From Chryseobacterium lathyri (GTDB lineage: Bacteria; Bacteroidota; Bacteroidia; Flavobacteriales; Weeksellaceae): DNA of 64,000 nt. The stretch lies in NCBI RefSeq assembly GCF_030812195.1, contig NZ_JAUSSF010000002.1, positions 868,001 to 932,000 on the forward strand, written 5' to 3'. The position numbers and the translations under genes were made by a program. The notes under the pieces were generated by a model. It saw only the letters and a program-made list of their open reading frames with translations, did no database searches and was not told the DNA's origin. Positions 1-64,000 of the stretch are shown here, in pieces (the stretch's first letter is position 1; each line of letters starts with the position of its first letter).

Positions 1-761
1 AATTTATTTTTATTGATTTTGTAGAAAATCTCATTTCCGTAATACCAGAACATCCAGATCAAGGCTGCTGCAACTATCACATATAAGACGGGGATTACTC
101 TTTCGGGAATTTTTTTATCACGCATTCTGTTGGCAATTAAAAAGATAGCAAGATAAAAAGCAACATAACCCACCTGTCCTCCGGGATAATATTCCGGAAA
201 AACATTGAATATTAGAGTCAGAGCCAGGCATAGTCCTATAAACCAGTTGACATGTTTTGGGAAGAATCTTAAGATCAGCACTCCGAAAACTGCCAGAATG
301 AAATATACTTTCAGATACCAGAAGCTACCCATGACAACCGGAAAAGTATCTGCGTTAGTGTACTGATGAAGGTACCAGTTCCCCAGATTTTGCCATTGCG
401 GAATATCGGATACGCTGGTTGCTGCATATTTTGACCCAAATGTTGAATAGAAATTCTGCAGCCATTCCATGGAAAAGAACGTTAATCCGAAAACCTTGAA
501 AAAATAATCCAGAAAGAACAGAAATGTTACAAAGATCATATAAGTGATCTGAAGTTTTAATAACCTGTAGAATGTTTTCTCGATGTTCGATCCTGAAGTA
601 ATTCCGCTTAAAGCATAAAAGAGAGCCACATCAAATACCAGGGAAAATACCCTGACCTCGGCAGGAATATAAAACTGCCCCGACCAAAAAGCGGTATGGA
701 TGAATATAATGGAAAGGGTTGCCATTCCCTTGGCAAAATCAATGTAGAGATCTCTGTTCAT
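1..761 (-). CDS. Acyltransferase-3 family membrane protein (3' end beyond window)
   Basis: The minus-strand frame is open from an ATG at 761 to the window edge, giving about 253 residues of a polytopic membrane protein. It opens with RDLYIDFAKGMATLSIIFIH, which matches the amino-terminal pattern of acyltransferase-3 (OafA/NolL-like) proteins: an R-x-x-x-I-D-F-x-K-G element followed by a membrane segment carrying the conserved histidine. Several further hydrophobic segments follow. The family moves acyl groups onto sugars, glycans or antibiotics at the cytoplasmic membrane; the substrate here cannot be read. The carboxy terminus is cut off by the window, not by a mutation. Confidence 0.75.
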   Translation of the reverse strand, partial: MNRDLYIDFAKGMATLSIIFIHTAFWSGQFYIPAEVRVFSLVFDVALFYALSGITSGSNIEKTFYRLLKLQITYMIFVTFLFFLDYFFKVFGLTFFSMEWLQNFYSTFGSKYAATSVSDIPQWQNLGNWYLHQYTNADTFPVVMGSFWYLKVYFILAVFGVLILRFFPKHVNWFIGLCLALTLIFNVFPEYYPGGQVGYVAFYLAIFLIANRMRDKKIPERVIPVLYVIVAAALIWMFWYYGNEIFYKINKNK

Positions 762-822
762 TTGTTGTAGGATATGGTTCAAAAGTAAATAAACTTTGGG
801 ATATTTATCAAATAAACTAAAA

Positions 823-847
823 GAGACAGAACATTGCTGTCTGTCTC
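823..847 (-). terminator. Rho-independent terminator after the metallopeptidase gene
   Basis: Read on the minus strand, GAGACAG and CTGTCTC form a 7-bp stem with an 11-nt loop followed by TTTT. It lies 28 nt past the stop codon of the minus-strand lipoprotein gene at 875-1762. Confidence 0.6.
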
Positions 848-874
848 CTTTGTTAAATATGCTAAAAATGAATG

Positions 875-1762
875 TTATTTAAGTTGTTTAAATTCTTCTT
901 CAGAAATTTCTCCGGTTTGGATCTTTCTAAGTTCATCGATATACTGGCTCATATAAGCATCGATCTCAGGATTCATAGTGTTTTTACCCATTTTATACGT
1001 TCCGTTTAACACGCCCTGATAATAGTAGAAGAAATTATAATCAAAGTTGGCTGCATTAAGATCGTACTGTCCAAGAAGGAAGCCTAAACGTACGGCAGAT
1101 CTTCTTTGAGGAGGCGTTCCGTGGTGATTGGCGCTGGTAGTCTGATAATCACCGATACTCTGTGCAAATTCGTAGGCTGCAGCAATTTCAGCAAAACTGG
1201 TTTTGTTGTATCCGTTTGGCCTTCTTAAATAATATCCTGCGAAACCGTCAGCTTCCAGTTCGTTTGGCCTTGCTGTAGATTCATTTACAGTCGGAAGGCC
1301 GAAAATGTACTGTAGCTGGTGCCCGTATTCATGAGCAAGGATCATGGCATTCACAATATCTCCTCCTTTATTCTTTGCATCTGCATAGATTGCATAACCA
1401 TAATAAATTTTCCCTGTAGAATAAGAGATCGCATTATAGGTAGAATTGAAGTTGGAAGGGTCGTCTACAAAACGAAGAGTTGGGTTGCTTCTTCCCCACA
1501 GACTGGCGATTTTAGTCATTTGGGAATTCATAAAGTTGGTATCTGCTGTGTTCTGAAGACCGGTTTTAAGTACTGCGGTTGAACTCCAGTACTGATCTAC
1601 ATAAGAGCAGCTTTTTTGAAGTTCCCCGGGTTGTTCGATCTTTGCACTTGCAGATTGAGATTCAGGAAGAGCAGATTCTTCCATTTTGTCATCACGGCAC
1701 GCTGATAATGAAAAAGCGGCAATGGCTCCTGCTAATAAGCAGAATTTAAAGTTTCTTTTCAT
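875..1762 (-). CDS. Putative neutral zinc metallopeptidase, lipoprotein
   Basis: The 295-residue product begins with a lipoprotein signal (hydrophobic stretch ending LSAC, Cys at about residue 22), so it should be anchored in a membrane. Near the middle it has MILAHEYGHQLQ, an HExxH zinc site, and 25-30 residues later ELEADGFAGYYL. This HExxH...ELxADxFAG arrangement is that of the YpfJ-type neutral zinc metallopeptidase family (PF04228). The two motif histidines plus the downstream glutamate would bind zinc. It appears monocistronic, with its own terminator. The substrate is unknown, and I infer proteolytic activity only from the intact metal-site residues. Confidence 0.75.
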   Translation of the reverse strand: MKRNFKFCLLAGAIAAFSLSACRDDKMEESALPESQSASAKIEQPGELQKSCSYVDQYWSSTAVLKTGLQNTADTNFMNSQMTKIASLWGRSNPTLRFVDDPSNFNSTYNAISYSTGKIYYGYAIYADAKNKGGDIVNAMILAHEYGHQLQYIFGLPTVNESTARPNELEADGFAGYYLRRPNGYNKTSFAEIAAAYEFAQSIGDYQTTSANHHGTPPQRRSAVRLGFLLGQYDLNAANFDYNFFYYYQGVLNGTYKMGKNTMNPEIDAYMSQYIDELRKIQTGEISEEEFKQLK

Positions 1763-1893
1763 ATAAAATATTTTTTGGTGATAACGAAGGTATAAAATTA
1801 TCTCTTAACTATGAGCATATTAATGCTAAAAATTATTCAAAATATAGTGAAATGATTTTTTACTGTATATTTGCTAAAAAAACACGGTACTGA

Positions 1894-1927
1894 TTGTAAG
1901 GTATTTAGAATTTTATTCATATATTTG
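1894..1927 (+). promoter_or_regulatory. Promoter of rplU-rpmA
   Basis: TATATTTG at 1920-1927 fits the Bacteroidota -7 element TAnnTTTG, and a TTG lies 23 nt upstream at 1894-1896. A second TATATTTG at 1866-1873 may be an additional upstream promoter, though no TTG stands at the right distance from it. Confidence 0.6.
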
Positions 1928-1957
1928 CACCTCGAAATAACTAAAAATTTATAAACA

Positions 1958-2533
1958 ATGTTTGCAATTGTAGAAATAGCAGGGCTTCAATACAAAGTTG
2001 AGCAAGACCAGAAGTTGTTTGTAAACCGTTTAAAAGGAGAAAAAGGAGACAAAGTTTCTTTTGACAAAATTCTTCTTACTGTAAACGGTTCAATCACTGT
2101 TGGCGCCCCAGCTGTAAACGGAATCACTGTAGATGCAGAGATCCTAGATCACGTAAAAGCTGATAAAGTAATCGTTTTCAAAAAGAAAAGAAGAAAAGGT
2201 TATCAGGTAAAAAACGGTCACAGACAATCTTTAACTCAAATTAAAATCACTGGTATCACTGGTTTTGACGGAAGTACTAAGAAAGCTGCTAAAAAAGAAA
2301 CTGTAAAAGCTGAAGTTCTTTCAGACAACGCAACAGTTAACTTTGGTGAAGATCACGAACTGAACTATCACTTAAAGAAAAACAACCTGTCTCAGTCTAA
2401 AGAAAACAGAGAAACTTTAATTACTTTAGGTAAAGCGGTTAAAGTTGAATTAGAAAAGAATGTTCTTACTCACGAAGAAGTGGATGCTGCTATCGTTAAG
2501 AATATTGATCAATTTAAAGCACTTAACAAATAA
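1958..2533 (+). CDS. rplU: Ribosomal protein bL21 with long C-terminal extension
   Basis: Residues 1 to about 105 are a standard bL21 (MFAIVEIAGLQYKVEQDQKL at the start; RKGYQVKNGHRQ, the conserved basic RNA-binding stretch, near residue 80). The family is normally about 103 residues long; this protein has 191. The extra 85 residues start with a Lys/Ala-rich linker (KKAAKKE) and continue as a charged, probably helical segment. It is read in one frame without any sign of a frameshift and precedes rpmA by 12 nt, the usual bL21-bL27 operon. It is a component of the large ribosomal subunit; the function of the extension is unknown. Confidence 0.97.
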   Translation: MFAIVEIAGLQYKVEQDQKLFVNRLKGEKGDKVSFDKILLTVNGSITVGAPAVNGITVDAEILDHVKADKVIVFKKKRRKGYQVKNGHRQSLTQIKITGITGFDGSTKKAAKKETVKAEVLSDNATVNFGEDHELNYHLKKNNLSQSKENRETLITLGKAVKVELEKNVLTHEEVDAAIVKNIDQFKALNK

Positions 2534-2545
2534 TCCAGTAATAAA

Positions 2546-2803
2546 ATGGCACACAAGAAAGGAGTCGGTAGTTCCAAGAACGGTAGAGAGTCTCACTCTA
2601 AGAGATTAGGTGTGAAGATTTTCGGTGGACAAGAAGCTATTGCCGGAAATATTATTATCAGACAGAGAGGTACGCAACACCACCCGGGTGAAAACGTGGG
2701 AATGGGTAAAGACCATACTTTGTTTGCATTAGTAGACGGTAAAGTAGTTTTCAGAAAGAAAGCAAACAACAGATCTTTTGTATCTGTAGAGCCGAACGCA
2801 TAA
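2546..2803 (+). CDS. rpmA: Ribosomal protein bL27
   Basis: This 85-residue protein is complete and typical: [20 protein letters not shown] at the start, then [20 protein letters not shown] and the GxNVGxGxDHTLFA block characteristic of bL27. The amino terminus of bL27 reaches the peptidyl-transferase centre. It begins directly with MAHKK, so there is no cleavable amino-terminal extension of the kind found in Firmicutes. It is the second gene of the rplU-rpmA operon and is followed by a strong terminator. Confidence 0.98.
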
Positions 2804-2830
2804 TTATTTAAGCGTTTTATAAAATCTAGA

Positions 2831-2858
2831 CCTCAGCCATTGGCTGAGGTTTTTTTTT
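2831..2858 (+). terminator. Rho-independent terminator of rplU-rpmA
   Basis: CCTCAGCC (2831-2838) and GGCTGAGG (2842-2849) pair perfectly around a 3-nt loop and run into nine T residues. Confidence 0.95.
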
Positions 2859-2898
2859 GCTTAATTCTGTTAAAAGAAAAATATTTTCGCTAATATTC

Positions 2899-2926
2899 TT
2901 GTTTTAGTGAAATATTTATATATTTG
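2899..2926 (+). promoter_or_regulatory. Promoter of the small peptide gene at 3002
   Basis: TTG at 2899-2901, a 17-nt spacer, then TATATTTG at 2919-2926, a good match to the Bacteroidota promoter. It implies a 5' untranslated region of about 70 nt before the ATG at 3002. Confidence 0.6.
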
Positions 2927-3001
2927 TTAACTATCAAATAACAAATCATTTGCGGATGCCGAAAAGCAGATAGAGTAGGCAACAAATTAAAACAAAATAC
3001 C

Positions 3002-3169
3002 ATGAAAAATTTAAGAAAGCTATCAAAAAAACAACTGAGAACAGTAGATGGTGGTGCTTTAGCATGTCCTCCTCCTGCAACTACCTGTGTAGAATGGTGC
3101 ACATGGACTCCACAACAGAGATTGATGTGTCGTAACATGATTATGGATCCGGACCCATGTGCATGTTAG
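3002..3169 (+). CDS. Double-glycine-leader cysteine-rich precursor peptide (bacteriocin-like)
   Basis: A 55-residue frame, too short for a normal ORF cut-off, starts MKNLRKLSKKQLRTVDGG|A. This is the bacteriocin-type double-glycine leader widespread in Chryseobacterium and other Bacteroidota precursor peptides. The 37-residue core after Gly18 has six cysteines (22, 29, 33, 43, 53, 55), three prolines in a row and two tryptophans. It is well delimited by a promoter at 2899-2926 and a strong terminator at 3195-3218, so it is a single-gene transcript. No peptidase-type ABC exporter, modifying enzyme or immunity gene is adjacent. A paralogue with the same leader and also six core cysteines lies at 40715-40921. 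Activity is not known. Confidence 0.8.
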   Translation: MKNLRKLSKKQLRTVDGGALACPPPATTCVEWCTWTPQQRLMCRNMIMDPDPCAC

Positions 3170-3194
3170 AATAAATAAGTTATTGAAAAAAGTA

Positions 3195-3218
3195 AACCTC
3201 GGCAGCGCCGAGGTTTTT
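3195..3218 (+). terminator. Terminator of the small peptide gene
   Basis: CCTCGGC (3197-3203) and GCCGAGG (3207-3213) make a perfect 7-bp GC-rich stem with loop AGC, extended by A-T pairs, followed by TTTTT. Confidence 0.92.
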
Positions 3219-3330
3219 GTTTTAAAAGAGTATACTGTTTAAAAGTTTTAAGCCTTCCTTTTTGATCCAGCCCATCTGTAATTTCATTAATTAAAAAAAA
3301 CTCCTTGTCGATTAGACAAAGAGCTGTATT

Positions 3331-5871
3331 TTAAAATCCTACCTGGAATCCTGCTTTTATTCCAAAAGTTGAAATATCAGGTCTGTCGAGATAGTTTCCT
3401 CGCCAGTTAAAATCTACCCTGAATATCCTAAGGTTCCCGATTCCAATATTTTCAATTCCGAATCCGTATTCAAAGTAGATCTGCTCGCTAGGGGCTGAAT
3501 ATTTGAAGCCCTCCACATTAATGGATTTAGAGGCATCACTTAAAGTTCCGTAAGCTGTTCTGATAAATGCGATTTCCCTTAGTTTCAGCTTCTTGATCAA
3601 AGGAATGAAAGAAAGTATTTTCCCGTTGAAATGATGCTCAAGATGAAGCGTTGAGTAGGTGTCTGCTACAAATTCATAGTAATTAAGCTGTGAAAATGTA
3701 TTCTGCGCCAAGCTGTAAGACTGGTTTCCCGGGATTACATTCTGAAGGGCCAGAGGAACTGTGTCAAAAGTTTTTCCTGCTTCAAAGTTAACAATGGTCT
3801 TGCCCCAGCTTCCGATCAGTATTGGTTTGTAGAACATGAACTGAAGTCTGTTATAGTTGAAATCACCGTTGAAAAGACCCTCGATACCTCTTGTGTATTT
3901 CAGGATAATAGTAGGCGCCAGTGTTCCGTGTTCGTAACGGTCAACTCCTGTCTGAGAGAACTTTGCTCCAGGTCTTGCAATTAAGCTTAAAGTAACGTGG
4001 GAGTCATTAAGCGTTTTTCTCAAATCTCCATTACGGTAATACATTAAACTGAATTTATCCGGGTTTGCAGATTTTATACTTTGTAATGTTCCGTCTACTC
4101 TTACCTGGAAGTTTTTCCAGGGCTCAATGGAAGCAAAAATATTGGTCTTGTTTATAGAACTCAAAGAAGCGTTTTCTCCTCTTGCAAAAAGGGTAGAAGA
4201 AGCAAAGGTACGCGCCATAATTCCGTCATCGGTAGTAAGTTGTACACCTAATTGTTCAATATCTCTTTTTGTTCCGGCCCCGATCATGAACCTGTTCACC
4301 CTGTTGAACATGTAGCGGGCTTCCGCTCCGTATTTAACCTTTTCGTCTTTAAATCCGTAAGCGGTATAAAACTGAACCCTCCAAGGATCATTTTGTCCAA
4401 AGTAGGTTCTTGCTCCCAGTCGTATTCTGTCGCCTTCCACTTCATTTTTACCGTAAATTGAGAAAATAGGACCTATATCAATGCCTTTAAAAGCGTTATA
4501 ATATCCTGATGCCAGTGTTTCGTAGATTTTGACGATACGGTTGAATTTTGGAGTCTGCTGAAGCTTATCAAGCATTTCATAGACACCCTGTTCAGATTTT
4601 GACAGTGAGTCAGGTCTTGCTTTTACCCAGTAGGCATCATCTTTGTCGACAAATTTGTCGTCGTACTCTTCCTGTTTCCGCGTGAATATTTTATCATCGA
4701 GAGGCTTATTGAATTCATATTGAGAATAGTCGACTGACCGTTTTGCTATAATACTTTTAGAGGTCCTCTTTTTTGCGAAAGGAGTAAGCTCTATTTCTGT
4801 AATGAATTTTTTAGGAAGAAATGTATTTTCATCGGGATTGTCGTATTCCAATTCTGTGGAAATACTATTGATAAAGTTAACGTTAATCTTCTGCGTAGAT
4901 TTTAAAGTAGCCCCTAAAACAGCATAGCTATCTGTGTCAATATAAAGATAACCCTGGAAGGCTAAAACGTCTTTCCTCTTGGGTTGGTATCTTATCTTGT
5001 AGGCGTTCTCGCCGTGAATAGAGATTGTATCTGTTAAATTATAGTCATAGGTACTGAACCCATTTGAGCCGACTGGGCTTGGGAATCCTATGTCAAAATA
5101 ATTTAACGTGTTATCATAGATATTAATATCGCGGTAGAGATTTTTTGCAGTAATGGTAATTACCTGGTTATCCTGAAAGCCTGATGTTTTTTGGGCAACC
5201 AGTAATCTTTTTGTCTTTTTTCCAGGTTTGTTTTCTCCAAAATTTTCATAAATGGATTCATTCAGGAAAATAGGGAGTCCAATCTTTCCGCTAGCTGTGG
5301 AATCTGCGTAATCAAAAATGAAATCAAGCTTATTGAAGATCTTCTTACTCATAAAAGCGCTGTCCAGGTTATTCGCATCAAACTGGATTTTCTCGTACTC
5401 TTTATAAGTATAGGTGTCAAATTTCTCTAAGCCATTATTACGTTTTCTTTTCCATACTTCCTGCATAATAGCATAAGCGGGATTTTCTTTTTTGTTTTTG
5501 TATTTGGTTTTTTCGTTATGGATAACGATTTCGCCAATTGTGCTTACTTTTTCCTGCGAAAGCTTTACAAATACATTGGCTGCATTTTCAGGAGTAATGG
5601 TAATGATTTCGGTAGAATAATTCTTTTTTGAAAATTTCAGTTTATAAATAATGCTGTCCGACTGAACACTAAAGCTTCCAAGGGAAGTTTTTAAAAAAGG
5701 TTCAGTATTATCATTAATAAAGACATCTACGCCGGTAATTTCTTTATTGGTTTTTGCATCTACAATTCTTCCGTTTGCTGTGTTTTGGGCATATGCCAGG
5801 CAGGATATAAAAAACAGAAAGAAGAGATTATAATATTTAGAGTTGTTATTTAACATCATTTGTTTCTTCAA
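3331..5871 (-). CDS. DUF5686 outer-membrane protein with carboxypeptidase-regulatory-like domain
   Basis: This 846-residue protein has an amino-terminal signal peptide (hydrophobic stretch to about residue 28, ending AYAQ). A CarboxypepD_reg-like beta-sandwich follows (TANGRIVDAKTNKEITGVDV, about residues 31-110), then a long DUF5686 region rich in alternating hydrophobic and aromatic residues, ending in GIKAGFQVGF, a terminal strand as in outer-membrane barrels. This architecture is common in Bacteroidota and is TonB-receptor-like without a plug. Role and ligand are unknown. It is transcribed alone; a possible minus-strand -7 element lies at 5955-5962. An ATG a few codons downstream of the chosen start is an alternative. 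Confidence 0.85.
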   Translation of the reverse strand: MKKQMMLNNNSKYYNLFFLFFISCLAYAQNTANGRIVDAKTNKEITGVDVFINDNTEPFLKTSLGSFSVQSDSIIYKLKFSKKNYSTEIITITPENAANVFVKLSQEKVSTIGEIVIHNEKTKYKNKKENPAYAIMQEVWKRKRNNGLEKFDTYTYKEYEKIQFDANNLDSAFMSKKIFNKLDFIFDYADSTASGKIGLPIFLNESIYENFGENKPGKKTKRLLVAQKTSGFQDNQVITITAKNLYRDINIYDNTLNYFDIGFPSPVGSNGFSTYDYNLTDTISIHGENAYKIRYQPKRKDVLAFQGYLYIDTDSYAVLGATLKSTQKINVNFINSISTELEYDNPDENTFLPKKFITEIELTPFAKKRTSKSIIAKRSVDYSQYEFNKPLDDKIFTRKQEEYDDKFVDKDDAYWVKARPDSLSKSEQGVYEMLDKLQQTPKFNRIVKIYETLASGYYNAFKGIDIGPIFSIYGKNEVEGDRIRLGARTYFGQNDPWRVQFYTAYGFKDEKVKYGAEARYMFNRVNRFMIGAGTKRDIEQLGVQLTTDDGIMARTFASSTLFARGENASLSSINKTNIFASIEPWKNFQVRVDGTLQSIKSANPDKFSLMYYRNGDLRKTLNDSHVTLSLIARPGAKFSQTGVDRYEHGTLAPTIILKYTRGIEGLFNGDFNYNRLQFMFYKPILIGSWGKTIVNFEAGKTFDTVPLALQNVIPGNQSYSLAQNTFSQLNYYEFVADTYSTLHLEHHFNGKILSFIPLIKKLKLREIAFIRTAYGTLSDASKSINVEGFKYSAPSEQIYFEYGFGIENIGIGNLRIFRVDFNWRGNYLDRPDISTFGIKAGFQVGF

Positions 5872-5993
5872 GCAATTAGCACAAACAAAAAGCGTGCTGT
5901 TTATTTAAAAAAGATCATTTTTTTTAACGTTTTCTATTAAAATTCATAAAACTACAAATGTAACAAAAATAACAGTAAAAGGCTATGGTAAAT

Positions 5994-6015
5994 AATCTGC
6001 TGATAATAGCAGATT
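5994..6015. other. Hairpin at the edge of the DnaA-box region
   Basis: AATCTGCT (5994-6001) and AGCAGATT (6008-6015) pair perfectly around a 6-nt AT loop. No U-tract follows on the plus strand beyond TTTG, so it is not a convincing terminator. It sits at the left edge of the AT-rich region with the DnaA-box-like motifs. Confidence 0.5.
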
Positions 6016-6090
6016 TTGCAAAAGGATAACTTTGTTTAAGGGCAAGATTAAAATTAAAAAATGTAAATGAATCAGATATTTTTATTTTTT

Positions 6091-6373
6091 TCATTCACAG
6101 TTTTTCCACAATTTATTCATGGCTTTTAAAGCATTATCAACAGGCTTTTAACAAGTTTCCGATAAATTATTCACATATTCTTCACAGCTTATTATTTGTT
6201 TTCCATTTTGTACTAATGTTTTTTCCACAGGTTATTAACAATTTTATTTATTTTATAATCAATAAGTTATTAATGCCTTTGAAGTTTTTTCCACAAATAA
6301 AAGCGAATGTATATTTTCTGCTCATAGTACGGAATAAAGGATGTTACTAATATATTGGTTATTTTGTGGAAAA
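6091..6373. other. Cluster of DnaA-box-like 9-mers in AT-rich DNA (candidate oriC or DnaA-binding locus)
   Basis: The stretch 5872-6470 has no gene. Inside it, TTTTCCACA occurs three times on the plus strand (6102-6110, 6221-6229, 6287-6295) and once on the minus strand (6365-6373). Near relatives TTATCAACA (6134-6142), TTATTCACA (6167-6175, an exact match to TTATNCACA) and TTATTAACA (6232-6240) lie between, together with partial TTCACA motifs at 6094 and 6181. The E. coli DnaA consensus is TTATNCACA. Clustering of four identical 9-mers within 280 bp of very AT-rich DNA is typical of bacterial replication origins. dnaA itself is not in the window, and the gene orientation to the left (rplU-rpmA reading towards it) is not ideal for an origin. 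A DnaA titration site is the alternative. Confidence 0.6.
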
Positions 6374-6470
6374 CTGTTGAGTTAAGATGCTGTTCTAAGG
6401 ATATTAATGATAGGGAAGAGAATCCTGTATTCTAAAATGAAAAGGTTGGGTATTTAAAATAAAGGCATAA

Positions 6471-6500
6471 AAAAAGACCTACATTTCTGTAAGTCTTTTT
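6471..6500 (-). terminator. Terminator of tRNA-Asn copy 1
   Basis: On the minus strand an 11-bp stem with a GAAA tetraloop (one G-U pair; arms 6473-6483 and 6488-6498) is followed by a T-run. It begins a few bases past the tRNA 3' end. Confidence 0.85.
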
Positions 6501-6502
6501 TG

Positions 6503-6576
6503 CTCCTCCTGCTGGGCTCGAACCAGCGACCCTCTGATTAACAGTCAGATGCTCTAACCAACTGAGCTAAGGAGGA
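6503..6576 (-). tRNA. tRNA-Asn (GTT), copy 1
   Basis: The minus strand folds as a complete 74-nt cloverleaf. The acceptor TCCTCCT pairs with AGGAGGA, the D-arm is GCTCAGTTGGTTAGAGC, the anticodon stem TCTGA/TCAGA carries loop CTGTTAA with anticodon GTT, and the T-arm GCTGG/CCAGC carries loop TTCGAGC. The discriminator base is G and CCA is not encoded. A TATATTTG -7 element reads towards it at 6600-6607. An identical copy is at 7516-7589. Confidence 0.97.
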
Positions 6577-6599
6577 ATTTTCCTTTGTTTAAGGTGTTG

Positions 6600-6607
6600 C
6601 AAATATA
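6600..6607 (-). promoter_or_regulatory. -7 element of tRNA-Asn copy 1
   Basis: On the minus strand TATATTTG matches TAnnTTTG and lies 24 nt upstream of the mature tRNA 5' end. The same element recurs at 7612-7619 in front of copy 2. Confidence 0.6.
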
Positions 6608-6712
6608 AAAGGAATATTAATATCAGGCAAATTTTATCCCTAATTAACGGCTATTTTTAACTAAAAATGTTGAATTTCAGCAACAAATATTTCAGCAACT
6701 TTTAGATTAACT

Positions 6713-7432
6713 TTAATCATCTTCAAATAAATGCCGGAAATAGTGTTCCGGGGATTCTAAAAAATTCTTTGTTAATTGGTAATGTTCTGTTTCCTTGTAA
6801 TGGACGTGTTGAATTTGGTCATCCAGCAAATAAATTTCAGCACCGGGATAACTCATCAGAATTGGAGAATGACTGGAAATAATAAACTGTGCCTTTCCCG
6901 CTTTTTCCAATTTGTGAATGACGGATAATAATGATAATTGCCTTTGTGGAGAAAGTGCAGATTCAGGTTCGTCAAGGATATAAAGGCCATTCTGGAAATG
7001 ATTGTGAAATAAAGAAAGAAAAGCCTCACCGTGGGATTGCTGATGTAAGGATTTTCCTCCATAGGCATTCAGAACGCTTCTGTCTTCTTCGGCAACTTCA
7101 TCGATGTAGGTTGCAAAGTTGAAAAAGCTTTCAGCTCTCATAAAGAATCCTTGGCCGGTTTTGGTTTTCCACGACAGGGTAAGGTGGTCGGACAGTCCCG
7201 ATTCTGTTTTGTGGAAATTGTAATTGTGATTTCTGCTGCCTCCCGATACATTGAAATCACATTTTTCTGCAATGGCTTCCAGTAATGTAGACTTTCCGAT
7301 GCCGTTTTCGCCAACAAAAAAGGTGACATTGCTTTTGAATTTTAAATCTAAGCCATTGCTTAGAAAAGGAAGATTGAAAGGGAAATCTTCCGGGAGATTA
7401 TCTTTTAAATAAATCCGGGATAAGTAAGGCAT
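6713..7432 (-). CDS. AAA family ATPase (COG3910-like, ABC/SMC-type nucleotide-binding fold)
   Basis: The 239-residue protein has Walker A GENGIGKST (residues 41-49), a glutamine-containing segment after it, a short signature-like region (SHGEAFLSLF), Walker B LYILDEPESAL, and a switch histidine in IISSHSPIL. This is the soluble ABC-type predicted ATPase group, the same fold as RecF/SMC heads but without the coiled coil. Such proteins occur singly or as helpers in DNA repair and defence; none can be assigned here. It stands alone between two identical tRNA-Asn units in the same orientation. No nuclease or toxin partner is adjacent. Confidence 0.8.
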   Translation of the reverse strand: MPYLSRIYLKDNLPEDFPFNLPFLSNGLDLKFKSNVTFFVGENGIGKSTLLEAIAEKCDFNVSGGSRNHNYNFHKTESGLSDHLTLSWKTKTGQGFFMRAESFFNFATYIDEVAEEDRSVLNAYGGKSLHQQSHGEAFLSLFHNHFQNGLYILDEPESALSPQRQLSLLSVIHKLEKAGKAQFIISSHSPILMSYPGAEIYLLDDQIQHVHYKETEHYQLTKNFLESPEHYFRHLFEDD

Positions 7433-7484
7433 TGCAGTTATTTATTACATATTTTAACATCCATCAAGCAAAATGTATGCAAAA

Positions 7485-7514
7485 AAAAAGACCTACATTT
7501 CTGTAAGTCTTTTT
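7485..7514 (-). terminator. Terminator of tRNA-Asn copy 2
   Basis: The same 11-bp GAAA-tetraloop hairpin as after copy 1 (arms 7487-7497 and 7502-7512), followed on the minus strand by a long T-run. Confidence 0.85.
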
Positions 7515-7515
7515 G

Positions 7516-7589
7516 CTCCTCCTGCTGGGCTCGAACCAGCGACCCTCTGATTAACAGTCAGATGCTCTAACCAACTGAGCTAAGGAGGA
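7516..7589 (-). tRNA. tRNA-Asn (GTT), copy 2
   Basis: Identical in sequence and structure to 6503-6576: a 74-nt cloverleaf with anticodon GTT and no encoded CCA. It lies about 80 nt upstream of the ATPase gene start on the same strand, separated from it by its own terminator. Confidence 0.97.
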
Positions 7590-7670
7590 ATGTCCTTTGT
7601 TTTAAGTGGTGCAAATATAGGACGAATATTTATACCGTACAAATATTTTTTAGAAAAAAATTCAAAAAAA

Positions 7671-9152
7671 TTATAAGCTGCCCGTAAGTGCTTTAAAGAT
7701 ATCACTTCCGAAGATCAGTAACATCAATCCTAACAGGAAGATAACCCCGATCATCTGTGCATTTTCCAATACTTTCTGAGGAACAGGTTTCCCCGTAATC
7801 ACCTCCCACAAAGTAAATAAAACGTGCCCTCCATCAAGTCCCGGAATAGGAATAAGGTTCAGGAATGCCAACCAAACAGAGAACATAGCCGTAAAACTCC
7901 AGAACATACTCCAGTTAATAGATACAGCTCCGTCTTTAGATTTCTGTACCGGCATATTTTTGATGATCGCCAGTGGTCCACCTACTTTTTTATATCCCTG
8001 AACTTTCTTGTTGAATACCAGTTTAAACTGCTTCACCTGGTACGTAAGACTTTCGATACTTCTGGTAAATCCTCTTCCGATGGATTGCATCATAGTGAAA
8101 TTCTCAGTAGCAACATACTTTTGAAGCTGCTTGTAAGAAGCTATTCCTAAAGTTCCTTCCTTGGAAACTTCAAGACTTAGCGGCTGTACAGCGCCAGCTC
8201 TTAATACCTCCATATTAATAGCCTTGCCTGCATTTTTTATAACAACGCCCTGAAGTTCATCATAATAATTAATTTTCTGGCCGTTTACCGAAACCACCTG
8301 ATCACCTATTTTTAACCCTGCTTCAGCGGTTTTAGGATTCACGATCGTGTCAATTACAGGGGCATATCTTGGAGTTAGGAATGCTCTTGGGTTTTCATCT
8401 TTAAAAGCAAGTGCTTTCCCATCATCGTCTGTGTTAAAAGTAACCTCTTTTCCTTTTCTCAAAACGGTTACCTGGTCACTTAATAAAATATCTAAAGACA
8501 GTTTATCCAGGTTGTTCTGAACCTTTCCGTCTACCTTTAAGATTTTATCGCCATCTTCAAAACCCATTTCTTTTGCAATATTGGTATAATGCATTGGGGT
8601 ATCCACTTTGGTCGTATCGAAAGAAGTCTCACCGTTGAAATAGGAAAGACATCCAAAAATAACCCAAGCTAAAAAAAAGTTAACAGTAACTCCTCCCAAC
8701 ATGATGATCAGCCTCTGCCATGCCGGTTTGGATCTGAATTCCCATGATTGCGCAGGTTTTTTCATCTGTTCTTTATCCATGCTTTCATCGATCATCCCAG
8801 CAATTTTCACATAGCCGCCGAAAGGAAGCCATCCGATTCCGTATTTTGTCTGTTCAGGATGCTTTCTCCAGTCGTTGTCTGAAAGTTTTGATATATCGAT
8901 AGGAACTTCTGTCTCTTTTCCGTCTACTACGATAGTTTCTGTGTCCGGAAGGTTTTTCGAAAGAAATTTATACTGCCATTTTCCGTTGATCTTCTTCATG
9001 GAGAAGATAGAAAACCATGGATCGAAAAACAGGAAGAATTTCTCAGCTCTGGTCTTAAACCATTTTGCCGGTAAAAAGTGTCCAAGCTCATGAAGAACCA
9101 CTAAAATAGAAATACTTAGTATGAACTGGAAAATCTTGATTGCTAATTCCAT
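7671..9152 (-). CDS. rseP: RseP-type site-2 protease (M50 zinc metalloprotease)
   Basis: This 493-residue intramembrane protease shows HELGH (residues 21-25) in the first membrane segment and the second zinc-site motif GLDGGHVLF near residue 440. FGGYVKIAGM is the conserved membrane re-entrant loop. The middle contains two PDZ-like regions (GFEDGDKILKVDGKV and GLKIGDQVVSVNGQKI). RseP enzymes cut anti-sigma factors and leftover signal peptides within the cytoplasmic membrane. It has a good promoter at 9177-9206 and no operon partner; in many bacteria rseP is linked to dxr or bamA, which is not the case here on its upstream side. Confidence 0.95.
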   Translation of the reverse strand: MELAIKIFQFILSISILVVLHELGHFLPAKWFKTRAEKFFLFFDPWFSIFSMKKINGKWQYKFLSKNLPDTETIVVDGKETEVPIDISKLSDNDWRKHPEQTKYGIGWLPFGGYVKIAGMIDESMDKEQMKKPAQSWEFRSKPAWQRLIIMLGGVTVNFFLAWVIFGCLSYFNGETSFDTTKVDTPMHYTNIAKEMGFEDGDKILKVDGKVQNNLDKLSLDILLSDQVTVLRKGKEVTFNTDDDGKALAFKDENPRAFLTPRYAPVIDTIVNPKTAEAGLKIGDQVVSVNGQKINYYDELQGVVIKNAGKAINMEVLRAGAVQPLSLEVSKEGTLGIASYKQLQKYVATENFTMMQSIGRGFTRSIESLTYQVKQFKLVFNKKVQGYKKVGGPLAIIKNMPVQKSKDGAVSINWSMFWSFTAMFSVWLAFLNLIPIPGLDGGHVLFTLWEVITGKPVPQKVLENAQMIGVIFLLGLMLLIFGSDIFKALTGSL

Positions 9153-9176
9153 TAATAATTTTTAGATTTTAATTTG

Positions 9177-9206
9177 CAAAGGTAACAATTATCAAAACTA
9201 TGCCAA
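9177..9206 (-). promoter_or_regulatory. Promoter of rseP
   Basis: On the minus strand TTG (9204-9206), a 19-nt spacer and TACCTTTG (9177-9184) match the Bacteroidota promoter and lie 25 nt before the rseP start codon. Confidence 0.7.
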
Positions 9207-9255
9207 ATAAAAAAGCCCCTCTAAATGAGAAGCTTTGTCATATATTTAAAGAATC

Positions 9256-9696
9256 TTACAGATTGAAAGAAACCCCTATGCTGCCGTTGTTGCCGACTTC
9301 TGCAAAAACACCCACTTTCTCCGTGAAAAAGTAACGGGCTCCGATGTGTGCTCCAATACCAAAATCTTTACCGAGTACCCCAAGATCAACCCCAGGATAG
9401 ATATCCCATTTAGAAGGCAGGTCAAGTGCTTCCTGGAGATGAAAATTCAGTCTCCCGAATACAAAAACACGGTTGTCCTTATCATGATCCTTATAATCTC
9501 CAAAATAAGCATTAAGCCCGGCACCAACAGATATCAGCTTATTCAAGCCGTAATCATAAGTTCCCGTAACCCCGGTTCCGTATCCCCAAGCACTCAGTCC
9601 CAGCTGAATCTTTTGGTCGCCTTTACCGGTGTACGCCTGCGCGTTGGCTGCCGTTCCGAAAAAAGCGATCATCAACACAAAAAACAATTTCTTCAT
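9256..9696 (-). CDS. Small secreted beta-barrel-like protein
   Basis: The 146-residue protein has a clear signal peptide (MKKLFFVLMIAFFGTAANAQ). The rest is a run of short glycine- and aromatic-rich alternating strands (LGLSAWGYGTGVTGTYDY, GAHIGARYFF), ending GNNGSIGVSFNL with a terminal aliphatic residue, as in small outer-membrane beta-barrels. The size fits an 8-stranded barrel. It may belong to a Flavobacteriia-specific domain of unknown function; I do not recognise a function. The gene stands alone on the minus strand between rseP and a divergent amidase gene. Confidence 0.7.
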   Translation of the reverse strand: MKKLFFVLMIAFFGTAANAQAYTGKGDQKIQLGLSAWGYGTGVTGTYDYGLNKLISVGAGLNAYFGDYKDHDKDNRVFVFGRLNFHLQEALDLPSKWDIYPGVDLGVLGKDFGIGAHIGARYFFTEKVGVFAEVGNNGSIGVSFNL

Positions 9697-9800
9697 AAAC
9701 TTTACTTTTATTAAATGATAATAATGAAAATATCCTCATCAAAAATAGAACCGAAATCATTGGAAAATCGTATTTTTATTGAAGTTATTTAACAAAGTTT

Positions 9801-10556
9801 ATGAGAATTGCAGGACTTAATTTAGATATTGTCTGGAAAAATAAAGACAAAAATTTTCAATTGATCGAAAACCAGTTTAAAGATGTGGATGCTGATATTT
9901 TCCTGCTTCCTGAAATGTTCTCTACCGGTTTCTGTATGGATGCTGCTGAAGTTTCGGATAGAAATGAAGAATCTCTGGAGTTTCTGAAAAAGTTCTCAAA
10001 AGAAAAGAATGCAGCCATTTGTGGGAGTGCTCCCATAGAAGAGGAGGGAAGGTTTTACAATAGAATGTACTTCGTACGGCCTGATTCCGAAACCATATTC
10101 TATGATAAAAGACATTTGTTTTCTTTTTCAGGAGAAGATCAGGTGTATTCGCCGGGAAATAAAAGAGTCGTTGTAAATTATAAAGGATTCAGGATTTTAT
10201 TGCAGGTCTGTTATGACCTTCGTTTTCCGGTCTTTGCAAGAAATAATGATGATTATGATGCTGTTTTGTATGTTGCCAATTGGCCTGAAAAGAGGGTAGA
10301 AGCCTGGGAGCATCTGTTAAAGGCCAGAGCAATCGAAAACCTGGCTTTTGTTTTTGGCTTAAATAGAATTGGAACAGATGGAAATAATCTTTTTTACCAG
10401 GAAAGCTCCCATTGCTTTTTTGCAGATGGAAAGGAGATTTCAAAAAAGAATGGTAATATCATTTCTGCAGAATTAGATATTCAAGAATTGAAAAGTTTTA
10501 GAAATCATTTTCAGTTTTTAAATGATAGAGATGATTTTGAGATCAAAATTAAATAA
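9801..10556 (+). CDS. Nitrilase-superfamily amidase (omega-amidase YafV-like)
   Basis: This 251-residue enzyme has the full nitrilase catalytic triad: Glu38 in LLPEMFSTGF, Lys103 in YDKRHLFSF, and Cys137 in LLQVCYDLRFP. The motif context and short length match the omega-amidase/YafV branch, which hydrolyses the terminal amide of 2-oxoglutaramate and 2-oxosuccinamate left over after transamination of glutamine or asparagine. It is cytoplasmic, with no signal peptide. The gene is monocistronic and divergent from the small barrel gene. Substrate assignment rests on motif context only. Confidence 0.85.
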   Translation: MRIAGLNLDIVWKNKDKNFQLIENQFKDVDADIFLLPEMFSTGFCMDAAEVSDRNEESLEFLKKFSKEKNAAICGSAPIEEEGRFYNRMYFVRPDSETIFYDKRHLFSFSGEDQVYSPGNKRVVVNYKGFRILLQVCYDLRFPVFARNNDDYDAVLYVANWPEKRVEAWEHLLKARAIENLAFVFGLNRIGTDGNNLFYQESSHCFFADGKEISKKNGNIISAELDIQELKSFRNHFQFLNDRDDFEIKIK

Positions 10557-10680
10557 TTCGAAAGTTAAAATAATAGTAGCTTGATTTTTATTGAATGATT
10601 GAGATATTTTTTTTAATTTTTCAACAACATATTGTGAGTTTTTTTTAATTTTAATCATATAATTAGAAAAGATAACATAT

Positions 10681-11502
10681 ATGAATAAAAAATTACTGTT
10701 TGTTGCCTTCTGTATTTTGAATTTGGTTATGAATGCGCAGGAAAATAAGCGTAATCAAGAAAATAATATTGCTGAATTTCATTTGGAAGACGGATCTTCA
10801 TTTAAAGCAAACTCAGTTGAGGCAGTTACTAAAACTATTAATGTGGGACAAATAATAGTCCACAACAGAATATCTGCATTTCAATATACGACAACGGCAG
10901 ATGAGAAAAGAAAAGAAATAAATTCTAAAGAGGTAAGAAAAATTATTTATTATAATGGTGATGAAACTTCTCAAATTCAGGAAAAAATTAAAGTTAAAAC
11001 GGTAGATAAGAAAGGAAATTTTTCCAATGATACAGCCGAAACTTTCGAATATTTACTCTATGATGGTAAAATTAAGTTATACAGCTCAAATGTATTTGAG
11101 TGTATGGGTTTGAATGCATGCTATTACACCCATTCAAATTTTTATATCCAAAAAAGGGGTGAACCTTACACGATTTTGGCGGTAAAACAAAAAAGTCAGT
11201 TTAGCTCTAAGATGGGTTCGTCTATTGAAAATATCGTTGATGCTTTTAGAGCTGTTGCCGGAGATTGTAGCCCATTTAATCAGTATTTAAATTCTTTTGA
11301 GAAAGAAATGATGCAAGAAAAGCATTTAGATAAAACGTTACAAAAAGAATATCAGGAAATTTATAAAACGACTTTACAAGAAGTAAAAAAAGATAGAGAG
11401 CAAACTAAAAAATTATTTTATATCGTTGGAGAGAAAATACAAAATAGGCAGGCTGAAATTTACATTGGAATCATAAAAGAGTATGAGAAAAATTGTCCGT
11501 AA
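10681..11502 (+). CDS. Secreted protein of unknown function
   Basis: The 273-residue product starts with a signal peptide (MNKKLLFVAFCILNLVMNAQ). The mature part is charged, with a beta-rich first half (residues 30-170) and a helical, Lys/Glu-rich carboxy-terminal third (from about residue 200). Two cysteines in FECMGLNACYY might form a disulfide. I recognise no domain. The coding sequence is AT-richer than neighbouring core genes, hinting at lineage-specific status. It is monocistronic, with an AT-rich region upstream. Confidence 0.7.
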   Translation: MNKKLLFVAFCILNLVMNAQENKRNQENNIAEFHLEDGSSFKANSVEAVTKTINVGQIIVHNRISAFQYTTTADEKRKEINSKEVRKIIYYNGDETSQIQEKIKVKTVDKKGNFSNDTAETFEYLLYDGKIKLYSSNVFECMGLNACYYTHSNFYIQKRGEPYTILAVKQKSQFSSKMGSSIENIVDAFRAVAGDCSPFNQYLNSFEKEMMQEKHLDKTLQKEYQEIYKTTLQEVKKDREQTKKLFYIVGEKIQNRQAEIYIGIIKEYEKNCP

Positions 11503-11540
11503 AAGCATATCAGTAAATTAATTCACTATAAAACCCAATG

Positions 11541-11602
11541 GATTTCACGAATTACTAAGGATTCTATTCTCAATTATCTGTGTAAATCCGTGAAATCTGT
11601 GG
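11541..11602. repeat. Dispersed imperfect palindrome (intergenic repeat), copy 1
   Basis: GATTTCACGAAT (11541-11552) is the near inverted repeat of ATCCGTGAAATC near 11586-11597, and the right arm carries a tandem motif, atctgtg-type, repeated about every 10-12 bases. The atctgtg...atctgtgg motif recurs at 30427-30453. Short repeats of this kind are scattered in intergenic DNA of flavobacteria; it lies in the gap between two converging genes. Confidence 0.6.
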
Positions 11603-11626
11603 AGGGAAAACTGTGAAAATCACAGT

Positions 11627-11926
11627 TTAAGAATATTGTTTTAGCAGCTCCGTGAGTGTATTTACATCGTGTACACCGCTTTCTTTCCATAAAAGTTCTC
11701 CGTTCTTGAAGACTGCCAGAGTCGGGACCCCGCGCACACCATATTGAGCGGCTAAAGCAGGATATTGGTCCACATCTACTTTGATAATTCTGGCTCCTTC
11801 ACCTATATTTTCCTTTACGGTATTCAACACGGATGACTGTACTTTACACGGCTGGCACCATGTGGCAAAAAAGTCAATAAGTACAGGTCTTTCTGAATTA
11901 ATGATTTCTTGAAACTTTTGTGACAT
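11627..11926 (-). CDS. Thioredoxin, active site WCQPC
   Basis: This 99-residue protein is a one-domain thioredoxin: DFFATWCQPCK with the redox cysteines at 24 and 27, and the cis-proline loop GVRGVPTLAVF. The usual WCGPC is WCQPC here. It has no signal peptide, so it is cytoplasmic. It is last in a minus-strand run with the CstB-like protein and the rhodanese lipoprotein, after a gap of 60 nt. Together they suggest persulfide reduction: thioredoxin can release sulfide from rhodanese-bound persulfide. The genome's housekeeping TrxA may be elsewhere. Confidence 0.88.
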   Translation of the reverse strand: MSQKFQEIINSERPVLIDFFATWCQPCKVQSSVLNTVKENIGEGARIIKVDVDQYPALAAQYGVRGVPTLAVFKNGELLWKESGVHDVNTLTELLKQYS

Positions 11927-11987
11927 AGTTTTGTTTTTTTATTTGAACCATTAAAATTGAGGAAATGAGTCTTAATGGTAGAGTATT

Positions 11988-12365
11988 TTATTTTCCGGAC
12001 TGTTTTTCGTCCTGAATTGCTTTTACATTTTGCAAGCTGGTGCCATCATAAGCCTCCACACCGTTTTTCTTTAGGATTTCCATAGCCTGGTCAGCCTGAA
12101 TTCCTTTATTACAGAAGACAACAATTTTCTTGCCTTTAAGCGAATCAATGTTACTTTGTATTTCAGCTAGAGGAATATTAATAGCTCCTTTTGCGGTTCC
12201 TGCTTGATATTGTTCAGGAATTCTTACATCAACTAAAGTGACGTCTGAGCTCTTAACCATTTCTTTGATGTCAACCTTTTGAGTGAGGCTTTTACTTGTT
12301 GTCTTACAGGCTGTTAACGTTAAAATTGAGGCAATAAAGAATCCGGCAAGTTTTCCTTTCATCAT
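11988..12365 (-). CDS. Rhodanese-domain lipoprotein
   Basis: I choose the ATG pair at 12365/12362, one base after the stop of the upstream gene, because it gives a standard lipoprotein signal (MMKGKLAGFFIASILTLTAC, Cys at 20). A longer frame from 12392 would bury the signal. The mature protein is a single rhodanese domain of about 100 residues with the active-site loop FCNKGIQA and its persulfide-forming cysteine. Being lipidated, it should act in the periplasm, unlike the cytoplasmic CstB-like protein upstream, to which it is translationally coupled. It likely traps or transfers sulfane sulfur; the acceptor is unknown. Confidence 0.85.
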   Translation of the reverse strand: MMKGKLAGFFIASILTLTACKTTSKSLTQKVDIKEMVKSSDVTLVDVRIPEQYQAGTAKGAINIPLAEIQSNIDSLKGKKIVVFCNKGIQADQAMEILKKNGVEAYDGTSLQNVKAIQDEKQSGK

Positions 12366-12366
12366 C

Positions 12367-13776
12367 TTACAATGTTTTTGATTGGCACACAAAATCTGTT
12401 GTCGGTAACTTTTCTGTTTTCTTGATGCCGTTAAAGCCTCCCTCTATTTCGGTAAAGTTTCTGATTCCGTGAGCATTAAGTATGCTTGCTGCGATCATGC
12501 TTCTGTATCCTCCTGCACAGTGAAGAAAGAAATGTTCAGAATCATCAATGGTTTTTACCCAATCGCTGATGGTGTCCAGCGGCTTGTTAAATGCATTGTC
12601 AACATGTTCAGAAGAATACTCACTTAATTTTCTCACGTCAATTACTTTAGCGTTTTCTGTGAACTGTTCTGCAAATTCAGCAGGAGAGATTCTTTTGACA
12701 TCATCAGTTTCCTTACCGGCATTTTTCCAGGTATTGAAACTTCCGTCCAGATACCCCAAAACATTATCAAAACCTACTCTGCTTAATCTTGTGATTACTT
12801 CCTCTTCAGTACCTTCATCACTTACAAGCAGAATCGGATGTTTTACATCTACGATCATATTTCCTACCCAAGGGGCAAAATCTCCCTTAAGGCCAATGTT
12901 GATAGAATTTGGAATAAATCCTTTATGGAATTCTGCAGGGCTTCTCGTGTCTAAAATTAAAGCTCCGCTCTCTTCCGCCAATGCTTCGAAATCTTCTGCA
13001 TTAACGGGGTTTAATCCTTTGTTCATTACTACATCCAGGCTTTCATAACCGCCTTTATTCATAGCGACATTCATTCCGAAATATTTCGGTGGAGCGGTAA
13101 GACCGTCAAGAACTTCTCTGATAAACGACTCCTTATCAGGTTGGTTAAGTGCATAATTGGTTTTTTTCTGATTTCCCAAAATATCCACGGTTTCTTTCTG
13201 CATATTCTTTCCGCATGCTGAACCGGCCCCGTGCGCGGGATATACTGTAATGCTGTCGTGCAGTGGTAAGATTTTAGTCTGAAGGCTGTCGTAAAGGATC
13301 CCCGCGAGGTCTTCCTGGGTAAGATTGGTTGCTTTTTGGGCAAGGTCGGGTCTTCCAACATCTCCTAAAAACAAAGTGTCTCCTGTAAAAATAGCAGTTT
13401 CAGTGCCATTTTCATCGATTAAAAGATAGGTTGTGCTCTCCATGGTATGCCCTGGAGTATGCAGTGCTTTTATTTTTATTTTTCCGATCTCAAAGATTTG
13501 GTTATCTTCAGCAATGATGGCCTCAAATGCAGGCTGGGCGGTGGGTCCGTAAACAATAGGAGCTCCTGTTTTTTCACTTAGATCCAAATGTCCTGAAACA
13601 AAATCAGCGTGGAAATGGGTCTCGAAAATATATTTTAAAGTAACATTGTCTTTGTCAAGGCGATCCAGATAGGGTTTAACCTCTCTAAGCGGATCAATAA
13701 TCGCAGCTTCATTTTCTGATACAATATAATATGCTCCTTGGGCAAGACATCCTGTATATATTTGTTCAACTTTCAT
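12367..13776 (-). CDS. CstB-like persulfide dioxygenase / sulfurtransferase (MBL fold plus two rhodanese domains)
   Basis: I choose the start at 13776 (MKVEQIYTGC), typical of the family; ATG at 13791 is possible. The metallo-beta-lactamase domain (to about residue 245) carries HFHADFVSGH and HTPGHTMEST, the iron-binding pattern of persulfide dioxygenases. A first rhodanese domain (about 265-355) lacks a cysteine in its active loop (LLVSDEGTEE), and a second (about 370-460) has LHCAGGYRS with an intact cysteine. The order dioxygenase, pseudo-rhodanese, rhodanese is that of staphylococcal CstB, which turns low-molecular-weight persulfides into thiosulfate. It heads an operon with the rhodanese lipoprotein and thioredoxin. 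It should protect against hydrogen sulfide and polysulfides. Confidence 0.88.
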   Translation of the reverse strand: MKVEQIYTGCLAQGAYYIVSENEAAIIDPLREVKPYLDRLDKDNVTLKYIFETHFHADFVSGHLDLSEKTGAPIVYGPTAQPAFEAIIAEDNQIFEIGKIKIKALHTPGHTMESTTYLLIDENGTETAIFTGDTLFLGDVGRPDLAQKATNLTQEDLAGILYDSLQTKILPLHDSITVYPAHGAGSACGKNMQKETVDILGNQKKTNYALNQPDKESFIREVLDGLTAPPKYFGMNVAMNKGGYESLDVVMNKGLNPVNAEDFEALAEESGALILDTRSPAEFHKGFIPNSINIGLKGDFAPWVGNMIVDVKHPILLVSDEGTEEEVITRLSRVGFDNVLGYLDGSFNTWKNAGKETDDVKRISPAEFAEQFTENAKVIDVRKLSEYSSEHVDNAFNKPLDTISDWVKTIDDSEHFFLHCAGGYRSMIAASILNAHGIRNFTEIEGGFNGIKKTEKLPTTDFVCQSKTL

Positions 13777-13889
13777 CTTATTTATAAACAATTTTGTTAT
13801 TGATATTAATCTACAAAAATCGGGTTTTATTTTTAAAACGGGTTATTATAGACAAACTATAACGATAGAATAAATCTATATACCTTTAT

Positions 13890-14945
13890 TTATTCTAATT
13901 TATAAAATATTTTGTACAAAATCTGATTGGTATCTTCTGAAATATTTTGGTCTATCTTGAACTGGATATAATCGTCTTTTTTTGTTTCACCCTGCTCATA
14001 ATTAATCATTCTGTTATATTTTTCGTAAATGTGATCTTTGATTCTTCCGTTGTCAGCTATTCTTATCATTTCGTCAAAATACTTTTTAGTATCCTGGTCC
14101 ATTGTCCAATCTTTTTCATGAATTTTATAAAATTCTATCATTTTTTCAATAGCAAATACTTCAGAATCAATATTTGTATCACTGAAACCTGTGAGCAGTT
14201 CTTTCATTTCCAAATGAGTACCCAGCCATTCAATTTTTGCCCGTGCAGCTGTGATTGTAGAATTAATCATCATAGAATCTCTTTTGACAATAGGAGATAA
14301 AACAATGTCGGGTGTTCTGCTTATCGGAAGAGGTTTTTTAGATGCAATATTCAGCAGTCCAAAGTATTTTTCAGTTTTGTCTTTTAGTTCTGCTATCTGA
14401 TCGTAGGTCATATCATCACTTGAGATCCGAATCTTAAAGCCCCAGCCTCCGCATTCATAGATGGCGAGAAGAGACTTTTTGTCTGTATATTTTACCCCTT
14501 TAAAAAAATCAGGTTGCCCCATGGAATGATCAAAAATGGAATAAATATAATTGACTTTCAGATGCTCATTGGAAGCACTTCCGAATGAAGGCTTGAGATC
14601 GGTACCTTTATTGGAATTTTGGTTAAGAGCATACTCGTAGGTAGAAAATTCATCTCTTAATAACTGATTATCAATTTCCTTTTTAGGATAAATATACAGG
14701 GTAAGCGTTGTTTTATTTTTTTTCGTTTTTTGTTGGACATATCCTACCGCCAAATGATTGTTTTTAAGATCATAAGAGTAGATCACTTCCCGCTGAAACC
14801 CCGACCATAACTCTGGGAATGTCACGGAAGTAGATTCATGGGTATAATCTCCTTTTACGGATAACTTGGCCGGCTGAACCCTTTGTTGGGAGAAAACGGT
14901 TGCGAATACAAGAGAAAAAATAATAATTAAATTTTTCTTGAACAT
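13890..14945 (-). CDS. Secreted protein of unknown function
   Basis: From the ATG at 14945 (MFKKNLIIIFSLVFATVFSQ) the product has a clean signal peptide; an ATG five codons upstream (14960) is less suitable. The roughly 350-residue mature chain has no cysteine cluster or catalytic motif I recognise. The first two thirds look alpha/beta with many Lys/Asp pairs, and the last 120 residues are helical and charged. It stands alone on the minus strand, facing the divergent HerA-like gene. Probably periplasmic or surface-exposed. Confidence 0.7.
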   Translation of the reverse strand: MFKKNLIIIFSLVFATVFSQQRVQPAKLSVKGDYTHESTSVTFPELWSGFQREVIYSYDLKNNHLAVGYVQQKTKKNKTTLTLYIYPKKEIDNQLLRDEFSTYEYALNQNSNKGTDLKPSFGSASNEHLKVNYIYSIFDHSMGQPDFFKGVKYTDKKSLLAIYECGGWGFKIRISSDDMTYDQIAELKDKTEKYFGLLNIASKKPLPISRTPDIVLSPIVKRDSMMINSTITAARAKIEWLGTHLEMKELLTGFSDTNIDSEVFAIEKMIEFYKIHEKDWTMDQDTKKYFDEMIRIADNGRIKDHIYEKYNRMINYEQGETKKDDYIQFKIDQNISEDTNQILYKIFYKLE

Positions 14946-15097
14946 AATGGGATGCTGCATATTAAATGAGTTGTACTTTCTTATACTAAATTAAGTATAA
15001 TTTGTACAAGTTAAAACTAAATTTAATCATGTAATATGACTTTAATGGCCAGATATTTTATAAAAAATTTTATATTTATCAGTTAAAAAAAGATTAG

Positions 15098-16621
15098 ATG
15101 GCAGATAAAACACAATTTATTGAAGAACTAAATGTAAAATATACTCCGAAAGGAGACCACATTATACTGGGAAAAGGAATGCTGGAAGGGGAAGTAGTCC
15201 CGGAAGTAAATGTTACAATTCCTTTAAAAACAATCAACCGTCATGGTCTTATTGCAGGAGCAACAGGAACAGGTAAAACAAAAACCCTTCAGGTGTTTGC
15301 AGAGCAGCTTTCCCATGCAGGAATTCCTTCTCTGGTTTTGGATATTAAGGGTGACTTTTCCGGGATAGCCGAGGCCGGGCAGATGAATCCGATAATCGAA
15401 GAACGATACGCTAAAACCCAGCTTCCTTATAATCCACAGGCCTTTCCTGTAGAGCTGATGAGTATTTCCGGCGGAAAAGGAGTGAAATTAAGAGCTACGG
15501 TTACGGAATTCGGGCCTGTTTTATTAAGCAAGATCCTTGAGCTTAATGATACCCAGCAGAGTATTATGTCAATTGTGTTCAAATACTGCGATGATAAAGG
15601 TCTCCCATTAATTGACCTTAATGATTTGAAGAAAGTTTTACAGTATGTAACCGATAATGCCCAGGGCAAAGCTGAACTGGCTGCAAATTACGGATCCATT
15701 GCCTCGGCCTCTTTAGGAGCGATCCTGAGATCTATTGTTGCCCTTGAACAGCAGGGCGCAGCTGATTTCTTTGGAGAATTAAGCTTTGATGTTCAGGATC
15801 TTCTTGAAACCAGGGATGGAAAAGGGGTTGTAAATATTTTAAGAGTTGCAGAAATTCAGAATAAACCACAGCTGTTTTCCACTTTTATGCTTTCGCTTTT
15901 TGCCGAAATTTATATGACCTTTCCTGAAGAAGGAGACAGCGGCAAACCCAAGCTTGTCCTTTTCATAGACGAAGCCCACCTGATTTTTGATGAATCTTCA
16001 AAAGCTCTGCTTTCACAGATAGAAACGATGGTTAAGCTGATCCGCTCCAAAGGGGTTGGAATATATTTTATTACACAGATTCCTGGTGATGTTCCAGAAA
16101 ATATTTTGTCACAGCTTGGTCTGAAAATCCAGCATGCCCTAAGAGGTTTTACAGCAAAAGATAAAAAAGAAATTACCAAGGCTGTTGAAAATTATCCGAC
16201 AACAGAATTTTATAATGCGTCAAACCTGATTCAGAATCTTGGGATTGGAGAGGCTTTTGTAACGGCTTTAGATGAAAAAGGAATTCCAACACCTCTTGTG
16301 CATACCTATTTGATCTCTCCGGAATCAAGAATGGATATTCTGAATGATGCTGAAATTTCAGAACTGACAGGGAATTCTGCTTTAGTCGCTAAATATGAAC
16401 AACCTCTTGACAAAGAATCAGCTTATGAAATATTAACCAGCAGAATGGAACAGGCAGTACAAAACCTGCCGGCCCAGAAGACAAAACCAGTGAAAGAAGA
16501 GCCAGGAATGTTTGAACAGGTACTGCAAAGCAAAGCAGGAAGAACTTTTACCAGCACATTAATGCGTGAGGGGGCGAAAGCCATTCTGGGAATGTTCGGA
16601 CTTGGCGGAAGAAGGAGATAG
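15098..16621 (+). CDS. HerA-like DNA-pumping ATPase (DUF853/YjgR family)
   Basis: The 507-residue protein has Walker A GATGTGKT (54-61), Walker B LVLFIDEAHLIF near residue 290, and an arginine-finger region in KLIRSKGVGIYFITQIPGDV. This is the HerA/FtsK-type P-loop ATPase of the DUF853 group. The carboxy terminus is a basic Gly/Arg tail (GLGGRRR). HerA relatives are hexameric DNA translocases, but the cellular role of the YjgR branch is not settled. There is no NurA-type nuclease neighbour; the next gene is a DnaQ-type exonuclease 370 nt downstream, too far for tight coupling. Confidence 0.88.
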   Translation: MADKTQFIEELNVKYTPKGDHIILGKGMLEGEVVPEVNVTIPLKTINRHGLIAGATGTGKTKTLQVFAEQLSHAGIPSLVLDIKGDFSGIAEAGQMNPIIEERYAKTQLPYNPQAFPVELMSISGGKGVKLRATVTEFGPVLLSKILELNDTQQSIMSIVFKYCDDKGLPLIDLNDLKKVLQYVTDNAQGKAELAANYGSIASASLGAILRSIVALEQQGAADFFGELSFDVQDLLETRDGKGVVNILRVAEIQNKPQLFSTFMLSLFAEIYMTFPEEGDSGKPKLVLFIDEAHLIFDESSKALLSQIETMVKLIRSKGVGIYFITQIPGDVPENILSQLGLKIQHALRGFTAKDKKEITKAVENYPTTEFYNASNLIQNLGIGEAFVTALDEKGIPTPLVHTYLISPESRMDILNDAEISELTGNSALVAKYEQPLDKESAYEILTSRMEQAVQNLPAQKTKPVKEEPGMFEQVLQSKAGRTFTSTLMREGAKAILGMFGLGGRRR

Positions 16622-16763
16622 CATTTTGAAATTATAAAACTGATCTGCCATGAAAAGTGTATCAGCTTTTATTGTGTTGCAATAGCTGTTTTAAATTTGG
16701 TTATGAGCAGCAACAATACGCGTTTTACTTTTTTTTGACATTTTTTTTGTTATTTTAGCAGGA

Positions 16764-16983
16764 TTGCCTTTTGGCAAATAAAAATGGCTGTTTCAGCTAT
16801 TGGACGGAATAATTTCACTCATGAGCCTGTATAGTGGCATTCTTATCCAATACCAAAGGTTTGCAGCACGGGCGTACAGTCATTATGAATCTATGGCATA
16901 GGTTATGTATTAAGCGTGATAACCTTTATGTTTGGGCTGTTGATGACAGGAATGATTAATATTAATTTAAAAAATAGCAGTAT
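16764..16983 (+). other. Gap 16622-16995: hairpin and possible decayed membrane-peptide reading frame
   Basis: This 374-bp gap holds no intact gene. TTGCC (16764-16768) and GGCAA (16773-16777) form a hairpin with loop TTTT. From an ATG at 16821 a 26-codon frame runs to a stop at 16899. One frame over, starting next to that stop, comes a hydrophobic segment (YGIGYVLSVITFMFGLLM) that would continue it naturally if one frame change is assumed. This could be a frameshifted small membrane protein, or chance. Confidence 0.3.
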
Positions 16984-16995
16984 AACTAGAACTCA

Positions 16996-18219
16996 ATGTA
17001 TTCGATTATAGATATAGAAAGTAATGGTGCAGGTTATAGAAATGAATGCATTATAGATATAGCCATCTACAGGTACGATGGGCAGAAGATTACTGACCAG
17101 TTTATATCCCTTGTCAATCCCGAAAGTGATATTACCCCTTTTGTACAAAAGCTGACAAATATTACCCCTAAAATGGTGAAAACAGCTCCAAAATTCCATG
17201 AAATAGCTAAAAGAATTATTGAGATTACTCAAAATACCACTTTAGTAGGCCATAATATTGATTTTGATTACAGAATGCTGCGCCAGTCTTTCAAAAGGCT
17301 TGGTTATGATTTTCAGACCAGTACTTTAGATACCATTCCTTTGGCGAAAAAAATGATTCCTGATGAAGTAAGTTATTCATTGGGTAAGCTGGTCAAATCG
17401 CTTGGGATTCCGCTGACGAACCATCACAGGGCTGAAGGTGATGCAAGGGCAACGCTGGAACTGTTCAAGCTTTTAATATCAAAAGATACGGAAAATGAGA
17501 TCATTCAGAAGCAGCATGACGAAACGAACGCAAAAACGTATATCAATAAGATCAAGGTTCTGACCCAGGATCTTCCCAATGAAAAAGGGTTTGTCTATTT
17601 CCAGAATGAAGACGGTAAAATCATTTTATCGGATTACGTTCAGGATATCAATAAATTCTCTAAAAAAGTTTTCAATTCCAAGTCTAAAAAATGGGAACAG
17701 ATTCAGAAAGATGTTGAACAGATCAATTATGAGCTTACAGGAACAGATATTATTGCCAAACTGATCCTGAATTCTAAAAACATCAAAAAAAGAGAAGTGT
17801 TTCCGTTCGGACTTTACTTTAGAAATAATAAATACATTGTTGAAAAGAACAAACTCAATAAAGCAGAAAGACCGATCCTGAAATTCAGATCGTTTACCCA
17901 GGGAACAAAAGCTGTCCAGTTTATTGGTTTACAGGAAGAATTTAATGACTTGAATGCTTTTCTTAAAAAAATAGACTTCAGAAAAAGAAGTGAGCTGTGG
18001 CTCGGTCAGGGAAGAAAATTGGGCGAGAAGCTTTTTCTGATCATTGAAAACGGCAAAGTGATTTCGTATGGCTTTTATGAGCTGTTTACCCAGATTCAGA
18101 CCCTTAGTAAGATTTCAAAACTGAAAATTGATCTCCCTTTGTCATCTACAGATCTCCATAATGACCTCCAGCTTGCCCTGCTCCGTGGTGATTTTGAGAC
18201 GTTGCCATTACCTAAATAA
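16996..18219 (+). CDS. DnaQ-type 3'-5' exonuclease fused to a degenerate GIY-YIG-like domain
   Basis: Residues 1-165 form a DEDDh exonuclease: DIESNG (first Asp and Glu), GHNIDFDYRML, and HHRAEGDARAT with the conserved histidine and last aspartate. About 240 residues follow that no polymerase epsilon subunit has. In them, GFVYFQNEDGKIILSDYVQD followed by YELTGTDIIAKLILNSKNIK resembles the amino-terminal GIY-YIG module of UvrC/Cho proteins, which occurs fused to DnaQ domains in other bacteria. The GIY-YIG residues themselves are mostly replaced here, so the second nuclease site is probably inactive. It is likely a DNA-repair protein. The GIY-YIG relation is an inference from pattern. Confidence 0.8.
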   Translation: MYSIIDIESNGAGYRNECIIDIAIYRYDGQKITDQFISLVNPESDITPFVQKLTNITPKMVKTAPKFHEIAKRIIEITQNTTLVGHNIDFDYRMLRQSFKRLGYDFQTSTLDTIPLAKKMIPDEVSYSLGKLVKSLGIPLTNHHRAEGDARATLELFKLLISKDTENEIIQKQHDETNAKTYINKIKVLTQDLPNEKGFVYFQNEDGKIILSDYVQDINKFSKKVFNSKSKKWEQIQKDVEQINYELTGTDIIAKLILNSKNIKKREVFPFGLYFRNNKYIVEKNKLNKAERPILKFRSFTQGTKAVQFIGLQEEFNDLNAFLKKIDFRKRSELWLGQGRKLGEKLFLIIENGKVISYGFYELFTQIQTLSKISKLKIDLPLSSTDLHNDLQLALLRGDFETLPLPK

Positions 18220-18248
18220 TAGAGGAATCTATATTTTACAGGTTTTTA

Positions 18249-18283
18249 TCAGGAAAAGATGCTTTTCAAATGAATTTTCCTGA
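18249..18283 (+). terminator. Hairpin after the exonuclease gene
   Basis: TCAGGAAAA (18249-18257) and TTTTCCTGA (18275-18283) pair perfectly. The following sequence is A-rich, not T-rich, so termination on the plus strand is uncertain. Confidence 0.4.
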
Positions 18284-18299
18284 AATAAAAAATAAATAG

Positions 18300-18307
18300 T
18301 ACTTTTG
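18300..18307 (+). promoter_or_regulatory. -7 promoter element of the lysA leader
   Basis: TACTTTTG matches TAnnTTTG. Transcription would begin about 15 nt before the leader-peptide ATG at 18327. No TTG is visible at the right distance upstream. Confidence 0.6.
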
Positions 18308-18326
18308 CAAAAACAAAAAAGAAGCA

Positions 18327-18398
18327 ATGCAAAATTTTAAACAAATAAAAACTGGAAAAAAGGGAGCTGTAAAGTTCTCTAAGGTTTGGAATATTTAA
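18327..18398 (+). CDS. Lysine-rich leader peptide of lysA
   Basis: A 23-residue frame, MQNFKQIKTGKKGAVKFSKV followed by WNI, contains six lysines. It sits between a promoter (18300-18307) and an intrinsic terminator (18430-18463) that in turn lies just before lysA. This is the layout of ribosome-mediated attenuation: stalling at lysine codons when charged tRNA-Lys is scarce would prevent the terminator from forming. ATGCAA at the start codon can pair with TTGCAT at 18409-18414, a possible competing structure. That the peptide is translated is inferred, not shown. Confidence 0.55.
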   Translation: MQNFKQIKTGKKGAVKFSKVWNI

Positions 18399-18429
18399 AA
18401 GAGTTGTCTTGCATAAAAATAATTAATGT

Positions 18430-18463
18430 GGCAGACTCTTTTTGGAAGAATCTGCCTTTTTTT
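18430..18463 (+). terminator. Attenuator terminator before lysA
   Basis: GGCAGA (18430-18435) and TCTGCC (18451-18456) form the outer stem, with further pairing possible inside, followed by seven T residues. It ends 17 nt before the lysA start, so read-through is needed for expression from the upstream promoter. Confidence 0.75.
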
Positions 18464-18479
18464 ATGTTAAAATCAAATT

Positions 18480-19679
18480 ATGAATTCAAAAGATTTGCTA
18501 CAGATTGCCAATGAATATGGCACACCAGTGTATGTTTACGATGCTGAATCTATTAAAACTCAATACGAGAAACTTACATCTTCTTTCTTAAAACACACGA
18601 AGTTCTTTTATGCTGCCAAGGCGTTGACCAATATCAACATCTTAAAGTATGTCAAGAATCTGGGTGCATCTTTGGATTGTGTATCAATAAATGAAGTAAA
18701 ACTTGGCCTTAAGGCGGGATTTCCTAAAGAAAAGATTCTTTTCACGCCAAACTGTGTAGACCTTGCAGAAATTGAAGATGCAATGAAGCTGGGCGTTCAC
18801 ATTAATATTGATAATATCTCTATTCTTGAGCAGTTCGGAAATAAATTCGGAAATTCTTATCCGATCCTTGTCAGAATCAACCCACATATTTTTGCAGGAG
18901 GAAACTATAAAATTTCAACAGGACATATCGACAGCAAGTTCGGGATTTCCATTCACCAGGTTCGCCATATCGAAAGAGTGATGAAAAGCACCAATCTTAA
19001 TGTGGAAGGTCTTCATATGCATACGGGAAGCGAGATCAAAGACCCGGATGTTTTCCTGCAGGCATTAGACATTATGCTGGAACTTTCCGAGCATTTCCCA
19101 AATCTTAAATATCTGGATATGGGAAGCGGCTTCAAAATTCCTTACCAGGACAGTGAAGAAGAAACCGATGTAAGAACCTTAGGTAAAAAAGTGGAAAAAG
19201 TATTGTCCGAGTTCACAAAATCTACAGGAAGAAAATTCGAATTATGGTTTGAGCCGGGAAAATTCTTGGTAGGAAAAAGCGGCTATCTTTTGGTAAAAGC
19301 TAATGTGATCAAGCAAACGACGGCTACTGTATTTGTAGGAGTAAATTCAGGATTTAACCACCTGATCCGTCCGATGTTCTATGACTCTTACCATAAGATC
19401 GAAAACCTTTCAAATCCAAAAGGGGCAGAAAGGATCTATACCGTAGTAGGAAACATTTGCGAAACCGATACTTTTGCATGGGACCGAAAGCTGAATGAGG
19501 TAAGAGAAGGAGATATTCTGGTTTTCCATAATGCTGGCGCTTACGGTTTTGAAATGAGTTCAAACTTCAATTCAAGATTAAAACCGGCAGAAGTCTTATT
19601 CTTAGACGGAAAAGCACACCTGATCCGTAAAAGAGATGAATTTGAAGATCTGTTAAGAAACCAGATAGAAGTAATTTAA
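18480..19679 (+). CDS. lysA: Diaminopimelate decarboxylase
   Basis: The 399-residue protein is a fold-type III PLP enzyme: FYAAKALTN carries the PLP lysine (Lys47), with LHMHTGSEI, the glycine-rich LDMGSGFKIPY, and EPGKFLVGKSG, and the second-subunit motif GNICETDTF that supplies the catalytic cysteine. It converts meso-diaminopimelate to lysine, the last step of lysine biosynthesis. Length and motifs are usual for the family. Its expression is likely set by the attenuator upstream. A strong terminator follows, so it is transcribed alone. Confidence 0.95.
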   Translation: MNSKDLLQIANEYGTPVYVYDAESIKTQYEKLTSSFLKHTKFFYAAKALTNINILKYVKNLGASLDCVSINEVKLGLKAGFPKEKILFTPNCVDLAEIEDAMKLGVHINIDNISILEQFGNKFGNSYPILVRINPHIFAGGNYKISTGHIDSKFGISIHQVRHIERVMKSTNLNVEGLHMHTGSEIKDPDVFLQALDIMLELSEHFPNLKYLDMGSGFKIPYQDSEEETDVRTLGKKVEKVLSEFTKSTGRKFELWFEPGKFLVGKSGYLLVKANVIKQTTATVFVGVNSGFNHLIRPMFYDSYHKIENLSNPKGAERIYTVVGNICETDTFAWDRKLNEVREGDILVFHNAGAYGFEMSSNFNSRLKPAEVLFLDGKAHLIRKRDEFEDLLRNQIEVI

Positions 19680-19700
19680 AATCAAATATAAATTATAAAA

Positions 19701-19727
19701 ACTCCGCAGATTACTGCGGAGTTTTTT
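19701..19727 (+). terminator. Terminator of lysA
   Basis: ACTCCGCAG (19701-19709) and CTGCGGAGT (19714-19722) make a perfect 9-bp stem with loop ATTA and a T-run. Confidence 0.95.
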
Positions 19728-19943
19728 GTTTGAAGGAACCGGAAAAAATTCATTCTTATTAATGTTTTAAAAACTTTTCATTGCAATCAAAACAGCTGTA
19801 ACATGTTGAAATTTTAATGTTTTTTAGGCATAGAAATTATAATTTATTAGCTAAATTTGGGAGAGGTAAGAATTTTAAACACCTACCAATCCACATTCCT
19901 TTCAATATTCTGTAACTAAAATAAACACCAAAAAATACGAATT

Positions 19944-21677
19944 ATGGCTAAAAACATAGCAGAGCAAATTGTTGAAATGCTCGAAAATGCCAATGTGAAA
20001 AGAATCTATGCAGTAACCGGCGACAGTCTTAACCATCTTAATATTGCGGTTAAAAATAGCAGCATTGAATGGATTCATGTAAGGCATGAAGAAGTAGGAG
20101 CATATGCAGCGGCGGCAGAAGCAGAACTTGACGGATTTGCAGTGTGTGCAGGAAGCTGCGGGCCGGGACACGTTCATCTGATCAACGGGGTCTATGAAGC
20201 GCATAAGTCCCACGTTCCCATGCTTGTTATCGCTTCCACGATTCCCAGTGATGAAATGGGCATGGATTATTTTCAGGAGACCAATACCATAAAACTGTTT
20301 GATGACTGCAGCCACTACAACCAGATGATTACAAGACCGGAGCAGGTGCAGAGAACCTTACAGACTGCAATCCAGCACGCCATTTCCAAAAAAGGGGTAG
20401 CGGTAATCGGACTTCCGGGAGATGTATCTGAACTTGATGCTGAGGAAGGATCCACTTCTACCCAGGTATTTAGGACCAATCCTGTAATCAGGCCTTCTGA
20501 TGATGAATTGAAAACCCTTGCGAATCTCATCAATGAAAGTGAAAAAGTTACGCTTTATTGCGGAATTGGAGCAGGAGAAGCCAATGCTGAGGTGATAGAA
20601 CTGTCGAAGTTTCTAAAAGCTCCCGTAGGCTATTCTTTCCGTGGAAAAATGGCCATTCAGCCGGACAATCCCAATGAGGTAGGGCTTACGGGACTGTTGG
20701 GGTTCCCGTCCGCCTATCACGCAATGCACGAAGCCGATCTTGTGATTCTTTTGGGAACCGATTTTCCGTATCAAAAATTCATGCCCATAAAAAATAAAAT
20801 TGTCCAGATTGACGAAAGCCCGGAGAGATTGGGAAGAAGGGCTAAACTAGAGCTAGGTCTGGCAGGAGATGTGAAAGAAACTATTAAAGCTTTGTTGCCT
20901 CTGTTGCAAGAAAAAACAGATATTCATTTCCTTCATGAGCAATTGGCATTTTATGAAAAGGTAAAAGACATTCAGCTTACTTACGTGAAAGATTTTGGGA
21001 AAGAAAACTCCATTCAGCCTGAATACGTTGCATATACTTTAGACCGGCTGGCTAAAAAAGATGCCATTTTCACAGTAGATACAGGCATGTGCTGCGTGTG
21101 GGGAGCAAGGTTTATTACAGGTACAGGAGAAAGAAAAATGCTGGGCTCCTTCAATCACGGATCTATGGCGAATGCTATGCCAATGGCCATAGGTGCATCT
21201 TTGGCTCATCCGGACAGAGAAGTGATTGCCATGTGTGGAGACGGTGGGATTTCGATGCTTTTGGGGGATATGGCAACCATATTTCAGTATAAGCTTCCGG
21301 TAAAACTCATCGTTTTTAATAACAGAACCTTAGGAATGGTAAAGCTGGAAATGGAAGTAGGCGGTATGCCGGATAATGAAACCGATATGATTAATCCGGA
21401 TTTTGCAATGGTAGCACAGGCTATGGGATATCCCGGAAAAAATGTTCACAAGCCTGAAGAGGTAGAAGACGCCATTAAAGAATGTCTGGCCTATAACGGA
21501 CCTTACCTTCTTAACATTTTTACCAATCCCAATGCACTCGCTCTTCCCCCGAAAATAGACTTCGATCAGGTCTTGGGAATGACGAAATCTATGGCCCAGC
21601 TGATGCTTGGTGGTAAGATGGAAGAAGTTCTGGATACGGTAAAAACCAACTACAAGCATATTAAAGGACTGCTGTAA
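19944..21677 (+). CDS. poxB: Pyruvate dehydrogenase (quinone) / pyruvate oxidase-type TPP enzyme
   Basis: This 577-residue protein has the three-domain layout of the acetolactate synthase/pyruvate oxidase family. The TPP glutamate is in VRHEEVGAYAAAAEAE, a central FAD-binding domain follows, and a TPP-Mg motif MCGDGGISMLLGD...IVFNN lies near residue 430. Length and the start IAEQIVEMLENANVKRIYAV fit E. coli PoxB, which oxidises pyruvate to acetate and CO2 and passes electrons to membrane quinone. It is a stationary-phase enzyme in E. coli. A -7 element TAAATTTG lies at 19852-19859. It is monocistronic. Confidence 0.9.
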   Translation: MAKNIAEQIVEMLENANVKRIYAVTGDSLNHLNIAVKNSSIEWIHVRHEEVGAYAAAAEAELDGFAVCAGSCGPGHVHLINGVYEAHKSHVPMLVIASTIPSDEMGMDYFQETNTIKLFDDCSHYNQMITRPEQVQRTLQTAIQHAISKKGVAVIGLPGDVSELDAEEGSTSTQVFRTNPVIRPSDDELKTLANLINESEKVTLYCGIGAGEANAEVIELSKFLKAPVGYSFRGKMAIQPDNPNEVGLTGLLGFPSAYHAMHEADLVILLGTDFPYQKFMPIKNKIVQIDESPERLGRRAKLELGLAGDVKETIKALLPLLQEKTDIHFLHEQLAFYEKVKDIQLTYVKDFGKENSIQPEYVAYTLDRLAKKDAIFTVDTGMCCVWGARFITGTGERKMLGSFNHGSMANAMPMAIGASLAHPDREVIAMCGDGGISMLLGDMATIFQYKLPVKLIVFNNRTLGMVKLEMEVGGMPDNETDMINPDFAMVAQAMGYPGKNVHKPEEVEDAIKECLAYNGPYLLNIFTNPNALALPPKIDFDQVLGMTKSMAQLMLGGKMEEVLDTVKTNYKHIKGLL

Positions 21678-21710
21678 TGAATATATCTTAAAAGAATCCA
21701 ATTAAATACA

Positions 21711-21738
21711 ACTCCAGGTACAGCCTGGAGTTTTTCTT
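21711..21738 (+). terminator. Terminator of poxB
   Basis: ACTCCAGG (21711-21718) and CCTGGAGT (21724-21731) form a perfect 8-bp stem with loop TACAG, followed by a T-rich run. Confidence 0.92.
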
Positions 21739-21787
21739 TTTAACAAAGCATTTAAATAATTAACTTTGTTTAAGTAATTAATAGCTC

Positions 21788-22285
21788 ATGAATAGCCCTA
21801 TGAAAGTTTTTACATTGTTGATTGCGTTTCTTATGGCAAATTTTATATTTGCCCAGCAGGATGTTGAAGACCGGGATGATAATCCGGTTACAGAGATCAA
21901 TAAAAATCTTTTAAAAATAGATATCAAAGAACCTCTCTTACAGGTTGCGGTGAAAAACTGTAATGATTTTAAACCGGCGGCATTTGAAGGAGGAGTAACG
22001 GTTTATAAAGAAACCCTGCAAAAATTTATGTACGATTACCTGAATTCAGATTTTTATGTGCTGAACGGAGATTTTACATTTACCCTCAGGGTTGATCAGA
22101 CCGGAAAAGTTACCGATATCGAAGGAAGTCCGAAAGTAGTCAACAGCACTTATTTTTTTGATGATATGAAATATGTGGTAAGACGTATCAAAAAGGACTG
22201 GATTCCTGCTTCATGTAACGGTCAGGCTGTTGCTTCGCAGATTAAAATTAAAATGCATTTCTCTTCAATCGCTACAGATTTATAA
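21788..22285 (+). CDS. Secreted protein with TonB C-terminal-like domain
   Basis: The 165-residue product has a signal peptide (MKVFTLLIAFLMANFIFAQQ after a second in-frame ATG at residue 5). The rest resembles the carboxy-terminal domain of TonB: an F-E-G-G element, YLNSDFYVLNGDFTFTLRVD, then GKVTDIEGSP and KKDWIPASCNGQAVASQIKI. It has no membrane anchor or proline-rich stalk, so it cannot be a normal energy transducer. It is the first of two tandem paralogues (9 nt apart) with a third remnant behind. Function unknown; probably periplasmic. Confidence 0.75.
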   Translation: MNSPMKVFTLLIAFLMANFIFAQQDVEDRDDNPVTEINKNLLKIDIKEPLLQVAVKNCNDFKPAAFEGGVTVYKETLQKFMYDYLNSDFYVLNGDFTFTLRVDQTGKVTDIEGSPKVVNSTYFFDDMKYVVRRIKKDWIPASCNGQAVASQIKIKMHFSSIATDL

Positions 22286-22294
22286 ACTACTCAC

Positions 22295-22705
22295 ATGAAA
22301 AAATACCTTTTATTATTCCTTTTACTGTGCATTGGGGTTAAAAGTTTCTCTCAAAATACGTCCCCGGTAGAAGTAGCATCATATACCCAGAGGGCTAAAT
22401 TTTCCGGTGGTGACGAGGCTTTTCGGAAGCAATTTATGGAGATGCTTTATGCTTATGTTGATACCCAGAGCTATGCCATCAACGGTGAAATGACTTTTTT
22501 AATCAATATTTCATCGGAAGGTAAAATGAACAAGCTTGATGTGGTCCCGAAAATCAAAAACAGTGAAATGTTTATAGATGATGTAAAATATGCCATGAAG
22601 AAGATCAAAGGAAAATGGACGCCGGCAATGTATGGTGATGCTCCTGTTGATTCTAAAATAATCATCAAAGTTAATTTCAGTACCAACGCATATGATCATG
22701 ATTAG
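22295..22705 (+). CDS. Secreted protein with TonB C-terminal-like domain (paralogue)
   Basis: This 136-residue protein has a signal peptide (MKKYLLLFLLLCIGVKSFSQ) and the same TonB-C-like pattern as the gene before it: KFSGGDEAFRKQFMEMLYAY, NGEMTFLINISSEGKM, and KGKWTPAMYGDAPVDSKIII. The Trp-x-Pro-Ala element is the best shared landmark. It is evidently a tandem duplicate that has diverged. The two genes are probably co-transcribed. Function unknown. Confidence 0.75.
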   Translation: MKKYLLLFLLLCIGVKSFSQNTSPVEVASYTQRAKFSGGDEAFRKQFMEMLYAYVDTQSYAINGEMTFLINISSEGKMNKLDVVPKIKNSEMFIDDVKYAMKKIKGKWTPAMYGDAPVDSKIIIKVNFSTNAYDHD

Positions 22706-22741
22706 AACGCTAATTTTATTTTAACGGTCTTTTTTAACCAA

Positions 22742-22858
22742 AGAATCATAGAAGGAATCAAAAGGATGAGAAAGAAAAAATGGACGCCGGCAAAAAAAGA
22801 CGGAGAGCCGGTAGAATCTTTTTATACACTTCCATTAAATTTTAACCCTCCAAAATAA
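22742..22858 (+). pseudogene. Remnant of a third TonB-C-like paralogue
   Basis: In frame with the preceding gene but past its stop, 38 codons encode a segment with KRMRKKKWTPAKKDGEPVES. It lines up with KKIKGKWTPAMYGDAPVDSK of the neighbour and ends in a stop at 22856. The amino-terminal part of the domain and a signal peptide are missing. It reads as the carboxy-terminal remainder of a third tandem copy; an independent 30-residue gene from ATG 22766 is unlikely. Confidence 0.65.
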
Positions 22859-22886
22859 TCTCCTGCCATTCTGTCACAATATTTTG

Positions 22887-22894
22887 TATCTTTG
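22887..22894 (+). promoter_or_regulatory. -7 promoter element before miaB
   Basis: TATCTTTG followed by CA fits TAnnTTTG and lies 60-80 nt before the possible miaB start codons. It makes miaB the head of a new transcription unit after the TonB-C-like cluster. Confidence 0.5.
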
Positions 22895-22953
22895 CAGACT
22901 AATCTGTTCGGGATTTAAATTCATCTTAATGCTTTGAAATTAAATACTGGGCA

Positions 22954-24411
22954 TTGAACTTTAAAACGATTATTGTGCAGGAAAAATATATAGACGAAAC
23001 AAAACAGGGAGAAGCTTTTGCTATCGCTGAAAGGCCTGAAAATTCTAAAAAACTCTTTTTAGAAAGCTATGGCTGTCAGATGAACTTTTCTGATTCTGAA
23101 ATTGTTGCATCTATTCTTAATGAGCAGGGATACAATACGACCCTGAAAGTGGAAGAAGCAGATCTTATCCTTTTAAACACATGTTCCATCCGTGAAAAGG
23201 CAGAGCAGACTGTAAGAATGCGTCTTTCCCAGTTCAAAAACCTGAAGAAAGAAAAACCCAATATGACGGTGGGTGTTTTGGGATGCATGGCTGAAAGGTT
23301 AAAGACCAAATTCTTAGAAGAAGAACAGCTGGTAGACCTCGTGGTAGGTCCTGACGCCTATAGAGACCTTCCCAACCTTCTGAAAGAAACAGAGGACGGG
23401 AGAGATGCTATCAACGTAATCCTTTCAAAAGAAGAGACCTATGCAGATATCAATCCTGTACGCTTAGGCGGAAATGGGGTTACGGCTTTTGTAACCATCA
23501 CCAGAGGCTGCGACAATATGTGTACCTTCTGTGTAGTTCCCTTTACCCGAGGAAGAGAAAGAAGCAGGGATCCGCACTCTATCATCAAAGAATGTCAAGA
23601 CCTTCTAAACAACGGGTACAAAGAAATAACCCTTTTAGGACAAAATGTAGACTCTTACTTATGGTACGGAGGAGGTCCGAAAAAAGACTTTGACAAAGCT
23701 TCTGAAATGCAGAAAGCAACCGCAGTTAATTTTGCGCAACTGCTTGATTTAGTTGCTAAAGCTGTTCCTGAGATGAGAATCAGATTCTCTACTTCAAACC
23801 CTCAGGACATGAGCCTTGAAGTGTTCAGAATGATTGCAAAACACGACAATATCTGTAAATATGTTCACCTTCCTGTACAGAGCGGCAGCAATAATATGCT
23901 TCTGGCGATGAACAGGCAGCATACGCGTGAGGAATATTTGGATTTAATTAAAAAAGCGAAGGAAATAGTTCCCGATATTGCTTTTTCACAGGATATGATC
24001 ATCGGTTTCTGCAATGAAACAGAACAGGATCACCAGGATACCCTGAGTCTGATGAAAGAAGTGGAGTATGACTACGGTTATATGTTTGCTTATTCAGAAA
24101 GACCGGGAACGCCTGCCCATAAAAAAATGGAAGACAATATTCCTGCTGACGTGAAGCAAAAGCGTCTGGCTGAGGTTATTGCACTTCAGGGAGAGCTATC
24201 CAGAAAAAGAATGGAATCTTATGTGGGAAGACATCACCAGGTCCTCATCGAAGGAATATCCAGAAAAAATAAAAACCAGTGGAAGGGAAGAAACTCACAG
24301 AATGCAGTCTGCGTTTTCGATATGCTTGAAGGACAGAAAATAGGTGACATTGTGGACGTTTTTGTCTATGGCAATACACAGGGCACGCTTTTGGGGAGAA
24401 CAGCTGAATAA
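22954..24411 (+). CDS. miaB: tRNA-2-methylthio-N6-dimethylallyladenosine synthase
   Basis: This 485-residue radical-SAM methylthiotransferase has three amino-terminal cysteines for one iron-sulfur cluster (SYGCQMNFSD, LLNTCSIREKA, VLGCMAERL). The radical-SAM CxxxCxxC is in RGCDNMCTFCVVPFTRGRERS, and a TRAM-like carboxy-terminal domain follows (VLIEGISRKNK...GQKIGDIVDV). It adds the 2-methylthio group to i6A37 of tRNAs reading UNN codons. No ATG is available: the frame starts with TTG at 22954, or with GTG at 22975 (VQEKYIDETKQG), which fits homologues better. Confidence 0.95.
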   Translation: MNFKTIIVQEKYIDETKQGEAFAIAERPENSKKLFLESYGCQMNFSDSEIVASILNEQGYNTTLKVEEADLILLNTCSIREKAEQTVRMRLSQFKNLKKEKPNMTVGVLGCMAERLKTKFLEEEQLVDLVVGPDAYRDLPNLLKETEDGRDAINVILSKEETYADINPVRLGGNGVTAFVTITRGCDNMCTFCVVPFTRGRERSRDPHSIIKECQDLLNNGYKEITLLGQNVDSYLWYGGGPKKDFDKASEMQKATAVNFAQLLDLVAKAVPEMRIRFSTSNPQDMSLEVFRMIAKHDNICKYVHLPVQSGSNNMLLAMNRQHTREEYLDLIKKAKEIVPDIAFSQDMIIGFCNETEQDHQDTLSLMKEVEYDYGYMFAYSERPGTPAHKKMEDNIPADVKQKRLAEVIALQGELSRKRMESYVGRHHQVLIEGISRKNKNQWKGRNSQNAVCVFDMLEGQKIGDIVDVFVYGNTQGTLLGRTAE

Positions 24412-24420
24412 TTTAAAATT

Positions 24421-24933
24421 TTGATCAAAACGCTTTATTTTCTTGCCTTGTTTTCTTTCGTGCTGATGTCTTGTCAGACTGAAAAAAATATAAATAAATA
24501 TCCCGTAACGGTAGGAGACATTGAATTTGATGAAAAGCTGGATGATCCCGATTTTAAAAAATGTACTCCTGAAAAGCTGATCAGTCTTCAGTATTATCAG
24601 GGAGAAAAAGGGTTTAACTATAAAGGAGAGAAGCTGGCCATTATAGAAAAACTGCAAAAAGAAAAAATATCTTCCGAAACCAAGATGAACGGTTATATTA
24701 CCGTAAGATTTTTAGTAAATTGTGAAGGAAAAACAGGATTGTTCAGAGTTCAGCAGATGAATGAGGATCTGAAAGAAACAGTTCTGGATAAAGAGCTGGG
24801 AGACAGGCTGCTGCGGTTTACAAAATCGCTGGACGGATGGATCCCGCAAAAGATAAAAGGTTTTAAAACAGGCTATTATCAGTATTTAACCTATAAAATT
24901 GAAAATGGAAAAGTTTCAGAGGTATTACCTTAG
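24421..24933 (+). CDS. Lipoprotein with divergent TonB C-terminal-like domain
   Basis: From a TTG at 24421 the 170-residue product begins with a lipoprotein signal (MIKTLYFLALFSFVLMSC, Cys at 18). There is no in-frame ATG that would keep the signal. The second half (MNGYITVRFLVNCEGKTGLF, then SLDGWIPQKIKG) has the strand-helix-strand and Trp-x-Pro pattern of the TonB-C-like proteins at 21788-22705, so it looks like a more distant member of that group. It is 9 nt downstream of miaB and overlaps the next gene, so it is co-transcribed. Function unknown. Confidence 0.7.
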   Translation: MIKTLYFLALFSFVLMSCQTEKNINKYPVTVGDIEFDEKLDDPDFKKCTPEKLISLQYYQGEKGFNYKGEKLAIIEKLQKEKISSETKMNGYITVRFLVNCEGKTGLFRVQQMNEDLKETVLDKELGDRLLRFTKSLDGWIPQKIKGFKTGYYQYLTYKIENGKVSEVLP

Positions 24934-25702
24934 CTTTTTGTTGCTTATCGTTTACACCAATACTATTGCGCAGGTCAACTGTAATGCAGTAGAGGGTGAG
25001 GACTGCAAAAAGGCTTGTGAGTTATACAACTGGGCCTCAGACAGGCAGGGTAGCAGACAGTCCCAGGAAGCTTTTGATAAAGCCATTGGTCTTTGTCCCG
25101 ATTTCTCCAATTCCTATATGGAAAAAGCCGTTCCATATCTTAAAAACGGGGATTTTGTAACCTGGAAAATACTCATCGATAAAGCTGTTGACGCAAATCC
25201 TAAAATGCACTTAGGATATAGGGGCTGGTGCAAATTCCAGTTTTTACGGGATTATAAAGGAGCAATCCGGGATTTAGAAGAGTTAAAAAAATATTATCCT
25301 GATGATCTGGGAAGATCTTTAAATGGAGACTATCATTTAGAGGTGGTGAAGGCCATGTCTTACAGTGCTTTAGGACAGAAAGAAAAAGCTGCTGGGATTA
25401 TTGAAAAGGTTCTGGCATCAAAAGGCTACTTCAAAGGAATGTATGATCACTATCAGCTTGGAGTAACTTATTTTGAGCTGGGCAGATATGACAAAGCCTT
25501 GGAAAATTTCGAAAAACAAAGCAAAGAAAATAACTTTGCCGAGAATATATACTTTAAAAGTAAAGTTTCTAAAATCAGAAACAAAGATTATTTAGATTTA
25601 AAAAAGTTAGCATTAATGAATTATGATGAAGGAAAGACTATGAAAGATGTCTACACTCATCACTTCAACAAAATCTACAGAAAACAGATAGAAGAGCTGT
25701 AG
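24905..25702 (+). CDS. Secreted TPR protein
   Basis: The ATG at 24905 (MEKFQRYYLSFLLLIVYTNT) gives a signal peptide ending IAQ; a TTG two codons upstream is less likely. The roughly 240-residue mature part contains tetratricopeptide-like repeats (AFDKAIGLCPDFSNSYMEKA, AIRDLEELKKYYPDDL, and YQLGVTYFELGRYDKALENF). TPR arrays mediate protein-protein contacts, here in the periplasm. The start overlaps the end of the lipoprotein gene by 29 nt, which argues for translational coupling and a joint role. Confidence 0.75.
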   Translation: MEKFQRYYLSFLLLIVYTNTIAQVNCNAVEGEDCKKACELYNWASDRQGSRQSQEAFDKAIGLCPDFSNSYMEKAVPYLKNGDFVTWKILIDKAVDANPKMHLGYRGWCKFQFLRDYKGAIRDLEELKKYYPDDLGRSLNGDYHLEVVKAMSYSALGQKEKAAGIIEKVLASKGYFKGMYDHYQLGVTYFELGRYDKALENFEKQSKENNFAENIYFKSKVSKIRNKDYLDLKKLALMNYDEGKTMKDVYTHHFNKIYRKQIEEL

Positions 25703-25732
25703 ATTATTAAATCAATAATCAAAAATTTACTT

Positions 25733-27019
25733 ATGAGCAACGACTTACAAAACATAAAAAACCGCTTTGGAATTATTGGGAATTTTCCGGCACTGAACCG
25801 TGCTTTAGAAAAAGCAATCCAGGTTGCGCCTACAGATATTTCCGTTCTGGTCATTGGAGAAAGTGGGGTCGGGAAAGAATTTATCCCGAAGATCATCCAT
25901 TCGGAATCCAAAAGAAAACATCAACCTTATATCGTAGTGAATTGTGGTGCAATTCCGGAAGGAACTATTGATTCTGAGTTATTTGGCCATGAAAAAGGAG
26001 CATTTACCGGAGCTACAGCAACCAGAAAAGGATATTTTGAGGTGGCAGACGGTGGGACGATCTTCCTTGATGAGGTAGGAGAGCTTCCCCTGCAGACTCA
26101 GGTCCGTCTTTTAAGAGTGTTGGAAAGTGGTGAATTCATGAAAGTAGGTTCTTCTCAGGTTCAGAAAACCAATGTGAGAATTGTGGCAGCTACCAATGTC
26201 AATATGATGAAGGCCATTCACGACGGAAGATTCCGTGAAGATTTATTTTACCGTTTGAATACCGTGCAGATCGACATGCCGCCTTTACGGGAGAGGAAAG
26301 GGGATATTCACTTACTGTTCAGAAAATTCTCAATAGATTTTGCAGAAAAGTACAGAATGCCGGAACTGGAGCTGGAGCCAAGTGCTGTTCATTATGTTGA
26401 AAATTATAGTTTTCCCGGAAATGTCCGCCAGTTGAGAAACCTGGTAGAGCAGATGACCGTGGTAGAAAGAAACAGGCAGGTAACTGTTGAAAAGCTGGCT
26501 GAATATATTCCTATGGAGACCCATCTTCCGATGGTTGTGAATAATCCGAATGCTCAAAAGCAGAATGATTTCGGAAGCGAAAGAGAAATTATGTATAAAA
26601 TTCTCTTTGATATGAGAAGTGATATTAATGACTTAAAGTCACTCACCTCAGAACTGATCAAAAACAGGGGAACCGCTGATCTCAGCAATCAGGAGAAAAA
26701 CCTGATCAACAGGATCTATTCCGCAGAGCAGACACAGCCAGTCAGCCAGAATTCACTGCTGTATTTCGAAGACAAATCGCCGGGAGTACAGTCTTCACCT
26801 ACTATTATTTCAAATGCTGATGATAGCTATGAAGATATTGAAGATATAGAAATAGAAGAAAACAGGCCGGAATCCTTATCTCTTCAGAATAATGAAAAAG
26901 ATTTGATTATCAAAGCATTAGAGAAACATAAAGGACGCAGAAACAGAGCTGCCGACGAACTTGGAATTTCACAGAGAACTTTATACAGAAAAATAAAGCA
27001 ATATAATTTAGAAGATTAA
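25733..27019 (+). CDS. Sigma-54-dependent transcriptional activator (no receiver domain)
   Basis: The 428-residue protein has an AAA+ sigma-54 interaction domain from the start: Walker A GESGVGKE (about residues 43-50), GAFTGA (89-94) that contacts sigma-54, Walker [13 protein letters not shown], and RNLVEQM in the carboxy-terminal lid. A Fis-type helix-turn-helix ends the protein ([20 protein letters not shown]). There is no receiver, PAS or GAF domain, so input must come from another protein or an auxiliary site. The order miaB, activator, lptE is conserved in flavobacteria. Target promoters are not visible in the window. Confidence 0.9.
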
Positions 27020-27102
27020 AAAAACAGGAATGCTGTTTTCCATACCTTTGGGAATCTGTATGAGCATGTAGTCTATAAAGTTGTGTTAGAGAATAAAACG
27101 GT

Positions 27103-27624
27103 ATGAGTAAATTAAAAATAATATTTGGGTTTGTAATTCTTTCGCTGTTTCAGCAGTGTTACTCTTTTACAGGATCTTCATTGACGGATGAAAAAACCGT
27201 CCAGATCAATGAATTTCCTAATAATGCAGCGCTTGTGAATCCTACCCTTTCCCAGCAATTTTCTACAGATATCCAGAACAGATTTCTGCAGAGAACCACA
27301 TTAAAAGGAACAAAATCAAATCCTGACATTTTAATAGAAGGTGAAATTTCAGATTACAATTTTTCGCCTACTACGATCAGCTCCAATACACTGACAAACC
27401 CTTCGGGAGGCGTTGTACAGCAGGCACAGAGCAAGCTGACCATCAGTGTGAAAGTGCATTATGAAAATAAAATACATCCGGATTCCAGTTTTGACAGAAC
27501 CTATTCGGATGAAGTGGTTTACAACAGCGACCTGAGCCAGAGCCAGATAGAAACTTCCCAGGTGAAGCTTGTAACAGACAGAATTATTAATAAGATATTT
27601 AACGATATTGTAGCCAATTGGTAA
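27103..27624 (+). CDS. lptE: LptE-family LPS-assembly lipoprotein
   Basis: This 173-residue product has a lipoprotein signal (IIFGFVILSLFQQC, Cys at 19) and the compact alpha/beta pattern of Bacteroidota LptE-like proteins (VQINEFPNNA near the start, LIEGEISDYNFSPTTISSNT, then KLTISVKVHYEN). LptE plugs the LptD barrel and helps insert lipopolysaccharide into the outer membrane. It follows the sigma-54 activator by 83 nt and precedes the next gene by 1 nt. Confidence 0.85.
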   Translation: MSKLKIIFGFVILSLFQQCYSFTGSSLTDEKTVQINEFPNNAALVNPTLSQQFSTDIQNRFLQRTTLKGTKSNPDILIEGEISDYNFSPTTISSNTLTNPSGGVVQQAQSKLTISVKVHYENKIHPDSSFDRTYSDEVVYNSDLSQSQIETSQVKLVTDRIINKIFNDIVANW

Positions 27625-27625
27625 G

Positions 27626-29653
27626 ATGAATCCCAGAGTTTTAGAATTATTAAAGAGTCCCAAAAATATACAGCCAGAAGATCTCAGTCTTTTGAAAGAA
27701 GAAATCCATGCTTTTCCCTATGTACAGAACATCAGGGCGCTTCATTTGTTTGGGGTACATCTTTATGATAAAGAAAACTATCAGAAAGAACTTTCCACAA
27801 CCGCTGCTTATACCACAGATAAAAAACTCCTTTACCAGCTGATCAACGGTAAAATCCAGCGTGAACCGAAACCGGAAACTGCAGAAGACAAACAAGCTTC
27901 TAAAACATTGGAAAAACCGGTAAAGTATTCTTATAAGGAGAAAACATTCCCGATAAAAAGAGAGTCTCCCGAAAAGAAGGAGAACAGATATGAGGAGGCA
28001 GCAGGTATGATACAGCCTGCACAGGAAATCAAGCATGTTCATGTCAACGGAGAAAGAAACAGAATTCTTTTTGAAGGAGAAGAGAATTTCCTTGACGAAG
28101 TACATTCTGAAACAATAGATATTGAATCTACGCTGGAATCAGGCGTATTGGTTACGCAAAAATCCGGGCCAGTAACAGAAAATCTTAACGAAAAGATTAT
28201 ACCTGAGCCGGGCACGGATAAAAATGAACAGTCTGAAAATTCAGAAGCTGGAATAGAATTCACCCCTGAATTGATTGTTGAAGAAAATAAAATTGAAAGT
28301 CCTGAAGAAGAGCAGAAAATCAATAAAGATGATGAGCTAAGCTTTCATGAAGTTGAAACCCTAAACCCCGAAACAGAGGCCGTTCAAAATACAGAAGAAG
28401 TTGAAATTATTGAAGAATCTCCACTTGTTGAAACAGATGTGGCCTCGGAAATTGCTAATGAAGATGAGAGTGTAAATGAACCTCATGCTGAGATCAGCTT
28501 CCACGGGATGGATGAATTCCTGCCAGAAGTTAAGATTCAGGGAAGACCTGATAATGAATCTGTTGCTGTTGAAATTCCTAAGCCGAATGTGAATAAGCAC
28601 GAGGAAGAAATGAGACGCCTCATTGAAGAAGTGGAGAAAAAAATGAAAGAAGCACAGGTGATACCAAAGCCTGAGAATGAGGAGCGGGAAACTGCTGATC
28701 ATGAGATCAGTTTTGCTGAAACACAGAGCTTTCATTTCTGGTCCACTGAAAAAGAAGAGCCAAAAGCTGAAGAACCTGCTGCGGAAGCAATAGAAAATAT
28801 AATCGAACAGCCAATTCAGCATGAAGAGCCTGTAGAGATTCAGGAAAAAGTAGAAAAAATCGAAACTGCTGTAGAAGAATCTTCTGCCTGGAAGCCTATG
28901 AGCCTGGAGCCCAACCTGCCTGATTCTATGATCAGCCATGCTAGTGTAGCCCCTGCAGCTAAGACGGAAGCTCCAAAAGAGGAGAAAATCCCGGTAATAG
29001 CAGATAACGAGGCGGAAATTCCTCAACAAACTGAAGAGTTTCAAAAAAGTCCTGATGCAGGCGTAGAAGAAGAACATCCTGTTGCTGAAGAAGAAATACC
29101 TGAAATTGTAGAAGAAAAAAATGGAGAAGTTGAAAAATCAGAAGAAACGATCGAAACAAAAATGCCAAAAGAAGAAGCACCAGTTATGAATGTATCTTTC
29201 TTTGGGACCGATATTTCGAGTCTGGCAGTAGAAAAAGCAGCAAAAGAAGAAAAGCCCGTTCAGGAAATCAAAGAAGAAAACACCGGACAAATACAAGCTG
29301 ACAGCAATGTGCCGGGGTTTATCAATACATGGCAGAGCTGGCTTAAGATTGGCAGAACAGAAGAGGCGCCTCAAAAAGAAAAAACTCCGGTTCAGGAAAA
29401 GGTTATTGAAGCTTTCATTGAAAATAACCCTAAAATAAGTCAGTTAAGAGACGAGAGCACTTACATTGTCAAAGAAAAGAATGATGATATTTCCCATTTG
29501 ATGACAGAGACACTTGCTAATCTTTACTTCGAGCAGAAACTCTATACTAAAGCCATAAAAGCATTTGAAATTCTGATCAATAAAACCCCTGAAAAAAAGG
29601 AATATTTCCAGTCCAAAATCCAGGAAATAAAAGATTTCAGAAGTAAAGGCTAA
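27626..29653 (+). CDS. Long acidic protein with C-terminal TPR-like segment
   Basis: The 675-residue protein starts with a helical domain (residues 1-75, MNPRVLELLKSPKNIQPEDL). About 450 residues of low-complexity acidic sequence follow, dominated by Glu, Pro and Lys with recurring short patches such as DELSFHEVETL, HAEISFHGMDEF and HEISFAETQSF. The last 100 residues hold a TPR-like hairpin (LANLYFEQKLYTKAIKAFEI). There is no signal peptide or membrane segment. It starts 1 nt after lptE, so it is co-translated with it. A gene of this type follows lptE in other flavobacteria, where secG often comes next; secG is not here. Function unknown. Confidence 0.75.
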   Translation: MNPRVLELLKSPKNIQPEDLSLLKEEIHAFPYVQNIRALHLFGVHLYDKENYQKELSTTAAYTTDKKLLYQLINGKIQREPKPETAEDKQASKTLEKPVKYSYKEKTFPIKRESPEKKENRYEEAAGMIQPAQEIKHVHVNGERNRILFEGEENFLDEVHSETIDIESTLESGVLVTQKSGPVTENLNEKIIPEPGTDKNEQSENSEAGIEFTPELIVEENKIESPEEEQKINKDDELSFHEVETLNPETEAVQNTEEVEIIEESPLVETDVASEIANEDESVNEPHAEISFHGMDEFLPEVKIQGRPDNESVAVEIPKPNVNKHEEEMRRLIEEVEKKMKEAQVIPKPENEERETADHEISFAETQSFHFWSTEKEEPKAEEPAAEAIENIIEQPIQHEEPVEIQEKVEKIETAVEESSAWKPMSLEPNLPDSMISHASVAPAAKTEAPKEEKIPVIADNEAEIPQQTEEFQKSPDAGVEEEHPVAEEEIPEIVEEKNGEVEKSEETIETKMPKEEAPVMNVSFFGTDISSLAVEKAAKEEKPVQEIKEENTGQIQADSNVPGFINTWQSWLKIGRTEEAPQKEKTPVQEKVIEAFIENNPKISQLRDESTYIVKEKNDDISHLMTETLANLYFEQKLYTKAIKAFEILINKTPEKKEYFQSKIQEIKDFRSKG

Positions 29654-29675
29654 ATAGGCTTAAAAAGATATTAAA

Positions 29676-29711
29676 AAAGGCTGATCACAGAAAAGTGTCC
29701 AGCCTTATTTT
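29676..29711 (+). terminator. Terminator after the acidic protein gene
   Basis: AAGGCTG (29676-29682) and CAGCCTT (29699-29705) pair perfectly and are followed by A and a T-run. It lies between two converging genes. Confidence 0.75.
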
Positions 29712-30323
29712 TTATATTGTATCAGTGGCATCATCTTTACTGCCACGCAGTTTACGCCATGCTTTCCGTCCGAAAATAACAACGAGAATAATCATAATGA
29801 GCGCAAAAACGGCAGCGATAACTGGTGCAGCCATTGCTAATATGGACATAATTCCGGCGCCTGCGGTTTCAGTAGTTCCCACTACAGAATTTCCCAGGCC
29901 ACCCGTTGTCGCAGTAGAGGCTGCCCGGATTCCTGCAAAACCGGAACTGATGGTAGCAGCTGTTCCGCCTCCTGCAATTAATGCAAGTGCCCACTGGGGA
30001 AAAGTTCCAAGATCAGCAAACTGGCTGGCAAATAAAACAGAGCCCGCTACAGTAGCCAAAGGAACCGAGACCGTATCCAGCAGATGATCCACAAACGGAA
30101 TGTAATACGTTAAAATTTCAGCGATTGTCGCAATTCCGGTAGTAATGAGCGCCGGAAGCCCCGAAAGCCATTCAAAATGCTCATTCATCGGAATCCAGTG
30201 AAAATAAGAAGCGAGACTTACCGCAAACATCGGCAGAAAAACTCTAAAGCCTGTAGCAGCAGCCAATCCTATACCAATGAAAGCACTGAGTATGTAGGGA
30301 AAATAGGGAACTTGATCTAACAT
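29712..30323 (-). CDS. DUF4126 membrane protein
   Basis: I start at the ATG at 30323 (MLDQVPYFPYILSAFIGIGL); the frame extends upstream to 30428 but that part reads like untranslated DNA and would mask the first membrane segment. The roughly 203-residue protein has several glycine/alanine-rich membrane segments (FIGIGLAAATGFRVFLPMF, WALALIAGGGTAATISSGFA, and IIMIILVVIF-type near the end) and a basic carboxy tail. This is the DUF4126 family of inner-membrane proteins, function unknown. Confidence 0.8.
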   Translation of the reverse strand: MLDQVPYFPYILSAFIGIGLAAATGFRVFLPMFAVSLASYFHWIPMNEHFEWLSGLPALITTGIATIAEILTYYIPFVDHLLDTVSVPLATVAGSVLFASQFADLGTFPQWALALIAGGGTAATISSGFAGIRAASTATTGGLGNSVVGTTETAGAGIMSILAMAAPVIAAVFALIMIILVVIFGRKAWRKLRGSKDDATDTI

Positions 30324-30426
30324 TTTAATTTTCAGATTTATTGTTTCCCCTAAAATTACAAAAACTATGCAAGATTTTGTAAAAAATAAGTACTTGTAGA
30401 TTTTATAGCAACAACTTTCCGGAATC

Positions 30427-30453
30427 ATCTGTGCAAATCTGTGCTATCTGTGG
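30427..30453. repeat. Dispersed intergenic repeat, copy 2
   Basis: Three tandem atctgtg-type units, close to the right arm of the element at 11541-11602 but without its left arm. It sits between rnpA and the DUF4126 gene. Confidence 0.5.
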
Positions 30454-30516
30454 TTAAATACAGCTTCAAGCATTACAACAGTTTCATTGGGGAATTACTA
30501 CACTGTTATTGTTACA

Positions 30517-30894
30517 TCATTGAGGCCTCTTCTGCATATGGCAAATTTTGATAAATTGCTCTTCCACATCCTGAAACTTGGCCGGCATTTCGGGAGAAAC
30601 CCAAAACATCATGGCTAACGTTTTTTCTCCAAAAGCTTCTTTAAACAGGTTCTTATTCAAACGATAGCACTCCCTTAAGAGCCTTTTTACCCGGTTCCGG
30701 TGTACAGCCTTCTTAAAATATCTTTTAGAAACAGATACCCCGAACTTATGGCTTTCCACTTCCAGATTGGGTTTGTCTTTCAGAATAATGATCCTCAGAT
30801 TTCCGCAGCTCCTCCACTTACCTTTTTCAAAAAGTAAAGCAATCTCAGTATTTTTTTTGAGTTTTTCTTCTCTGGAATATTTGAAGTTCTGCAT
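30517..30894 (-). CDS. rnpA: Ribonuclease P protein component
   Basis: This 125-residue basic protein has the conserved RNR box (FKKAVHRNRVKRLLRECYR, near residues 60-80) and the amino-terminal FxFxxxxxxxxxS-like start of the family (EKLKKNTEIALLFEKGKW). It assists the RNase P RNA in 5' processing of tRNA precursors. It is usually next to rpmH; here it overlaps the end of tcdA by one base (ATGA) in a minus-strand operon with tcdA and a TatD hydrolase. Confidence 0.92.
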   Translation of the reverse strand: MQNFKYSREEKLKKNTEIALLFEKGKWRSCGNLRIIILKDKPNLEVESHKFGVSVSKRYFKKAVHRNRVKRLLRECYRLNKNLFKEAFGEKTLAMMFWVSPEMPAKFQDVEEQFIKICHMQKRPQ

Positions 30895-31619
30895 TAATCT
30901 TGTTTCACTAGATAATTAATCACTTCAGCCGCTGCATATAATCCGAAGATGGCAGGAATATAGCTGATAGTGCCGTAGAAAGATCTTTTGTAGTTGGCTC
31001 CGTCCGTCATTTTCAAACTTTCTTCCTTCTGAAGTTCATTCGAGAATACACACCGGAAACCCTTATTGATCTTTTCCTTTTTAAGTCTTTTTCTGATCTG
31101 TCTGGCAAGAAAACAGTTCTGAGTTTTGCTGATATCTCTTACCATTACTTTGCTGGGATCTGTTTTTCCGCCTGCTCCCATAGAGCTGATCAGTTTTATT
31201 TTTCTTCTTTTAGCAGCTTTAATTAGGCATAATTTTGGAGTTACACTATCGATACAGTCCAGGATATAATCGAACTTACTGGAATCAATAACTTCGTCCA
31301 TTCTTTCCGGATTGAGGAATTCATTGATCTTGATTAAATTCATTTTTGGATTGATGTCAAGAAGCCTTTCGGCAACCACTTCCACTTTATGCTTTCCTAC
31401 TGTAGAATGTAATGCAGGAAGCTGTCTGTTGACGTTGGTGATATCTACTGTATCGCCGTCTACAATGGTCATATTTCCCACTCCGGCTCTGGCTAAAAAT
31501 TCTGCGGCAAAAGAACCTACACCACCTAAGCCTATTACCAGTACATTCGCTTTATTAAGTTTTCCCAGTCCTTCTTCTTTGATCAGGAGCTCTGTTCTCT
31601 CCAGCCAATACTTATCCAT
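30894..31619 (-). CDS. tcdA: tRNA threonylcarbamoyladenosine dehydratase (ThiF/E1-like)
   Basis: The 241-residue protein is a ThiF-fold adenylating enzyme: GLGGVGSFAAEFLARAG nucleotide-binding loop, DGDTVDITNVNRQ with the conserved Asp and the NRQ motif, and DCIDSVTPK downstream. Length and the start RTELLIKEEGLGKL match TcdA (CsdL), which cyclises t6A37 of tRNA to ct6A. Its start overlaps the end of the TatD gene by 8 nt and its end overlaps rnpA, so the three are co-expressed. Two of the three operon members are tRNA-maturation factors. Confidence 0.93.
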   Translation of the reverse strand: MDKYWLERTELLIKEEGLGKLNKANVLVIGLGGVGSFAAEFLARAGVGNMTIVDGDTVDITNVNRQLPALHSTVGKHKVEVVAERLLDINPKMNLIKINEFLNPERMDEVIDSSKFDYILDCIDSVTPKLCLIKAAKRRKIKLISSMGAGGKTDPSKVMVRDISKTQNCFLARQIRKRLKKEKINKGFRCVFSNELQKEESLKMTDGANYKRSFYGTISYIPAIFGLYAAAEVINYLVKQD

Positions 31620-32238
31620 TCTTTATTGTGTCTAAATTTTCTAAAATATGTTCATTCAGTTTTTCCAAAGAAATACCCTTTAACTCCGAAACTTTTGAAT
31701 ATAATTCCTCTATGTTAAAATATTCATTATCAGTTTCTAAAAACATTCGGTTCAAAGGAGTGCTTCTTACAATATCCTGCAAAGATAGATGATACAAAAC
31801 GGCTTTTCCAAAACTCAAATAAAAATTATTTTTCAGAAGATCTTCCGCTATCCGTTGCTTTTTGTTAAAACCGTGAATGATAACCGCCTGTTCAGCCTTT
31901 TTCTTAAAAGAGATTACTTCATAAAACTTTCTTACACAGTGAATAATCAAAGGTTTTTTCACCTCATTGGAAATCATAATCTGCCTCTGAAAAATCTGCT
32001 CCTGGATATTCTGGGGTATAGAAACAATAGAGTCCAGTCCGCATTCACCGATGGCCAGACAGTTTTCTGAAATGTTTGATTCCAGCCACCTGAACTGTTC
32101 CTCTATAGATCCCACGGCAATGTCTTTAGGATGTATCCCTATAGAATAGGGGGAATCTGGTGGGACTGTCCCGAAATCTATATTATAAATCCCATACAGG
32201 TTATTCTTCTTATGATGGTGAAAATCAAAAAAATCCAT
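31612..32238 (-). CDS. TatD-family metal-dependent hydrolase
   Basis: This 208-residue protein retains the metal ligands of TatD nucleases: the amino-terminal HxH (DFHHHKK), IGECGLD with the bridging glutamate, IIHCVR and IIHGFN histidines, and ETDNEY with the last aspartate. It is about 50 residues shorter than E. coli TatD and has a shortened first half. TatD proteins are 3'-5' exonucleases acting on DNA or RNA. It is the first gene of the tatD-tcdA-rnpA run and is divergent from the TetR gene. Confidence 0.85.
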   Translation of the reverse strand: MDFFDFHHHKKNNLYGIYNIDFGTVPPDSPYSIGIHPKDIAVGSIEEQFRWLESNISENCLAIGECGLDSIVSIPQNIQEQIFQRQIMISNEVKKPLIIHCVRKFYEVISFKKKAEQAVIIHGFNKKQRIAEDLLKNNFYLSFGKAVLYHLSLQDIVRSTPLNRMFLETDNEYFNIEELYSKVSELKGISLEKLNEHILENLDTIKNG

Positions 32239-32279
32239 TCACAAAAGTACAATTATCCAGAAAATTAATTTAAAATTTT

Positions 32280-32300
32280 AAACGAACGTTTATAATTTTG
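32280..32300 (+). promoter_or_regulatory. Promoter with overlapping palindromic operator of the TetR gene
   Basis: AAACG (32280-32284), spacer AA, and CGTTT (32287-32291) form a perfect inverted repeat directly abutting TAATTTTG (32293-32300), a TAnnTTTG match. A TetR-type repressor binding here would block its own promoter; autoregulation is inferred from position and symmetry. Confidence 0.5.
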
Positions 32301-32335
32301 TTAAAAATTTCTTAACTTTACTCAAAGTGCACTTC

Positions 32336-32965
32336 ATGAGAAAAAAATTTACAGAAAAACAGATCCATATTTTGGACATTGCTGAGGAGCTTATTGCCAA
32401 AAAGGGGTATGAAGGGACCTCTGTGAGGGATATCTGTTCCAAGGCCAATATTAATGTGGCGATGATTTCCTATTACTTCGGTTCCAAAGAAAAAATGATG
32501 TCTTATCTCTATCAGTACCGCGTACTGAAAACCAGAGAGAATTTTTCTGAATTTGCAGACACCATCAAGGATGGCAAGCCGGAAATGCAGCTTAGGGAGA
32601 TCATCAAATACATTGTTTCCCAATTATTCAAATACAATTATTTTCACGGATTTGTAACGCAGGAGCTCAGACATACCGAAAACTTAAAAGATGAACTGCT
32701 GGATTTCTACCAGCTGTTTGTGAAAAAGCTGGATGATGTCATCAAAAAAGGAGTTGCATCAGGAGTATTTACCTTCACTCCAAAGCCTGAAGATATTCTT
32801 ACCATGATCATAGGATCCACATTGTTCGTCATTAGGAATAAAAATTTCTATGAGCTGTATGTACCGAGTAAAAACGAAGAAGCTTACACCAAAGAAGCTG
32901 AGAAAAAAGTGAGAATGAATCTTTTAGTCAGCGTTTTTGCGATTTTAGGATATGCTGCAGACTAA
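32336..32965 (+). CDS. TetR-family transcriptional regulator
   Basis: From the ATG at 32336 (MRKKFTEKQIHILDIAEELI; a GTG three codons earlier is possible) the roughly 209-residue protein has the TetR helix-turn-helix within its first 50 residues: AKKGYEGTSVRDICSKANIN then VAMISYYFGSKEKMMSYLY. The rest is the helical ligand-binding and dimerisation domain, for which no ligand can be read. The next gene is bamD, an essential gene with its own promoter, so the regulator probably controls itself and unlinked targets. Confidence 0.88.
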   Translation: MRKKFTEKQIHILDIAEELIAKKGYEGTSVRDICSKANINVAMISYYFGSKEKMMSYLYQYRVLKTRENFSEFADTIKDGKPEMQLREIIKYIVSQLFKYNYFHGFVTQELRHTENLKDELLDFYQLFVKKLDDVIKKGVASGVFTFTPKPEDILTMIIGSTLFVIRNKNFYELYVPSKNEEAYTKEAEKKVRMNLLVSVFAILGYAAD

Positions 32966-33012
32966 TTTTACGTTAAATATTCATAAAAAAAAATCTATTG
33001 ACAAAAAAGTTA

Positions 33013-33020
33013 TATTTTTG
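33013..33020 (+). promoter_or_regulatory. -7 promoter element before bamD
   Basis: TATTTTTG followed by CA fits TAnnTTTG, 48 nt before the bamD start. It likely drives the bamD-rpoZ pair and perhaps the genes beyond. Confidence 0.55.
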
Positions 33021-33068
33021 CAAATTAGTAAATCGGCTGTATCATCCGAAAACTGTTGAATTTTTTAT

Positions 33069-34064
33069 ATGAAAAAATATATTTTAGGTCTTTTTGCAGT
33101 GGCGGTTCTTTCCTCATGCGTAAGCCAGCAGGAAAAAGCAATGAAGAGTGCTGACAAGAATTTTATCTTAAAGGCGGCTAATGATAATTTTGCCAAAAAG
33201 AAATGGAAAAATGCCTTGGCTTTATATGACAGGCTTACTAACCTCGTAGCAGGAACAGATGATTTTCCTAATGTGGGTTTTAATACTGCCTATGCAAATT
33301 ATTATGACAAAAATTATAAACTGGCAGGACATCAGTTTAAAAACTTTGCAGTAAACTTCCCTAAGGATCCAAGAGCAGAAGAAGCGGCATATATGTCTGC
33401 ATTATGCTATTATGAAGGTTCCATGGATTACAACCTGGATCAGTCTACCACAGAAACTGCGATTAATGAGCTTCAGGATTTCCTGACCAATTATCCAAAT
33501 TCTGAAAGATCTAAAAATATCAGCCAGCTGATTGACGAACTGTCTTATAAATTAGAATTCAAAGCATATGAAAATGCAAGACAGTACTTCAAAATGGGTG
33601 AGTACAAAGCCGCTAACGTAGCTTTTGAAAATGTATTGGAAGATTTCCCGAGTACTAAGCTTCGTCCGAAGATTTACGATTATATCATGAAATCACGCTA
33701 CGAGCTGGCTTTAAAGTCTATTTATGACCTTAAAGATGAGCGTATAGAAAGTGCTCTGTCTTATACAAAGCTGGTAGAAAAGGAAGTTCCGAATACAGAA
33801 TATTCCAAAACAGCAACAGACCTTAGAACGAAACTGATAAAAGAAAAAGAAAATTTTGCTGTCGTTAAAAAACAGACAGAAGCAAGAATTGCGGCATTAA
33901 CGGCAAGACAGAAAAAGGAGGCAGAAAAAATGGCAGAAAAAGGTAAAGCCGAGCAGCAGATCAAAGATCAGATCAGTAATGAAAAGAAGGCAATGCAGAT
34001 CCAGAGGGATAGTGCGGCACTTCAGACCCCTCCGCCGGCGGCCACTTTCAAAATCCAAAGATAA
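33069..34064 (+). CDS. bamD: Outer-membrane assembly lipoprotein BamD
   Basis: The 331-residue product has a lipoprotein signal (MKKYILGLFAVAVLSSC, Cys at 17) followed by five TPR-like repeats (KNALALYDRLTNLVAGTDDF, HQFKNFAVNFPKDPRAEEAA, and AAYMSALCYYEGSMDYNLDQ) as in BamD/ComL/YfiO. BamD is the essential partner of BamA in barrel insertion. The last 60 residues are a charged Lys/Glu/Gln tail with a proline-rich end that E. coli BamD lacks. It is followed by rpoZ and coaBC in the order usual for flavobacteria. Confidence 0.93.
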   Translation: MKKYILGLFAVAVLSSCVSQQEKAMKSADKNFILKAANDNFAKKKWKNALALYDRLTNLVAGTDDFPNVGFNTAYANYYDKNYKLAGHQFKNFAVNFPKDPRAEEAAYMSALCYYEGSMDYNLDQSTTETAINELQDFLTNYPNSERSKNISQLIDELSYKLEFKAYENARQYFKMGEYKAANVAFENVLEDFPSTKLRPKIYDYIMKSRYELALKSIYDLKDERIESALSYTKLVEKEVPNTEYSKTATDLRTKLIKEKENFAVVKKQTEARIAALTARQKKEAEKMAEKGKAEQQIKDQISNEKKAMQIQRDSAALQTPPPAATFKIQR

Positions 34065-34106
34065 TTCGTAAATTTGCCACCTTATTAATAAAATAATTTT
34101 CTCAAA

Positions 34107-34430
34107 ATGAGCGTAAAAGATACAAAAGCAGAAGTAAATACTATTACTTACGATAAAGACAAGATTGAAGATAAAGTAGGTTCAATCTATGAAGCTATTG
34201 TTATCATGGGAAAGAGAGCAGAGCAGATCAATGCAGAGATCCGTACGGAGCTTCACAATAAACTGGACGAATTTGCTGTGCACAATTCTACATTGGAAGA
34301 AGTTTTCGAAAACAGAGAGCAGATTGAAATCTCTAAACATTACGAAAAACTTCCTAAGCCTACTTCTATTGCTATCGAAGAATGGCTGAATGAAGATATC
34401 TATTTCAGAAAGACAGAAGACAGAAAATAA
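34107..34430 (+). CDS. rpoZ: DNA-directed RNA polymerase omega subunit (RpoZ/Rpb6-like)
   Basis: This 107-residue protein matches the Bacteroidota omega subunit: GSIYEAIVIMGKRAEQINAE is the conserved Rpb6/omega helix, with an acidic carboxy-terminal half. Omega helps assemble and stabilise RNA polymerase. Its place between bamD and coaBC, 42 nt after bamD, is the standard flavobacterial arrangement and supports the call. Confidence 0.85.
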   Translation: MSVKDTKAEVNTITYDKDKIEDKVGSIYEAIVIMGKRAEQINAEIRTELHNKLDEFAVHNSTLEEVFENREQIEISKHYEKLPKPTSIAIEEWLNEDIYFRKTEDRK

Positions 34431-34452
34431 TCATTTGTGTTTTTTATATATG

Positions 34453-34491
34453 AAGGTCATAAGGGAATTCAGTTCTTTTATGACCTTTGTC
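34453..34491 (+). terminator. Probable terminator after rpoZ
   Basis: AAGGTCATAA (34453-34462) and TTATGACCTT (34478-34487) form a perfect 10-bp stem, followed by a moderately T-rich stretch. Confidence 0.6.
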
Positions 34492-34553
34492 TGTTTATAC
34501 CCTGTCTTTGTGCGAAAAAATAAGTAATTTAGGAGTTCAAAAATTAAAACTAA

Positions 34554-35759
34554 ATGAGTGTTTCCGGTAAAAAGATACTTATCGCTGTTTCTGGGGGAAT
34601 TGCGGCCTATAAAATTCATTTCCTGATCAGGGATTTTGTAAAAAAAGGAGCCGAAGTTCAGGTGATTGTAACTCCCGATGCAGAGCAGTTTGTAACGAAA
34701 TTAAGTCTTTCAACCCTTTCCAGAAAACCTGTGTATTCAGATTTTTATGGTGATAACGGTATCTGGAACAGCCATGTGGAGATGGCTTTATGGGCAGATG
34801 TAATGATTATAGCCCCATGCACGGCCAATACATTAGCTAAAATGGTTCACGGCATGTGTGGCAACCTCGTGATTGCCACCTATATGTCTGCAAAATGTCC
34901 AGTGTTTATTGCTCCGGCCATGGATCTTGATATGTATGCACATCCTTCCACTAAACAGAATCTTGAAATGGCAGAAGATTATGGGCATATCATCATTCCT
35001 GCTGAAACCGGTGAACTGGCCAGCGGATTGGTAGGACAGGGAAGAATGGCAGAACCTGAAACCATCTTTAAAACTGTTGATCATTTCTTTACTTCTGGAA
35101 ATCAGACCAAAAGCTTAGAAGGAAAAACAATACTGATCACGGCTGGGCCTACCTATGAAGCTCTTGATCCCGTGAGATTTATCGGGAACCATTCCTCCGG
35201 CAAAATGGGTTTTTCCCTTGCTGAAGAAGCCTCAAAAAGAGGAGCGAAAGTTATTTTGATATCAGGACCCAGCTCACAAAAAACAGATGATAAAAATATC
35301 CAGCTTCATAAAGTAACCTCTGCCAAAGAAATGCTGAATAAAGTTTTTGAATTTTATGACCGTGTGGATATTGGTATTGCGAGTGCAGCAGTAGCAGATT
35401 ATGCTCCAAAAGAGGTAGCAAAAGAGAAAATTAAAAAAAATGATGATAGCTTAACCATCGAATTGGTTAAAAATCCAGATATTCTTAAGACAATGGGTGA
35501 AAAGAAAACCCATCAGTTTTTGGTAGGTTTTGCGCTGGAAACCCAGAATGAAGAAGAAAATGCCAAAGGAAAGCTGGAAAAGAAAAACCTCGATATGATC
35601 GTACTGAACTCGCTCCGTGACGAAGGAGCCGGCTTTAAGAATGATACCAATAAAATCAAAATATTCACCAAAACAGAGAAAAAGGAATTTGATCTCAAAT
35701 CTAAGGACGAAGTAGCTGCGGATATTCTGGATTTTGTTGAGGCTCAACTTTTAAAATAA
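34554..35759 (+). CDS. coaBC: Bifunctional phosphopantothenoylcysteine decarboxylase / synthetase
   Basis: The 401-residue fusion has the CoaC flavin domain first: GGIAAYK, the catalytic histidine in NSHVEMALWADV, APCTANTLAKM, and APAMDLDMY. CoaB follows from about residue 190 (TILITAGPTYEALDPVRFIG; KEKIKKNDD with the conserved lysines). It joins cysteine to phosphopantothenate and decarboxylates the product in coenzyme A synthesis. Length and domain order are normal. Confidence 0.95.
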   Translation: MSVSGKKILIAVSGGIAAYKIHFLIRDFVKKGAEVQVIVTPDAEQFVTKLSLSTLSRKPVYSDFYGDNGIWNSHVEMALWADVMIIAPCTANTLAKMVHGMCGNLVIATYMSAKCPVFIAPAMDLDMYAHPSTKQNLEMAEDYGHIIIPAETGELASGLVGQGRMAEPETIFKTVDHFFTSGNQTKSLEGKTILITAGPTYEALDPVRFIGNHSSGKMGFSLAEEASKRGAKVILISGPSSQKTDDKNIQLHKVTSAKEMLNKVFEFYDRVDIGIASAAVADYAPKEVAKEKIKKNDDSLTIELVKNPDILKTMGEKKTHQFLVGFALETQNEEENAKGKLEKKNLDMIVLNSLRDEGAGFKNDTNKIKIFTKTEKKEFDLKSKDEVAADILDFVEAQLLK

Positions 35760-35795
35760 TTTTAATAAATTTCCGTTCTCAATTTTTAATAGATA

Positions 35796-36698
35796 ATGAA
35801 AAAAATCATAAGCTTATTTTTGCTGCTTTTTATATATAATCTGAGTTTCTCCCAGGAATTGCTTGCAACTGTACAGATCAACTCCCAGCAGTTGGGAGGA
35901 AGTAACCAGCAGGCCTATAAAGCTCTGGAGAAAAGTCTCAGAGACTTTATCAATAATACCAGCTGGACGGGGAAAAAGCTTCAAAATTTCGAAAAGGTTA
36001 AATGTAATTTTGCTGTCGTGATCGCTGAAAGAGATGGAAACAGATTCAAAGGAAGTATTGTAATCCAGGCTGTCCGTCCGGTGTACAATACCAGCTATGA
36101 ATCACCATTAGTCAACCTTCAGGATCAGAGATTTGCATTTGAATATGTGGAAAATGAAAATCTTGTATTCAATGAAAGACAGTTTTCCGGAAAAAACCTG
36201 ATTGATGTGATCAGTTTTTATGTGTACGTGATTTTAGGGTATGATGCTGACAGTTTTCAGTCTATGGGTGGAACACAGTGGTTTGCAAAAGCACAGCAGA
36301 TCGCTCAGAATTCCCAGAACAGGAATTATGAAGGATGGAATGTTATCAATGAGCCGCGAAGCCGCACGATCCTGATCAATGAAATCATCAACCCGAACTG
36401 GAGCCAATTACGTTCCACAATGTATACTTACCATAGAGCAGGTTTGGATAATTTATTCAACCAGGACCAGACCGCTGCGAAAAAAGTGATTTTTGATGCC
36501 CTGTTACAGCTGAAGAGATATGAAAACTCTTTCCAGCAGTCCTATTATTTCAATCTGTTCCTTGATAACAAAAGTGATGAGATCTTTAATGTTTTCAATT
36601 CCGGAAACAACGGAGGAATTGTCATAAACGACCTTAAACAGCTGATGATGACGCTCTCTCCAAAAAATTCGGAGAACAAATGGAATAAGTGGAAATAA
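35796..36698 (+). CDS. DUF4835 secreted protein
   Basis: This 300-residue product has a signal peptide (MKKIISLFLLLFIYNLSFSQ) and the DUF4835 pattern: ELLATVQINSQQLGGSNQQA at the mature start, INNTSWTGKKLQNFEKVKCN, and a conserved NEPRSRTILINEIINP block near the middle. The family is restricted to Bacteroidota, nearly always sits between coaBC and recN, and has no known function. It is probably periplasmic. It starts 36 nt after coaBC. Confidence 0.85.
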   Translation: MKKIISLFLLLFIYNLSFSQELLATVQINSQQLGGSNQQAYKALEKSLRDFINNTSWTGKKLQNFEKVKCNFAVVIAERDGNRFKGSIVIQAVRPVYNTSYESPLVNLQDQRFAFEYVENENLVFNERQFSGKNLIDVISFYVYVILGYDADSFQSMGGTQWFAKAQQIAQNSQNRNYEGWNVINEPRSRTILINEIINPNWSQLRSTMYTYHRAGLDNLFNQDQTAAKKVIFDALLQLKRYENSFQQSYYFNLFLDNKSDEIFNVFNSGNNGGIVINDLKQLMMTLSPKNSENKWNKWK

Positions 36699-36739
36699 AG
36701 ATCCTTTGCTTCAAGTTATGAATACTTAATTCTATACTC

Positions 36740-36747
36740 TATATTTG
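36740..36747 (+). promoter_or_regulatory. -7 promoter element before recN
   Basis: TATATTTG followed by CA fits TAnnTTTG, 29 nt before the recN ATG, so recN can be transcribed independently of coaBC-DUF4835. Confidence 0.55.
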
Positions 36748-36775
36748 CATTACCTAAAGTAATCAGCTATTATCC

Positions 36776-38425
36776 ATGCTTTCGAGAATTTACATTAAAA
36801 ACTTTGCTTTGATTGATACTCTTGAAGTATCATTGAATAACGGTCTGCAGGTAATTACCGGAGAAACCGGAGCGGGGAAATCTATTATTTTAGGAGCCTT
36901 AAGGTTAATCCTCGGAGAAAGGGCTGAAGCTAAATCCATTTCTAAATCAGAAGAGAAAAGCATTGTAGAAACTGAATTTGACCTGAATAACCAGTTCAAA
37001 AAATTTTTCATTGAAAACGATCTCGATTATGAGCATCAGACCATTATCAGGCGGGAAATTCTTCCTTCAGGAAAATCCAGGGCATTCATCAATGATGTCC
37101 CTGTAACCCTTGATGTACTTAAAGAACTATCTTCAAAACTGATTGATATCCATTCGCAGTTTGAAACCTCAAACCTTTTTACCTCAGAATACCAGTTTAA
37201 AATTATTGACGGCCTTTCTGAAAATAAAAAGATTATTGAAGATTATCAGAATGAATTTTCAGACTTTCAGAGTTTAAAAATACAGCTTAAAAAATTTCAG
37301 ACCCAGCTCTCTGAAAACAGAAAAGAAAGTGATTATAAAGAATTTCTCTTAAACGAGCTGGAGGAACTGAAACTGGATGATGTAGATTATGAAGACCTTC
37401 AGAACCAGCTTTCTATCCAGGAAAACGCCGAGATGATCTCTGAAAATTTGGTACAGATTCTTTCAAGATTTCACCAGGAAGAAGTAGGAATTCTGTCTTT
37501 CTTTAACGAAGCTAAAAATAAACTGTCAAGGATTTCCGAAGTTTCAGGCAGCTTTTCAGAACTGGACGAAAGGCTGGAAACCTCTTTTGTGGAATTGAAA
37601 GATATTATTTCTGAACTTGAAAATGAATCGGAAAGAATAGAAATCAATCCGGCTAACCTTGCGATCCTTGTTGAGCTTAATAATAAAATCAATGCTTTAT
37701 TTTTGAAACATAACGTTTCTGACATCAATGAATTGAAAGAGCTCAGAGATCAGCTGGCGGGGGAAAAAAAAGGGGCTTCAGAGCTTGAAGATTATATTGA
37801 AGAGCTTGAAGAAAATATTTCCAAAAAAGAAAAAATACTTCAATCTCTGGCAGAAAAACTTTCAAAAAACAGAAAGAAGTCTATTTCTGTCTTTATCAAA
37901 AAAGCAGAAGACCTTCTCAAAAAATTAGGTCTTGAAAAAGCCAGAGTTGATATTGAGCTTCAGGATACAACAGAGTTTAATGCATTTGGGAAAGAAAATA
38001 TACAGTTGCTGTTTCAAGCCAATTCAGGCTTTCCTTTAAAACCGATCCAGACAGCCATTTCCGGCGGTGAAAGATCAAGAGTAATGCTTGCCGTGAAGAA
38101 GATCATTGCCGAGAGCGATGAGCTTCCAACCCTTATTCTTGATGAAATTGACACGGGAGTTTCCGGAAAAGTGGCAGAAGAGATCGGAAACCTGATGAGA
38201 GAAATGGCCACGGATATGCAGCTTATCGTTATTTCCCACCTTGCACAGGTTGCTGCAAAAGGAAATGACAACTACAAAGTGGTGAAACGTGATATTTCCG
38301 GCAAAACACAGTCCACCATCATTCCTCTGAATGACGAGGAAAAACTGAACGAGATCGCCCAGCTTCTTTCCGGAAGTAAAATTACTGAAGCGGCGCTGGC
38401 ACAGGCGAAAGAATTAATAGGCTAA
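36776..38425 (+). CDS. recN: DNA repair protein RecN
   Basis: The 549-residue SMC-like ATPase has MLSRIYIKNFALIDTLEVSL at its start and Walker A GETGAGKS near residue 30. A long coiled-coil middle follows (about 150-370, heavily Glu/Lys/Leu). The carboxy-terminal head holds the signature ISGGERSRVMLAVKKI and Walker B LILDEIDTGVSG. RecN acts early in double-strand-break repair and brings DNA ends together. Length is usual for the family. Confidence 0.95.
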   Translation: MLSRIYIKNFALIDTLEVSLNNGLQVITGETGAGKSIILGALRLILGERAEAKSISKSEEKSIVETEFDLNNQFKKFFIENDLDYEHQTIIRREILPSGKSRAFINDVPVTLDVLKELSSKLIDIHSQFETSNLFTSEYQFKIIDGLSENKKIIEDYQNEFSDFQSLKIQLKKFQTQLSENRKESDYKEFLLNELEELKLDDVDYEDLQNQLSIQENAEMISENLVQILSRFHQEEVGILSFFNEAKNKLSRISEVSGSFSELDERLETSFVELKDIISELENESERIEINPANLAILVELNNKINALFLKHNVSDINELKELRDQLAGEKKGASELEDYIEELEENISKKEKILQSLAEKLSKNRKKSISVFIKKAEDLLKKLGLEKARVDIELQDTTEFNAFGKENIQLLFQANSGFPLKPIQTAISGGERSRVMLAVKKIIAESDELPTLILDEIDTGVSGKVAEEIGNLMREMATDMQLIVISHLAQVAAKGNDNYKVVKRDISGKTQSTIIPLNDEEKLNEIAQLLSGSKITEAALAQAKELIG

Positions 38426-38476
38426 AAAAACTGTAACATATTTTACATTATACTGACTAATGTAAAAAACTAAAAT

Positions 38477-39943
38477 ATGTTTCTAAAGTTCCTCAGGCTT
38501 GAAATCAAAAGCTTTTTCCGTGGTACTTCTGTAGGCTTAAATCTGGCCATGAAAATCCTTCGTTTTATAGGAATTTTTTATTTTATGGCATGCCTGGCGG
38601 GTGGTGCTTTTGCTGTATTCTTCTATGTACGGGATGAAATGCACTTGGATCCTTTAAAAGTTGTTTCAAAATTTTTAGTTATTGCATGGGCGGTAGATCT
38701 GATCTTAAAATACATCTGGCAGGAAATGCCAACTCAGAATATCAAACCGTTTCTGACCCAGAATATTCCGAAGAATACGCTGGTCAATTATATGTTTGTG
38801 AAAACCTTTCTTTCGGCGTTAAGCTGGCTGAATTCTTTATTCTTTATCACATTTTCTGTCATTGCACTGTTCAATGGATATAGTGTGACGGGTGTTTTGA
38901 CCTGGTTTATCGGGATCTCCCTTTTGTTTTATCTTAATAATTTTATCAATATTCTGTTTAATGATAAGGAAGCAGTTGCCATTATCATAGGACTTTTATT
39001 TGCTGCGGTGGCCGGGCTTGGATATTATAATATTGTACCTGTGCTTTCTTACTCAGAAAGATTTGTCTACGGTTTCTACAAGAATCCTTATATGGTGGTA
39101 ATTCCGATTATGCTGTTTTTCAGTCTTTGGAGAATATGCTTTAATTACGTCCGTAAAGAATTTTATCTGGATCGGGGATTAGAAGCTAAAAAGCAGTTCG
39201 GGAAAACGGAAAATATTGCTTTCTTAAATAAATATGGTGTTATCGGAACGTTTATCAACAATGATATTAAAATGCTGAGACGTAATAAGGTAACAAAAGG
39301 TATTCTGATTGGAAGCTTTTTCTTTCTTTTTTACGGATTGCTGATGTTTACGTCTACGATTTATAAAACACCTGCCATGATGATGTTTATGGGGTTGTTT
39401 GTAACCGGAGGTTTTCAGTTTCTTTTCGGGCAGAGGGTTCCTGCTTTCGACAGTTCTTACTATCCGCTGATGATGACGCTGAACGTTCCCTACAAAGAAT
39501 ATCTCAAAGCTAAATGGTGGCTGATGAACATTATGACAGCAGCTTCAATCATTATTGCATTGTTCTACGCCTATTTCGGCTGGGAGCTGTATGTTACATT
39601 TTTTGCAGCTGGACTTTATAATATTGGGGTAAATTCCCAGCTTACCCTTTGGTCCGGAGCATTTAATAAAACCCAGATCGACCTTAATTCAAAGGAAAAA
39701 AGAATAGGACAGAAAAACAGCTTTAATCTGAAATCCATGCTCTTGTTAATTCCGAAAATGCTGCTTCCAATGGGTGTTTTTGCTCTGTCAAAATATTTCT
39801 TTGGAATTACAGCCGGAGTTGTAAGCATTGCCGTTTTTGGACTTTTAGGATTCTTCCTTAGAGAAAAAATATTCGATATCATTGTCAAACAATATAAACG
39901 CGAAAAATACAGTACACTGGACGCATTTAAAAACAAAGACTAA
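38477..39943 (+). CDS. DUF5687 membrane protein, likely ABC-exporter permease
   Basis: This 488-residue protein has about ten to twelve hydrophobic segments and no ATPase motif. The start MFLKFLRLEIKSFFRGTSVG and overall pattern match DUF5687, a Bacteroidota family found beside ABC ATPases. The ATPase gene starts 3 nt after its stop, so the two almost certainly form one transporter. Substrate unknown; the layout resembles ABC-2-type exporters. There is no C39 peptidase domain, which matters because a double-glycine peptide gene lies just beyond. Confidence 0.82.
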   Translation: MFLKFLRLEIKSFFRGTSVGLNLAMKILRFIGIFYFMACLAGGAFAVFFYVRDEMHLDPLKVVSKFLVIAWAVDLILKYIWQEMPTQNIKPFLTQNIPKNTLVNYMFVKTFLSALSWLNSLFFITFSVIALFNGYSVTGVLTWFIGISLLFYLNNFINILFNDKEAVAIIIGLLFAAVAGLGYYNIVPVLSYSERFVYGFYKNPYMVVIPIMLFFSLWRICFNYVRKEFYLDRGLEAKKQFGKTENIAFLNKYGVIGTFINNDIKMLRRNKVTKGILIGSFFFLFYGLLMFTSTIYKTPAMMMFMGLFVTGGFQFLFGQRVPAFDSSYYPLMMTLNVPYKEYLKAKWWLMNIMTAASIIIALFYAYFGWELYVTFFAAGLYNIGVNSQLTLWSGAFNKTQIDLNSKEKRIGQKNSFNLKSMLLLIPKMLLPMGVFALSKYFFGITAGVVSIAVFGLLGFFLREKIFDIIVKQYKREKYSTLDAFKNKD

Positions 39944-39945
39944 CT

Positions 39946-40671
39946 ATGATTACTATCAATAACTTATCCAAGACCTATGGAACTGCCACAGTTCTTAATA
40001 TTGAGTATCTTGAAATTCCTGACGGTGAAACTTTTGGACTGGTAGGAAATAATGGAGCGGGAAAAACCACACTTTTCAGTCTTATGCTTGATCTGATCCA
40101 GCCTACGACAGGATTTGTAAGCATCGAGGATATCAAAGTGAATGAATCTGAAATCTGGAAAAATAAAGTGTCTGCTTTTGTAGATGATACTTTCCTGATC
40201 GGCTATTTGACACCGGAGGAATATTTTTATTTCATTGGAGAACTGAGAGGGCAGAATAAGGCTTCCATCGATGAGTTTTTAAAGCCATTTCACGATTTTT
40301 TCAATGGTGAGATTCTCAATTCAGGAAAATACGTCCGTGATCTGTCAAAAGGAAATCAGAAAAAAGTGGGAATAGTAGGCGCTGTCATTGGAAATCCGGA
40401 GATCATTATTCTTGATGAACCTTTTGCGAATCTGGATCCTTCTACCCAAATTAAGCTTAAAAATCTGATTAAAGAACTTTCAAAGCAGGACGGCGTAACT
40501 TTTCTGATCTCGAGCCATGATCTTTCGCATACTACAGAAGTTTGCAACAGAATTGTTGTTGTGAATAAAGGGCAGCTTGTGAAAGATATAAAGACCAACC
40601 CGGAAACGTTGCGGGATCTTGAACAGTATTTTTCAGATCAGGTTTCGGTGTCTTCAGCAGTTAATTTATAA
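39946..40671 (+). CDS. ABC transporter ATP-binding protein
   Basis: The 241-residue protein has Walker A GNNGAGKTT (near residue 34), the signature LSKGNQKKVGI, Walker B IIILDEPFANLDP and the switch histidine in SSHDLSHT. It is a single-domain ABC ATPase of the ABC-2/exporter type, coupled to the DUF5687 permease 3 nt upstream. A palindromic terminator separates it from the converging peptide gene. Confidence 0.92.
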   Translation: MITINNLSKTYGTATVLNIEYLEIPDGETFGLVGNNGAGKTTLFSLMLDLIQPTTGFVSIEDIKVNESEIWKNKVSAFVDDTFLIGYLTPEEYFYFIGELRGQNKASIDEFLKPFHDFFNGEILNSGKYVRDLSKGNQKKVGIVGAVIGNPEIIILDEPFANLDPSTQIKLKNLIKELSKQDGVTFLISSHDLSHTTEVCNRIVVVNKGQLVKDIKTNPETLRDLEQYFSDQVSVSSAVNL

Positions 40672-40675
40672 TGAA

Positions 40676-40701
40676 AAGGGCGGGAAAATTTTCCCGCCCT
40701 T
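40676..40701. terminator. Perfect 26-bp palindrome between convergent genes
   Basis: AAGGGCGGGAAAA (40676-40688) and its exact inverse complement (40689-40701) meet without a spacer. It reads as a GC-rich stem with a T-rich tail on both strands, fitting a bidirectional terminator for the ABC gene and the peptide gene. Confidence 0.7.
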
Positions 40702-40714
40702 GCCATCAATTATT

Positions 40715-40921
40715 TTAAATAGGATCTTCCTCTATTGGAGTTGCACACATATCTACATGCACCATGCACATTCCCTGGCACGGATTGTCTGTGGGAACAC
40801 TGCAACATGCATAGTAACCATTGTACTGAACAAGATACCAGTTCGTAGGGCATCGTGGAATACTAGCACCTCCAAATACATCTTTCAGGTTTTCTCTGCT
40901 GAATTTTTTTGAATTTTTCAT
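40715..40921 (-). CDS. Double-glycine-leader cysteine-rich precursor peptide (bacteriocin-like), paralogue
   Basis: The 68-residue frame starts MKNSKKFSRENLKDVFGG|A, matching the leader of the peptide at 3002-3169 in charge, spacing and the GG-A cleavage site. The core has six cysteines (24, 39, 40, 48, 52, 59), the same number as the other peptide but with different spacing, and is aromatic-rich in the middle (NWYLVQYNGYY) and acidic at the end. It is a lone gene; the ABC transporter on the opposite strand has no leader-peptidase domain. Export and processing machinery must be encoded elsewhere. Activity unknown. Confidence 0.78.
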   Translation of the reverse strand: MKNSKKFSRENLKDVFGGASIPRCPTNWYLVQYNGYYACCSVPTDNPCQGMCMVHVDMCATPIEEDPI

Positions 40922-41016
40922 AAGATTAGTTTTTAAATATTATATCACTAATATATGAAATTATATAATGGAAACGGATCTTAATATTTTAAATATCAGA
41001 GTTTTATCAAAACTAA

Positions 41017-41044
41017 AAAGCCCCATGTATTCTGAGGCTTTTCT
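41017..41044 (-). terminator. Terminator of fumC
   Basis: On the minus strand AAAAGCC and GGGCTTTT-type arms form a stem around an ATAC-rich loop, followed by TTTT. It lies about 26 nt beyond the fumC stop. Confidence 0.65.
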
Positions 41045-41069
41045 ATCATTTAATCTCTATATATTAAAT

Positions 41070-42464
41070 TTATTTCAGGCTTCCTACCATGTTTTCAGGT
41101 TTCACCCATTCGTCAAACTGCTCAGCAGTTAAAAAACCAAGGTTCACAGCTTCTTCTTTTAGGGTAGTTCCGTTTTTGTGGGCTGTTTTTGCAATCTTCG
41201 CAGCATTTTCGTAACCAATATGTGTATTTAAAGCAGTAACAAGCATTAATGATTTGTCCACCAGTTCTTTAATTCTCTCATGGTTCGGTTCAATACCTTC
41301 TGCACAGTGATCATTGAATGAAATGCATGCATCAGCAATTAACTGGGCAGACTGAAGGAAGTTGTATGCCATTACAGGTTTAAAAACATTAAGCTCATAA
41401 TTTCCTTGTGTTCCGGCAAAAGATATGGTTGTATCATTTCCAAGAACCTGTGCACAAACCATTGTCATTGCTTCATTCTGTGTAGGATTTACTTTTCCCG
41501 GCATAATGGAAGATCCCGGCTCGTTCTCAGGAATATGAATTTCCCCTATTCCCGAACGTGGTCCGGAAGCTAATAATCTGATATCCTGGGCGATTTTAAA
41601 TAAAGAAACAGCCAACTGTTTTAGTGCACCGTGAGATTCCACAATCGCATCATGTGCTGCCAAAGCTTCAAATTTATTTTCAGCTGTAACAAATGGATGG
41701 TTCGTAAACTTCGCGATATATTCAGCTACTTTTACATCATAACCGTTTGGAGTATTAAGCCCTGTACCTACTGCAGTCCCGCCCAAAGCAAGCTCGGAAA
41801 GGTGAGGCAGGGTGTTTTTTAATGCTTTCAGTCCATATTCAAGCTGAGCTTTATAGCCTGAAAATTCCTGTCCCAAAGTAAGCGGCGTAGCATCCATAAG
41901 GTGTGTTCTCCCGATTTTTACAATATCTTTAAAAGCTTCTGCTTTTGCAGCAAGGGTATTTTTTAATTTTTCAACAGCAGGAATGGTTACCTCCACCACT
42001 TTCTTATAAGCGGCAATATGCATGGCTGTGGGATAAGTGTCGTTTGAAGACTGTGATTTGTTCACATCATCATTGGGATGAATTTCAGATGTATCACCTA
42101 AAGTTCCGCCATTGTTTACATGAGCTCTGTTTGAAACCACTTCATTAATGTTCATATTCGACTGTGTTCCGGAGCCGGTCTGCCAGATCACCAATGGAAA
42201 CTGGTCATTCAGTTTTCCTTCAAGAATTTCGTCACATACCCTGGCAATCATATCTCTTTTCTCTGCGGAAAGAACTCCAAGATCAGTGTTGGTGTAAGCT
42301 GCTGCTTTCTTTAAATAAGCAAAAGCTTCGATGATTTCGTGAGGCATAGAACCCTCCGGCCCGATCTTAAAATTATTTCTTGAACGTTCAGTTTGCGCTC
42401 CCCAAAATTTATCTGCAGGCACCTGAACCTCTCCCATAGTATCCTTTTCGATTCTGTAATTCAT
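41070..42464 (-). CDS. fumC: Class II fumarate hydratase
   Basis: From the ATG at 42464 ([20 protein letters not shown]) the 464-residue protein has the normal FumC start; the frame reaches back to 42542 but those 26 residues are not family sequence. Conserved blocks are [16 protein letters not shown], the TGxGLNTPNG-like loop ([15 protein letters not shown]), and the superfamily signature [11 protein letters not shown]. It is the oxygen-stable, iron-free fumarase. It is divergent from an oxygen-sensitive class I fumarase; the shared control region is 42465-42600. Confidence 0.96.
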
Positions 42465-42576
42465 TGTGATTGAAATTTTTATAAAGTTAATCATAAACGC
42501 AGAATCCCGCAATTTATAACCATTATAAATATCGATATGCATGACTGATTTTACTCATGTTTTTTTAAGGATGGCG

Positions 42577-42584
42577 TATTTTTG
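42577..42584 (+). promoter_or_regulatory. -7 promoter element before class I fumarase
   Basis: TATTTTTG followed by CA fits TAnnTTTG and lies only 16 nt before the ATG at 42601, leaving a very short 5' leader of about ten bases. Confidence 0.6.
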
Positions 42585-42600
42585 CACAAACAAAAATTGA

Positions 42601-44208
42601 ATGGATTTTAGATATCAGGATCCGTATCCGATCCAGAAAGATGATACGGTGTATAAAAAATTGACATCAGATTACGTAAAGGTTGAAAAATTAGGAGAAA
42701 GAGAAATTTTAACAATTGATCCGAAAGGGCTTGAGCTTCTGGCTGAAGAAGCTATGGCTGATGTATCTTTCATGCTCCGTTCTTCACACCTTGAAAGTCT
42801 CAGAAGAATCATCGACGATCCGGAAGCAACTGATAACGACAGATTCGTAGCTTACAATTTGTTGCAGAATGCCGCAGTTGCTGTAGAAGGAGCTCTTCCT
42901 TCATGCCAGGATACCGGGACGGCTATTGTGATGGGTAAAAAAGGAGAAAATGTTTACACAGGAGTTGAGGATGGAGAATACCTGAGTAAAGGGATCTACA
43001 ACACTTATCAAAAAAGAAACCTCAGATATTCTCAAGTGGTTCCTTTGACGATGTTTGAAGAGAAAAATTCAGGATCAAACCTTCCCGCACAAATTGATAT
43101 TTATGCTAAAAAAGGAGATTACTATGAGTTTTTGTTTTTAACAAAAGGTGGGGGTTCTGCCAATAAAACATTCTTATACCAAAAGACCAAATCATTACTG
43201 AATGAAAAGTCTCTTGAAGCATTCGTAAAAGAAAGAATTTCAGATCTTGGGACAGCCGCATGTCCACCTTATCACCTGGCGCTTGTCATTGGAGGAACTT
43301 CAGCTGAAGCGAATCTGGCTGCTGTGAAAAAAGCCTCTGCAAAATATTATGACAACCTTCCGACAGAAGGAAACGAAGCAGGACAGGCTTTCAGAGACCT
43401 TGAATGGGAAGCTAAAGTTCAGAAGATCTGCCAGGAAAGTGCTATCGGAGCACAGTTTGGAGGAAAATACCTTACTCACGATGTAAGAGTGATCAGACTT
43501 CCGCGCCATGCCGCATCCTGCCCGGTTGGAATGGGGGTTTCATGCTCTGCAGACAGAAATATCAAAGGGAAAATTACAAAAGAAGGTATCTTCCTTGAAC
43601 AGCTTGAGCAGGATCCAAAAAGGTTTTTACCGGATACTCCTCCACACTTGGAAGAGGCTGTTGAGATCAATTTGAACAAGCCAATGCCTGAGATATTGGC
43701 TGAACTGTCTAAATATCCTATCAAAACCCGGTTAAAATTAAACGGAACACTGATCGTAGCCAGAGATATTGCTCATGCGAAGATCAAAGAAATCATCGAC
43801 AGCGGAAAACCGATGCCGGAATATTTCAAAAATCATCCCATCTATTATGCAGGACCTGCAAAAACTCCGGAAGGAATGGCATCAGGAAGTTTTGGACCTA
43901 CAACTGCCGGAAGAATGGATGTATATGTTGACGAATTCCAGAGCCATGGCGGAAGTATGATCATGCTTGCCAAAGGAAACAGAAGTAAGGATGTGACCAA
44001 TGCATGCGGTAAGTATGGTGGTTTTTATCTTGGATCCATCGGAGGACCTGCAGCCATCCTTGCCAAAGATAATATTGTATCCGTAGATATTGTAGATTTC
44101 CCTGAATTAGGGATGGAAGCTGTGAGAAAAATTGAAGTAAAAGATTTCCCGGCATTCATCATTACGGACGATAAAGGCAATGATTTCTTCGCAGATCTTG
44201 CTCACTAA
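42601..44208 (+). CDS. Class I (iron-sulfur) fumarate hydratase
   Basis: The 535-residue protein has both parts of the class I enzyme fused: the alpha part with [20 protein letters not shown] and [16 protein letters not shown], and the beta part with [20 protein letters not shown] and [20 protein letters not shown]. The cysteines in these blocks bind a [4Fe-4S] cluster. It interconverts fumarate and malate and is sensitive to oxygen and superoxide. Length equals that of E. coli FumA/FumB. It stands divergent to fumC, so the two fumarases may be expressed under different oxygen or iron conditions. Confidence 0.93.
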
Positions 44209-44234
44209 TTAGTTTAAAATCAAAATAAATTATA

Positions 44235-44283
44235 AAATAGGGCTTGTATCTTTTGTGTACAATACAAAAAAGTCCTATTTTTG
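44235..44283 (+). terminator. Terminator of class I fumarase overlapping the next promoter
   Basis: A long imperfect stem (left arm from 44235, right arm to about 44280, around a TTTTGTG-type loop) ends in TTTTT. The right arm contains TATTTTTG (44276-44283) with a TTG 20 nt upstream (44253-44255), a full promoter for the gene at 44302. One sequence thus ends one transcript and starts the next. Confidence 0.65.
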
Positions 44284-44301
44284 CCTAAAATCTTTAAGAG
44301 A

Positions 44302-44586
44302 ATGATAACGATTTTATCAGCATTTTGGCCGTTTTACCAATTCCTATGGACTGTATTCTTTATAATTATGTTCTTAGTAGGATTCTGGTGTATCTTCATG
44401 TTCTTCGGATTGGTAATCCCAATGTGGCTAACTGAAGGTCTGAAAGAATATTTCGGAAAAGTAAAACCTTTCGATCCTGAAGACATCAGAAGAAAGCAGG
44501 TAAATGAGCAGGAAGGTGTAGAAGTAATCTTCAGCAACCCTAAGGGGAACGGACCTTTCATCCACGATCACGGACATCATCATTAA
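44302..44586 (+). CDS. Small membrane protein with histidine-rich tail
   Basis: I choose the ATG at 44302 (MITILSAFWPFYQFLWTVFF) over a TTG at 44281, since the promoter places the transcript start near 44288. The 94-residue protein has one long or two short membrane segments in its first 45 residues, a charged linker (KEYFGKVKPFDPEDIRRKQV), and ends HDHGHHH. The tail could bind a transition metal. I do not recognise the family. A terminator at 44651-44681 follows. Confidence 0.7.
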   Translation: MITILSAFWPFYQFLWTVFFIIMFLVGFWCIFMFFGLVIPMWLTEGLKEYFGKVKPFDPEDIRRKQVNEQEGVEVIFSNPKGNGPFIHDHGHHH

Positions 44587-44650
44587 TTGATTGTCATTGC
44601 TTTTTCACCTTAATTCTGAAAAAGTAATATCAAAGCAAAACAACATATAT

Positions 44651-44681
44651 AAACCGCTTAATTTATTTTAAGCGGTTTTTT
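44651..44681. terminator. Bidirectional terminator
   Basis: AAACCGCTTAA (44651-44661) and TTAAGCGGTTT (44668-44678) pair perfectly, with T-run on the plus strand and T-rich on the minus strand, between converging genes. Confidence 0.85.
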
Positions 44682-44683
44682 AT

Positions 44684-45610
44684 TTATCCGTTTCTCAGTT
44701 TCTCCGGGGATACCCCAAATTTTTTCTTGAATGCCCGGGTAAAATTCTGGACATATTCATAGCCGCATTCAATGGCTATTTCTTTGACTAGAATATCTTT
44801 GTCAATGATCATTTTCTTCGCCTTAAGCATTCTCAGATCTGAAATATAATCTGCCACGGTCATCTTATACTGGAACTTAAATTCCTTTCTGATCTTATTC
44901 TGGCTAATACCTGTAAGCTTTCCTATATCTTCCGCCCGGATATTCTTATGATAATTTTCATCAATGAATTTTTTGACCACAAAGGAAATCCCTGGCTCAG
45001 CCTGTAACTTATTCTTCTCATTGAATTGTTCAAAAATAAGAATGAGCAGTTTAATGATTTTAGCCTCGACAAATAACCTCTGCATCATCCCTTTTTTTGA
45101 ATAGCTGATCAGCTCATTTAGGATCATATGCATTTCCACTGTCATATACGGCGGTGTTTTCTTATGAAGAAAGATATAATTGTTTCTAATCATATTTTCC
45201 AGAATTTCTGCATTCTCCCTGCTGGATTCTGGATCGATGAGATTGAATATATATTGGTAATTGATCTGTATCTGGAAATATTTTATGGCTTCCTGGTTTT
45301 CTGTCCAGAGTTCTGCTGTGCTTTCTTGGGAGGAATAGTGAAGAATATACTGGTTTTTTCTGAATAGAAATTTTGTCTCACAGTCATGAGCTTCCAGCCT
45401 GATATTCGGACTCAATAAAAAAAGAAGACTGAAACTCGCCCTGCTCTCAATCATATGTAATCTTGAATACTTTTTAGGCTGCTCATCTTCCTGCATCAAA
45501 ATTCTGATATTTTCGGAGCTGAACATTAATCCGCTATTGGCTAGATTCTTCATATGAAATGCTTTTACTGGATGGTACAATTTGAAATAAACCCTTACAC
45601 CGGATAACAA
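44684..45610 (-). CDS. AraC-family transcriptional regulator
   Basis: The 308-residue protein ends in a typical AraC/XylS double helix-turn-helix: IRAEDIGKLTGISQNKIRKE, then ILVKEIAIECGYEYVQNFTR followed by AFKKKFGVSPEKLR. The amino-terminal 200 residues match no ligand domain I recognise. The start could also be the ATG at residue 20 (MKNLANSG). It is divergent from the FISUMP protein gene, about 90 nt apart, and might control it; that is inference from position. Confidence 0.87.
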   Translation of the reverse strand: MLSGVRVYFKLYHPVKAFHMKNLANSGLMFSSENIRILMQEDEQPKKYSRLHMIESRASFSLLFLLSPNIRLEAHDCETKFLFRKNQYILHYSSQESTAELWTENQEAIKYFQIQINYQYIFNLIDPESSRENAEILENMIRNNYIFLHKKTPPYMTVEMHMILNELISYSKKGMMQRLFVEAKIIKLLILIFEQFNEKNKLQAEPGISFVVKKFIDENYHKNIRAEDIGKLTGISQNKIRKEFKFQYKMTVADYISDLRMLKAKKMIIDKDILVKEIAIECGYEYVQNFTRAFKKKFGVSPEKLRNG

Positions 45611-45629
45611 AAAGTTTGGAAATGATAAC

Positions 45630-45657
45630 TTGTGGTTAAGAATGTAAAGTATTTTTG
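45630..45657 (+). promoter_or_regulatory. Promoter of the FISUMP protein gene
   Basis: TTG (45630-45632), 17-nt spacer, TATTTTTG (45650-45657), then the ATG at 45703. The promoter lies in the intergenic region shared with the divergent AraC gene. Confidence 0.65.
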
Positions 45658-45702
45658 CACAAAATTAAATTAAATTTAGAATAATTAAAAATAATATTAA
45701 AT

Positions 45703-47781
45703 ATGTTTCAATATTTACATTCTGCAATCCGTAAAATAGGAGCAGGTTTGGCATTGCTAAATATCGCTGGAGGTTATCTATATGCCCAGCAATGGGAGGA
45801 TGTAGGAGGTGCAGCAGGAGTTTCAGCAGCTGGTACCAGTTACAATAATCTGGCAGTAGATCAGGCTGGAAATTATTTTCTGTCTTATTATGACACTTCC
45901 GTCGCAAAGGGCTCGGTACAGAAATTCGATGGTGCTTCATGGTCTTATGTAGGAGGATCAGCAGGAATTACTGAAGGGCCGGCAACTTTTAATTCATTAT
46001 CTCTTGACAATGCCGGAAATATTTTTTACACCAATCAGATCGGTTATCCGGGTTCGGGAATTGCGGTACGGCGGTTTAGTGGAACTTCATGGACGTCTCT
46101 TCCGGATGCCGCAGGGTCATCAGTCAACTACCATGCTTCCGCAGTTTCTCCTTCCAATGTGCTGTTTACATTCACAGGACAGAACTCAGGAACTGTACAG
46201 CGATATGTAAATGGAGCATGGGAACAGGTAGGAAATACGGGATTTTCTAACGGAGCTACATTTGCGGAAATGGTCATAGGATCTAATCAGAAAGTATATA
46301 CATGCAGCATATCTGCCGGAGTAAGGGTGTATGAGAACAGTACTTCGGCAACGACAACAGATACCTGGACCTTGGTTGGAGGAAGTATTGTGGATGCCGC
46401 TTCTTCTTCAGAACAGTATACATCGGATATTGCTATAGATGGGAATAACAACCTGTATGTGGCATATGTTTCCAGTTCAGCTAACGGGCAGAAATTAAAT
46501 GTAAAGAAATTTGAAGGAAATGCATGGGTGCAGCTTGGTGCCGCTAATTTTTCCAGCGGAAGGGTACAGCATGTGGCTATAGCAGTTACTCAATCCGGAC
46601 AGCCTTATGTGGTGGCCAGCCGTTTTGAAAATGATGATTTATTAAGAAATACAGTTTATAAATTTGATGCAGCTATCCAGAATTGGGTGACTTTTGGGGG
46701 AGATTTTATTTCTTCTGGAGAAGCAAGATATAATGATCTGACAATAGACAGAACGAATGGCTATTTGGTATTAGCTTATTCTGAAGACGTTACCAAAGTT
46801 AAAAGAATTCCATTAAATGGGATTCCGCCGGGTTGTACTAATACAGATCCGGGAAGCAATGCCGGAGATACAGGCTGCGTAACTTTTACCTATCAGGGTC
46901 AGCAGGTCACGTATGCAACGGTAAGAGGTGCTGACGGAAATATCTGGCTGCAGCAGAATCTTGGAAGTTCTCAGATTGCCACGACAATGGGCGATGAGGC
47001 TTCATATGGAGATCTTTTCCAATGGGGAAGATGGGATGATGGGCATCAGCTTAGAAATTCTGCTACAGCATCGTCAACATCTCCTAATTCACCGGATGGC
47101 CTAGGCGGTACAAATGCCTTTATCATAGGATCTCCTTCATGGTGGGATGTCTTTGCTGCTACTGATAAATGGACGGCTTCGACCCCGGCGGATGTTTCCA
47201 ATAATATTGGGGCAGATCCTTGTAGAGCAGTTGGGCCGGGCTGGAAGATGCCTTCTCAGGCAGAATGGACAGGTATTGTTAATTCAGAGAATATTGCCAA
47301 TCCTGGAACTGCCTATAACAGTCATTTAAAACTGCCGGCATCGGGCTATAGAAGTTCTTCAAGCGGTGCTCTTACATTTGCCGGACAGAGAGGGTATTTC
47401 TGGAGTTCAGATACTTCCAATTCTGGAGGGAAATATTTATATATAGGCTCTACCATTGCAAACCCTTCTTCGGGAGCGATGAGAGGGCAAGGTTCTGCTG
47501 TAAGATGTATAAAAACAGCTTCTGCATTAGGAACATCCGATATTATCAGAAATACTGCTACCGTGGGAATTTACCCAAATCCTACGAATGCAATCATTAA
47601 TATCAAGGCAGATTCACTGATTGAAAGCGTAAGTATTATTAATATGGTTGGCCAAAAACTAAATAATATACAGTTCAACAACAACCAGATCAATATGAGC
47701 GAATTTCCGAGTGGAATTTATATTGTAGAATTAAAGTTAAAGAACGGACAGAGTGTTTCTAAGAAAATTATTAAAAACTAA
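45703..47781 (+). CDS. Secreted FISUMP-domain protein with T9SS sorting signal
   Basis: The 692-residue product has a signal region (to about residue 30, ending YAQQ). A beta-propeller-like part follows with recurring FDGASW, FSGTSW, VNGAWEQVG and FEGNAWVQLG units (about 35-370). A FISUMP domain comes next (about 385-605; NIWLQQNLGS, GPGWKMPSQAEW, GQRGYFWSS), and a type A T9SS signal ends the protein (VGIYPNPTNAIINIKA...SGIYIVELK). T9SS cargo is moved across the outer membrane and anchored to the surface or released. Function unknown; repeats suggest binding or adhesion. Confidence 0.85.
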   Translation: MFQYLHSAIRKIGAGLALLNIAGGYLYAQQWEDVGGAAGVSAAGTSYNNLAVDQAGNYFLSYYDTSVAKGSVQKFDGASWSYVGGSAGITEGPATFNSLSLDNAGNIFYTNQIGYPGSGIAVRRFSGTSWTSLPDAAGSSVNYHASAVSPSNVLFTFTGQNSGTVQRYVNGAWEQVGNTGFSNGATFAEMVIGSNQKVYTCSISAGVRVYENSTSATTTDTWTLVGGSIVDAASSSEQYTSDIAIDGNNNLYVAYVSSSANGQKLNVKKFEGNAWVQLGAANFSSGRVQHVAIAVTQSGQPYVVASRFENDDLLRNTVYKFDAAIQNWVTFGGDFISSGEARYNDLTIDRTNGYLVLAYSEDVTKVKRIPLNGIPPGCTNTDPGSNAGDTGCVTFTYQGQQVTYATVRGADGNIWLQQNLGSSQIATTMGDEASYGDLFQWGRWDDGHQLRNSATASSTSPNSPDGLGGTNAFIIGSPSWWDVFAATDKWTASTPADVSNNIGADPCRAVGPGWKMPSQAEWTGIVNSENIANPGTAYNSHLKLPASGYRSSSSGALTFAGQRGYFWSSDTSNSGGKYLYIGSTIANPSSGAMRGQGSAVRCIKTASALGTSDIIRNTATVGIYPNPTNAIINIKADSLIESVSIINMVGQKLNNIQFNNNQINMSEFPSGIYIVELKLKNGQSVSKKIIKN

Positions 47782-47806
47782 GTCTTAGTACGTTTGATTG
47801 ATAAGC

Positions 47807-47831
47807 AAAGGCTTTTTTAGGAAAGCCTTTT
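47807..47831 (+). terminator. Terminator after the FISUMP protein gene
   Basis: AAAGGCTTT (47807-47815) and AAAGCCTTT (47822-47830) pair perfectly around a 6-nt loop, followed by TTGTTG. Confidence 0.75.
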
Positions 47832-47891
47832 GTTGTGAAAGCCGGGATTAATATATTTTAAAGCATAGTTCATTACAATTACTTTTATTGT

Positions 47892-47925
47892 AAAGGCTCA
47901 TGAAATTTCTTCATGGGCTTTTTTT
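47892..47925 (+). terminator. Second hairpin terminator before the amylase gene
   Basis: An about 12-bp imperfect stem (AAAGGCTCATGAA with TTCATGGGCTTT) is followed by a long T-run. Why there are two terminators in 120 bp is not clear; the stretch between them (47832-47891) has no frame of note but could hold a small RNA. Confidence 0.7.
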
Positions 47926-47996
47926 GTATTACATTTTCAACAAAAAATGAAAGAATTAAAAGAAAAATAAATCCTATATTCGATAAAAAATAGAAA

Positions 47997-50834
47997 ATGA
48001 AGAAACTTTACTCCCTTATCTATCTGTTTGTTGCAGCTTTTGTTTTTGGGCAGATTAACTATACGATTGCTCCAAATCCATTCAATGAAACGGATGCGAT
48101 TACCTTAACCATTCCTGGAGATCAGATTGATGAAACTGCTTGGGGCGTTTCAAATAATGCTATTTATATCTGGTCTTGGTCCCTAGACACTAACTATCAG
48201 AACAGTCAGGACTGTCCTACGAACGGAAGCTGGAATAACTCTAACGATCTGAATAAGCTCACTTACAATTCAGGGACAGATACCTATTCCTTAACTTTTA
48301 CTCCTACTGCTTTTTACGGAAGAACAGGGATCGGAAGGTTTGGATTTTTATTAAAAGATAAAACTGGAGCTCACCAAACCTCACCCGATATATTTGTCAA
48401 TGTCGGGATCTTGAATTTGAACTTAACCAATCCGGCTGCGAATAGTCTGACTACAGTTCCAGCAGGAAATTCCGTCAATATTACCGCAACAACCAATATT
48501 GCCACAACATTCCAGCTAAAAGCAAACGGAACCGTTGTCAATTCTACTTCTACTCCTTCACTGTCGTACAGTTATAGCTATACAGTAACTCAGGATGCCA
48601 ATATGGAGCTTATTGCAACAGATGCCAATTTAAACTCCAAGAATGCAGCATTCATGTTGCAAATTCCAAGAAATGTTGTTTCAGAGGCAATTCCAGGCTG
48701 GATAAAGCAGGGAATCAATTATAATCCTACAGATAATACAAAAGTAGGTCTTGCTCTTTATGCCCCTCATAAAAACTTTGTACACGTCATCGGGAGTTTT
48801 AATAACTGGACCGTAAATGATTCTTATTTAATGAAAAGGGATACTGCCAATCCTGATCTTTACTGGATTGAACTGAACGGGCTGACCCCACAACAGTTAT
48901 ATACTTTCCAGTACAGAACGAATGACCTGAAAAAAGTGGCAGATCCTTTCTCTCCACAGATTCTTTCCTCTTATGATGATCAGTGGATTTCGGCAACTAC
49001 TTATCCAAATCTGCCTGCATTTCCAGTAGGGCAGGATTTTGAAGTTTCGATGTTTAAAACAGGTCAGGCACCTTACAGCTGGCAGGTGACCAACTTTCAG
49101 AGACCTGCTAAGGAAAATCTTGTGGTATATGAATTACTGCTGAGAGATTTCACCCAGGAAAAAAACTGGCAGTCATTAATCAACAAGATAACGTATTTAA
49201 AGAACTTAAATATTAATGCTATTGAGCTTCTGCCAATTATGGAATTTGATGGCAATCTTTCCTGGGGGTACAATACTTCTTTCCATTATGCGCTGGACAA
49301 AGCTTATGGAACTCCTGAAAAATTCAAAGAATTTGTAGACATCTGCCATCAAAATGGGATTGCAGTGATTCTGGATGTTGCTTTCAACCATGCAACAGGG
49401 CGGTCTCCATTGGTAAGACTTTGGAATATTGATCCGGATGGTGATGGCTATGGAGATGTTGCGGCCAATAATCCTTACTTCAATCAGGTGCCCAAACATT
49501 CTTACAATGTGTTTAATGATTTCAACCATTCAAGTGCAGCAACTAAATATTATGTTGAAAGAACTTTACAGCAATGGCTGAATGAATATAAAATTGATGG
49601 ATTCCGTTGGGACCTGACAAAAGGATTTACCCAAAGCTGCTCTGCAAATGATGAAGCCTGTACCAATGCTTACCAGCAGGACAGAGTGGATATTATGAAA
49701 AATTATGCTGATAAACAGTGGGCAATCGATCCGAATTCCTATATGATATTTGAACATCTAGGAACCGATGCTGAAGAACAGCAATGGGCAAACTATAGAA
49801 TTGCCGAGGGAAAAGGCGTAATGCTTTGGAATAAGCAGACTGAGCCTTACAACCAAAACACAATGGGTTACAAGGAAAACAGTAACTATGACAGAATGAA
49901 TCACAGTCTTCACGGTTTTACCAATATGCATGCTGTAGGCTATGGAGAAAGCCACGATGAAGAAAGATTAATGTTTAAAAACCTTGCTTATGGCGCTGTT
50001 AACGGAGGTTACAATGCTGCTAACCTGAATACAGCCCTTGAAAGAATGAAAACTTTCGGAGCAACATTTTTTACCATTCCAGGCCCGAAAATGATCTGGC
50101 AATTTGGTGAATTAGGCTATGAATTCAGTATCAACCGATGTGCAGACGGCACGATCAGCAGTGGATGCCGAACAGATGAAAAACCTGTTGCTTTTACTTT
50201 AGGATATGATACGAACGCCAATAGAAAAGCGGTGTATGATACCTGGGCTAAAATTATCAATATCAGAAATACCTATCCGGTTTTCAAATCAAAAACATAT
50301 ACTATAGAGTCTAATAACCTTACCAACGATCCTGAAGGATTGATCACCAGAATTTATGTGTATGACAATGCAATAGCTGGAATGAAGAATGTGGTGGTTT
50401 TGGCGAACTATACCACTGCGGCTCAGAATGTTGTTCCCTACTTCCCCTACACAGGACAGTGGCTGAACCTGATGGATAACTCTGTTTCCAACATTGCTTC
50501 AACAACAGCTCCTATTACTTTGCAGCCGGGAGAGTTCAGGATTTTTGGAAATTATGCCGGTGCGCTGTCAGCATCTGATGTAAATGCTGCGAATAAACTC
50601 TCGCTTCAGATTGCGGATAACCCCGTGAAAAACGGTGTGGCAAAATTAATATACCACAAGGCCAAAAACGGAGAGATTGTTATTTTTGACATGAGCGGTA
50701 AAAAAATGAATTCCATTAAATTAAATACCGAAAACGGAACTTATGAATTGAAAACTAATTATCCGCCGGGAACCTATTTGGTTCACCTACGTTCTGAAAC
50801 AGGCACTGCCATTCAGAAGATGATTATTAAATAA
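47997..50834 (+). CDS. GH13 alpha-amylase-family protein, T9SS cargo
   Basis: This 945-residue secreted protein has a signal peptide (MKKLYSLIYLFVAAFVFGQ) and beta-sandwich domains to about residue 235. A CBM48-like domain follows (about 240-325), then a GH13 barrel: VAFNHATG near 462, nucleophile Asp539 in GFRWDLTKGF, acid/base Glu586 in MIFEHLG, and Asp654 in GESHDEERL. It ends in a T9SS-type sorting domain (IFDMSGKKMNSI...GTYLVHLRS). The catalytic residues are all present, so it should cleave or remodel alpha-glucans such as starch or glycogen outside the cell. No SusC/SusD pair is adjacent, so it is not in a classical polysaccharide utilisation locus. Confidence 0.92.
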   Translation: MKKLYSLIYLFVAAFVFGQINYTIAPNPFNETDAITLTIPGDQIDETAWGVSNNAIYIWSWSLDTNYQNSQDCPTNGSWNNSNDLNKLTYNSGTDTYSLTFTPTAFYGRTGIGRFGFLLKDKTGAHQTSPDIFVNVGILNLNLTNPAANSLTTVPAGNSVNITATTNIATTFQLKANGTVVNSTSTPSLSYSYSYTVTQDANMELIATDANLNSKNAAFMLQIPRNVVSEAIPGWIKQGINYNPTDNTKVGLALYAPHKNFVHVIGSFNNWTVNDSYLMKRDTANPDLYWIELNGLTPQQLYTFQYRTNDLKKVADPFSPQILSSYDDQWISATTYPNLPAFPVGQDFEVSMFKTGQAPYSWQVTNFQRPAKENLVVYELLLRDFTQEKNWQSLINKITYLKNLNINAIELLPIMEFDGNLSWGYNTSFHYALDKAYGTPEKFKEFVDICHQNGIAVILDVAFNHATGRSPLVRLWNIDPDGDGYGDVAANNPYFNQVPKHSYNVFNDFNHSSAATKYYVERTLQQWLNEYKIDGFRWDLTKGFTQSCSANDEACTNAYQQDRVDIMKNYADKQWAIDPNSYMIFEHLGTDAEEQQWANYRIAEGKGVMLWNKQTEPYNQNTMGYKENSNYDRMNHSLHGFTNMHAVGYGESHDEERLMFKNLAYGAVNGGYNAANLNTALERMKTFGATFFTIPGPKMIWQFGELGYEFSINRCADGTISSGCRTDEKPVAFTLGYDTNANRKAVYDTWAKIINIRNTYPVFKSKTYTIESNNLTNDPEGLITRIYVYDNAIAGMKNVVVLANYTTAAQNVVPYFPYTGQWLNLMDNSVSNIASTTAPITLQPGEFRIFGNYAGALSASDVNAANKLSLQIADNPVKNGVAKLIYHKAKNGEIVIFDMSGKKMNSIKLNTENGTYELKTNYPPGTYLVHLRSETGTAIQKMIIK

Positions 50835-50842
50835 AAAAAAAG

Positions 50843-50874
50843 AAAGAGGGACGATAACATTGTCCCTCTTTTTA
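50843..50874 (+). terminator. Terminator of the GH13 gene
   Basis: AAAGAGGGAC (50843-50852) and GTCCCTCTTT (50862-50871) form a perfect 10-bp stem with a T-run. Confidence 0.93.
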
Positions 50875-50905
50875 TTGACAGCCCAGAATATATAAATCTA
50901 CTTTT

Positions 50906-50935
50906 TTGTCAATTAAAAATATTAGTCTACTTTTG
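50906..50935 (+). promoter_or_regulatory. Promoter of the SAM-riboswitch operon
   Basis: TTG (50906-50908), 19-nt spacer, TACTTTTG (50928-50935), one of the best Bacteroidota promoter matches in the window. The transcript would begin right at the 5' side of the riboswitch. Confidence 0.75.
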
Positions 50936-50942
50936 CAGTAGA

Positions 50943-51081
50943 TTATCAAGAAAGGTGGAGGGATTTGGCCCTATGAAACCTTAGCAACCTGCACGACTCT
51001 AAAAAGTGTAAAGGTGCTAATTCCAACCCATTGAGGGGAAGATGAGAAAGTCAATATTCTGACAGCAATTCCATTTCTTGA
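50943..51081 (+). ncRNA. SAM-I (S-box) riboswitch
   Basis: The aptamer core is unmistakable: TATCAAGAAAGGTGGAGGGA, GGCCCTATGAAACC, TTAGCAACC and AAGGTGCTAATTCCA, in the right order and spacing. P1 can form from TTATC (50943-50947) with GATGA (51041-51045). A later segment, TTTCTTGA (51074-51081), is the exact complement of TCAAGAAA (50946-50953) and would compete with P1 and P2, a plausible switch. No intrinsic terminator follows before the ATG at 51145, so control may act on translation or by a less obvious structure. S-box RNAs turn genes off when S-adenosylmethionine is plentiful. Confidence 0.93.
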
Positions 51082-51144
51082 AGTCTTTTATATCTGCGGA
51101 TGAGGTCCGTGGAACTAGTGTATCATTAATTTACGAAGACAAAG

Positions 51145-53565
51145 ATGAAAAAATTAAGCCTGTCTGTTATACTCCTGGGGGCTGTTTTGGTGAACGCACA
51201 GGAGCAGGAAAAGGGAAATCAGATTGAAGATATAATTATCGTAGGAAACCGGAATACCAAAAGGACAAAGCTGGAAACACCGGTTCCTGTAGACGTTATC
51301 AATATAGAAAAGCTGCAGAAATCTGCGCCACAGACGACGGTTCAGGATTTGCTGAATTATGTGATTCCGTCATTTAATTCTGTAAGACAGTCAGCGTCCG
51401 ATGGGACAGAACATATTGATCCCGTAACCCTGAGGGGGATGGGGCCGGATCAGGTATTGGTACTCGTCAATGGAAAAAGAAGACATACCACTTCATTGGT
51501 CAATTATCAGAATACCGTTGGAAATGGATCTGTAGGAACAGATCTCAGTACGATCCCGGTGATTGCTATTGACAGAATTGAGGTTCTGAGAGACGGAGCA
51601 GCCGCACAGTATGGTTCTGATGCCATTGCAGGAGTTGTCAATATTATCCTTAAAAAAGATATCGGGGCATCAGCATCGGCATCCTATGGAATTACAGGAA
51701 GAAATGATGGTGAAACCTATCAGGCCGGAATCAACTATGGATCTTCTCTTGGGAAAAAAGACAGTTATGTGAATCTTTCACTGCAATTGAGCCACAGAGG
51801 GAAGACTACAAGAACTCAAAATCATGATTTGGATATTTTCGGAGACAATTTTGCCTATGAATTTGCGAATGATCCTATCGCGGCCAGGGCTTTAGACGAT
51901 CAGATTATTAAAGAAAGAGGTCTCACCCGGGATGACTTTAATTTTCAGATCGGAGATGCCCAGATCAGGCAGGCCCAATTGTTTTTTAATTCTGAATATC
52001 CTTTAAGTGAACGCTTTAAGCTGTATTCTTTTGGCGGTTTCAGCATTAAAGAAGGAAAAGGTTTCGGTTTCAGAAGACTACCGGGTGAAACATCCAATGT
52101 GGTTTCTTCTGTCTATCCAAATGGATTTCAGGCCTCTTTGAACTCGCAGGTTTACGACTTTTCTTATGCTGTAGGAGTAAAATATAATGTCAATAACTGG
52201 TGGCTTGATGTAAGCAATACATTCGGAAGTAACACCTTCAATTATAATGTAAACAATACCAATAATGCATCTTTAGGGGCGAAATCTCCAACGAGCTTTT
52301 ATGCAGGGGCGCACGGTTTCCTTCAGAATACGGTGAATCTTGATATTTCTAAAAAATTGAATCAGCTTAATGTAGCATTTGGAGGAGAATTCCGCTTTGA
52401 ACAGTACGAGATCAAACCGGGAGATGAAGCTTCTTACACCCGGTATGATATCAACGGAAATCCTGCTGTTCCCGGATCTACAGTGGAAGGAAATGGCGGG
52501 TCACAATCATTTATCGGTTTTTCTCCGGACAATGCTTTAAAGAAATCCAGACATTCAGCAGCGGTGTATGCCGATGTTTCTTATGATATTGCTGAAAAAT
52601 TAAATATAGATCTGGCAGGAAGATTCGAAAATTATTCAGATTTTGGAAATACGCTGAATGGAAAACTGGCCGTGAGATATGAATTTGTAAAAGATTATGC
52701 AGTGCGGGCATCTGTGGGAACCGGTTTCAGGGCTCCATCCCTTCAGCAGCAGTATTTTAATAATTCCTATGCCGATATCTCCACTTCAGGACTAGGAATT
52801 GTTACCAAAGGGATTTTCAGGAATGACAGTGACGCAGCCAGAGCGCTCGGATTTGATCAGTTAAAGCAGGAAACCTCAGTCAATGCCAGTGCCGGTCTTA
52901 CTCTGAAGCCAGCCAACAGACTGTTTATAACCGTTGACGGCTATTGGATCAAAGTAAAAGACAGAATTGTAATCACCAGCAATATCGAAGATCCAAGACT
53001 GGCTCAATACAACGTAGAAAGCGGAAGGTTTTTTGCTAATGCAGTAGACACGGAAACAAAAGGAGTAGATATTGTTGTCTCTTATGATTGGAAACTGGGT
53101 GGCGGAAATTTAAATATCAGCCTGGCAGGAAATTATACAGAAACCAAGATCACAGATTTCCATTTTCCTGAAAATTTAGTGCCTCCTCAGGATGAATTCT
53201 TCGGGCCGGACCAGATTAATATCATCGAGACCCTTTCTCCTAAGGCAAAAGCTTCATTAGGACTGAACTATGCCATCGGAAAATTCAATTTCATGGTTAG
53301 AAATACGTATTTTGGTCAGGTCATAAGAGATGGTTACCCATTTGGAAAGGTTCAGAAATTCTCTCCTAAAGTGGTTACAGATATAAGTGTAGGCTATGAT
53401 ATAACGAAAAATATTAATCTGACCATAGGAGCCAATAACGCCTTTGATGTGTTTCCGGACCTTCAGATCTATGAAAATTCATATTATGGAGTATTTAAAT
53501 ATGCGCCGGTTCAGATGGGAACACTGGGGAATTACTTCTTCGGAAGGCTTAATTTTAATTTTTAA
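51145..53565 (+). CDS. TonB-dependent outer-membrane receptor under SAM riboswitch control
   Basis: The 806-residue protein has a signal peptide (MKKLSLSVILLGAVLVNAQE) and a plug domain (about 45-175: LETPVPVDVI, TVQDLLNYVIPSFNS, VTLRGMGPDQVLVLVNGKRR, IDRIEVLRDGAAAQYGSDAI). A 22-strand-type barrel follows and ends GNYFFGRLNFNF with a terminal phenylalanine. There is no carboxypeptidase-like amino-terminal extension and no SusD partner, so it is not a SusC-type glycan importer. Placement 200 nt behind a SAM-I riboswitch, and 7 nt before a permease gene, points to uptake of methionine, a methionine precursor or another sulfur compound. Ligand assignment is inference. Confidence 0.9.
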   Translation: MKKLSLSVILLGAVLVNAQEQEKGNQIEDIIIVGNRNTKRTKLETPVPVDVINIEKLQKSAPQTTVQDLLNYVIPSFNSVRQSASDGTEHIDPVTLRGMGPDQVLVLVNGKRRHTTSLVNYQNTVGNGSVGTDLSTIPVIAIDRIEVLRDGAAAQYGSDAIAGVVNIILKKDIGASASASYGITGRNDGETYQAGINYGSSLGKKDSYVNLSLQLSHRGKTTRTQNHDLDIFGDNFAYEFANDPIAARALDDQIIKERGLTRDDFNFQIGDAQIRQAQLFFNSEYPLSERFKLYSFGGFSIKEGKGFGFRRLPGETSNVVSSVYPNGFQASLNSQVYDFSYAVGVKYNVNNWWLDVSNTFGSNTFNYNVNNTNNASLGAKSPTSFYAGAHGFLQNTVNLDISKKLNQLNVAFGGEFRFEQYEIKPGDEASYTRYDINGNPAVPGSTVEGNGGSQSFIGFSPDNALKKSRHSAAVYADVSYDIAEKLNIDLAGRFENYSDFGNTLNGKLAVRYEFVKDYAVRASVGTGFRAPSLQQQYFNNSYADISTSGLGIVTKGIFRNDSDAARALGFDQLKQETSVNASAGLTLKPANRLFITVDGYWIKVKDRIVITSNIEDPRLAQYNVESGRFFANAVDTETKGVDIVVSYDWKLGGGNLNISLAGNYTETKITDFHFPENLVPPQDEFFGPDQINIIETLSPKAKASLGLNYAIGKFNFMVRNTYFGQVIRDGYPFGKVQKFSPKVVTDISVGYDITKNINLTIGANNAFDVFPDLQIYENSYYGVFKYAPVQMGTLGNYFFGRLNFNF

Positions 53566-53572
53566 CTGTTAA

Positions 53573-54868
53573 ATGAATACTGCTACACACCAGATCGGCT
53601 GGAAAACGGCTGCCGCTATTGTTGTCTCCAATATGATCGGGACAGGAATATTTACTACTTTAGGCTTCCAGCTGTCTGATATTACCAATACCTACAGCAT
53701 TTTCCTGTTGTGGATTATCGGCGGGATTCTCGCCCTGTTCGGAGCATTTTGCTATGCCGAGCTGGGATCATATTTTAAAGGAAACGGAGGAGATTATATT
53801 TATCTTAAAGAAACCTATCATCCGGTATTTGGCTATCTGGTAAGCTGGATCTCTCTGATCATCGGGTTTTCTGCACCTGTGGCTTTGGCAGCACTGGCAA
53901 TGTCCAAATACCTTTCAGCTTTTAATTACACCTTTGGAAACGGCTTTGCCATAGGTTTCATTTTTCTGGTGGCAGCGAGCTTATCGTTCAGCCTTAAAAC
54001 ATCAAGCAGGTTTCATAATTTTTTTACCTTTATCAAAATCGCTTTTATTATTGTTCTGGTGATTCTGGGTGTTATGCTTTCAGGATCCGATGCAGGAAAC
54101 AGCCTGAAATTTACTGACAGCTGGCAGCATGAGATCATGCTCCCGGCTTTTGCAACATCTCTTGTTTTTGTTACCTATTCCTATACCGGTTGGAATTCAG
54201 CTTCTTACATTGCAGGAGAAATAAAAGATGTTCAGAAAAACCTTCCCAGAGCTTTAATTGTTGGAACTGTTTTCGTGACAGTGAGTTATTTGCTCGTCAA
54301 CTTTATCATGCTGAAACATGCACCTGTAAGCCAATTGGCCGGAAAAGAAGATGTGATGGGAGAAGCAGCAGGGAATATGCTGGGAATCGGTTTTGGAAAA
54401 ATCGTCAATGTTTTTATTGCTTTACAGCTGATTGCTACGATCAGCGGTTATTTATGGGTGGGTTCAAGGCTTACACAGGCTTTTGCAAAGGAAAACCATT
54501 TGTGGAGATCACTTGCTGTCAACAACAAAAAAGGAATTCCGGTAAGGGCTATCTTTGTACACGCTGTGATTGCTTCAGTGATCATTTTGACGGGAAGTTT
54601 TAAAGAGATCTTTGTGTATACCGCTTTTATCCTTCAGCTGTTTGCCAGTCTTTCCATTTCTACGGTTTTCTTTCTCAAAAAAGATCAGAGGAAAATATTT
54701 AAATCCAATATATTTTACATTTTCCCGGCAGTCTTTCTGCTCTTCAGTATTTATATTCTCTATTTTACACTCGTTCATAATCCCAAAGAAAGTATTATAG
54801 GACTTGGAATTGTAGCCTTTGGACTGGTTTTATATGTAATTGACAGGAAATTTTTTAAAAAACAGTAG
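53573..54868 (+). CDS. APC-family amino acid permease
   Basis: This 431-residue protein has about twelve membrane segments. The first carries VVSNMIGTGIFTTLGF, the glycine-rich unwound helix that binds the amino-acid backbone in the APC superfamily. It starts 7 nt after the receptor gene, so both are on the same SAM-riboswitch-controlled transcript. It would carry the substrate released by the receptor across the inner membrane, most simply methionine or S-methylmethionine. The sequence does not decide which substrate. Confidence 0.9.
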   Translation: MNTATHQIGWKTAAAIVVSNMIGTGIFTTLGFQLSDITNTYSIFLLWIIGGILALFGAFCYAELGSYFKGNGGDYIYLKETYHPVFGYLVSWISLIIGFSAPVALAALAMSKYLSAFNYTFGNGFAIGFIFLVAASLSFSLKTSSRFHNFFTFIKIAFIIVLVILGVMLSGSDAGNSLKFTDSWQHEIMLPAFATSLVFVTYSYTGWNSASYIAGEIKDVQKNLPRALIVGTVFVTVSYLLVNFIMLKHAPVSQLAGKEDVMGEAAGNMLGIGFGKIVNVFIALQLIATISGYLWVGSRLTQAFAKENHLWRSLAVNNKKGIPVRAIFVHAVIASVIILTGSFKEIFVYTAFILQLFASLSISTVFFLKKDQRKIFKSNIFYIFPAVFLLFSIYILYFTLVHNPKESIIGLGIVAFGLVLYVIDRKFFKKQ

Positions 54869-54992
54869 AACATTAAAATCTTAAAATAAAAATCCGTCTG
54901 ATAATCCTGAAAAGGTCTTAAACCATAATATTTCAAAAAAATTATATGAATTTGACACAGTAAAGGAATTTTAATTTGAATTAATAAATTCT

Positions 54993-55000
54993 TATCTTTG
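54993..55000 (+). promoter_or_regulatory. -7 promoter element before prfA
   Basis: TATCTTTG followed by CA fits TAnnTTTG, 20 nt before the prfA ATG. Confidence 0.6.
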
Positions 55001-55019
55001 CACTCTCAAAAATTGCAGA

Positions 55020-56105
55020 ATGTCTAAATCATTAATTCCAAAACTAGAAGCTATTAAACAAAGATATAATGAGGTTGCAGACCTTATTATACAGCCTGAT
55101 ATCATTTCAGATCAAAAAAAATATTCTTCTCTGAACAAAGAATACAGTGATTTAGGAAAGATTGTAAAAGTCTACGACCAGTATAAAGGTGCTCTGGATT
55201 CGATTGAAGAATCTGATGAAATCATTGCTGACGGGTCTGACAGAGATCTTGTGGACCTTGCCAAAGAGGAAAAAATGGAAGCTCAGGCTAAAATTCCTGG
55301 CCTGGAAGAAGAATTAAAAGTTCTTTTGATTCCTAAAGACCCTGCAGACGACAAAAATATCATTGTAGAATTACGTGCCGGAACAGGAGGTGATGAAGCA
55401 GCTATTTTTGTGGAAGATATCTACAGAATGTACAGCATGTACTTCAAAACAAAAGGATGGAAACATGAAGTAACGGATTCTAATGAGGCGGCGAAAGGCT
55501 ACAAAGAACTTATCATGAAAGTGGAAGGTGAAGGTGTTTACGGAATCATGAAATTCGAATCCGGAGTTCACCGTGTACAGCGTGTTCCTGAAACAGAATC
55601 TCAGGGAAGAGTTCATACTTCTGCAATCACCATTGCAGTACTTCCGGAAGCTGAAGAAGTGGATGTAGAGATCAATCCTGCAGATATTGAAATGCAGACT
55701 TCCCGTTCAGGAGGTGCCGGTGGACAGAACGTTAACAAAGTAGAAACTAAAGTACAGCTGACTCACAAGCCTTCAGGTTTAGTGGTCGTATGTCAGCAGG
55801 CCCGTTCTCAGCTGGCTAACCGTGAGCTGGCAATGGAAATGCTTCGTGCGAAATTATATGATATTAAGCTTCAGGAGGTTCAGGGAGATATTGCTGCACA
55901 GAGAAAAACAATGGTTTCTACAGGAGACCGTTCCGCAAAGATCAAAACTTACAACTATCCTCAGGGAAGGGTGACGGATCATAGAATCAATAAATCCATG
56001 TATAACCTCGATGCTTATATGAACGGGGATATTTCTGAAATGATAGACGCTGTCATCATGGCGGAAAATGCAGAAAAGATGAAGGGAGAAGAAGAAAATT
56101 ATTAA
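55020..56105 (+). CDS. prfA: Peptide chain release factor 1
   Basis: The 361-residue protein has the GGQ peptidyl-hydrolysis motif in [20 protein letters not shown] (GGQ at about residues 234-236) and the usual release-factor blocks [20 protein letters not shown] and [16 protein letters not shown]-type. RF1 reads UAA and UAG. It has no programmed frameshift, unlike prfB. Length is normal, and it forms its own transcript. Confidence 0.95.
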
Positions 56106-56125
56106 AAATAAATTATAAAAATCAG

Positions 56126-56153
56126 GCTCTTGAATTTCAGGAGCTTTTTTTTG
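56126..56153 (+). terminator. Weak terminator after prfA
   Basis: GCTC (56126-56129) and GAGC (56141-56144) form a short stem followed by a long T-run. Confidence 0.5.
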
Positions 56154-56198
56154 CTGTATATTCATCCTTCAAAAACCATTGAATTAAAACAAAATAAT

Positions 56199-56873
56199 AT
56201 GAACAATTTTAAGATCGTTATATTCATGATGTTGGCAGTGTTAAGTCAAAATCTGTTGGCCCAGACGGAAGTGAAGAAACCTTCGGAAGTCTTTGAAATG
56301 TACTTCGGAACCTTCGTTAAAAATGATGATGCTGCACTTGCTAAGCTGAATGATTATTTAAAACCTACCGTAGAAGGAGAAAATGCTTATCAGGTAGATT
56401 TTAAAACCGTTTCCAGGGATATGATGAAAGAAACCACCGACAACTTTTTATCTGCTTTTTCCAAAACCACGGCAGATGCCTGTAAAAAAGAAGCCGAAGA
56501 TTATTTCACCGCTATGATGGAAAATTTTAAAAACGGAAAACTTTCCGTTAAAGACGTGAAAATTGTCCAGAATGAATATATAGAAGACCAGAAAATTGCT
56601 GAGGTTAATTATTCAGTCAGTTTCAAAGTTCCGGCTAAATTTTCTGATATTCCAACGGGAGATATTAAAACCGTTAAGCCTGAAGACCTTAAAAAATACC
56701 TGGTCCAAAGTGTACAGGATTTTAAAAATGCAGATAAAACCGTCGTAACAGAGCAAAAGTTCAGTTTGTACCAGCTAAACGAAGGAGGAAAAACATACTA
56801 CTGGAACGGTAGTCCTGATGAAATTGTTTCAGGATTGACGGATTTCTATTTTGAAAGCTTCGGGTCTAAATAA
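56199..56873 (+). CDS. Secreted protein of unknown function
   Basis: From the ATG at 56199 (MNNFKIVIFMMLAVLSQNLL) the product has a signal peptide ending LAQ; the frame extends to 56130 but the upstream part overlaps the prfA terminator. The mature chain (about 200 residues) has a helical first half (SEVFEMYFGTFVKNDDAALA) and a mixed second half (YWNGSPDEIVSGLTDFYF near the end), a layout reminiscent of lumazine-type or NTF2-like periplasmic domains, but I cannot assign it. It is monocistronic with its own terminator. Confidence 0.7.
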   Translation: MNNFKIVIFMMLAVLSQNLLAQTEVKKPSEVFEMYFGTFVKNDDAALAKLNDYLKPTVEGENAYQVDFKTVSRDMMKETTDNFLSAFSKTTADACKKEAEDYFTAMMENFKNGKLSVKDVKIVQNEYIEDQKIAEVNYSVSFKVPAKFSDIPTGDIKTVKPEDLKKYLVQSVQDFKNADKTVVTEQKFSLYQLNEGGKTYYWNGSPDEIVSGLTDFYFESFGSK

Positions 56874-56898
56874 TGATCCTTTAAAAAATATTATTATA

Positions 56899-56922
56899 AG
56901 CTCTGGTTTCAGGGCTTTTTTT
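56899..56922 (+). terminator. Terminator
   Basis: AGCTCTG (56899-56905) and CAGGGCT (56910-56916) pair (one G-U) around loop GTTT, followed by a T-run. Confidence 0.85.
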
Positions 56923-56962
56923 ATTTCACATACTTTACGTATTTTTGAGAAAACCCTTGATT

Positions 56963-59071
56963 ATGAATTTTAAGCCTATGTTATTAACCGCTGGAGTCCT
57001 TTTTTCAGCAACTTTTTATTCTCAAAAAATGAATTATCCTAAAGCAGTAAAAGGAAGTCAAACAGATACTTATTTTGGTAACGCTGTTGCAGACCCTTTC
57101 AGAGATCTGGAAAATGATTCTGATGCCACGAAAAAATGGGTAGACGATGAAGTAGCCTACAGCCAGGATTATCTTTCAAAGATCCCGTTCAGAAATAAAA
57201 TCAAGGATCAGCTGACAGAGATCTGGAACTATGAAAAAATTTCAGCGCCTTTCAAAGAAGGAGACTATACTTACTATTATAAAAATAATGGTCTTCAGGC
57301 ACAATCCATCCTATACAGAACAAACAATAAGACCAAAGCAACAGAAATATTCTTAGATCCTAATAAATTTTCAGAAAAAGGAACCACCTCGCTTTCCAAT
57401 TTGTCATTCAACAAAAAAGGAAACCTTGCAGCATATTCCATTTCTGAAGGAGGAAGTGACTGGAATAAGATTATTATCATAGACGCCATTACCAAAAAAC
57501 AGATTGATGAAACATTGGTAGATGTAAAATTCAGCGGAATTTCATGGCAGGGTGATGACGGTTTCTACTATTCAAGCTATGATAAGCCGAAAGAAGGAAC
57601 AGTACTTTCCGGAATGACCGATAAACATAAAGTATATTTTCATAAGTTAGGAACCAAGCAGTCGGAAGATAAACTTATTTTCGGAGGAGATAAAACTCCC
57701 AGAAGATACCTTGGAGCCGGAGTTTCCGAAGATCAGAGATACCTCATTGTTTCTGCTGCCAACGCAACCAATGGAAATGAATTGTATATCAAAGACCTAA
57801 AGAAAGGCGGCGATTTTGTACAGATCAATAAAGGATTTGATATTAATGTAAGCATTGTGGATACACAAGGAGACGATCTTTTTATCTTTACCGATAAAGA
57901 TGCTCCGAATATGCGTCTTGTAAAAACCAGCATCACAAATCCTTCACCGGAAACCTGGAAAGATGTGATCCCGCAGACAGAAAATGTTTTAGGGATATCT
58001 ACAGGAGGCGGATACTTCTTTGCCACCTATATGATTGATGCTATTGATCAGGTAAAACAGTTTGATAAAACAGGCAAGCTGATAAGAGAAATTGAACTTC
58101 CAGGAAAAGGAAATGTAGGCGGTTTTGGAGGTAAAGAAGAGGAAAAAGAGCTTTATTTCTCTTTCAGTAATTATATTACACCAGGAACTACGTATAAATT
58201 TAATGCAGATTCCGGAAAATCAGAAATTTATCAGAAGCCCAAAGTGAAGTTCAATCCTGAAGATTACGTTTCTGAGCAGGTATTCTATACTTCAAAAGAT
58301 GGGACCAAAGTTCCAATGATGATCAATTATAAAAAAGGAACAAAACTTGACGGTAAAAATCCTACGATCCTGTACTCTTATGGAGGTTTCAACATCAGCC
58401 TTCAGCCTTCATTCTCTGTAGTGAATGCGATCTGGATGGAAAACGGAGGAATATACGCAGTACCGAATATCCGCGGTGGTGGTGAATATGGCAAAAAATG
58501 GCACGATGCCGGAACAAAAACACAGAAGAAAAATGTTTTTGAAGACTTCATTGCGGCAGGAGAATATCTGCAGAGCAAAGGCTATACATCAAAAGAATAT
58601 ATGGCATTATCCGGAAGATCGAATGGAGGATTGCTTGTAGGAGCAACAATGACCATGCGCCCTGACCTTGCAAAGGTAGCTTTCCCGGGAGTAGGAGTTC
58701 TGGATATGCTGAGATACAATAAGTTTACAGCGGGAGCTGGCTGGTCCTATGATTACGGAACTGCAGAAGACAGCAAAGAGATGTTTGAATATCTTAAATC
58801 CTATTCCCCGGTGCATAATGTGAAAAAAGGAACATGTTATCCTTCCACAATGATCATTACAAGTGACCATGATGACAGGGTAGTTCCGGCGCATTCTTTC
58901 AAATTCGGAGCAGAGCTTCAGGATAAGCAAAGCTGTAAAAACCCAATTTTATTAAGAATTGAGAAAAATGCAGGCCATGGTGCCGGAAGAGCAACCGATC
59001 AGGTGATCAGCGAAAATGCAGATCTTATATCATTTGCCTTATATGAAATGGGGATAACGAAATTGAAGTAA
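56963..59071 (+). CDS. Prolyl oligopeptidase (prolyl endopeptidase, S9A)
   Basis: The ATG at 56963 (MNFKPMLLTAGVLFSATFYS) gives a signal peptide; a TTG six codons upstream is less likely. The roughly 700-residue enzyme has a seven-bladed propeller (about 80-410) and an alpha/beta-hydrolase domain with catalytic Ser in LSGRSNGGLLVGA, Asp in SDHDDRVVP and His in NAGHGAGRA. The GRSNGG serine motif, in place of the mammalian GGSNGG, and the signal peptide are as in the periplasmic prolyl endopeptidase of Elizabethkingia meningoseptica. It cuts short peptides after proline. Own transcript, strong terminator. Confidence 0.95.
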   Translation: MNFKPMLLTAGVLFSATFYSQKMNYPKAVKGSQTDTYFGNAVADPFRDLENDSDATKKWVDDEVAYSQDYLSKIPFRNKIKDQLTEIWNYEKISAPFKEGDYTYYYKNNGLQAQSILYRTNNKTKATEIFLDPNKFSEKGTTSLSNLSFNKKGNLAAYSISEGGSDWNKIIIIDAITKKQIDETLVDVKFSGISWQGDDGFYYSSYDKPKEGTVLSGMTDKHKVYFHKLGTKQSEDKLIFGGDKTPRRYLGAGVSEDQRYLIVSAANATNGNELYIKDLKKGGDFVQINKGFDINVSIVDTQGDDLFIFTDKDAPNMRLVKTSITNPSPETWKDVIPQTENVLGISTGGGYFFATYMIDAIDQVKQFDKTGKLIREIELPGKGNVGGFGGKEEEKELYFSFSNYITPGTTYKFNADSGKSEIYQKPKVKFNPEDYVSEQVFYTSKDGTKVPMMINYKKGTKLDGKNPTILYSYGGFNISLQPSFSVVNAIWMENGGIYAVPNIRGGGEYGKKWHDAGTKTQKKNVFEDFIAAGEYLQSKGYTSKEYMALSGRSNGGLLVGATMTMRPDLAKVAFPGVGVLDMLRYNKFTAGAGWSYDYGTAEDSKEMFEYLKSYSPVHNVKKGTCYPSTMIITSDHDDRVVPAHSFKFGAELQDKQSCKNPILLRIEKNAGHGAGRATDQVISENADLISFALYEMGITKLK

Positions 59072-59093
59072 TATAATACGTATACATAAACTG

Positions 59094-59120
59094 AGACCGG
59101 ACATTTGTCCGGTCTTTTTT
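59094..59120 (+). terminator. Terminator of the prolyl oligopeptidase gene
   Basis: AGACCGGAC (59094-59102) and GTCCGGTCT (59107-59115) pair perfectly around a TTTG-type loop, followed by six T residues. Confidence 0.95.
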
Positions 59121-59209
59121 GTAGCTTAAAATTCAGTAAAACAGGATGTTAACATAAGTTTCATGTTTCATTCAAAAAAATTAACTTTACGGAGACAAAA
59201 ATTATTGGA

Positions 59210-61327
59210 ATGCGAAAGACAATTTCTGTGAAAACTCCGGATTTTACTATAGAACCTCAGCAAAGAGAGATCTATAATTTTGAAAAAGACGGATTAGAAT
59301 TAAAATCATCCTACACCCCCAAAGATGTTAAAAATGAATCTTTAACACAGACTTCTCCGGGAATTGCACCCTATCTCAGAGGTCCGTATTCCACTATGTA
59401 TGTACAAAAACCCTGGACTGTAAGACAGTATGCAGGTTTCTCTACCGCAGAAGAATCCAATGCATTTTACAGAAGAAATCTGGCAGCAGGACAAAAGGGA
59501 TTATCAGTCGCCTTTGACCTTGCAACGCACAGAGGATATGATTCCGATCATTCAAGAGTAGTTGGTGATGTAGGAAAAGCCGGAGTAGCGATCGATTCTG
59601 TGGAAGATATGAAGATTCTCTTCAATGAAATTCCACTAGATCAGATTTCGGTGTCCATGACGATGAACGGAGCTGTACTTCCTATTTTGTCTTTCTATAT
59701 CGTGGCTGCCGAAGAGCAAGGGGTAAAGCAAGAACTGCTTTCAGGAACCATTCAAAATGATATTCTGAAAGAGTTCATGGTGAGAAATACTTATATTTAT
59801 CCGCCTGCACCTTCTATGAAGATCATCGCTGATATCTTTGAATATACAGCCCAAAACATTCCGAAATTCAACTCTATTTCCATTTCAGGATACCATATGC
59901 AGGAAGCGGGTGCCACTCCGGTACTGGAAATGGCCTATACGCTTGCAGACGGTCTTGAATATGTGAGAACAGGGATAAAAGCCGGAATGAATGTCGATGA
60001 TTTTGCCCCAAGACTTTCATTTTTTTGGGCGATCGGAATGAATCATTTCATGGAAATTGCAAAAATGCGTGCTGCAAGATACATTTGGGCAACTCTTCTA
60101 AAACAGTTCAGCCCGCAGAATGCAAAATCCTTAGCATTAAGGACCCATTCTCAGACCTCTGGTTGGTCCCTTACAGAGCAGGAACCCTTTAATAATATTA
60201 CAAGAACAGCTATTGAGGCCCTTTCTTCAGCTTTAGGAGGAACCCAGTCACTCCATACCAACGCACTGGATGAAGCCATTGCACTTCCTACAGATTATTC
60301 AGCAAAAATTGCAAGAAATACCCAGATTATCCTCCAGCAGGAAAGCGGAATCTGTGATGTTGTAGATCCTATGGGCGGAAGTAATCTTGTGGAGAGTCTT
60401 ACCCAGCAAATGATTGAAGAAGCGATGAAATACATCGATGAGGTAGAGCAGGAAGGAGGCATGACAAAAGCTATTGAAGCCGGAATTCCAAAAATGAGGA
60501 TTGAAGAAGCAGCGGCTAAAAAACAGGCTAAAATTGATAGTGGTGAAGAATTCATCATTGGAGTAAATTCATTCAGGACAGCCTTAAAACAGGATGGCAT
60601 AGAAATCCTGGATATCGATAACACAGAAGTCCGCAGAAAGCAGATTGAAAGACTCGAAAAAATAAAAGCAGAAAGAAATCCTGAAGCCGTTACAGAAATT
60701 CTGAATGATATCCGTGAAAGTGCAAAAACAGGCAAAGGAAACCTTCTGGCATTATGTATAGAAGCGGCCAGAAGAAGAGTGACTCTTGGCGAAATGAGTG
60801 ACGCTATGGAAGAAACTTTTGGAAGATATAAAGCCAATATCAGAACAATCTCCGGAGTATACGCTATGAATGCAGGGAAAAACGAATATTTTGAAAAAGC
60901 TCTTCAGCTGACCCAGAAATTTGAAGAGCAAGAAGGCCGCCGCCCAAGACTTATGGTTGCTAAAATGGGACAGGACGGGCACGACAGAGGTGCCAAAGTA
61001 GTAGCTACCGCATTCGCAGATATGGGATTTGATGTAGATGTGGCACCGTTGTTCCAGACTCCCGAAGAAGTAGCTAAACAGGCTGTAGAGAATGATATCC
61101 ATATCCTTGGGGTTTCCTCTCTTGCGGCAGGACATAAAACATTGGTTCCACAGGTGGTGGAAGAATTGAAAAAATTGGGAGCTGATGATGTTACCATTGT
61201 TGTAGGAGGAGTTATCCCACAGCAAGACTATGAATTCCTCTATGCCAACGGAGCCGATTTTATTTTCGGCCCGGGAACTAATCTTCCCAAATGTGCGGTG
61301 GAAATTTTAGAAAAATTTTTAAATTAA
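59210..61327 (+). CDS. scpA: Methylmalonyl-CoA mutase, large (catalytic) subunit
   Basis: This 705-residue protein has the substrate-binding barrel ([53 protein letters not shown]) and the B12-binding domain with [18 protein letters not shown] near residue 590, whose histidine is the lower cobalt ligand. It isomerises methylmalonyl-CoA and succinyl-CoA in propionate metabolism and needs adenosylcobalamin. In many bacteria a small-subunit gene (mutA type) lies directly upstream; here the upstream gene is the prolyl oligopeptidase behind a terminator. Confidence 0.95.
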
Positions 61328-61383
61328 CATTTTTTATAGAATAACTGCACAGCTTTTGTATAGTTTAAATGAAAAATTTCATT

Positions 61384-61884
61384 ATGGCTTATACAGTAGT
61401 TTCAGTATTTCCGGTGACTGTAGATACAGAGGAAATTAAAAAGAATTTAAAAGAAAAAGGTTTTGATGAGGCAAATATTATTATTTCAAAATCTAAGGTA
61501 GAAAGTGGATTGTCAACTGATCAGTTTCAGGAAGATGAACAAACAAAAGGATTTTTTGAATACGTCTTTGCTCACGATGCAGAAATGCTCGAGGCTTACC
61601 GCAAACACAGTATTGGCAGAAGCAATGTTATTGTATATGCAGACGACCTGCAGCAGGCTAAGGCGGCCAAAACCATTTTAAATGAAAACGGGGCACTCGA
61701 AGTTTACCGTAAGCCTTCAGAAGCTAAAGACAGCATTCCTGAGGGAATGTCGGAACAGGAATATAACGGAATCATTGCCAAAGCAAGGCATAATATTTAT
61801 TTCCTTGGATCAGAAAGAGTCTACCATTCCAATGAAGTTAAAGGAATGGACGACGAGATGGACAGCTTAGGATCAAAAGATTAA
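61384..61884 (+). CDS. Small cytoplasmic protein resembling general-stress (GsiB/YflT-type) proteins
   Basis: From the ATG at 61384 (MAYTVVSVFPVTVDTEEIKK) or 61369 the product is about 165 residues without a signal peptide. It has a beta-alpha-beta-like first half (TVVSVFPV, then NIIISKSKV; GRSNVIVYADDLQQAKAAKT) and an acidic, helical end (YHSNEVKGMDDEMDSLGSKD). The pattern recalls heat-induced stress proteins of the general-stress-17M type, but this is a weak resemblance. It starts 41-56 nt after scpA and has its own terminator, so it may share the scpA transcript. Confidence 0.65.
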   Translation: MAYTVVSVFPVTVDTEEIKKNLKEKGFDEANIIISKSKVESGLSTDQFQEDEQTKGFFEYVFAHDAEMLEAYRKHSIGRSNVIVYADDLQQAKAAKTILNENGALEVYRKPSEAKDSIPEGMSEQEYNGIIAKARHNIYFLGSERVYHSNEVKGMDDEMDSLGSKD

Positions 61885-61899
61885 TCTCCCCATAAAGCA

Positions 61900-61932
61900 A
61901 AGCCTGGATATAAATTATTCAGGCTTTTTTTT
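61900..61932 (+). terminator. Terminator after the stress-protein-like gene
   Basis: AAGCCTG (61900-61906) and CAGGCTT (61920-61926) pair perfectly and run into eight T residues. Confidence 0.92.
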
Positions 61933-61963
61933 ATCAAAAAAACTGAATATTCAGAAAAAATAC

Positions 61964-61971
61964 TATATTTG
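61964..61971 (+). promoter_or_regulatory. -7 promoter element of the orphan attenuator
   Basis: TATATTTG followed by CA fits TAnnTTTG, about 40 nt before the leader-peptide ATG at 62014. Confidence 0.6.
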
Positions 61972-62013
61972 CACCTGAAAATCAAGTTTAACCCATTAAA
62001 AAACAACGAAGCA

Positions 62014-62091
62014 ATGTTCAAAACGAATCAAAATTCTTCAGCTGGAGTACCCCTTATGGTGGTAAGGCTTCGTGGTTTGGTATACTCTTAG
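62014..62091 (+). CDS. Val/Leu-rich leader peptide of an attenuator upstream of rtcB
   Basis: A 25-residue frame begins MFKTNQNSSAGVPLMVVRLR and continues GLVYS, with four Val and three Leu clustered in the second half. ACGAAGC just before the ATG (62006-62012) is the exact complement of GCTTCGT inside the peptide gene (62067-62073), and a T-tailed hairpin follows 23 nt after the stop. This is the layout of branched-chain amino acid biosynthesis attenuators, but the gene downstream is rtcB, not an ilv or leu gene. Translation is not proven. Confidence 0.5.
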   Translation: MFKTNQNSSAGVPLMVVRLRGLVYS

Positions 62092-62113
62092 AATAATAGT
62101 ACAACGAAATATC

Positions 62114-62146
62114 AAAACCCGGAGTCGTAAAGATTTCGGGTTTTTT
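62114..62146 (+). terminator. Attenuator terminator
   Basis: AAAACCCG (62114-62121) and CGGGTTTT (62137-62144) form a perfect 8-bp stem followed by more T. An ACAACGAA motif at 62101-62108 repeats the one at 62003-62010 in the pre-leader segment and could take part in an alternative pairing. Confidence 0.8.
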
Positions 62147-62255
62147 ATTGCGCAATATTTAAACTTCAGTTTCCCCGAAATTTTTTCAATATCAGGAAGA
62201 ACAGAATCATTGAACCTTTTTAAGATTCCAATGTATTGTTCCTCATTACAAATAG

Positions 62256-62277
62256 ATCAACTAATATTTTAGTTGAT
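62256..62277. promoter_or_regulatory. Perfect palindrome between the attenuator and rtcB
   Basis: ATCAACTAA (62256-62264) and TTAGTTGAT (62269-62277) are exact inverse complements around TATT. It is not followed by a T-run, so it is more likely an operator or RNA structure than a terminator. The rest of the gap (62147-62345) shows no reading frame I can support. Confidence 0.45.
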
Positions 62278-62345
62278 AAAAATAGTATGCACAGATCAAA
62301 ATCTTGGATCTTGTGTCTGACATTTTATGTCTTAAAAATAAAACA

Positions 62346-63737
62346 ATGGGAAATTTAAAACTAAAAGGAAAAGATATATTAAAACTCGGGTATCCGAATA
62401 ATCAAAGCGTCAATGTGGCTTTGGAGGTCATGAAAAGAAATTTTGCAACGAAGAATATTCATCATGTAAAATCTATTCTGAAAGACATCCTTCTCAACCC
62501 GGAAAGCTTTGAAAAAGACCTGACATTCGGGCAAATTGCAGAATCACTGCTTTCATCCAGAAAAACAGAAAAAAGAATGCTCAATACACAGCGTGCCTCC
62601 TTTCAGATTTTTGGAAACAATATCTCTGAAGAAGCAAAAAACCAGTTGTATACAGCATTAAAACTGCCAATTTCAACCCAGGGCGCTTTAATGCCCGATG
62701 CGCACAGCGGTTACGGGCTGCCGATAGGTGGCGTTCTGGCTGTTGAAAACGCGGTTATACCTTATGGCGTAGGAATGGATATTGGCTGCAGGATGAGCCT
62801 CAGTATTTTGGATATACCCGTTTCATATCTTGACGGAGCAAGAGATAAATATGAAAAAGCTCTTGCCGAACACACCAAATTCGGGATGTATGAAGTTCAT
62901 AAATCTCATATTGATCATGAAATCTTTGAAAGAGATACCTTCGATATGATCCCGGTTTTGAGGAGGTTAAAAGGAAAGGCCATCAAACAGATGGGCTCTT
63001 CCGGCGGAGGAAATCATTTTGTGGAATTCGGAGAAGTGGAGATCACGGAAGAAGATAACCAGATCGGCCTTCCGAAAGGAAAATACCTGGGGATTTTATC
63101 TCACAGCGGTTCCAGGGGGTTAGGAGCTGAGATCGCCCAATACTATTCAAGAACAGCTGCAGACCAGTGTCCGTTGCCAAAAGAAGCCCAGCAGTTTGCC
63201 TGGCTGGATCTCAATAGCCATCTAGGCCTGGAATACTGGACTGCAATGAATCTTGCAGGAGATTACGCTTCTGCCTGCCACGATGATATTCATAGAAGAC
63301 TGGTAAAAGCTGTTGGTGGCAGAGTAAAAGCAAGGATTGAAAATCATCACAATTTCGCATGGAAAGAAATTCATAACGGAAAAGAAGTGATTGTCCACAG
63401 GAAAGGTGCAACTCCCGCCAACGTAAATGAATTGGGCATGATTCCGGGATCCATGACGGCAAAAGGTTTTATCGTCCGTGGGAAAGGTAATCCCGATGCT
63501 TTGAATTCAGCATCACACGGAGCTGGAAGAGCTCATTCGAGAGGAGAATGCAGGAGCCTTTTTACTCAGAATGACATTAAAAAAGAGCTTAAGCTGAAGA
63601 AGGTCACTTTGATAGGTGGAAATACAGAAGAAGCACCAATGGCTTACAAGGATATTCATGAAGTAATGAATGCACAGAGCGAATTGGTAGACATTCTCGG
63701 AACATTTCAACCCCGAATTGTGAGAATGGATAAATAA
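62346..63737 (+). CDS. Divergent RtcB-family RNA ligase
   Basis: The ATG at 62346 (MGNLKLKGKDILKLGYPNNQ) gives 463 residues; the frame reaches back to 62304 by a TTG. RtcB landmarks are PDAHSGYGLPIGGVLA, GVGMDIGCRMSLS, SSGGGNHFVEFGEVE, SHSGSRGLG and the active-site block SASHGAGRAHSRGE. In canonical RtcB the metal-site loop reads G-x-D-I-G-C-G; here it is MDIGCRM, placing this in a side branch. RtcB ligates 2',3'-cyclic phosphate and 5'-OH RNA ends with GTP and manganese. A nucleotidyltransferase-like gene follows 86 nt downstream. Confidence 0.9.
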   Translation: MGNLKLKGKDILKLGYPNNQSVNVALEVMKRNFATKNIHHVKSILKDILLNPESFEKDLTFGQIAESLLSSRKTEKRMLNTQRASFQIFGNNISEEAKNQLYTALKLPISTQGALMPDAHSGYGLPIGGVLAVENAVIPYGVGMDIGCRMSLSILDIPVSYLDGARDKYEKALAEHTKFGMYEVHKSHIDHEIFERDTFDMIPVLRRLKGKAIKQMGSSGGGNHFVEFGEVEITEEDNQIGLPKGKYLGILSHSGSRGLGAEIAQYYSRTAADQCPLPKEAQQFAWLDLNSHLGLEYWTAMNLAGDYASACHDDIHRRLVKAVGGRVKARIENHHNFAWKEIHNGKEVIVHRKGATPANVNELGMIPGSMTAKGFIVRGKGNPDALNSASHGAGRAHSRGECRSLFTQNDIKKELKLKKVTLIGGNTEEAPMAYKDIHEVMNAQSELVDILGTFQPRIVRMDK

Positions 63738-63823
63738 ATTTTAGTTGCAGGTTTCTGGTTATCAGTTTGAAAATTATAACTGGTGACCGGGGACCAGTAA
63801 TTAGTAACAAAAGAAATAAGAAA

Positions 63824-64000
63824 ATGGGAGCACCTCATAACATAAAAAGATACGGAGAGGTCTGGCCGGAGTTTAGAATCCTGTACGGGCTTGAAATTTT
63901 AAATAAACTAAAAGATAAAGTCATTATATCAGGTGGCTGGGCGTGGCATTTTATGTCAGAAACTGGGCATACAGAATACAAGCATGCCCATGACCACAAG
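63824..64000 (+). CDS. Nucleotidyltransferase-like protein (partial, cut by window end)
   Basis: The first 59 codons are open to the window edge. VIISGGWAWHFM followed by HAHDHK resembles the start of a polymerase-beta-type nucleotidyltransferase fold (GG at the nucleotide loop, then a D-H-K-D-x-D-like metal site whose last residues are outside the window). There is no signal peptide. The position after rtcB suggests a role in RNA end repair or tRNA handling, but the fragment is too short to decide. Confidence 0.5.
   Translation, partial: MGAPHNIKRYGEVWPEFRILYGLEILNKLKDKVIISGGWAWHFMSETGHTEYKHAHDHK

Follow-up and report, generated by a model that had tools for sequence, protein, structure and literature searches.

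We identify in this Chryseobacterium genome a gene pair that is very probably an uptake operon repressed by S-adenosylmethionine (SAM), with a small methionine-containing molecule as its likely cargo. The locus occupies positions 50906-54868 of the window, by which we mean the whole stretch of 64,000 nucleotides that was analyzed (C2:868001-932000), in a genome of 4.5 Mb. Its parts are listed in Table 1. In the arrangement we propose, a TonB-dependent receptor (TBDR) would move the compound across the outer membrane using TonB energy, and a permease of the APC superfamily would then carry the compound, or methionine cut from it, across the inner membrane.

Table 1. Features of the locus, in window coordinates
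Feature	Position	Strand	Details
Promoter	50906..50935	+	TTG (-33) at 50906-50908, 19 nt, TACTTTTG (-7) at 50928-50935; Bacteroidota consensus TTG-n19-TAnnTTTG
SAM-I (S-box) riboswitch aptamer	50940..51048	+	RF00162, 76.4 bits, E 3.5e-16, model 1-108 complete
P1 helix, 5' strand UUAUC	50943..50947	+	Pairs with 51041-51045; cmscan alignment
P1 helix, 3' strand GAUGA	51041..51045	+	cmscan alignment
Anti-P1 segment UUUCUUGAAGUCU	51074..51086	+	Complementary to aptamer 5' strand 50940-50953
Hairpin between anti-P1 and start codon	51093..51113	+	Folds; no U-run after the hairpin
GAAGAC upstream of start codon	51135..51140	+	Can pair with freed anti-P1 in folding, in a putative OFF state
TonB-dependent receptor, 806 aa	51145..53565	+	PF07715 (Plug) and PF00593 (beta-barrel)
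APC-superfamily amino-acid permease, 431 aa	53573..54868	+	PF13520, 189.6 bits

A preliminary description of this DNA had proposed a promoter and a SAM-I aptamer ahead of a receptor gene and, 7 nt later, a permease gene, and it had called for a covariance-model check with RF00162. All of this was borne out. The search with Rfam returned one SAM-I aptamer in the whole window, with a score (76.4 bits) above the RF00162 gathering score of 44.4, and this score over the entire model places the element in the SAM-I family, with SAM as its predicted ligand. The -7 box TAnnTTTG lies 4-5 nt ahead of the aptamer in 23/23 related leaders and the upstream TTG is kept in 22/23; from the promoter position, transcription would start at about the first aptamer base. 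The two open reading frames, 7 nt apart, were confirmed along with their domains.

The receptor is assigned to the TBDRs both by its domains and by an AlphaFold2 model (pLDDT 85), each of which gives a plug followed by a beta-barrel. The solved folds closest to the model are siderophore and B12 receptors, which at ~15% identity and a TM of about 0.65 are too far away to name a ligand, and our structure and fold searches gave none, as the matches centered on the plug or on generic TBDR folds. Members of this receptor group are currently annotated as “TonB-dependent receptor” alone. With 20 of 46 bits, the receptor falls below the cut-off of the SusC signature and, by this measure, is not a SusC. 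It is likewise below the cut-offs for BtuB (98 of 600, TIGR01779, and 74 of 836 bits, NF007926) and for FepA-type siderophore receptors (113 of 493 bits, NF010048). There is no SusD gene beside it; in 23/23 receptor-bearing genomes of the genus, the gene that follows is the APC permease.

The permease greatly exceeds the PF13520 cut-off of 27, and the GTG loop of its TM1 is invariant in the seven members compared. Its nearest solved relatives are SLC7 light chains (b0,+AT, LAT2, and xCT) and a BasC-type permease, and on this comparison it is of the L-amino-acid type. It is nonetheless below the cut-off of TIGR00911 (185 of 702), and also below those for YjeH-type L-methionine/branched-chain transporters (PRK11021, NF008245; 73 of 284 bits) and for the S-methylmethionine permease MmuP (PRK11387, NF008484; 46.9 of 716 bits). 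We regard it as a putative amino-acid carrier of a bacterial subfamily.

These parts are conserved together. Among 36 sampled genomes of the genus, 23 (including the window's own) carry a receptor orthologue, at 77-95% identity to the window receptor, and in 23/23 of these the receptor gene is flanked by an S-box directly upstream and by the permease gene directly downstream. The preliminary description had suggested a survey of S-box RNAs for this gene pair. The 13 genomes without the receptor have one or two S-boxes, and none has three. Because the genome has only three S-boxes in 4.5 Mb and the trio is linked wherever the receptor occurs, chance can be excluded. The three elements also stand together at two further Chryseobacterium loci (L295/L297) and in another genus, in Apibacter adventoris (L308), where the S-box scores 87.1 bits. 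The operon is thus a conserved system with the predicted makeup for uptake across two membranes.

More distant relatives suggest how the system was assembled. In our tree, Flavobacterium receptors form a group with the window receptor, which receptors of families f38 and f50 join less securely (89/90). The f38 and f50 receptors adjoin an APC permease and lack an S-box, and no other protein of those genomes matches the window permease nearly as well as this neighbor (304-312 bits vs. at most 143 for the next). An APC permease also adjoins the receptor at locus L280. The occurrence of the pair without an S-box in families as distant as f38 and f50 indicates that it predates the riboswitch. No S-box was found beside more distant receptor homologues in 20 loci (flanks of about 1.5 kb), and a Hymenobacter-like APC homologue (G421) had neither receptor nor S-box adjoining it. 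The more distant receptors instead adjoin genes for gamma-glutamyltransferase, M19 dipeptidase, peptidase C26, and beta-eliminating lyases, a trend from a modest sample without a formal background count. These neighbors suit a broader family of amino-acid or small-peptide receptors, and since they act on other amino acids and on peptides, membership of that family does not by itself point to methionine. A Pcm-like methyltransferase with a signal-like N-terminus was seen next to two f50 receptors, but as the genomes are near-identical it was set aside.

The link to methionine comes from the regulon. The three S-boxes of the genome precede a metX-hom-metB/C-metH operon (L004), the window operon, and a SusC-SusD pair (L005), and every S-box examined in the genus fell into one of these three classes. 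Sulfate-assimilation genes of the cysH and cysD types lie elsewhere in the genome, away from the S-boxes, which argues that the regulon is aimed at methionine rather than at sulfur generally. The 21 SusCD S-box sites examined in the genus are as uniform as the receptor-permease sites. The preliminary description had set the locus apart from SusCD importers for want of a SusD; the absence at this locus holds, but the contrast is incomplete given the S-box-controlled SusCD pair in the same genome.

Control of this kind extends beyond the genus. Across Bacteroidota, the majority of S-boxes examined precede methionine genes. SusCD pairs also follow S-boxes in family f23, where an M14 carboxypeptidase comes next, and in f17, where some are preceded by genes for redoxin or cysteine desulfurase; in long alignments, the SusC proteins of f1, f23, and f17 share no more than 33% identity. 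A different TBDR paralogue lies behind its own S-box in another genus of the same family as the window (G379; L225/L376), and in the tree this paralogue is far from the window receptor, beside a receptor of the window's genus (L064). Unrelated SusCD pairs and a different TBDR paralogue behind S-boxes indicate that outer-membrane importers have been captured by SAM control several times. Our literature search for S-boxes with TonB in Bacteroidota found nothing relevant, and TonB is not mentioned in a paper on RNA regulons (PMC3766115).

The leader suggests how SAM could act. A UUCUUGA-type segment downstream of the aptamer (51074-51081 and on) is kept in 23/23 leaders, and the columns of the anti-P1 are 97% conserved vs. 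71% for the rest of the leader. Against the aptamer 5' strand, 94% of anti-P1 cells are paired across the 23 leaders, compared with 41-65% for slid partners. We take this as support rather than proof, because the aptamer side has other reasons to be conserved and the leaders share ancestry. In forced folds, which contain no ligand energy term and cover 23 leaders that are related and not independent, the anti-P1 was more stable than P1 without ligand in 23/23, and in 22/23 forcing P1 closed left the start region harder to access.

We searched the leader of the window operon for a terminator-like site and found none. With no such site and no U-run after the hairpin, an intrinsic-terminator platform was rejected for this leader; the leaders of the SusCD pairs may differ in this respect. 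A conserved anti-P1 in a leader without a terminator fits translational repression by SAM, and the readout of the switch is probably translation, with the SAM-bound leader inferred to be OFF. At low SAM, the 3' anti-P1 segment would pair with the aptamer 5' strand, leaving the start region open so that receptor and permease are made. At high SAM, P1 would close and free the anti-P1, which would mask the start region and stop synthesis. Some genomes (e.g., G016, G013, and G024) do not keep the sequence near the start codon with which the freed anti-P1 would pair, which makes the OFF-state readout uncertain.

Taken together, these results refine the earlier proposal of methionine-type uptake across both membranes. 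SAM-I control, a conserved receptor-permease system, and a methionine-type cargo are all supported, the S-boxes of the genus serving a methionine operon and one more importer besides this one, and there are several candidates for the exact compound. Those named in the preliminary description, methionine in its free form, S-methylmethionine, or a small peptide containing methionine, together with methionine sulfoxide, make up the most plausible reading, at a little under an even chance. This reading agrees with an L-amino-acid permease bearing the TM1 GTG loop, with an S-box regulon of methionine genes, and with the amino-acid and peptide genes that adjoin related receptors. However, the permease lies far below the S-methylmethionine and L-methionine cut-offs, and a peptide would need a periplasmic peptidase, none of which is linked. 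Nor does this reading alone explain an exported SAM hydrolase found beside related receptors.

That hydrolase makes SAM itself a serious candidate, one that we consider quite possible though on balance less probable, and in which the riboswitch would sense the imported compound directly. The Flavobacterium receptors nearest the window clade lack both permease and S-box, and in seven Flavobacterium loci (L175, L176, L282, L286, L335, L370, and L378) a gene for a SAM hydroxide adenosyltransferase is divergent to a window-clade receptor. Enzymes of this family convert SAM to methionine and adenosine. The three loci scanned encode both PF01887 and PF20257, and the receptor-linked enzyme has an N-terminal signal sequence, as read by eye. 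A periplasmic hydrolase depends on SAM reaching that compartment, and the receptor could be its source. In Flavobacterium, the exported enzyme would then cleave SAM to methionine and adenosine in place of the permease step; in Chryseobacterium and Apibacter, the APC permease would take in SAM (or methionine). An APC-type SAM permease has a precedent in yeast Sam3. Moreover, about fifteen positions set the whole receptor clade apart from its relatives; members linked to S-box, permease, or hydrolase have them in common, as would be expected if all bind the same ligand. A near-identical exported hydrolase occurs in 5/396 Flavobacteriales genomes, with the receptor next door in four of those five, while the ordinary form, about 30% identical to the exported one, is nearly universal. 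Against SAM as cargo, the hydrolase link is seen in only a single genus, whose loci have neither permease nor S-box, one genome (G299) has the hydrolase without the receptor, and SAM outside cells is labile and scarce.

It is improbable that the receptor serves a different need tied to methionine synthesis, for example by supplying MetH with vitamin B12 or the cell with a general source of organosulfur. There is a precedent in gammaproteobacteria, where btuB is under MetJ control (PMC3228920), and CysN, CysH, and SfnG-like genes are also found behind S-boxes in f23. Yet the genome has four cobalamin riboswitches at other loci, of which two adjoin plug-type receptors and one a MetE-like gene (identities read from sequence), the receptor's score for the B12 receptor family is low (98 of 600), the partner gene encodes an amino-acid permease, and the S-boxes of this genome are not near its cys genes. 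A siderophore or haem receptor under unusual control is very unlikely: siderophore and B12 receptors do give the best matches to solved structures in sequence and in fold, but the sequence matches fall mainly in the superfamily-wide plug region, the FepA score is low (113 of 493), and regulation, permease, and neighbors all indicate amino acids. Scores below all of those NCBIfam cut-offs, an amino-acid permease as partner, and separate cobalamin riboswitches together argue against either siderophore or B12.

The preferred reading, a SAM-repressed importer of a methionine-type compound, has its closest parallel in Bacteroides thiamine uptake, where a TPP riboswitch, the TBDR OMthi (BT2390), and the inner-membrane permease PnuT often form one operon (PMC5613172). 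By its features, the window operon is a riboswitch-TBDR-permease module of the same layout in the same phylum, conserved in 23/23 receptor-bearing genus genomes and in Apibacter. It differs from the thiamine system in riboswitch ligand, permease family, and cargo, and the two do not share descent as a unit. Cobalamin riboswitch-BtuB importers are similar in having a riboswitch-controlled TBDR under end-product feedback, but in this genome the receptors with B12 riboswitches lie elsewhere and the window receptor is not BtuB. Like the S-box and MetJ methionine regulons (MetNIQ, MetT, and MmuP), the system would link methionine synthesis and uptake to repression at high SAM; those known regulons use inner-membrane carriers, and in the literature consulted btuB under MetJ is the only outer-membrane member. 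Among SusCD/RagAB importers of peptides and glycans, a SusCD pair has come under an S-box in the same genome and independently in f23 and f17; the window receptor has no SusD.

Pairing of a riboswitch with a TonB receptor is known for B12 and thiamine uptake, and the window operon adds a third metabolite, SAM/methionine. With several unrelated outer-membrane importers behind S-boxes, such control is recurrent in Bacteroidota and not a single oddity, and this receptor group gains a candidate cargo that is testable. If the cargo is of the methionine type, some bacteria would devote TonB energy to an amino acid or SAM, a new cargo for this class of importers. If it is SAM, the receptor would be an outer-membrane SAM importer, which would suggest that extracellular SAM serves as a shared nutrient.

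The genome of the window holds a second importer under S-box (SAM-I riboswitch) control, a SusC-SusD pair at L005, and the layout, with the aptamer upstream of SusC and SusD, was identical at all 21 sites examined in the window's genus. In the L005 leader, a CCCUUUGC/GCAAAGGG stem precedes a U-rich stretch, and the two may constitute a terminator.

Relatives of the window's TonB-dependent receptor occupied several other settings. The paralogue with its own S-box, at L376 in a sister genus, had no adjoining permease at that locus. A 46% paralogue in the window's genus (L059, L060, L061, L185) adjoins beta-eliminating-lyase, aminotransferase or decarboxylase-type genes and may be an amino-acid importer. 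Related receptors at L191, L193, L303, L311, L316 and L350 adjoin gamma-glutamyltransferase genes, and uptake of glutathione or gamma-glutamyl compounds is possible there. At L181 and L182 of family f50, the receptor gene is divergent from a Pcm-like methyltransferase with a signal-like N-terminus. Within the window itself, the two tRNA-Asn genes had equal Rfam scores and were spaced ~1 kb apart.

Locations of the receptor paralogue, the second importer and other RNA elements
Feature	Location	Strand	Remarks
Receptor paralogue with own S-box	L376 7282-10266	-	S-box 70.3 bits; sister genus
SusC-SusD pair with upstream SAM-I aptamer	L005 2551-7177; genome C2:269176 downwards	-	
Cobalamin riboswitch beside MetE-like gene	L382; genome C1:413457-413642	-	
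tRNA-Asn (GTT)	window 6502-6576	-	Rfam
tRNA-Asn (GTT)	window 7515-7589	-	Rfam
DUF805b RNA motif (RF02914)	window 2949-2981	+	38.9 bits, barely over threshold

SusCD genes also occurred together with S-boxes in family f17 (L217, L220, L254, L257), with a redoxin or cysteine desulfurase gene upstream at two of these loci; other f17 S-boxes lie upstream of AhpC-type peroxiredoxin, MetE and MetF. At L203 and L213 in family f23, the S-box is followed by SusC, SusD and an M14 zinc carboxypeptidase, an order that suggests a peptide importer controlled by SAM. Other S-boxes in f23 (L201, L205, L207, L208, L211) lie near genes for SfnG-like dimethylsulfone monooxygenase, CysN and CysH, so the whole of sulfur assimilation seems to be governed by SAM in this family.
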